From: a virus
Virus record (IMG/VR): IMGVR_UViG_3300030329_003020
Coordinates: 1-24,129 of that record
Direction: 5' to 3' (one strand)
Length of the DNA stretch: 24,129 nucleotides
The first letter of the stretch is position 1. Each line of letters opens with the position of its first letter. The notes under the pieces are model-generated. The model was given only the letters and a program-made list of their open reading frames with translations. It was not told where the DNA came from and did not search any database. The position numbers were made by a program, and so were the translations under genes. Positions 1 through 24,129 of the stretch are shown piece by piece.

Positions 1-92
1 CTTGCATATCTTTGCATATACTTTTCAACAATTTTAGGCATTTGAGATGCTAATTTGCCTGCATTATATGAAACTGAGATTTTAACCTTCAT
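1..92 (-). CDS. Partial gene after portal, possible head-tail/tail-completion protein
   Basis: The reading frame opens with ATG at 92 on the minus strand and runs off the left edge after about 30 residues (begins MKVKISVSYNAGKLASQ). Its start lies inside the end of the portal gene (11-base overlap), which suggests translational coupling in the same leftward operon. A short basic N-terminus followed by an amphipathic helix resembles the beginning of HK97 gp10-type minor tail/neck proteins, but 30 residues are too few to decide. Position directly after terminase and portal makes a head or neck morphogenesis role plausible. The existence of the gene is fairly likely; the function is a guess. Confidence 0.45.
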   Translation of the reverse strand, partial: MKVKISVSYNAGKLASQMPKIVEKYMQRYA

Positions 93-1410
93 ATTCTTCT
101 TCTTTTTTAGCTCCTGTTCCCATTGCTACTAAATGTGGGTCTTGCATAGCTTCTCTATTTTTTTCTATAATTTTTTCAGCTTCTTTGCGAGATAAATCTT
201 GATTATACTCAATTAATAGGTCAGCTTCATCAATCATGTGATGTCTAAGCCTGTGTTCATCTAACATAATCTGGTCTTGAACAGTTTTTGGATATTCAGG
301 CTCTTTAAAGTCTAATTTTAGCTTCTCAGGAAGTTTGATATTGTTATAATCAGCGATTTTTCTTTCAATATAGTATAATTCATGCTCATACATCCTCCAT
401 AAGTCTAAATCGTCTTGATAATCCTCAAATCTCTCTAAATCTTTAATTTTTAGAGCTATTCCTGAAGGAGTTTCGCCCCCATCTTGTGCAAATTGGACAT
501 ATAAGTGATTATTTTGAGCAACTAAGTCCACTTGGAACTTAATATTCTCAATAACTGCATTAATATCACCTTGTGGAGAGGCAATTCCATAAGTTGCACC
601 TTCTGGAAGGTCAATTATCTGATCAGAACCTGCTCTTTCTATTCTTTTATCGCTATCAACACCTGTCATAAATGGCTGCCCAAACATTTGAAACCTTAAA
701 CCAAGTTGCATTTCTGTCATAGCTATATTTACTTGTTCATTACAATCCACAATGTCATTTGCACCATCTACAAAAAATTCATCAATTTGTTCTTCTCTGT
801 GGGTAAATATAAATGGTAAAACACCATATCCATGATTATATTCATTAATTATATTACCATTTTCATCATAATGTATATAAACTTCTTTATCCCAATAAGC
901 CCACTCACATTTTTCTACATGAGAAACATCTTCAGGTTGCATTAAAAGAGGATACATGATAGCAGAAGGAGTAAAAGGATCTTCTAAGTGAACATCGAAG
1001 TAATAAACAGGTCTATAATCAAAATAAGGCATACCATTAAACTCTTTGTATATAACTTGAGTTGCAACTGTTCCAACAAGGCGAGTCATTCTCTCAACGT
1101 GTTTCATTCTTGCATTTTTCTTTATAGTTAGTAAATCGTATTGTTTATTTACATTTCTTGTTGCACCTACTGTGTAAATTCTGCTCATTTTATTAACAAA
1201 TCTTTTAGTAAAGTTCACATTATAAGGTGGAATCTCTCTAAAAGCCTCTGCAGAAAAATAATCTTCAATATAGGTCTGAGTTGAGTTGCCTCCATAGTAA
1301 TTCAGCAATCTTCTGACCCAATCTCGCCTGTTTTTTTGATTTAACTGCTTGGCATCTTTTACTGAATGACTTATTATATCTTCTACTGTCATATTTTGAT
1401 TATATATCAT
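82..1410 (-). CDS. Portal protein
   Basis: This 442-residue protein is read as the phage portal, the dodecameric ring at one capsid vertex through which DNA is packaged and ejected and to which the tail joins. Length is in the usual range for SPP1 gp6-like portals. Supporting features are the N-terminal helical part with Arg/Trp-rich segment (residues about 25-45), a central aromatic-rich beta part, and a C-terminal helical stem/crown section with the typical 'PSGIALKIKDLERFEDYQ' region near residues 315-335, then a charged Glu/Lys tail. The ATG start has a GAGG ribosome site about 7 bases upstream. The start overlaps the stop of the terminase gene as ATGA, so terminase and portal are cotranslated, the usual partner pair. 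No matching small terminase is seen in the window. Confidence 0.85.
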   Translation of the reverse strand: MIYNQNMTVEDIISHSVKDAKQLNQKNRRDWVRRLLNYYGGNSTQTYIEDYFSAEAFREIPPYNVNFTKRFVNKMSRIYTVGATRNVNKQYDLLTIKKNARMKHVERMTRLVGTVATQVIYKEFNGMPYFDYRPVYYFDVHLEDPFTPSAIMYPLLMQPEDVSHVEKCEWAYWDKEVYIHYDENGNIINEYNHGYGVLPFIFTHREEQIDEFFVDGANDIVDCNEQVNIAMTEMQLGLRFQMFGQPFMTGVDSDKRIERAGSDQIIDLPEGATYGIASPQGDINAVIENIKFQVDLVAQNNHLYVQFAQDGGETPSGIALKIKDLERFEDYQDDLDLWRMYEHELYYIERKIADYNNIKLPEKLKLDFKEPEYPKTVQDQIMLDEHRLRHHMIDEADLLIEYNQDLSRKEAEKIIEKNREAMQDPHLVAMGTGAKKEEEYEG

Positions 1411-2720
1411 CTTGTCCTCACTTTAAATTCTCTTTGTTTTATTGGAAATCTATTTATAAAAAAATAGCGAATCATATCACAACTGTGGTCGTGGTAACCA
1501 TCTTTTAATGGTTCTGATTTTAAATCTTGTCCTTCTTTGGCTTCTGGATAACGATAATTCTCCAAATCTTCTATTGCTCCTACACATTTTTTATCGATAT
1601 GAAAAAATCTTTCATTTTGAGCATTTTCTATAAACCCTCTAACATGAGATACACCTGAAGCTATACTTCTTGACACTTTATCTCTCTTAGTGTTAATTAT
1701 TATGCCATGTTTTCTAAAAATCTCAATATCTCCCATCCCTGATTGTCCTTGAGCTTGCATACCTGCAGGGTCGCCATAAAATTTAAGGACATTGTATCTT
1801 TTTTCCTTAATTTTTAAAGCTAACTCGTCAGTTTTAATGTTTGTTTGATGTATTATTTCATCTATCATGTTAATATGCCATATTCCACCAACTCTATATG
1901 TTTGAAACCATCCAACAGCAGGCATACGATAACCAAAGTCTATAGAGCAAAATGTAGGAAGATTAGGATTATAAGAATAATTACCTACATCTAATTCTCT
2001 TTCGAATGGGTAGACACGACCTGCAAAAGAAGTAAATTTAGCTCCATATTCTTGGTCGTATACCTCTTTAGACATATTTCTTTTTCTTTCAAGAAGGAAT
2101 TGATCTGATTTTCCAGATGGAAAAGCAAAATGATTATCCCAAGATGGTGCTTGATGAGATTCCCATAATTCATCTTTTTTACCTAATAGAAATAAATCGT
2201 ATATCCAATTAAAGCCTTCAGGAGTCGTAATAAATATACCTTTACCTTTTCTATCAGAAAGAGTTGGAGAAAGATACATATCCCATATCTTCCTTTTAAC
2301 TTTAGCAGCCTCATCTATGATAAGTAAATCTAAACCCTCTCCAACAAGTGAATCAGGATTATCTGCAGATTTAGCTTCAACTGTAGTTCCCCACTTGAAT
2401 TTTATAAATCTATCTTTCTCTGAAGCTCTTACAATATCATTAGAATGTCCTATTACCATCAACTTCCAAATTTCACGAAACATTAAGTCAGCTTTATCGT
2501 AAGATAAACCAACTAACCATATTCTCTTATCTGGTTGAGAAGCATAATAAGTAGCTTCCATAGCTGAGGCTGTAGTTTTTCCAAATCTTCTACCACAAAC
2601 CATGACAAAAAACCTTGCAGTCTCTTTGGTAGGGAAATGAAGTTTCTTTTGCCCAAAGTGAGGCACATACCCCATATACTCAAACCACTTTTCTTTATAT
2701 TGTAACTGTGTATCTACCAA
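1407..2720 (-). CDS. terL: Terminase large subunit
   Basis: Encodes the DNA-packaging motor: an N-terminal ATPase that pumps DNA into the prohead through the portal and a C-terminal RNase H-fold nuclease that cuts the concatemer. Visible motifs are Walker A GRRFGKTT (residues 43-50), Walker B LLIIDE (132-137), the coupling motif around ITTPEG (about 185-190), and nuclease acidic residues in CSIDFG (about 257-262), FYGDPAG (about 314-320) and HDHSCDMIRYFF near the C-terminus. 437 residues is a normal length. The longest frame starts at a TTG at 2720 with no clear Shine-Dalgarno; the in-frame TAA at 2732-2730 bars a longer protein, and an ATG at 2730 is out of frame. A start at Met16 (ATG at 2675) is possible but would still keep all motifs. 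First gene of the leftward operon. Confidence 0.95.
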   Translation of the reverse strand: MVDTQLQYKEKWFEYMGYVPHFGQKKLHFPTKETARFFVMVCGRRFGKTTASAMEATYYASQPDKRIWLVGLSYDKADLMFREIWKLMVIGHSNDIVRASEKDRFIKFKWGTTVEAKSADNPDSLVGEGLDLLIIDEAAKVKRKIWDMYLSPTLSDRKGKGIFITTPEGFNWIYDLFLLGKKDELWESHQAPSWDNHFAFPSGKSDQFLLERKRNMSKEVYDQEYGAKFTSFAGRVYPFERELDVGNYSYNPNLPTFCSIDFGYRMPAVGWFQTYRVGGIWHINMIDEIIHQTNIKTDELALKIKEKRYNVLKFYGDPAGMQAQGQSGMGDIEIFRKHGIIINTKRDKVSRSIASGVSHVRGFIENAQNERFFHIDKKCVGAIEDLENYRYPEAKEGQDLKSEPLKDGYHDHSCDMIRYFFINRFPIKQREFKVRTR

Positions 2721-2816
2721 AAATTTGCATTATTTCTAAACTTAATTTAAGTTATATATATAAATTATGCAAAAATTTGCATAATTACGACTTTTTATAA
2801 TAGAAAAGGAGACAGT
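2721..2816. promoter_or_regulatory. Divergent control region between packaging and capsid operons
   Basis: This 96-base gap separates the leftward terminase gene from the rightward scaffold gene, so it must hold both promoters or a shared control element. It contains an alternating TATATATATAA core at 2753-2763 that could act as a -10 on either strand, and TATAAT at 2796-2801. The latter is only about 16 bases from the scaffold ATG and overlaps the space needed for a leader, so it is a weak candidate. No convincing TTGACA-type -35 is seen at the right spacing. Three copies of a TTTGCATWAT half-site lie here (see separate entry), pointing to protein-regulated promoters. The scaffold ribosome site AAAGGAGA ends the region. 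Confidence 0.5.
2763..2786. repeat. 11-bp perfect inverted repeat, probable operator
   Basis: AATTATGCAAA (2763-2773) is followed after two bases (AA) by its exact reverse complement TTTGCATAATT (2776-2786). A further direct half-site TTTGCATTAT lies at 2724-2733, 52 bases upstream of the matching half-site at 2776, close to five helical turns. The symmetric arrangement with a tight centre is typical of a dimeric HTH protein binding site rather than of a transcription terminator, and it sits between two divergent operons. Which protein binds is unknown; the HTH protein encoded at 23079-23756 is one candidate. Confidence 0.55.
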
Positions 2817-3380
2817 ATGTCTGAAGAAAAAAAAGAAGCAACGACAGAAACAGTAAGTGAAAGTCCTGCTACAGAAACTACTCAAGAAGCCTTAATTGAG
2901 AAGTTAAAGGCAGAGCAAGCCTACAGTAAAACTCAAAGGCAAAAAAAACAGGATGCTCAAAATCGTTATGCTGAATTAGAAAAAAAGTTTGCACAGCAAG
3001 AAGAAGATAAACTAAAAGAGAAAGAAGAATTTAAAACATTGTATGAAAAGGCTTCTTCTCAAGTTGAAAGTTTAACTGCTAATGCTGAAAAGTGGACTAA
3101 GTATGAAGAAACTAAGCGAGAAAAACTTTTACAAGACCATCCTGAAAGTGAAAGAGAGTCTTTGTCTAAATTAAATTTAGAGACTCTTGAATATGTAACA
3201 AGTAAAATTAATAATACAAAAGCTAATGCTCCTGAAGTTGCAGGCAATTCAAGGAAGGATTATAAAAGCCCTCCAAAGGATTGGACTAAGCTATCTCAGT
3301 CTGAACTTAGAGAAAATTGGGATGACATAGTTAAAGATGCAATGGAAAGAAGCAAGGCTAATGTAAAAGCCTCCCAATAA
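2817..3380 (+). CDS. Capsid scaffold protein
   Basis: 187-residue, highly charged, helix-only protein with almost no aromatic core. Residues about 20-105 form a long Lys/Glu/Gln-rich coiled coil; the C-terminal part contains basic patches and a short helix with Trp (near SELRENWDDIV) of the kind that docks scaffold to coat. Placement directly before the major capsid gene is the standard scaffold position. It would act as an internal core during prohead assembly and be lost before DNA packaging. ATG start preceded by AAAGGAGA with good spacing. No protease domain is visible here or next door, so scaffold is probably released intact or cut by another protein. Sequence similarity alone is weak; context carries the call. 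Confidence 0.8.
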   Translation: MSEEKKEATTETVSESPATETTQEALIEKLKAEQAYSKTQRQKKQDAQNRYAELEKKFAQQEEDKLKEKEEFKTLYEKASSQVESLTANAEKWTKYEETKREKLLQDHPESERESLSKLNLETLEYVTSKINNTKANAPEVAGNSRKDYKSPPKDWTKLSQSELRENWDDIVKDAMERSKANVKASQ

Positions 3381-3401
3381 GGGAAAAAGGAGAAATGAAA
3401 A

Positions 3402-4268
3402 ATGGCTTATTTAGACGCAACCACAGGTGCTAATTTTATACCTGAATTATGGGCAGAACCTATTTTTAAGTTCTACGAAAGAAAACTTAAATTAAAAAAT
3501 TCAGTTGATGATTATAGTGCCTTAGTTAAGGATGCAGGGGATACAGTACACATTCCTAAAATCCAAATGGATGGAACAAATGATAAAGCTGCTTCTACTG
3601 CAGTAACTTTTTCTATTGCAGGAACAGAAGGTAAAGTAGATTTATCAATCAACAAACACAAATATCTTGCTAACATCTTTGAGGATATTGTAGCAATTCA
3701 ATCAAATTCTGAATTGTTAACAAAATACACAAGAATGATGGGAGAAAGTCTTGCTCGTGGAGTAGAAACTGATTTATGGGCAGAGCTTGATGGTTTTCAA
3801 ACCACACAAGACTTATCAGCAGATAATACATTTGCAGTAGCAGACTTAGAAGCATTATTATCTAGTTTATATGGTAATGATTTAGACCCTAATGATTGCT
3901 CTCTTGCTGTAAATTCAACAATTATGGCTGATATAATGAATCCATCATCAGGTGTAGCTTCTTACTTTATAAGACAAGATGCAGTAGGTGGAAATGGAAC
4001 AGAGCTTAAAACAGGTGCTGTTGGCTTGATTTATGGCATGGATGTATTTTATTCTCGTGCTATATCAACATCAGGTACAGACAATACTGTTGTAGGAGCT
4101 GCTTATCCATCTGATGCGTGTGTGTTTGCTGCACAAACAGATGTAAGAGTTCAATCTCAATATGATGTTGAATTCTTAGGTACAAAAGTAGTTGCTGATA
4201 TGATTTATGGTGCTAAACTTATAGATGAATCAGGCGATATTAGAGGAGTAAACTTACTTAATCCTTAA
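3402..4268 (+). CDS. Major capsid protein
   Basis: 288-residue coat protein expected to form the icosahedral shell (HK97-like fold inferred). It begins with a short N-arm (FIPELWAEPIFKFYERKLKL) typical of coat proteins, followed by 'GDTVHIPKI' beta region around residues 45-55 and a long spine-helix region near residues 95-125, with an A-domain-like Gly/Ser/Thr-rich section and a C-terminal 'GAKLIDESGDIRGVNLL' strand. The gene follows the scaffold by 21 bases and has a strong AAGGAG ribosome site. It is followed by a stable hairpin, as often found after highly expressed capsid genes. No cleaved delta-domain is evident, consistent with a separate scaffold. Confidence 0.9.
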   Translation: MAYLDATTGANFIPELWAEPIFKFYERKLKLKNSVDDYSALVKDAGDTVHIPKIQMDGTNDKAASTAVTFSIAGTEGKVDLSINKHKYLANIFEDIVAIQSNSELLTKYTRMMGESLARGVETDLWAELDGFQTTQDLSADNTFAVADLEALLSSLYGNDLDPNDCSLAVNSTIMADIMNPSSGVASYFIRQDAVGGNGTELKTGAVGLIYGMDVFYSRAISTSGTDNTVVGAAYPSDACVFAAQTDVRVQSQYDVEFLGTKVVADMIYGAKLIDESGDIRGVNLLNP

Positions 4269-4287
4269 TACTTAGTCCTTAATAATA

Positions 4288-4317
4288 ATAGGGGGAGGAT
4301 TTATGTTCTCCCCCTAT
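4288..4317 (+). terminator. GC-rich hairpin after capsid gene
   Basis: A perfect 10-bp stem, ATAGGGGGAG (4288-4297) with CTCCCCCTAT (4308-4317), closes a 10-base loop 20 bases after the capsid stop. In such an AT-rich genome this five-G/five-C stem is striking. There is no U-run after it (the sequence continues ATAACTTGG), so it is not a canonical rho-independent terminator; it may be a partial terminator, an mRNA 3'-end stabiliser that boosts capsid mRNA, or a processing site. The next gene's ribosome site (GGAG at 4324-4327) begins just 6 bases after the stem. Confidence 0.6.
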
Positions 4318-4333
4318 ATAACTTGGAGAAATT

Positions 4334-4495
4334 ATGATTTATTTGAAAAATTTAAATGGAGCAGTAAAAGAATTTAAAGATGGCGATACACTAACAGTAA
4401 ATGCTATGTTAGACTCAGGAAGATGGGAGAGAGTAGCAGGTAGAAAAGATTGGTCGCCTTATACTGAAAAAAAGAAATCTACAAAAAAGAAGTAA
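4334..4495 (+). CDS. Small basic protein, unknown
   Basis: A 53-residue frame starting at ATG 4334 with a TTGGAGAA ribosome site 7 bases upstream. The first half looks like a small beta fold (MIYLKNLNGAVKEFKDGDTL), the middle is Arg/Trp rich, and the last dozen residues are nearly all Lys. It lies right after the capsid gene, where phages often carry small decoration, head-fibre or connector proteins, and its basic tail could contact DNA or the acidic capsid surface. I do not recognise the family. Good start signal and compact spacing make it a real gene. Confidence 0.65.
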   Translation: MIYLKNLNGAVKEFKDGDTLTVNAMLDSGRWERVAGRKDWSPYTEKKKSTKKK

Positions 4496-4498
4496 ATA

Positions 4499-4675
4499 AT
4501 GTCTAAGCCAAGAGTTGTTCGTAAAAAGGGTGATTTAACAGGTGCAGGTAAAGGTGATTGGTATAGAATTAATCTACAAGACGAACAATATAAAAACAAT
4601 TATGATAAAATCTTTGGTAAGAAAGATTTATTAGTAGAAAAAAAATTGATTTCAAAAGATGAATCTTCTAAATGA
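4499..4675 (+). CDS. Small basic protein, unknown
   Basis: A 58-residue frame from ATG 4499, three bases after the previous stop, ending inside the lysozyme start (17-base overlap in a different frame). It is basic, with Gly/Lys-rich N-terminal part (residues 8-19) and a Tyr/Asn/Lys-rich middle. No membrane segment and no motif that I recognise. There is no strong ribosome site of its own, so coupling to the preceding gene is likely. Its place between capsid and endolysin does not settle its role. Confidence 0.5.
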   Translation: MSKPRVVRKKGDLTGAGKGDWYRINLQDEQYKNNYDKIFGKKDLLVEKKLISKDESSK

Positions 4676-5063
4676 AATAAAAAAGCATGAAGGTTTTAGA
4701 TCAAGAGTTTATAAGTGTACAGAGGGTTATGACACTATAGGCTATGGCTTTGCTATAAAAGACTTAGAGCTTACAGAAGAAATAGCAGAGCTTATATTGA
4801 CAAAAAAGTTAGCTGAACTACAGCTTAGAATCTGCAATGCTTTTGAATGGTTTATAGACAGCCCACAAGATGTCCAAGATGTTGTAACAAATATGTGTTA
4901 TCAATTAGGACTTTCAGGTTTTTCAAAATTTAAAAAGACTATCTATTATTTAGAAACACAACAATATGACGAAGCTGCAGATGAGATGCTTGACTCACTA
5001 TGGGCTAAACAAACACCAAATAGAGCAAAAGAATTAAGCAACATTATTCGTAGCTTGCTGTAA
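4659..5063 (+). CDS. Endolysin, T4-type lysozyme (GH24)
   Basis: A 134-residue muramidase that cuts the N-acetylmuramic acid to N-acetylglucosamine bond in peptidoglycan at the end of infection. It aligns by eye with T4 lysozyme: the N-terminal HEGFR...YKCTEGYDTIGYG block, a middle NMCYQLGLSGFSKF block (T4 NMVFQMGETGVAGF), and the C-terminal QTPNRAKEL block at about residues 118-126 (T4 QTPNRAKRV). Catalytic Glu11 and Thr26 are present; the Asp20 position is Cys20, which fits the E-8aa-D/C-5aa-T triad known in this family and need not mean loss of activity. It is shorter than T4 lysozyme (164). No signal peptide or SAR segment is seen, so a holin is needed for export. Confidence 0.9.
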   Translation: MNLLNEIKKHEGFRSRVYKCTEGYDTIGYGFAIKDLELTEEIAELILTKKLAELQLRICNAFEWFIDSPQDVQDVVTNMCYQLGLSGFSKFKKTIYYLETQQYDEAADEMLDSLWAKQTPNRAKELSNIIRSLL

Positions 5064-5118
5064 TTTTTATTTTTCCAAAAAATTTATTAACTTACATTAA
5101 AGAATATAGAAGGATTAT

Positions 5119-5898
5119 ATGGCAAACAAAGACTTTGGAGTCATAAAAAGAGTTGTCGTAACACCTGATAAACATTTTCCTTTACACGATCAAAAAGCAA
5201 TAAATGTTTTAAAGAAAACAATAGAGATTGTACAACCAGATGGTTATGTTGATTTGGGAGATGTTGGTGAATGGGAGGCTTTCTCAGCTTGGAAATATAA
5301 AAGAAAAAAAGCACCTCCTTTAGAATTTCTAATAGATGATTTTAAAAAAGATATAAAAGATGTCAATCGAGGAATGGATATGATTGATGAATCTTTAGAT
5401 AAGGTAAATTGCAAGGAGAAGTATATAACAGAGGGAAATCATGATAATTGGCTCAATATCGCAGTTGATAAATATCCTTACATCCCTCAATATAAATTTG
5501 CAAATGCAGTTAATCTTGCTGATAGAGGATATACTTATTATCCTTTTGGCAAACATTTAAAAATAGGAAAATTATATTTTTATCATGGGCATCAATATGG
5601 GGGTCAATATCATACATCAAATCATTTAAGAAAACTTGGGTGCAATGTAATGTATGGACATTGGCACGATTTACAGCAAATGTCAGCAACCCACATGGAT
5701 GGTGCTAAATCAGCTTGGAGTATTGGCTGTTTAAAGGACATGTCAGAAGAAAGTAATGATTGGCTTGATAATAGAAGGATTAATTGGGCTCATGCTTTTG
5801 CAATAGTGGATTTTTTTGAAAGAGGGCTATTTACAGTTCATATAATTCAAATTATAAATGGGAAAACTTGTTTATGGGGAGAGGTAATAAAAGGATAA
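5119..5898 (+). CDS. Calcineurin-like metallophosphoesterase
   Basis: 259 residues with the full set of dinuclear metal motifs: DKHFPLHD (residues 17-24, the D-x-H motif), GDVGE (47-51), GNHD (106-109), HGH (156-158) and GHWH (180-183). These coordinate two divalent metals in phosphatases, nucleases and cyclic-nucleotide or dinucleotide hydrolases of this superfamily. The substrate cannot be told from sequence. Phage members are variously thought to act on DNA ends, RNA, or host signal nucleotides; none is shown here. It lies between endolysin and a run of small membrane proteins in the same transcription unit, so it would be expressed late. Start at ATG 5119 with an AAGGAT site. Confidence 0.88.
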   Translation: MANKDFGVIKRVVVTPDKHFPLHDQKAINVLKKTIEIVQPDGYVDLGDVGEWEAFSAWKYKRKKAPPLEFLIDDFKKDIKDVNRGMDMIDESLDKVNCKEKYITEGNHDNWLNIAVDKYPYIPQYKFANAVNLADRGYTYYPFGKHLKIGKLYFYHGHQYGGQYHTSNHLRKLGCNVMYGHWHDLQQMSATHMDGAKSAWSIGCLKDMSEESNDWLDNRRINWAHAFAIVDFFERGLFTVHIIQIINGKTCLWGEVIKG

Positions 5899-6005
5899 CT
5901 ACTTTTGAGCAAATTTTTACAATATGGCTTTCAATGCTGATATGGAGTAGTATTTTAATTTTTTTTATATGGGTTGGTAAAATGATTTATAGGATTTTTA
6001 TATGA
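5874..6005 (+). CDS. Small single-pass membrane protein
   Basis: A 43-residue frame that starts within the end of the phosphoesterase gene (25-base overlap) and ends 4 bases into the next gene (ATGA junction). Residues about 14-36 are strongly hydrophobic and aromatic (Ile, Leu, Phe, Trp), flanked by basic residues at both ends, a typical single transmembrane helix. No good ribosome site precedes the ATG, so translation by coupling is assumed. In this lysis neighbourhood it could be a small holin, antiholin or spanin-like peptide; nothing in the sequence separates these. Confidence 0.5.
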   Translation: MGRGNKRITTFEQIFTIWLSMLIWSSILIFFIWVGKMIYRIFI

Positions 6006-6166
6006 AAATAAAATTAAAAGAAGGTGTGGAGCTTCCATTATGCTGGGGAATATTTGGAATTTCATTTGAAAATTATACTACATTGGTTAATAGAGGTATA
6101 ATAGAGGTTGATTCAATACCTGAGAAACTTGCTATAGAGAATACTGTGGAGGAGGTTTTTGAATAA
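6002..6166 (+). CDS. Small acidic protein, unknown
   Basis: 54-residue frame from ATG 6002 to TAA 6166, joined to its neighbours by an ATGA junction upstream and a TAATG junction downstream. It has a short beta-like N-terminus (MKIKLKEGVELPLCWG), no membrane helix, and an acidic C-terminus (VEEVFE) whose codons also supply the GGAGGAGG ribosome site for the next gene. Not recognised. Tight coupling on both sides supports that it is expressed. Confidence 0.5.
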   Translation: MKIKLKEGVELPLCWGIFGISFENYTTLVNRGIIEVDSIPEKLAIENTVEEVFE

Positions 6167-6474
6167 TGGATTGGTTAATGTTGCTGGAAAGATATGGAAT
6201 ACCTCTCGTAGTAGCTTGTGCTTTTTGGCTATTTATACAAAAACAAAATAAATTTATTCAAGATGAATTACAGAAAGAGTTAAGAGAATCGTTTACTCGT
6301 GTTGAGGGTATTATAGTTAAATTAATAGATCAACAGAAAAAAATGCAGTTAGAACAGAAGGGTATTGAGAACAGTTTTAAAACATTAGTAGAAGTTATTG
6401 CACATTTGAGTGGTAATGGGCTCAAGGACAAGTATCTTCGTATGCAGGAGAGGAATGAAAACAAAAAATATTGA
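6166..6474 (+). CDS. Membrane-anchored coiled-coil protein, holin/spanin candidate
   Basis: 102 residues. Residues about 9-24 (YGIPLVVACAFWLFIQ) form one transmembrane helix right at the N-terminus; residues about 25-80 are a charged helix likely to be a coiled coil (repeated Lys/Glu/Gln with Ile/Leu/Val spacing). An N-terminal membrane anchor followed by a coiled coil is the layout of i-spanins (Rz-like) and some holin-associated proteins. No lipobox partner (o-spanin) is found next door, so spanin is uncertain. Preceded by a strong GGAGGAGG site and coupled by TAATG to the gene before. Confidence 0.65.
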   Translation: MDWLMLLERYGIPLVVACAFWLFIQKQNKFIQDELQKELRESFTRVEGIIVKLIDQQKKMQLEQKGIENSFKTLVEVIAHLSGNGLKDKYLRMQERNENKKY

Positions 6475-6667
6475 TGATTATAGAGATGGTGTAATGACAC
6501 ATCTGATGTATATAAAAGAAAAAGTAGATGCAAATTTTGAACATTTAGAAAAGGTTAATGGTCGCTTAAATAAAGCAGAAAATAATATAACAAAATTAAA
6601 AACAATAGGAGCAACATTATTTTCGTTACTAACTATTGCTATAACACTTGTAGGTGTCTTGCTGTGA
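6455..6667 (+). CDS. XhlA-like holin-associated membrane protein
   Basis: 70 residues from ATG 6455, chosen because AGGAGAGG lies immediately upstream; the open frame extends further upstream but without a ribosome site. N-terminal 45 residues form a charged coiled coil (MYIKEKVDANFEHLEKVNGRL region) and residues about 48-69 form a C-terminal transmembrane helix (ATLFSLLTIAITLVGVLL). This topology is that of the XhlA/haemolysin-XhlA family, which supports lysis together with a holin and endolysin. It overlaps the end of the preceding gene by 20 bases. Its anchor is C-terminal while the preceding protein's is N-terminal, so the two could pair through their coiled coils. Confidence 0.65.
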   Translation: MKTKNIDDYRDGVMTHLMYIKEKVDANFEHLEKVNGRLNKAENNITKLKTIGATLFSLLTIAITLVGVLL

Positions 6668-6783
6668 TGGAAGGTCTCTTATTAGAATTTGACTTGATGA
6701 ATTTAATAAGAGATTTAGTTTATTTTATGGCAGGATTTATGACAACTTTTGCTTTAGGTTATATGATGTATAAGGAGGAGTAA
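6667..6783 (+). CDS. Very small membrane protein
   Basis: 38-residue frame starting at ATG 6667, overlapping the preceding TGA by one base (TGATG), and ending at 6783 where the TAATG junction begins the next gene. Residues about 17-34 (VYFMAGFMTTFALGYMMY) are one hydrophobic Met/Phe-rich helix. Its final codons (AAG GAG GAG) form the ribosome site for the next gene. A single-helix protein of this size next to XhlA-like and endolysin genes is a candidate holin or holin regulator. It could also be mainly a coupling ORF. Confidence 0.5.
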   Translation: MEGLLLEFDLMNLIRDLVYFMAGFMTTFALGYMMYKEE

Positions 6784-7067
6784 TGATACAAGGGTTGATT
6801 GTTAAAATGATATTTAATGCTATTTATAAAGCTATACAAAGAAAGCATAATCTTAAAAAAATAGATGATTATGTTAATAAGGATAATGAGCTTGACAGAC
6901 AAATGAAGCAAGTTCAAAAGAATTTAAATAAATATGGAAAGTATATTGAGCAACTTGAAAAAGAAGTTGCAAGATTAAAGAAGGACTCACATCCTCCTTT
7001 ATTTACAAAACGAGATAAAAGTAGTATAGATAGAAGATTAAAAAAATTAGAAAAAAAGGAGAAGTAA
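6783..7067 (+). CDS. Basic coiled-coil protein, unknown
   Basis: 94 residues, ATG shared with the previous stop (TAATG) and an AAGGAGGAG ribosome site. Residues 1-20 are an amphipathic, mildly hydrophobic helix (MIQGLIVKMIFNAIYKAIQ) that could lie on a membrane; residues about 25-70 are a coiled coil and the C-terminus is strongly basic (RRLKKLEKKEK). Not recognised as a known family. It is part of the lysis-like cluster but a virion role is also possible. Confidence 0.6.
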   Translation: MIQGLIVKMIFNAIYKAIQRKHNLKKIDDYVNKDNELDRQMKQVQKNLNKYGKYIEQLEKEVARLKKDSHPPLFTKRDKSSIDRRLKKLEKKEK

Positions 7068-7068
7068 C

Positions 7069-7221
7069 ATGAACGAATGGATAATAGCTAATTGGGAATG
7101 GTGTTTGCTTGGATTTATGGTATTGGAAAAAGTAGTCAAGTTAAGCCCCACGAAATATGATGATATGTTGTTTGACATGATATTAAAACCTGTATTTGAA
7201 AAATTAAGAACTAAAAAATAA
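7069..7221 (+). CDS. Small protein, possible membrane-associated
   Basis: 50 residues from ATG 7069, one base after the previous stop and with AAAGGAG nearby; its TAA shares bases with the ATG of the following fibre-like gene (TAATG). The N-terminal 20 residues are Trp-rich and hydrophobic (IIANWEWCLLGFMVLE), the rest is an amphipathic basic helix. Short phage proteins of this form next to holin-type genes are common, but nothing specific is recognised. Confidence 0.5.
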   Translation: MNEWIIANWEWCLLGFMVLEKVVKLSPTKYDDMLFDMILKPVFEKLRTKK

Positions 7222-8837
7222 TGCCAAGAAGTAGTCTCCCAAATATAAAATCTTTATCTAAAGGCTCTTTTGAGCCAAGAAAAAACAATCCTATTGAGAT
7301 ATTAGAAGATAAACCTTTGGGAGACGAATTAATACCAATTTCTATAGGTGGAGAAATAAGCCCTATTGAAATAGCAAAAGAGAGTATAAGATTTACTTCA
7401 ACCACTAAAATTGAAGGTAGTTTGGAGGTAGATGGAAATGTTGTACTTGACAATACAGAAGTTAGAGACTTAGATATAAAGGGTGGTCAATTTACTATTT
7501 ATGAAGATGGTAGTACTACCAACTATGCAAGATTTCTCTTTGCTTCAAGTGAAGCTACATTATTAGGAGCAAGCAAATTAAATATTGATGCAGGTGATGA
7601 TATAATGTTTAAAGCAGATGGGAATACAATTACTTGGTATGGTGGAGATGGTGTTTCTAATGTCTGGGAGTTATCTACAGATGGAATGACTATGGGTGGC
7701 TATGATACTGCAAATAGAGGTTATACTTTTGCTACTACAGGAACAGGAGATTTAATATTTGAAGGTGATGGCTTAGTTATAAAAGATAATGGAGATGTAG
7801 ATACACCTGCAAGTGGGTATGGAACTTTATATGTAAATAGTGATGTTTTATACTTTAAAACAGATGGAGGCACAGCAACCAATCTATTAAGTGGTGGTGG
7901 TGGAGCAAGTGCATTAGATGACTTATCAGATGTAACATATTCAAGTGGAGATTTAACAATTTCTTCTTTAGATACTATTGTAACAGGAACTTGCACTTGG
8001 GATTCAAGTGGCTATATACACCTTGATGCAACTACTTATGGAACAACATCATTTAAAAAAACAGGAACAACATTTGCAGATTTACTTGTTTTTGGCAGTA
8101 AAAGCATTTTTGATCTATATTCTGAAGGAGATTCAAGCACAAATGATTATTTTCAAATAACTGTTGCAGAACATGGTGAGTCTACTATAATAACAAAAGA
8201 TACTGCTGCTGCAGCTGCTCATTTAAAATTTGAGCCTGATGGTAGCTTTTTAATTAAAGAAACTTCAAGTGCAGGTGCTGATGTTGCAGGATATGGACAA
8301 TTATGGATTAGGGATAGCTCTCCTAATAACTTGTATTTTACAGACGATACAGGTCAAGATGTTCAAATAACTAATAATGGGAGTTTAGCAAGTAGTAGTG
8401 CAGATACTGATTTTTATGATGTTAGAGTTACCAACTTTTACACAAATTCAGTTAACAATCAATTTCTTCCTCTTGCAGGTTATGTTATAGAAAGAGATAA
8501 TATTGCAAGTCAAAATGAATTTGTTTCTATGGTTGCTCCCTATGATGGAACAATAGAAAGAATTATGTTTAGATGTGAAACAAATCAAAATGGAACACTT
8601 GAATTTGATATATATGAATCTTCAGACACGACAGAAACTCCTGGCACAGTTACAGGAACTAAAGATATGTCTATAAATATAGCTGATGATATATCAGTTA
8701 CAGTAGATTTTAGTAGTATGACAAGTGGAACAAATGCTCTAACAAAAGGCAGAATATATGCAATTCAAATAGACACACCATCTGTTCCATACGATACAAA
8801 TATAACTATTGTTTTTAAGTGGGATTCATCTACTTAA
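7221..8837 (+). CDS. Beta-rich tail fibre / receptor-binding-like virion protein
   Basis: 538 residues, Gly/Ser/Thr/Asp-rich and almost lacking predicted long helices. The N-terminal about 60 residues are distinct (Pro/Ile/Glu-rich) and could anchor to the virion. Then come repeated short beta-hairpin units of the type 'DGxxxxKD.GDVDTPASGYGTLYVNSDVLYFKTDGG' (about residues 180-220), echoed near residues 340-380 (AGYGQLWIRDSSPNNLYFTDD), which are common in fibres of aquatic phages. A C-terminal globular beta domain (about residues 415-538) may bind receptor or carbohydrate. No chaperone/endosialidase autoprotease motif is seen. Its place before the connector genes is unusual for a receptor-binding fibre, so a head fibre or decoration role is also open. 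Confidence 0.6.
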   Translation: MPRSSLPNIKSLSKGSFEPRKNNPIEILEDKPLGDELIPISIGGEISPIEIAKESIRFTSTTKIEGSLEVDGNVVLDNTEVRDLDIKGGQFTIYEDGSTTNYARFLFASSEATLLGASKLNIDAGDDIMFKADGNTITWYGGDGVSNVWELSTDGMTMGGYDTANRGYTFATTGTGDLIFEGDGLVIKDNGDVDTPASGYGTLYVNSDVLYFKTDGGTATNLLSGGGGASALDDLSDVTYSSGDLTISSLDTIVTGTCTWDSSGYIHLDATTYGTTSFKKTGTTFADLLVFGSKSIFDLYSEGDSSTNDYFQITVAEHGESTIITKDTAAAAAHLKFEPDGSFLIKETSSAGADVAGYGQLWIRDSSPNNLYFTDDTGQDVQITNNGSLASSSADTDFYDVRVTNFYTNSVNNQFLPLAGYVIERDNIASQNEFVSMVAPYDGTIERIMFRCETNQNGTLEFDIYESSDTTETPGTVTGTKDMSINIADDISVTVDFSSMTSGTNALTKGRIYAIQIDTPSVPYDTNITIVFKWDSST

Positions 8838-8922
8838 GAAAAGATGTGCCTAATGTATGAAAAAGATTTTAACGACAAAGATGGCTCATTAAAAATTGCA
8901 GATTTTTAATTTAGGAGAAATA

Positions 8923-9069
8923 ATGTTAAATTATGATGAGAAAATAGAAGAAATAAATAAAAAAATGAAACTTATTGAGCAAGAATATATAAAAACTGCT
9001 GGTAAACTTGAACTATTGAAAGAGCTAAAAAAAGAATCTGAAAAAAAGGATAAGAAGGAAGGTAAATAA
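8923..9069 (+). CDS. Small Lys/Glu coiled-coil protein
   Basis: 48 residues starting at ATG 8923 with a clear AGGAGA ribosome site, and ending on TAATG with the next structural gene. The whole sequence is one charged helix (Lys, Glu, Leu, Ile) with no aromatic core, ending in a Lys-rich stretch. It may be an oligomeric structural adaptor or a partner of the flanking fibre-like proteins. Not recognised. The 85-base stretch before it (8838-8922) holds only a 21-codon frame without support. Confidence 0.6.
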   Translation: MLNYDEKIEEINKKMKLIEQEYIKTAGKLELLKELKKESEKKDKKEGK

Positions 9070-9851
9070 TGAGTTTTACAGGAAAATCATTAAAAGATGT
9101 ATATAAAGATGTTTTACAAACTGACAACAGTAATTCAGGACTATCTACAACCATTAAACAAATAAAGTGTGGAGATGGAGATTCTACTGCTTTATATTTG
9201 TCTACTCAAAATGTTAAAATGCAACCTGCTTCAGACTCTACAACAAATACAGTTATAAACGACAAAGATGGAAATGCTTTAGTCGCAGTTGATTCTACAA
9301 ATGATTTAGTTAAGGCAGGCATAGGGCAACATACTGTAAACACACAATATGCTTATTTTTCACAAAGCATAGATTTAACAACAAGTGGATTATTGGCAAA
9401 TGCTCACTATGCACTTGGATTCAATAGTATGAAACCTTCAGCATTGGTAACAGTTGGAACAGGTACAGACCCTGACACTTCTCTTACAATAGCAACAACA
9501 GCAGATGATATGATTGCTTGTTATTGGTATATTATGGATGACATAACAATAGACAGGGTTATCTGGTGGAGTGGGGCAGATGCAGCTACAGGAGATACAA
9601 CAAGAACTCATTTAATGTCTTATACAGTAGATTCAGGAAACTCTGCTACATCAGGAGATTTAAGTAGTGGTACAGTTGTAGCTTATTCATCAGATGTAAC
9701 AAATGCAGGTTACGAACAAGCATATTACAATCAAATGACTATATCATCAGCAGATGTAGATGCAGGAAAAGTTTTGATGTTTCTTTTTAGGTCAGATTCA
9801 ATAAATTCAGATTTCGCAATTAATGCAACAGTAAAATATCATTTAAGGTAA
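9069..9851 (+). CDS. Virion structural protein, fibre/decoration-like
   Basis: 260 residues, rich in Thr, Ser, Asp and Ala, with the beta-strand and loop character of virion surface proteins. The N-terminal part (residues about 5-55) carries 'GKSLKDVYKDVLQTDNSNSGL', a pattern I associate with minor virion proteins of aquatic phages; the rest is probably a beta-sandwich with a C-terminal strand ending in TVKYHLR. No enzyme motif. Starts at a TAATG junction preceded by AAGGAAGG. It sits in a block of similar proteins (7221-11407) before the connectors. The exact place in the virion cannot be deduced. Confidence 0.6.
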   Translation: MSFTGKSLKDVYKDVLQTDNSNSGLSTTIKQIKCGDGDSTALYLSTQNVKMQPASDSTTNTVINDKDGNALVAVDSTNDLVKAGIGQHTVNTQYAYFSQSIDLTTSGLLANAHYALGFNSMKPSALVTVGTGTDPDTSLTIATTADDMIACYWYIMDDITIDRVIWWSGADAATGDTTRTHLMSYTVDSGNSATSGDLSSGTVVAYSSDVTNAGYEQAYYNQMTISSADVDAGKVLMFLFRSDSINSDFAINATVKYHLR

Positions 9852-9862
9852 AAGGAGTTAAA

Positions 9863-11407
9863 ATGGCAAATGTCAATGTAAATTTAAGTTTAGGAAAAAG
9901 TGCTTTTACAAAAGCAAAGGGGTATAATCAAGTATTTGAAAATACCCAAGAAGTAGATAATACAGATGGTTTTATAAATTTGCTATCAGTTAGTGGAACA
10001 AAGGGAACTGCTACTGTAGCTTCTATAAAAGCATTTTGTGTTTATAATATGGGAGATGTTCCAGCAGAAATACAATTTGTGTATCAAGAATGGAAAAATA
10101 ATTCAAATACAGATGATGCAAATTCAGTAGATATGGGTGGAGGTGCAACTGTAAATAGGTATGCTACCATGCTTTTACCTGCAGGAGATTTCTTTTATCT
10201 ACCTCATGGCAGGTTAATAGGATATAATGCAGATGCCTCAGCAGCAAATGCTACAACTATAGAAAATACAGCTCCTGATAGTAATATGAAAGTAGACACA
10301 GGTGCAAATATAGACCATGCCACATCAGCAACTATGGGTTCTGATGCTACACACACTACAGTAAATTTAGAAAATGGTCATTCAAAATATTTTAAGGTAG
10401 GAGATTTAATCAGGTGTGGAAATGAAATAATGGAAGTAACTGCTGTTGGAACAGGTGCAGACTTAGCCAATAGTACACTTACAGTTAAAAGAGGATTGTT
10501 TGGCTCTACAGCAGCAACTCAGGCAGATGAAGTAGCTGTTGAATTACCATTCTTCAATATGACTGCAGATTTTGATAAATTTTCTACATCACAAACTGAT
10601 AAAAATGGAGTGTTTCATGCTAAAAACTTTTTTGGATATGGAAGAACAGGTGATGCGATTGCAGATGGTATACAAGCAGGCTCTATAGGAATTAAATTTT
10701 ATCAAGCAGGTTATCAGGAAATAGGCTTATCTGGTATAACACCAAACACAAATAGTGGATTAGCTGCTTCAACTGCTTATGCTTTTGATATAGCAGTAGA
10801 TGGTGGTTCAGATTATACATTAAGTTTTACAACAGACTCATCTAATACTAATTTTGGTGGAAAGAATGGAGTATTAAATAAAATACAAGATGCTTTAAAT
10901 GCAGGATATTATGCTTCTGGAAATTTATTTGAGAAGAAAGTTACTGTTGGTATAGTTAATGGAGATGTTAGATTCACATCAGGACAACATCTATCTACAT
11001 CAGCAATTTCAATTAGTGCTCCTGCAAGTGGAACTACACCTTTTGGAGTTGGCAGGCTTCCTGCTGTTGGAGACATTGAGGCAGCAGTTGCTGCAAAAGT
11101 TGCAGATGATACTGTATATGATAAAGAAACTTATGATGCTTCACCTAATAAATCTGCTTTTATGTATGATGATGGGCAAGGAAACTTGTTAGGAGCAGGC
11201 TCAGGAAGGATTAATTATGAAACAGGAGAGATTAGATTCACATCATTACCTAATGCTAACTTTGTTATTAACTGTGTTCACAAATCTGCTCATGCAGGAG
11301 GAGTTAATTCTGATACTGCAAGTGGTAAAAACACAATTCAAACTATAGGAGCAAGAAGTGTTAATCCTAAACTAAATACAACTGTTAAGATATTAGCTTA
11401 TAACTAA
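9863..11407 (+). CDS. Large virion structural protein, unknown role
   Basis: 514 residues, Ala/Gly/Thr/Asn-rich, low in Cys and with few long helices. It shows an N-terminal beta domain (about 1-130), a middle section with 'FKVGDLIRCGNEIMEVTAV' (about 175-195), a motif style seen in structural proteins that carry a small beta-barrel, then a section near residues 290-350 reading like hook/flagellin-type inserts (GLAASTAYAFDIAVDGG), and a C-terminal beta part. No catalytic motif. AAAGGAG ribosome site, 11 bases after the previous gene. Could be a head decoration, head fibre or adsorption protein. Function is not assigned. Confidence 0.55.
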   Translation: MANVNVNLSLGKSAFTKAKGYNQVFENTQEVDNTDGFINLLSVSGTKGTATVASIKAFCVYNMGDVPAEIQFVYQEWKNNSNTDDANSVDMGGGATVNRYATMLLPAGDFFYLPHGRLIGYNADASAANATTIENTAPDSNMKVDTGANIDHATSATMGSDATHTTVNLENGHSKYFKVGDLIRCGNEIMEVTAVGTGADLANSTLTVKRGLFGSTAATQADEVAVELPFFNMTADFDKFSTSQTDKNGVFHAKNFFGYGRTGDAIADGIQAGSIGIKFYQAGYQEIGLSGITPNTNSGLAASTAYAFDIAVDGGSDYTLSFTTDSSNTNFGGKNGVLNKIQDALNAGYYASGNLFEKKVTVGIVNGDVRFTSGQHLSTSAISISAPASGTTPFGVGRLPAVGDIEAAVAAKVADDTVYDKETYDASPNKSAFMYDDGQGNLLGAGSGRINYETGEIRFTSLPNANFVINCVHKSAHAGGVNSDTASGKNTIQTIGARSVNPKLNTTVKILAYN

Positions 11408-11418
11408 GGAGGAAATAA

Positions 11419-12408
11419 ATGGCAACAGCACCAACATATTGCACACATAGACAACTTAAAGATGTATTTCCTCAAGTTGATTCGTTTGATAATAAAAGAG
11501 CTTTATATGGATGGAAAGAAGTAACGACAAATAAGTATGCAGCACACAATAGTGGATTAACAACTCAACTATTTGCTGATGGGGAAGATTTAGGTGCAGC
11601 TCAATCTGCTCATACAGATTTGAATGTTGAAGGAGAATGGTTTTATAATAGTGCAGAAGATATAACTTATTATTATTCAGCAAGCAACCCAAATGATAAA
11701 CTTATGGAGTCAGGAGAAGAATTTTCTGCATTAATTACAAGAATTACAGCTAATGCAAGTAGATATTTAGATGCTAAACTTGATCCTAACCTACCTAAAG
11801 AACAATTAAAAGACAAAGAAGGTAATTATGACTATATAATCGTAAGAACTACTGCTTTGATAGCTGCAGTATTCCTTATTAGAAGCCACGACCCTGCATC
11901 AGAAATTGCAACAGCAATGATGGAAGATGCAATGGGCAACATAGATGCTTTAAATAAAGGGGGAGCAGCATTATCATGGCAGACAACAGGAGATTCTTCA
12001 AAAGGGGTTATAAGAGATGTTACTTACACATCAGGAAAAATAAGACCTGTAGATACAAGAGGCAGATGGTCAGGCTCTTGGGATCTGGTAAAGGTAAAAA
12101 TAACAACAGGTGGTGTTTTAGGAACTGCTAAATACTCTGTATGGGTTAAAAGTGGCGATAAATTAAAAGACACTCAAGTTGTTACTACTGAAACTGTTAC
12201 AGGAGACTTTCAACAATTAGCAGGTGGGCTTGAGGTAAGATTTGGAGGTTCTACAGATGCAAGTGAAGCAGCCATCAATGATGAATGGGAAGTAGAGGTT
12301 TCAGGTTACTTAGAAGAAGTAGATAATTCTGCTATGAACTCTGTTAAAATGACTCGTGGTGGCATAGCTACTGCAAGAGGGAAAAAGAAGTTAGGATACA
12401 ACACTTAA
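11419..12408 (+). CDS. Head-tail connector/adaptor-like protein
   Basis: 329 residues. It opens with YCTHRQLKDVFPQ, as in the DUF1320/gp6-like adaptors that begin with a short 'Y-C-T-x-x-x-L' strand and helix. After an inserted beta segment (about 25-90), residues about 95-165 are helices (ALITRITANASRYLDAKLD ... IIVRTTALIAAVFLIRS) matching the helical bundle of connector adaptors that dock under the portal. The C-terminal about 130 residues are a separate beta domain (SWDLVKVKITTGG onwards) not usual in the short adaptors. Gene order (connector, tail completion, tail tube) supports the call. Strong AAGGAGG ribosome site. Confidence 0.6.
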   Translation: MATAPTYCTHRQLKDVFPQVDSFDNKRALYGWKEVTTNKYAAHNSGLTTQLFADGEDLGAAQSAHTDLNVEGEWFYNSAEDITYYYSASNPNDKLMESGEEFSALITRITANASRYLDAKLDPNLPKEQLKDKEGNYDYIIVRTTALIAAVFLIRSHDPASEIATAMMEDAMGNIDALNKGGAALSWQTTGDSSKGVIRDVTYTSGKIRPVDTRGRWSGSWDLVKVKITTGGVLGTAKYSVWVKSGDKLKDTQVVTTETVTGDFQQLAGGLEVRFGGSTDASEAAINDEWEVEVSGYLEEVDNSAMNSVKMTRGGIATARGKKKLGYNT

Positions 12409-12430
12409 TCAAATTTGGAAAATATAAAAA

Positions 12431-12868
12431 ATGGCAGTAACTTTTACCAATAATTGGAAGAATATTTTAGACAAGTTAGAGTCTATACTCGAAGCTGAAT
12501 TTAAGGGTGCTTTACCTGTTTACAAAGGTAATTCTGTGCCTAAAGGGGTAAATCAGGCTTTAAAACTCACACCTTTGAGTAGTGTATTAAATGAATATAA
12601 CACTAATTCTGAAACAAGAGAGTTCACAGTAAGTGTTCAATTTATTTTTGCTGAAGCTAATATAAGAGAAACAGCTTTAGATCATGTTCTTAGATATGTT
12701 TCAAGAATAGAAGCATTAGTACACGATAACATAACAATGACTTTGTCTGACAGTACAAATGCTTTTAATTGCAGATTTGAATCTACAAATTTAAATACAG
12801 ATGAAGATTCAGGTGTATATTTAGTAGATTGGGAATATAAATGCCAACATTTAGGAAATACAGATTAA
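12431..12868 (+). CDS. Tail completion/terminator-like protein
   Basis: 145 residues with mixed alpha/beta pattern: an N-terminal amphipathic helix (NNWKNILDKLESILEAE), a strand-rich middle with 'TREFTVSVQFIFAEA', and helix plus beta hairpin at the end. Length, fold pattern and position just before the tail-tube gene match lambda gpU/HK97 gp10-type proteins that cap the tail and join it to the head. Direct motifs are few, so context carries most of the weight. Start ATG 12431 lacks a strong ribosome site (only GGAAAA some 12 bases upstream). Confidence 0.55.
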   Translation: MAVTFTNNWKNILDKLESILEAEFKGALPVYKGNSVPKGVNQALKLTPLSSVLNEYNTNSETREFTVSVQFIFAEANIRETALDHVLRYVSRIEALVHDNITMTLSDSTNAFNCRFESTNLNTDEDSGVYLVDWEYKCQHLGNTD

Positions 12869-12869
12869 T

Positions 12870-13076
12870 ATGAAGATAAAATTAAAAAATAAAGACAATA
12901 AAATGACAACATTATATTGTTTTAATAAACAAGGTTTTTGTCAAACTACATTTGATAAAGTTAATTCAGGTATTGAAGTTGAGGTTGAAAGAGTTCCTTA
13001 TAATGCTTGGGAATATGTAGAAGAAATAAAAAAAGAAGTAAAGGTTAAAAAAAAGAATAAAGGAGGAAAAGGGTAA
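12870..13076 (+). CDS. Small basic protein, unknown
   Basis: 68 residues, starting one base after the preceding stop and ending on a TAATG junction with the tail-tube gene. The middle (residues about 12-55) could be a compact beta fold with two Cys (YCFNKQGFCQ); the C-terminus is Lys-rich (VKVKKKNKGGKG) and its codons supply the AAGGAGG ribosome site of the next gene. Short proteins with a basic tail are often seen beside tail-tube genes in aquatic siphophages, but I do not recognise the family. Confidence 0.6.
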   Translation: MKIKLKNKDNKMTTLYCFNKQGFCQTTFDKVNSGIEVEVERVPYNAWEYVEEIKKEVKVKKKNKGGKG

Positions 13077-14092
13077 TGGCTATCAATGAAAAGGCTTACT
13101 CCCCAAAACAATTTTCATTCTTGGTTGCAGAACAAGATGATTGGGGAACAATAAATCCTGATAGTAGTGGAAGTCCTGACAATGCTTGGTTGGCAGTAGA
13201 TGTAGATAGTGTAGGGAGTCCATCTTTAAACTTGAATCAAACATTAGATGTGAGAAATGGTAGTAGAGTTTTACAAGCAACTGATTTTTTTCAAGATAAT
13301 AAAAACAAAGTTATAGAGGTGTCTGTAAGTGGAACTGCTACAACAGAAGTGTTAGACTTATTATTAGGAAACATAACTCAAGGCGATACTGTACCATATT
13401 TAATTACATCAGCAGGAGCTGTTCAAAATATGTCAAGTGCAACATCAAATCAAACAGCAAATCAATTATTATCTATTTGCTACAAAACACCTGCAAGTGG
13501 TCATGCAATAGGTTTAAAGGATTGCTTTTGTACTGCAATTTCGTTTAATGGAGATGCAGGAACTGAAGGTGGTAGAGTTAAATTTTCAGCTACTTTTAAA
13601 ACAGGAAGTGCTCCAGCATTAACTCAAAGTGATTTAAGTATAGACACAGCAATATCATCTAATAATTATTACATGAGTAGTTGGGATGCTGATGATAGAA
13701 TAGTTGCAGGAATAGCTAATTGTTTAGTTTCTTCATTCACACTAAATGTAGAAAATGATGTAACTTTCGCAGGACTTACTGCTACAGGATTTGAATCAGC
13801 TTCAAGAGTGAGTGAGGTTTCAGCAACAGCAGATTTTTCAATAAAATATGATGATAATACAGATGTGTTATTTGAAAACTTTCACGACCAAGCAACAGGT
13901 GCTTCTGAAGGTGCTACTTTAATGGCAACAGATGCTACACCATCAGATGGAGAATTTGAATTTAAATTTGCAGGTTCTGTTATAACTGATGTTGCTTTTA
14001 ATGAAGGTGATATGATGATGTTGGATGTTTCAGTTAAGGCTGTGGGATCAGGAGTTGGCTCAAGTACAGCATTATTTGAAATTGCTTGTTAA
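13076..14092 (+). CDS. Major tail tube protein
   Basis: 338 residues of Ser/Thr/Ala/Asp-rich beta structure. It lies directly before the tail-assembly chaperone pair and tape measure, which is the near-universal tail-tube position in siphophages. Visible features are an N-terminal 'PKQFSFLVAEQDDWGTINPD' section, repeated strands such as KVIEVSVSGTATTEVLDLLLG (about 78-98), and a C-terminal part with FEFKFAGSVITDVAFNEGDM (about 295-315) suiting the tube fold. It would polymerise around the tape measure to form the DNA channel. It is longer than minimal tube proteins (about 150-250), so an extra surface domain is possible. No second tube paralogue or sheath is seen. Confidence 0.7.
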   Translation: MAINEKAYSPKQFSFLVAEQDDWGTINPDSSGSPDNAWLAVDVDSVGSPSLNLNQTLDVRNGSRVLQATDFFQDNKNKVIEVSVSGTATTEVLDLLLGNITQGDTVPYLITSAGAVQNMSSATSNQTANQLLSICYKTPASGHAIGLKDCFCTAISFNGDAGTEGGRVKFSATFKTGSAPALTQSDLSIDTAISSNNYYMSSWDADDRIVAGIANCLVSSFTLNVENDVTFAGLTATGFESASRVSEVSATADFSIKYDDNTDVLFENFHDQATGASEGATLMATDATPSDGEFEFKFAGSVITDVAFNEGDMMMLDVSVKAVGSGVGSSTALFEIAC

Positions 14093-14108
14093 TTAAATAA
14101 GAGGTAAT

Positions 14109-14393
14109 ATGGAAATCAAACTTTCTGATGGTAAAAAAGTTAAACTAAAAGACTTGTCAATAGATGAAAGAGATGAATTGCTTGATTCAGTAGAGTATGA
14201 ATATACTGATGACAATTCACCTTCTAAAATAAAAATGCTTCATTCTACTATGACTAAATTCTTGAGAATTGGTATAGAAGGAGAAGTTACAGATGAGTTT
14301 TTAAAGTCTTTATCATTCTCTGATAAATCAGATATATTTACAAAGATACAAGGAGAATGTATGAATCTGGGGGAAGAAGAAGCCTCCAAATAG
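14109..14393 (+). CDS. Tail assembly chaperone, G-like
   Basis: 94-residue acidic helical protein between tail tube and tape measure, the position of lambda gpG. It starts MEIKLSDGKKVKLKDLSIDERDELL, a pattern typical of these chaperones (a short beta hairpin then helices). It would coat the tape measure before tube polymerisation. Its 3' end carries a G-run, an upstream ribosome-site-like element and a downstream stem, suggesting that part of the translation shifts -1 into the next frame to make a G-T-like fusion. Start ATG 14109 with GAGG about 5 bases upstream. Confidence 0.75.
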   Translation: MEIKLSDGKKVKLKDLSIDERDELLDSVEYEYTDDNSPSKIKMLHSTMTKFLRIGIEGEVTDEFLKSLSFSDKSDIFTKIQGECMNLGEEEASK

Positions 14394-14426
14394 GACTAAA
14401 CATAACTGCTGAACCATGTGGAGGCT
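14350..14426 (+). promoter_or_regulatory. Probable -1 programmed ribosomal frameshift signal
   Basis: Three elements lie in classic order near the end of the G-like gene. AAGGAGA at 14350-14356 is 13 bases before the slippery run, as in the dnaX-type stimulator. The frame reads CTG GGG GAA with five Gs at 14369-14373, so the glycine tRNA in GGG can slip back one base and still read GGG. A perfect 8-bp stem, AGCCTCCA (14381-14388) with TGGAGGCT (14419-14426), starts five bases after the GAA codon. The downstream frame 14357-14818 is exactly the -1 frame. The fusion would be 88 + 148 = 236 residues. The A-site codon re-pairs less well (GAA to GGA) than in GGGAAAG-type heptamers. Confidence 0.65.
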
Positions 14427-14818
14427 GTCAGTACGAATCATATCCTTATACAGCACAAGTACCTGTAAGCATTGATGGTAAATACCCAACTTGGGAGTTT
14501 AGATCAGATAAAGATGTTTGGAAGGTAATAGACTTATTAATAGAAGAAGTAAAGGAAACTAATGAATCAAAAGGCACAGAGTTTGATATAACACAATCTA
14601 TCAATGCTCAGTTGCCTTTTTTCGCTTGTAGGCATATATTATTTGACAAGCAGATACAAAAAGACATTCAGAGATACCTTTATTGTGAGAAATTTGGAAT
14701 AAGCCCCTACGAGGGTGATTTTGGTAAACAACCCTGTTTATGGGTAGATAAAGCAAATGTAATAAGAAATGCTTTTGCTAAGTTAGAAAAGAATCAAATA
14801 GATAAGGCAAAAAAATAA
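14357..14818 (+). CDS. Tail assembly chaperone T-like part, probably read by -1 frameshift
   Basis: Open frame overlapping the G-like gene by 37 bases in the -1 frame and ending on a TAATG junction with the tape measure. Independent start at ATG 14357 is doubtful: the AAGGAG element lies only one to two bases before it, too close for initiation. The more likely product is the C-terminal domain of a G-T fusion joined at about codon 6 of this frame. The protein has CGGC (residues 21-24) and further Cys residues (FACRH, YCEK, PCLW) that could bind a metal, and a C-terminal helical part with the GDFGKQPCLWVDKANVIRNAF segment. Its expected role is to recruit tail-tube subunits to the chaperone-coated tape measure. 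Confidence 0.7.
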   Translation: MYESGGRRSLQIGLNITAEPCGGCQYESYPYTAQVPVSIDGKYPTWEFRSDKDVWKVIDLLIEEVKETNESKGTEFDITQSINAQLPFFACRHILFDKQIQKDIQRYLYCEKFGISPYEGDFGKQPCLWVDKANVIRNAFAKLEKNQIDKAKK

Positions 14819-16842
14819 TGGCACAAGAAAACATAACAATTAAATTTACCCCAGAAGGCGATAAAGCTCTAACTATCGCTATTAAAAATCTTGACATAGC
14901 TACAAAAAGACTTCAAGGAACAACTTCTATATATGAAAAAGAATTAAAAAGAATGGGCTTAACTCAAGCCCAATCTAATAAATTTTTAAAACAGGGAACA
15001 AAGAATTTAAGACTACAATCAGGTGCTTTTGCTACACTTCGTTCTAATTTACTTTTATATTCTTTCGCAGTTGGATTAGCTAATAAAGCTATAGTTTCTT
15101 TTGTTGAGAAATCATCTAAGATTGAAGGATTAGAAGCAGGATTTAATTCACTAATTAGGACTGTGGGTGGTAATGAAAAATCATTTTCCAAACTTCAAAA
15201 AGCAGTAGACCATACTGTAAATTCAACAGATTTACTTAAACAAGCCAATAATGCTATGATGCTTGGGGTTGTTAAATCAGATGATGAATTATCACAATTA
15301 TTTGATACTGCTCAGAGATTAGGTAAGGCATTAGGTGTTGATACAACAGATGCTGTTAATTCTCTTGTTACAGGTATGGGTCGTCAATCAAAACTTATGC
15401 TTGATAATCTGGGTATTATTGTACAATCTGAAGTAGCCTATGAAAGATATGCTAAAAAATTAGGAATATCATCTTCTGCATTAACTGATCATCAGAAAAA
15501 ACAAGCATTTAATGAAGAAACATTAAGAATAGCAAAAGGGATGGTTGATGAACTTGGAGAAGAAAATATAAGCACAGCAGAGGCTTTAAAACAAATGGAA
15601 GTTGCCACTCACGACTTAAATATTGCTGTGGGTAAAGCATTAGCTCCTGCTGTTAGGGCTGCTGCTAAGGCATTAGTTTTATTAGCAGAAAATATGGATG
15701 CGAAAGCTGTTAGGAAATATGGAACTGCAATTTTAGCTACAGGAGTTGCATATTTAGCATTTTCAGGTGCTGCAATGAGGGCTGCAAAAGCATCATTGAT
15801 GTTTATAAAAGCAAATAAAGCATTTCTCGCAACAATGTTAGCTGTTACAGCAGTAGTAGAAGTTTTAGACCAAAAATTTGATATGTTTGGTACTGAAGAA
15901 TTATCAGATGAAATGAAAAAATTAAAAGCAGAGATGGATAAGATGAATGATTCAACCCTTAACTCTGTAGATGCTGTAGAAAAGTTTGAAGTAGCCTTAA
16001 TTAGATATATGGGGGTAGCAAGAAGGCAAGAAAAGGTAGATACTGACTTACTCGTTGTTAACCAAAAATTAAATAAATTTAGAAAGGAAGCTGCTGAAGG
16101 CACAGAAGCATATCATACAGCATTAGGTTTTGTTGCTACTAATGCTGAAGAAGCAGCAGAGATGTTGGCACTATTAACAGAAAGACAAATACTTCAAAGA
16201 GAAAAAATTGAAGGACAAGCTATTACAATTCAAATGTGGGCTGATCAAATATTTGGTGTGGCGAGTGCTTATAATAAATTATCACAAGCACAACTTGATG
16301 CAGATAGAAAAGGAGCATTAGCTGCAGCTAATAATATTAGAAATGAAAAAAGAAGGGAAAAAGAAATAGCAAAAATAGAGGCTAAATTTGAAAAGAAACA
16401 AGATAAGCTCAATAAGAGAAAAAAACAAATAGCTGTGGCAGAAACACTTATGAATACCTCTACTGCTATAATGAAAACTTATGCTGAATATGGACCAACT
16501 CCTACAGGGATAGCTTTAGCAATATTAATGGGTATACAAGGAGCATTGCAAGTGGCAACAATTAAAGCACAAAAATTTGAACAGGGTGGTTTGGTTGGTG
16601 GCAGGCGACATTCTCAAGGTGGAACTATGATAGAAGCAGAAAGAGGTGAGTTTGTTATGAGTCGTAGTGCTGTAAGTGCTGTAGGAATAGAAACAATGAA
16701 CAGAATTAATGCAGGTGGTGGAGCAGGAAATGTTAATATATCATTTGCAGGCAATGTAATGTCAGATGATTTTATAGAGTCAGAGGCAATACCTAAAATT
16801 AAAGAGGCAATTCGCAGAGGTGCTGATATAGGAGTTAGTTAA
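14818..16842 (+). CDS. Tail tape measure protein
   Basis: 674-residue ruler that sets tail length and is ejected with DNA. Signs: an N-terminal helical region; 'DAVNSLVTGMGRQSKLMLDNLGI' at about residues 180-202, a characteristic tape-measure block; a hydrophobic stretch at about residues 296-350 (several membrane-length segments) that could insert in the host membrane; a Lys/Glu coiled coil at about 505-545; and the C-terminal 'QGGLVGGRRHSQGGTMIEAERGEFVMSRSAV' type repeat zone common to these proteins. At the usual 0.15 nm per residue the tail would be about 100 nm. No lytic transglycosylase or peptidase domain is visible. Starts at a TAATG junction after the chaperone frame. Confidence 0.9.
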   Translation: MAQENITIKFTPEGDKALTIAIKNLDIATKRLQGTTSIYEKELKRMGLTQAQSNKFLKQGTKNLRLQSGAFATLRSNLLLYSFAVGLANKAIVSFVEKSSKIEGLEAGFNSLIRTVGGNEKSFSKLQKAVDHTVNSTDLLKQANNAMMLGVVKSDDELSQLFDTAQRLGKALGVDTTDAVNSLVTGMGRQSKLMLDNLGIIVQSEVAYERYAKKLGISSSALTDHQKKQAFNEETLRIAKGMVDELGEENISTAEALKQMEVATHDLNIAVGKALAPAVRAAAKALVLLAENMDAKAVRKYGTAILATGVAYLAFSGAAMRAAKASLMFIKANKAFLATMLAVTAVVEVLDQKFDMFGTEELSDEMKKLKAEMDKMNDSTLNSVDAVEKFEVALIRYMGVARRQEKVDTDLLVVNQKLNKFRKEAAEGTEAYHTALGFVATNAEEAAEMLALLTERQILQREKIEGQAITIQMWADQIFGVASAYNKLSQAQLDADRKGALAAANNIRNEKRREKEIAKIEAKFEKKQDKLNKRKKQIAVAETLMNTSTAIMKTYAEYGPTPTGIALAILMGIQGALQVATIKAQKFEQGGLVGGRRHSQGGTMIEAERGEFVMSRSAVSAVGIETMNRINAGGGAGNVNISFAGNVMSDDFIESEAIPKIKEAIRRGADIGVS

Positions 16843-19800
16843 TGTTAGATTTATCTCCAAAATTCTCCCAAGATGTAGAATCAAAACAAACCAATATAAG
16901 TCCTTTAGTTGTTATAGATGAAGATATTTATATTTCAACAGTTAAAGGTTTATTCGATAACAATCTGTTTTTTGAAGATTATGATCTAAATATATCAAAT
17001 ATAACAGATTCAATCAATGTTGATAGCAGAAATATACAGATAAATAAGCTCACACTTACTTTAAGCAACTTCCCTAAAAATGGGCAAAGATTTAGCGATT
17101 TTGTGTTTGAAAGGGGTTTGCTTAATAAAGGTGTAAAAGTCTATTATAAGACACAATCTTGCAGGAATTTAGATGATTGTATGCTTATATTTAATGGAAC
17201 TATAAGAAAATTAACACACGACTCTAAAACTATAAGAATTGAGCTTGAAGATCTAACTGAAGATAAACTTAAAAAAGAAGTTCCAATTTCAAGAACAGGA
17301 CATCAAAACCCTTATAATAAAGATTATGTAAATGTTCCTTTTCCTATTGTTTATGGAGCAGTAGATAAGTCTCCTGCTATTCCTGTTTTGCAAACAAATA
17401 ATAGCGATAATAATAGTACAAATATTACAATAGTTCCAGATGCTGTTGATATTATCGATAGCGATAGAGATATAAGGGTAGCAGGATTTACTGAAAATCC
17501 ATTATATATCTATAAAGATGATTACTATCAAGTAACAGAAAATTTCAATTCTAATGTTTTATCTTTTCCTGAAGATTTTGATGTTAAAGATTCTGAACAA
17601 TATATTACTTCAGGTTCTCATATAGAGATAAGAAAGCTATTTAATGGAATTGCACCACAAAATGCTCCTGCTTTTAACGAATTTCAATGTATTAAAGAGA
17701 GAAAACCAAATCAATGTTTAATTGCAAATAATTTGAATGAGAGTCAATTAGATGACAATAATTATCCTTTTATAAACCAGCAAGTATCAATTAATAATCC
17801 TGAATTTTCTATAGACAATGAATATGAGACTTATTCTAAAATACCTGATACAGAAGAAGATGTACTAAATACTGATAAAATTTATGAAGGATTTAGAACA
17901 TTTGCTTATGATGCTTCAAATAATAGAAAGGGATATTTTATGCCTTCAAGTGGGTGTAATTGGAGTGGAGTTGTATTTCAATGGCTAAATTCATTTATGC
18001 ACTCAAATAATTTGAATGGTTCTGATGACCCTCATATTGTATATAAACATATTCCAACAGCTAAATCAATGAAACGAGAAGCAGAATGGGCATTAAGAGA
18101 TGAATTTAATTTGTATAATAATGGAACAGCTATGCAAGTGTTTAAAGATTCAGGAAATGATAATCAGCCATTTCACGAGCAATATCCTGATGAATATAAA
18201 GCAAAAATAAATGTTTCAAGCTCAAATAATTTAATTAGTAATGTAAATAATGGAAATTGGTTTATTGATAATGCCCCTGAGGGGTCGTCTATTGCAAGCC
18301 CACAACCTATATTTTTAAAATATAAAATTAAAAACAGCTTAATTGAGCAATTAGGGTTTGAAGAAGTTTGGATTACTATGGATAATGGAACAATACAAGA
18401 GCCTTTAGATGGAACTTCTGTTAGAATATATAATATTTTTGAGGTAGAAAATTCTTATCCTCATTTATTTAATTCAGAAGATTTTGCAGAATTTGCCCCA
18501 ACTGACGTAACAACATCATTTCAAGACCAAAGGATGCACTTTAGGAGTTATAAAGGAAAATTAATACATGAAGATAACAGCTATCCATATACATCTTCTG
18601 GCAATGGATTTTCAGACACAACTTGGTTTGGAGCTTATGGATACAATCAAGCAGGGTGGAATGCAACAAGAACAAGAAAAAAAGATATATTAGCAGATTC
18701 AAATAGTTCTTGGGTTATTTGGGCTAAAAAAAGAGTAGATGGAGTTGGTTCTCATAGAGACGACAGTTTGCTTAATTATGGATATGATCATGATACCCCT
18801 TTTGACTCAGAAGAATATAGTAATTTTAAAGAAAGAATACATATTAATGCCAATACTATGTATCCTTGTGAGCATAGAGGACATTACAAATCAAGCTATG
18901 GAAGTGGTTCAGGCTATGTTTTGTCTGGAATCAGTTATGGAATATTGCAAAATGAAAATTCAGAGACATTTACAATACACGATAATTACTCTCCAAACTC
19001 AACTCCTGATTCAAGGGTAAGTTTAATATTCCCATTTAATGATTTAGATATATCAGATGAAATAAGCAATGAAACATTTTTTAAAGGAACTGTGAAATGT
19101 TTTTTTGATTCTGAAAACACAGACGACCAAAACAATATGAAATTTATTGTTCAGGCGTCACCTGCAGACCAAGTAGAAGGAGCAGAAGGAGAATTGATTT
19201 ATGAAACATTTGATTCAGAAGATTGGTCAAGCAAATTAATAGACAAAACATTGGAGTCTTGTTTAGATAACGACCCTTTTTGGAGTACAAATTCTCAAGA
19301 TTTGATTAATGATGACAATGCAACAGATTTAAATTCAAATAATTCTTTCGTTAGTATTGATGGAGATTATAATGGAAAATTAAAAGAGTTTGAAGAATCT
19401 TCAACCTTCTCAAATATAAATTTAACTTATAGGTTGCAAACATTTAATCCATCTACAGGAGAAGATAATGTTGGTGGAAGCACATATAATGCTTCATTAT
19501 TTACACATATACACGATGTTAGTTTATTGCATTATATAATATTTGAAAAAGCATTAGATAGCCCTTTCTATTTAAATGTTAAAGGCAGAAGCAATGAAAA
19601 CAATGAATTAATAGAAAATCCATCTGAAATTATAAATCATTTTATAGAGAATGAATTAATGTTTGATAATGTATTAGACCCAGAATCATTAGAAGAATTT
19701 AATTTAATACATTCAGGAGAGAAATATGCTTTTACTATAAAAGAAGTTAAAAAAGGTAAAGAAATAATAGAAGGTTTATCAAAAAATACAAGATTATTCC

Positions 19801-20822
19801 CAAGATTTAAAAGTGGATCTAACTTTTCTTTTTCTCATATAAAAGATACATATTCTAATGAAGATGTTGCTCAAGTTATAAATACATCAGATATAATTAA
19901 ATACTCTTTTTCAAGAACCCCAATACAGAATATAAAAACAATAGTTAATGTTAAATATAAAATGGATTATGCAGAAGATGACTTTTTAGAAGAAACAGGC
20001 TATGTTGATGGATATGATATGTTTGGTAAGGGAGATGGAGAAGAAGGCAGACCAGATGGATATAAATATTCTTATCTTGGTTTAGATAGAGAAGATAAAG
20101 TTTTAGAATTTGAAAGTGAATATATAAGAGACAAATCAACTGCAGAAGCATTAAGAAATTTCTTGTATATGTTTAATTGCAATCAACATAATATTTTTAA
20201 AATAAATCTTCCTGTCAGTAGGTACATTTCTTTAGAAGCAGGAGATGTTGTTCAATTTGACAGCTTAATAGAAAATGTAAGGGCTTATGGAGAAGATTAT
20301 ACTCAAGAAGTTGTAAGAAATGCACAGACAATATATCCATTTTTTATAATAACTAAAATAACAAAAAAGCTAAAAAGCATTGATATTGAATGTATGCAGC
20401 TACACGACTTAACACCTTTTAAATTCCAATGTGCTACAGGAAGTTTGACAAGACTTCAGTCTGTTAGCGATACAGGATATAGAACAAATGATGATTTTTT
20501 TATTCTTGAAAACTATTTATTTGGTGGCGAAAAATACTTTACATCTACTCAAAAACAAGTTGCAGATATAAATGATGATGGTCTTATAAATGAAAAAGAT
20601 TTAGATATGTTGCAAGAAACATTATTACCAAGTTTTGGAGATGTTAATGCAGATGGATATGTTAATATTGCAGATGTTGTTGCTCTTGTTAATCAAATTA
20701 TATCTCAAGAACAAACAACTGAAGAACAACTATCATATTTAGATTTAAATCAAGATGGTGTAGTTAATGTAGCTGATATTATTGCAGTAGTAAATCAAAT
20801 ACTTGGAGGTTCTGATGGATAA
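16842..20822 (+). CDS. Tail tip/baseplate protein with three dockerin-type calcium loops
   Basis: 1326 residues, the largest gene. Residues about 1-180 form the N-terminal domain typical of aquatic-phage tail-tip hub proteins (LSNFPKNGQRFSDFVFERG, then SCRNLDDCMLIFNGTIRKL, then PFPIVYGAVDKSPAIPVL near 160-185). The middle, about 185-1000, is a long Asn/Asp/Ser-rich beta region likely to carry receptor or cell-wall contact; a hub-like domain recurs at about 1000-1220. The C-terminus holds three EF-hand-like loops with ligands at positions 1,3,5,12: DINDDGLINEKD (1242-1253), DVNADGYVNIAD (1267-1278) and DLNQDGVVNVAD (1301-1312), each followed by a short helix. The last two are standard dockerin/F-type repeats. 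No peptidase motif seen. TAATG start, coupled to the tape measure. Confidence 0.75.
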   Translation: MLDLSPKFSQDVESKQTNISPLVVIDEDIYISTVKGLFDNNLFFEDYDLNISNITDSINVDSRNIQINKLTLTLSNFPKNGQRFSDFVFERGLLNKGVKVYYKTQSCRNLDDCMLIFNGTIRKLTHDSKTIRIELEDLTEDKLKKEVPISRTGHQNPYNKDYVNVPFPIVYGAVDKSPAIPVLQTNNSDNNSTNITIVPDAVDIIDSDRDIRVAGFTENPLYIYKDDYYQVTENFNSNVLSFPEDFDVKDSEQYITSGSHIEIRKLFNGIAPQNAPAFNEFQCIKERKPNQCLIANNLNESQLDDNNYPFINQQVSINNPEFSIDNEYETYSKIPDTEEDVLNTDKIYEGFRTFAYDASNNRKGYFMPSSGCNWSGVVFQWLNSFMHSNNLNGSDDPHIVYKHIPTAKSMKREAEWALRDEFNLYNNGTAMQVFKDSGNDNQPFHEQYPDEYKAKINVSSSNNLISNVNNGNWFIDNAPEGSSIASPQPIFLKYKIKNSLIEQLGFEEVWITMDNGTIQEPLDGTSVRIYNIFEVENSYPHLFNSEDFAEFAPTDVTTSFQDQRMHFRSYKGKLIHEDNSYPYTSSGNGFSDTTWFGAYGYNQAGWNATRTRKKDILADSNSSWVIWAKKRVDGVGSHRDDSLLNYGYDHDTPFDSEEYSNFKERIHINANTMYPCEHRGHYKSSYGSGSGYVLSGISYGILQNENSETFTIHDNYSPNSTPDSRVSLIFPFNDLDISDEISNETFFKGTVKCFFDSENTDDQNNMKFIVQASPADQVEGAEGELIYETFDSEDWSSKLIDKTLESCLDNDPFWSTNSQDLINDDNATDLNSNNSFVSIDGDYNGKLKEFEESSTFSNINLTYRLQTFNPSTGEDNVGGSTYNASLFTHIHDVSLLHYIIFEKALDSPFYLNVKGRSNENNELIENPSEIINHFIENELMFDNVLDPESLEEFNLIHSGEKYAFTIKEVKKGKEIIEGLSKNTRLFPRFKSGSNFSFSHIKDTYSNEDVAQVINTSDIIKYSFSRTPIQNIKTIVNVKYKMDYAEDDFLEETGYVDGYDMFGKGDGEEGRPDGYKYSYLGLDREDKVLEFESEYIRDKSTAEALRNFLYMFNCNQHNIFKINLPVSRYISLEAGDVVQFDSLIENVRAYGEDYTQEVVRNAQTIYPFFIITKITKKLKSIDIECMQLHDLTPFKFQCATGSLTRLQSVSDTGYRTNDDFFILENYLFGGEKYFTSTQKQVADINDDGLINEKDLDMLQETLLPSFGDVNADGYVNIADVVALVNQIISQEQTTEEQLSYLDLNQDGVVNVADIIAVVNQILGGSDG
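20565..20819 (+). other. Dockerin-type Ca2+-binding domain (three loops) in tail protein
   Basis: This is the coding span of residues 1242-1326 of the tail-tip protein. Dockerins bind cohesin modules or other surface scaffolds in a calcium-dependent way and normally have two loop-helix repeats. Here loops two and three match the consensus closely (D-x-N-x-D-G-x-V-N-x-x-D followed by a Val/Ile-rich helix and NQI), and the first is a weaker additional one. The base composition is not different from the rest of the gene. Confidence 0.8.
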
Positions 20823-21663
20823 CAAGACAAAAGCATTAGTGCAATTAAATAGATTGATTTATAATTCTGCATTTGAAAATCCAACACATGGAGAGATTAA
20901 TATAGTTTCTAATGAAGTTAAATTTGTAAAGAGTGGAATATTTAAATCTTTAAAAATATTTTACAAGGGTAGAGTCTTTATAGAAAACAAACTTCCTGAT
21001 GGATATGGAATTAGAGTTACAGGTAGAGTTATTTATATCTATAATTTAATGGGTAAAGATCTAAATGATGATTTATTATTTACATTTTTAGGTGATTTGC
21101 AAATCATAAGAGCAGAAGCGAGGACATTCTCTGGATACAGATTTGTGCTATCAATTACAGATGAAAATTTAGATGAATTAATCAGCAATAGTAAAACAAA
21201 TGTTGAAGATGATACTATCTTATTGTTCCCAAGAGAAACATTAGAAAAAGAATCAGATAGTATAAATAAAAGCCAAGTTGATGATGATTCAATTAAGGGT
21301 TTATATACAGATAAACCAATAAAAGATGGATATACAGGATATTATAATTACCACCCAAAAGAAAAAATTTATATGACAGGTAAAAAGCTAACAAATGAGT
21401 CTAAACCAATATTAGACAGCAAGCTGCCTATTAAAAGTGCAAATATACAAAAATCTATTAAAAGAGTTTCTAATAAGATTGTACGAACTATAGAAAGAAA
21501 AGGGGTAGAAACATTAGGAAAAACTGAAGAAATAAAAGAAACACCTGTAAGAACATTTGAAGAAGAAGTTAGAGTAGAAGAAAAGCCAATAATAAAAGAG
21601 ACAACAATAATACAATTAAATAAAGACAGAAAAGATATAAAAACTTATGAAGGGGGTAAATAA
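20815..21663 (+). CDS. Unrecognised virion-associated protein with charged tail
   Basis: 282 residues from ATG 20815, chosen because GGAGG (20805-20809) lies five bases upstream; it overlaps the end of the dockerin-bearing gene by eight bases. Residues about 1-115 look like a beta fold (GEINIVSNEVKFVKSGIFKSLKIFYKG, then YGIRVTGRVIYIYNL); residues about 125-282 are Lys/Glu/Asp/Thr-rich, low complexity and probably disordered, with repeated 'KETP', 'EEKPIIKET' type segments. No catalytic motif, signal peptide or membrane helix. Placement between two tail structural genes suggests a tail-associated role. It may hold a partner of the preceding protein, but this is a guess. Confidence 0.65.
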   Translation: MDNKTKALVQLNRLIYNSAFENPTHGEINIVSNEVKFVKSGIFKSLKIFYKGRVFIENKLPDGYGIRVTGRVIYIYNLMGKDLNDDLLFTFLGDLQIIRAEARTFSGYRFVLSITDENLDELISNSKTNVEDDTILLFPRETLEKESDSINKSQVDDDSIKGLYTDKPIKDGYTGYYNYHPKEKIYMTGKKLTNESKPILDSKLPIKSANIQKSIKRVSNKIVRTIERKGVETLGKTEEIKETPVRTFEEEVRVEEKPIIKETTIIQLNKDRKDIKTYEGGK

Positions 21664-21665
21664 TA

Positions 21666-22775
21666 ATGGCTTATCAAAATGTAGGGAAACCAAGATTTTT
21701 TATAGACAACTACCAATATTTAAGAGCATTGGGTTTAGCAGGAGATGATTATATAAGTGAAGATGATAATTTAGAAGCAGGTGGTTTAAAAAATCCATTT
21801 AATAATCCTAATGCCTTTAATATGACTCCTGAAAAAGATGAAGATATGTCTATGGGATATAGATATTTTATACCTTGTGGAGACCAATTAGCAGGAATGG
21901 ACTTTTCTAATAATATGAAATGGTATACTGCTATACTTAATCACAATTTAGGCGACTCTGGTTTTATAAGGATTAATGCTCCTGTTTATTATAATAATAT
22001 ATCATTAGACAACCCAATAGCAGATACAGATTTTACAGAAATATTAAATGCAGAAAAGGGGAATATGCCTCAAAGTGGAACTTCTATGTTTTATTCAGAC
22101 AATCCTTTTTCTGAAGATACAAGATACACAGGGTTTACTCTTACACACGATGACCACCCAGAGACTGATATATCTAATTTAAAAATTGGAGCAATAAGTC
22201 AAGGTGTTATGTATACAATGTCTCACTCTGTTGATTTAGATTTAACAATGGAAGTAGAATTAGATGGTTTTGATAGCAATCAAACACTTGGTGGCTCTAC
22301 TTTAACTAACATAAGGTATACAGGAAGCCCAAATTGGGCTAATAATGGGCAGTTTATAAATCCTTTTGGTGTTGGTTCATATTCAAATAATAGTGCCTTA
22401 AATGGGGCAAAAAGAAATGGTAGAAGAAGTTGGAAATTAAAGTTCTCTCTGATGTCTGCTGAAGATTTATTTGCATCTAATTATATGCTTAATGATTATT
22501 TGCAAAATGATGGTAATACAGGAAATTATAATTCAGATGATTTAAGTACAGATGGTGATAAGTTTGAATATAATGTATTTACTGATGATTCCTTTATAGC
22601 ACAAGTTTGGAATAAAACTTTAGGTGGGGCATTGCCTTTTATATTTCAACCTGATTCAAACAACAATCAGGCAGATCAATTCTGTCTTGCTAAATTTGAC
22701 CAAGACTCTCTGTCTATGAAGCAATCAGCTCATAATGTGTATGACTTTAGTGTTGTGATTCGTGAGGTTTGGTAG
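21666..22775 (+). CDS. Virion structural protein, distal tail type
   Basis: 369 residues, Asn/Asp/Gly-rich with aromatic residues, typical of distal tail proteins of aquatic siphophages. N-terminal segment KPRFFIDNYQYLRALG (about 7-22) and the block 'DMSMGYRYFIPCGDQLAGMDFSNNMKWYTAILNHNLGDSGF' (about 60-100) mark it as the family seen next to tail-tip genes. C-terminal section contains strands and Trp residues, ending in VVIREVW. No enzyme motif. Strong purine-rich ribosome site, ATG two bases after the previous stop. Its end overlaps the converging minus-strand nuclease gene by 29 bases. Possible role in the baseplate or tail-tip lattice. Confidence 0.6.
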   Translation: MAYQNVGKPRFFIDNYQYLRALGLAGDDYISEDDNLEAGGLKNPFNNPNAFNMTPEKDEDMSMGYRYFIPCGDQLAGMDFSNNMKWYTAILNHNLGDSGFIRINAPVYYNNISLDNPIADTDFTEILNAEKGNMPQSGTSMFYSDNPFSEDTRYTGFTLTHDDHPETDISNLKIGAISQGVMYTMSHSVDLDLTMEVELDGFDSNQTLGGSTLTNIRYTGSPNWANNGQFINPFGVGSYSNNSALNGAKRNGRRSWKLKFSLMSAEDLFASNYMLNDYLQNDGNTGNYNSDDLSTDGDKFEYNVFTDDSFIAQVWNKTLGGALPFIFQPDSNNNQADQFCLAKFDQDSLSMKQSAHNVYDFSVVIREVW

Positions 22776-23082
22776 AATCTAAAAATTTCTTATAATCATC
22801 TAAAAATTCATCATAGCGAAGTATAATATAAGTTTGACCTCTATCTTCCTTAACTACTACTGCATCTACAACTTCTGAAGGTTTTAACCACTCTGCTATC
22901 TTTTTGCGACATTTAGCTTGGATTCTTAAATCGCCTTCAAGCAGCACATCAACTTCTTCGTGCATACCTAAAGCTCTACCATTAGAACCCCAAGCTCTTT
23001 CTCCCTTAACTCCATAAGAGTGAGCTTTGTCTACTATTAACCTTTCAAATCTATTACCTTTTTGTTTGCTTGGGTGTGTCAT
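22747..23082 (-). CDS. PDDEXK nuclease, Holliday-junction-resolvase-like
   Basis: 111 residues. Visible core: KQKGNRFERLIV with Glu13, then AWGSNGRALGMHEEVDVLL with Asp45, then LRIQAKCRK with Gln55-x-Lys57. This matches the E / D / (E/Q)xK arrangement of the Hjc-type PDDEXK fold used by phages to resolve branched DNA before packaging; Gln replaces the second acidic residue as in some related nucleases. The helix-strand order (Glu helix, two strands, Lys helix) and small size also fit. It is the last gene of the leftward set, coupled by ATGA to the sigma-like gene, with AAAGGAG upstream. Its end overlaps the converging tail gene by 29 bases, leaving no intergenic room for a terminator. Confidence 0.75.
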   Translation of the reverse strand: MTHPSKQKGNRFERLIVDKAHSYGVKGERAWGSNGRALGMHEEVDVLLEGDLRIQAKCRKKIAEWLKPSEVVDAVVVKEDRGQTYIILRYDEFLDDYKKFLDSTKPHESQH

Positions 23083-23756
23083 TTTTCTCCTTTTATTTTT
23101 TCATTTCTCATTGACAAACTTCTGCCATGTCTATTCTTGTAATTTCTTGCTGACTCCCATGAAATATCTTTTTCGTAAACATATTCTTTAAGCCTGTCGC
23201 TTCTCGAAAAATGCCTCAATCTTCTCATTCCTTTTTCAAAAATTTGCCTTACTCTTTCTCTTGTCAATTTATATTGTTCTGATATTTCTTTCATAGAATA
23301 TGCTCTATCTTTATTTATACCAAAATGCAATTCAATAATATCTTTTTCTCTATCTTTTAATGTATTTAGCGAGCTTAAAACATCTATCTTTAATGATTCT
23401 TTATTATTAATATCATTTACATCATAATCTGATTCTAATCCCAACAATTTATTAGATGACATGGAAATCATTTTTTCTTTAGGTATGTCTATTGTTAATT
23501 TATTGCTATTTCCTTTGTTTTTATTTATAAGTTCTTTGTATTGCTCAAATAATTGTTCCATGTCGCAATCTAAAAGAGTTGCTAATTCAACTTGAACATC
23601 TATTTCTTTAGGATAGCCCTTTAAAGAAGCAAAGTTTATAAGACTTTGATAACCAATTTTAGAAACTCTTGAAAGTTCTGCTATTGAACTATATCTACTT
23701 TTTTCTAATGCTTTCATAAAAACAGCATTTTTAAATTTTATTTCAGCTCTAATCAT
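23079..23756 (-). CDS. HTH/sigma-70 region 4 fusion regulator
   Basis: 225 residues. Residues about 24-43 form an XRE/Cro-type HTH (IAELSRVSKIGYQSLINFAS), with flanking helices through about 75. Residues about 129-184 are a clear sigma-70 region 4: LKDREKDIIELHFGI, then EISEQYKLTRERVRQIFEKGMRRLRHFSRS, closely following the primary sigma pattern LTAREAKVLRMRFGI ... FDVTRERIRQI ... LRKLRHPSRS of RpoD. Regions 1-3 are absent, so it is not a complete sigma factor. It probably binds DNA and/or the RNA polymerase beta-flap to redirect host polymerase to phage promoters or act as a late-gene switch. It has AAAAGGAG upstream and follows a small Cys-rich gene in a leftward operon. Confidence 0.85.
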   Translation of the reverse strand: MIRAEIKFKNAVFMKALEKSRYSSIAELSRVSKIGYQSLINFASLKGYPKEIDVQVELATLLDCDMEQLFEQYKELINKNKGNSNKLTIDIPKEKMISMSSNKLLGLESDYDVNDINNKESLKIDVLSSLNTLKDREKDIIELHFGINKDRAYSMKEISEQYKLTRERVRQIFEKGMRRLRHFSRSDRLKEYVYEKDISWESARNYKNRHGRSLSMRNEKIKGEK

Positions 23757-23877
23757 TTTTCTCCTTTTTAAATCCCTTTATTATTTTCTTTAATTTTTTA
23801 TTATATCTCAACAATGCTTCGTCTGATTCATTTAGCACTTTTTCTTTAATTTCTTTTTTACATTTATTACAAATCAT
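23749..23877 (-). CDS. Small Cys-pair protein, possible zinc-binding
   Basis: 42 residues from ATG 23877, linked by ATGA to the preceding gene and overlapping the sigma-like gene start by eight bases. It begins MICNKCKKEI, one CxxC pair at residues 3-6, followed by a Lys-rich basic helix. A single CxxC could be half of a zinc ribbon completed in a dimer or a partner. AAGGAAG ribosome site lies upstream. Too short for the usual gene length limit, but the coupled position on both sides supports it. Confidence 0.55.
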   Translation of the reverse strand: MICNKCKKEIKEKVLNESDEALLRYNKKLKKIIKGFKKEKND

Positions 23878-24080
23878 AAATCTTCCTTTAAGTAATCTAT
23901 TCTTTCTTTAAGCATATCAATATCGTCAAATCCATTTAATTGAATGACCATATCTGTCATTGACGACATACACCAACAACAAAAAGCAACAGGGCAGATA
24001 CCAAAGTTTCCTATAATATCTCCATTGTCTTCGTCTATCTCTGAATCACATATATTGCATTTTTCTAATGCTTCTTCCAT
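23874..24080 (-). CDS. Small Cys-rich, probable zinc-ribbon protein
   Basis: 68 residues with a CNIC pair (residues 8-11) and a CPVAFCCWC cluster (residues 29-37), acidic between them, then a helical C-terminus. The Cys pattern is consistent with a zinc-binding ribbon/knuckle of the type phages use in small regulatory proteins. GGAGAAGGA precedes the ATG; the stop shares bases with the next gene's start (ATGA). Not recognised as a named family. It sits in the operon of the sigma-like protein and nuclease. Confidence 0.6.
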   Translation of the reverse strand: MEEALEKCNICDSEIDEDNGDIIGNFGICPVAFCCWCMSSMTDMVIQLNGFDDIDMLKERIDYLKEDL

Positions 24081-24129
24081 TCCTTCTCCATTTCTTCAAG
24101 CCATCTATAATATCTTTTACTTCTTTTAC
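24065..24129 (-). CDS. Partial C-terminal end of an upstream gene
   Basis: A minus-strand frame enters from the right edge and ends at TAG 24067-24065, encoding about 21 residues (basic/aromatic, ending EEMEKEWKKH). It would overlap the following Cys-rich gene's start by 16 bases, in keeping with the packed overlaps of this operon. A second frame is also open across this short stretch, so the assignment is weak and no function can be given. Confidence 0.3.
   Translation of the reverse strand, partial: KRSKRYYRWLEEMEKEWKKH

Follow-up and report, generated by a model that had tools for sequence, protein, structure and literature searches.

The protein at the tail tip of the virus analyzed here is a gpJ-type hub that ends in a tandem of dockerins. 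This arrangement is conserved in a family of uncultured, probably marine phages, and the dockerins most resemble those of SAR406. Dockerins are the part by which some bacteria fix secreted proteins to the cell surface. Their pairs with cohesins, described from cellulosomes and from systems of the cell surface, are some of the strongest joints between proteins that are known. SAR406 (Marinimicrobia) is an abundant uncultured phylum of the ocean. We favor, with a probability of roughly 0.4, the reading in which the phage dockerin is a calcium-dependent ligand docking on cohesins of the host surface. The window, i.e., the whole stretch of DNA that was analyzed, comprises positions 1 to 24,129 of IMG/VR record IMGVR_UViG_3300030329_003020 (24,129 nucleotides).

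The hub protein and its terminal dockerins

The hub gene lies in the tail operon, immediately after the tape measure gene (Table 1). We did not obtain a name for its product from PHROGs or NCBIfam. An AlphaFold2 model of residues 879-1326 (27 sequences, pLDDT 80) contains a domain, at about residues 913-1193, matching the proteins of phages JBD30 (VIA Z of 17.8), lambda (gpJ, 17.2), Chi (17.0), and T5 (pb3, 12.9), with all hub-type matches of the protein ranging from 17.8 to 12.2. Judging from this model, the main domain of the protein is a tail-tip hub of the lambda gpJ/T5 pb3 type, which bears out the placement at the tail tip proposed when only the letters had been read. The proteins of lambda, T5, and JBD30 have the hub fold in common, and the hub gene of the window likewise follows the tape measure gene. 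In lambda gpJ the receptor-binding part is the C-terminal region, whereas the window hub has the dockerin pair there instead. Hence, the dockerins occupy the place of the lambda receptor-binding part.

Table 1. Features of the tail region of the window.
Feature	Position	Strand	Basis or remark
Tape measure protein	14818..16842	+	PHROG 3779, E 4e-14
Tail-tip central hub protein, 1326 aa	16842..20822	+	ORF; modelled aa 879-1326; gpJ-type structural match
gpJ-type hub domain, query A2 (aa 985-1192)	19794..20417	+	
Doc-A, degenerate dockerin	20481..20633	+	PF00404, 30.5 bits at 20493-20627, model positions 14-57
Doc-B, canonical dockerin	20634..20807	+	PF00404, 47.5 bits at 20637-20804; fold match to 2vn5
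Next gene, 282 aa, beta-sandwich at aa 24-126	20815..21663	+	Start overlaps hub end
Conserved tail-module protein, 369 aa, after cohesin-like gene	21666..22775	+	ORF; synteny in L006, L007, L010, L020

Outside this region, a phage lysozyme gene (4659-5063, plus strand) directly follows a capsid-like gene (3402-4268). The minus strand encodes a phage protein with a sigma-70 region 4 domain (23079-23756; Pfam, 51.9 bits) and a small protein (22747-23082) with a match to PDDEXK endonucleases below threshold.

The hub protein has three D-x-N-x-D-G loops: DINDDGLINEKD (aa 1242-1253, nt 20565-20600), DVNADGYVNIAD (aa 1267-1278, nt 20640-20675), and DLNQDGVVNVAD (aa 1301-1312, nt 20742-20777). Shuffles of the same protein contain 0.0015 such loops on average. 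When the whole protein was compared with the Dockerin_1 profile (PF00404), it scored 54.9 bits at residues 1266-1321, for a cut-off of 22.9. The score and the shuffle expectation exclude a chance EF-hand. Two separate stretches exceed the cut-off. The downstream one, Doc-B, carries the second and third loops, each of 12 residues and followed by a helix, with D or N at positions 1, 3, and 5 and D at position 12. Its model superposes on the Clostridium cellulolyticum dockerin 2vn5 with an rmsd of 1.5 over 55 residues (VIA Z of 9.0), and 2vn6 and 2ccl are also among the matches; the pLDDT of this part is mostly 71-84, in a model that includes no metal. The C-terminal domain is, as modelled, a true dockerin fold, and the ligand residues present in its loops suggest that they bind Ca2+.

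The upstream stretch, Doc-A, aligns to positions 14-57 of the profile and is hence a dockerin minus its first loop: that loop is gone, there is a KYFT..QK linker, and the second loop is DINDDGLINEKD. Its helical fold is predicted confidently and its conservation is recognizable across the phage family. In one relative (L076) Doc-A is complete, with two loops (PF00404 positions 2-57, 26.2 bits), and it is also complete in L081 and L084. At the end of the window protein there are therefore two dockerins, the first decayed and the second intact. We rejected a single dockerin with three loops because the extra loop belongs to the decayed dockerin, as the PF00404 stretch and the complete copies in relatives show. 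The sequence-only reading had seen three loops at the end of the protein and had called them a dockerin, and both statements hold against the shuffles, the profile, and the predicted structure. It had set the start at 20565, where there is indeed a loop, but the dockerin region begins earlier, at about nt 20481. The third loop that it found unusual is better read as the remaining hand of the degenerate dockerin upstream.

Like type I dockerins (PF00404, 2vn5), Doc-B has two 12-residue calcium loops with helices and is C-terminal, but loop positions 10 and 11 of the window dockerin are I-A and V-A, unlike in 2vn5. Type I dockerins sit on secreted enzymes in the context of cellulosomes. The window dockerin has no such context: a cellulosomal dockerin is carried by a secreted enzyme degrading cell walls, and the carrier here is a phage tail hub. 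Foldseek matched the dockerin pair to the double dockerin of Clostridium thermocellum Clo1313_0689 (8x3a, E 6e-5; 8x39, E 7e-4), with an rmsd of about 13 over the pair, too poor a superposition to show how its two members pack against each other. Both proteins have tandem dockerins, but the first dockerin of the window lacks one calcium loop, and host and function also differ. In Clo1313_0689 the first dockerin binds cohesin and the second is functionally ambiguous (PMC12484212). The literature that we found reports dockerins from cellulosomes and from archaea, and double modules of them (PMC12484212, PMC9012536). Among phages, an Escherichia coli phage protein resembles a dockerin carbohydrate-binding module (PMC5967307) and one Vibrio phage gene has BLAST similarity to a dockerin type I protein (PMC3558961). 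Our search, confined to the open literature, found no description of a dockerin on a phage tail tip.

Distribution and exchange of the hub C-terminus

We found no relative of the 1326-residue protein or of its dockerin in cultured phages. The same architecture of hub and dockerin occurs in more than 80 related virus contigs, which are probably marine, given that their signal is SAR406-like and given what is generally known of this series of samples. An assembly artefact was discarded, since many independent contigs agree. A scan with the dockerin in the query returned 47 contigs and is biased towards dockerin carriers. A scan with the hub domain only returned 135 relatives, of which 80 were kept, including 44 new unique closed hubs. 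The dockerin pair terminates 31 of these 44 hubs. Among the 13 others, nine visibly retain Doc-A, with Doc-B replaced by other modules or by nothing, and two (L100, L101) have no dockerin; L074 and L075 were placed in neither class. The C-terminus is hence an exchangeable slot on a hub that is itself retained.

When 16 diverged pairs are aligned, the columns without any variation are D at loop positions 1, 5, and 12 in each of the two hands and N at position 3 of the first loop. A larger count of loop conservation agrees, but its members were picked with the loop pattern, which makes it partly circular.

Some of the alternatives found in the slot bear motifs of exported bacterial proteins. The slots of L087 (from aa 1360 on) and L249 have GCTDPxALNYNPxA motifs that are also present in the SAR406 protein L214. 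That of L276:4809-6752 has two repeats of the GWNLIGLP/RWNLISG type, which have no Pfam match and resemble part of the SAR406 protein in L222. Another hub relative (L049:5680-10437) has a C-terminal extension of 732 residues that terminates in a dockerin pair.

Dockerins and cohesins of SAR406

A dockerin scan of GTDB genomes pointed to rumen Bacteroidales, Ruminococcus, and SAR406, and the marine lineages in it were mainly Candidatus Neomarinimicrobiota (SAR406), with up to 54% identity. Eight SAR406 genomes have 7 to 86 Dockerin_1 matches each. Five genomes (G001, G002, G003, G005, G006) are unusually rich in dockerins, with 55-86 matches per genome of 1.5-2.9 Mb. These non-cellulosomal dockerins are the nearest sequences to those of the phages and, like them, lie at the extreme C-terminus (L119, L214), at most 10 residues from the end of the ORF in 21 of 26 cases, but on bacterial exported proteins rather than on a phage hub. 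The sequence-only reading had suggested looking for cohesins in a candidate host, and they are present in 36 of the 61 sampled SAR406 genomes. One genome encodes two of them in a single protein of 2500 residues, which terminates in a sequence resembling a T9SS sorting tail, with a score under the cut-off.

Several comparisons associate the phage dockerins with this phylum. With both reference sets chosen by similarity to the phage dockerin family, 65 of 75 phage dockerins score higher against the SAR406 dockerins than against those of other genomes, and with equal samples 95% are closer to SAR406. The window dockerin scores 170 against the SAR406 protein L214, above every phage relative except L003. 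At the DNA level, it has matches in 50 SAR406 genomes out of 244, the best at 65 bits, and in 19 Bacteroidota out of 390, the best at 46 bits; the dockerin content of this Bacteroidota control was not matched to that of SAR406. Over 135-149 bases, its identity with the dockerin DNA of SAR406 is about 70%.

The host was also sought by other means. We found no CRISPR spacer match, and this route, also proposed earlier, gave no direct link to a host. Outside the dockerin, the best match covers 34 bases (L216) and was rejected as a spacer, as it is AT-rich coding sequence reading like gatA and not a CRISPR array. A search for tRNAs found none. A first hub scan of the GTDB genomes gave no matches. 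Hub relatives are about equally rare in SAR406 (3/245 genomes) and in Bacteroidota (3/395), and those of SAR406 are distant, lie in regions of 58-63% GC, and have no dockerin, so that we rejected a host assignment by provirus. Three loci (L223, L224, and L225, in genomes G193, G194, and G192) are possible proviruses in SAR406 and have neither a dockerin nor a cohesin-like neighbour. The host signal is circumstantial, and it is from sequence resemblance that we infer SAR406 as the host.

Possible partners of the dockerin on the host surface and in the virion

In the reading that we favor, three hub subunits, a trimer by analogy with gpJ, would each end in a dockerin lying at the most distal point of the tail. 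The phage dockerin would copy the C-terminal dockerin tags of host exported proteins and would dock on a surface protein of the host that bears a cohesin, as a step in attachment. Both the binding to cohesins and the role in adsorption are inferred. Pairwise distances suggest where the partner may be. Those of Doc-B correlate with the hub distances at r 0.49, and those of the neighbour gene at r 0.88 (0.85 in samples of 46 columns of the neighbour, with random samples of this size at about 0.80 or more). Since Doc-B tracks the hub poorly and the neighbour tracks it well, the dockerin seems to evolve, or to be exchanged, on its own and not in step with the other parts of the tip, and this favors an outside partner.

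The main rival places the partner in the virion. The dockerin would be an assembly joint plugging into the protein of the overlapping next gene, and the phage-borne dockerin-cohesin pair would fix an adaptor on the tail tip. A cohesin-like fold was predicted for this neighbour from reading its relatives, ahead of modelling. The PDB structures that best match the model of its residues 24-126 (pLDDT of about 95) are cohesins, with 2vo8 at a Foldseek E of 0.012 and a VIA Z of 8.5 (rmsd 4.0 over 100 residues), and clearly more than half of the 50 top-ranking VIA rows are cohesins. However, a Z near 8 can reflect a common beta-sandwich arrangement, and the domain, although its predicted fold is like that of cohesins (PF00963, 2vo8), is shorter, with about 100 residues against about 140, and has no sequence similarity to them. 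Within the window there is no match to PF00963. Pfam returned no cohesin match in 52 homologues of the neighbour and no match at all for the window copy, and hhalign against seven SAR406 cohesins gave a probability of 0.2%. Homology between the neighbour and cohesins is thus unsupported by sequence.

The gene content of the relatives bears on this joint in both directions. Among hubs with readable downstream DNA, the neighbour gene follows all 80 that bear a dockerin and is missing, together with the dockerin, from 15 distant ones, in counts that are not phylogenetically independent. Nonetheless, nine hubs without a called dockerin have the gene, three of them retaining a degenerate Doc-A and six having no dockerin at all. 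Given the hub, the distances of dockerin and neighbour show a weak partial correlation (0.14, P 0.011), absent for the next gene further on, which points slightly towards a partner in the virion, while the close tracking of the hub by the neighbour, and not by the dockerin, speaks against it. We regard the virion joint as possible, with the odds against it. The earlier proposal that the dockerin docks either on cohesins of the host or on a further protein of the virion has gained evidence in both its parts, and neither is proven; the neighbouring phage proteins did yield a cohesin-like predicted fold, without a match in sequence.

Both partners might also coexist. The virion would have its own calcium-dependent dockerin-cohesin joint, and host-like dockerins swapped into the slot would dock on cohesin-coated SAR406 cells as well, a combination that we consider unlikely. 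We are equally doubtful that the dockerins are calcium-stabilized caps or spacers of the tail tip, with no cohesin partner and of use in folding, in the stability of the trimer, or as a calcium switch. Doc-A has lost one loop yet kept its helical fold and its conservation, as expected of a structural element, but Doc-B is swapped for unrelated modules and is most like bacterial docking tags in sequence. That the dockerin was acquired passively from the host exoproteome and has no function might explain the identity with SAR406 at the DNA level but is very improbable, because more than 80 divergent contigs have retained it and its calcium ligands are invariant.

If the dockerin pairs with its cohesin-fold neighbour, this would be, to our knowledge, the first such joint in a virion. 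If it is an attachment ligand, as we favor, it points to surface cohesins as the type of receptor used by SAR406 phages, whose host range could then be probed with recombinant proteins. The phage may thus attach via the host's own docking system.
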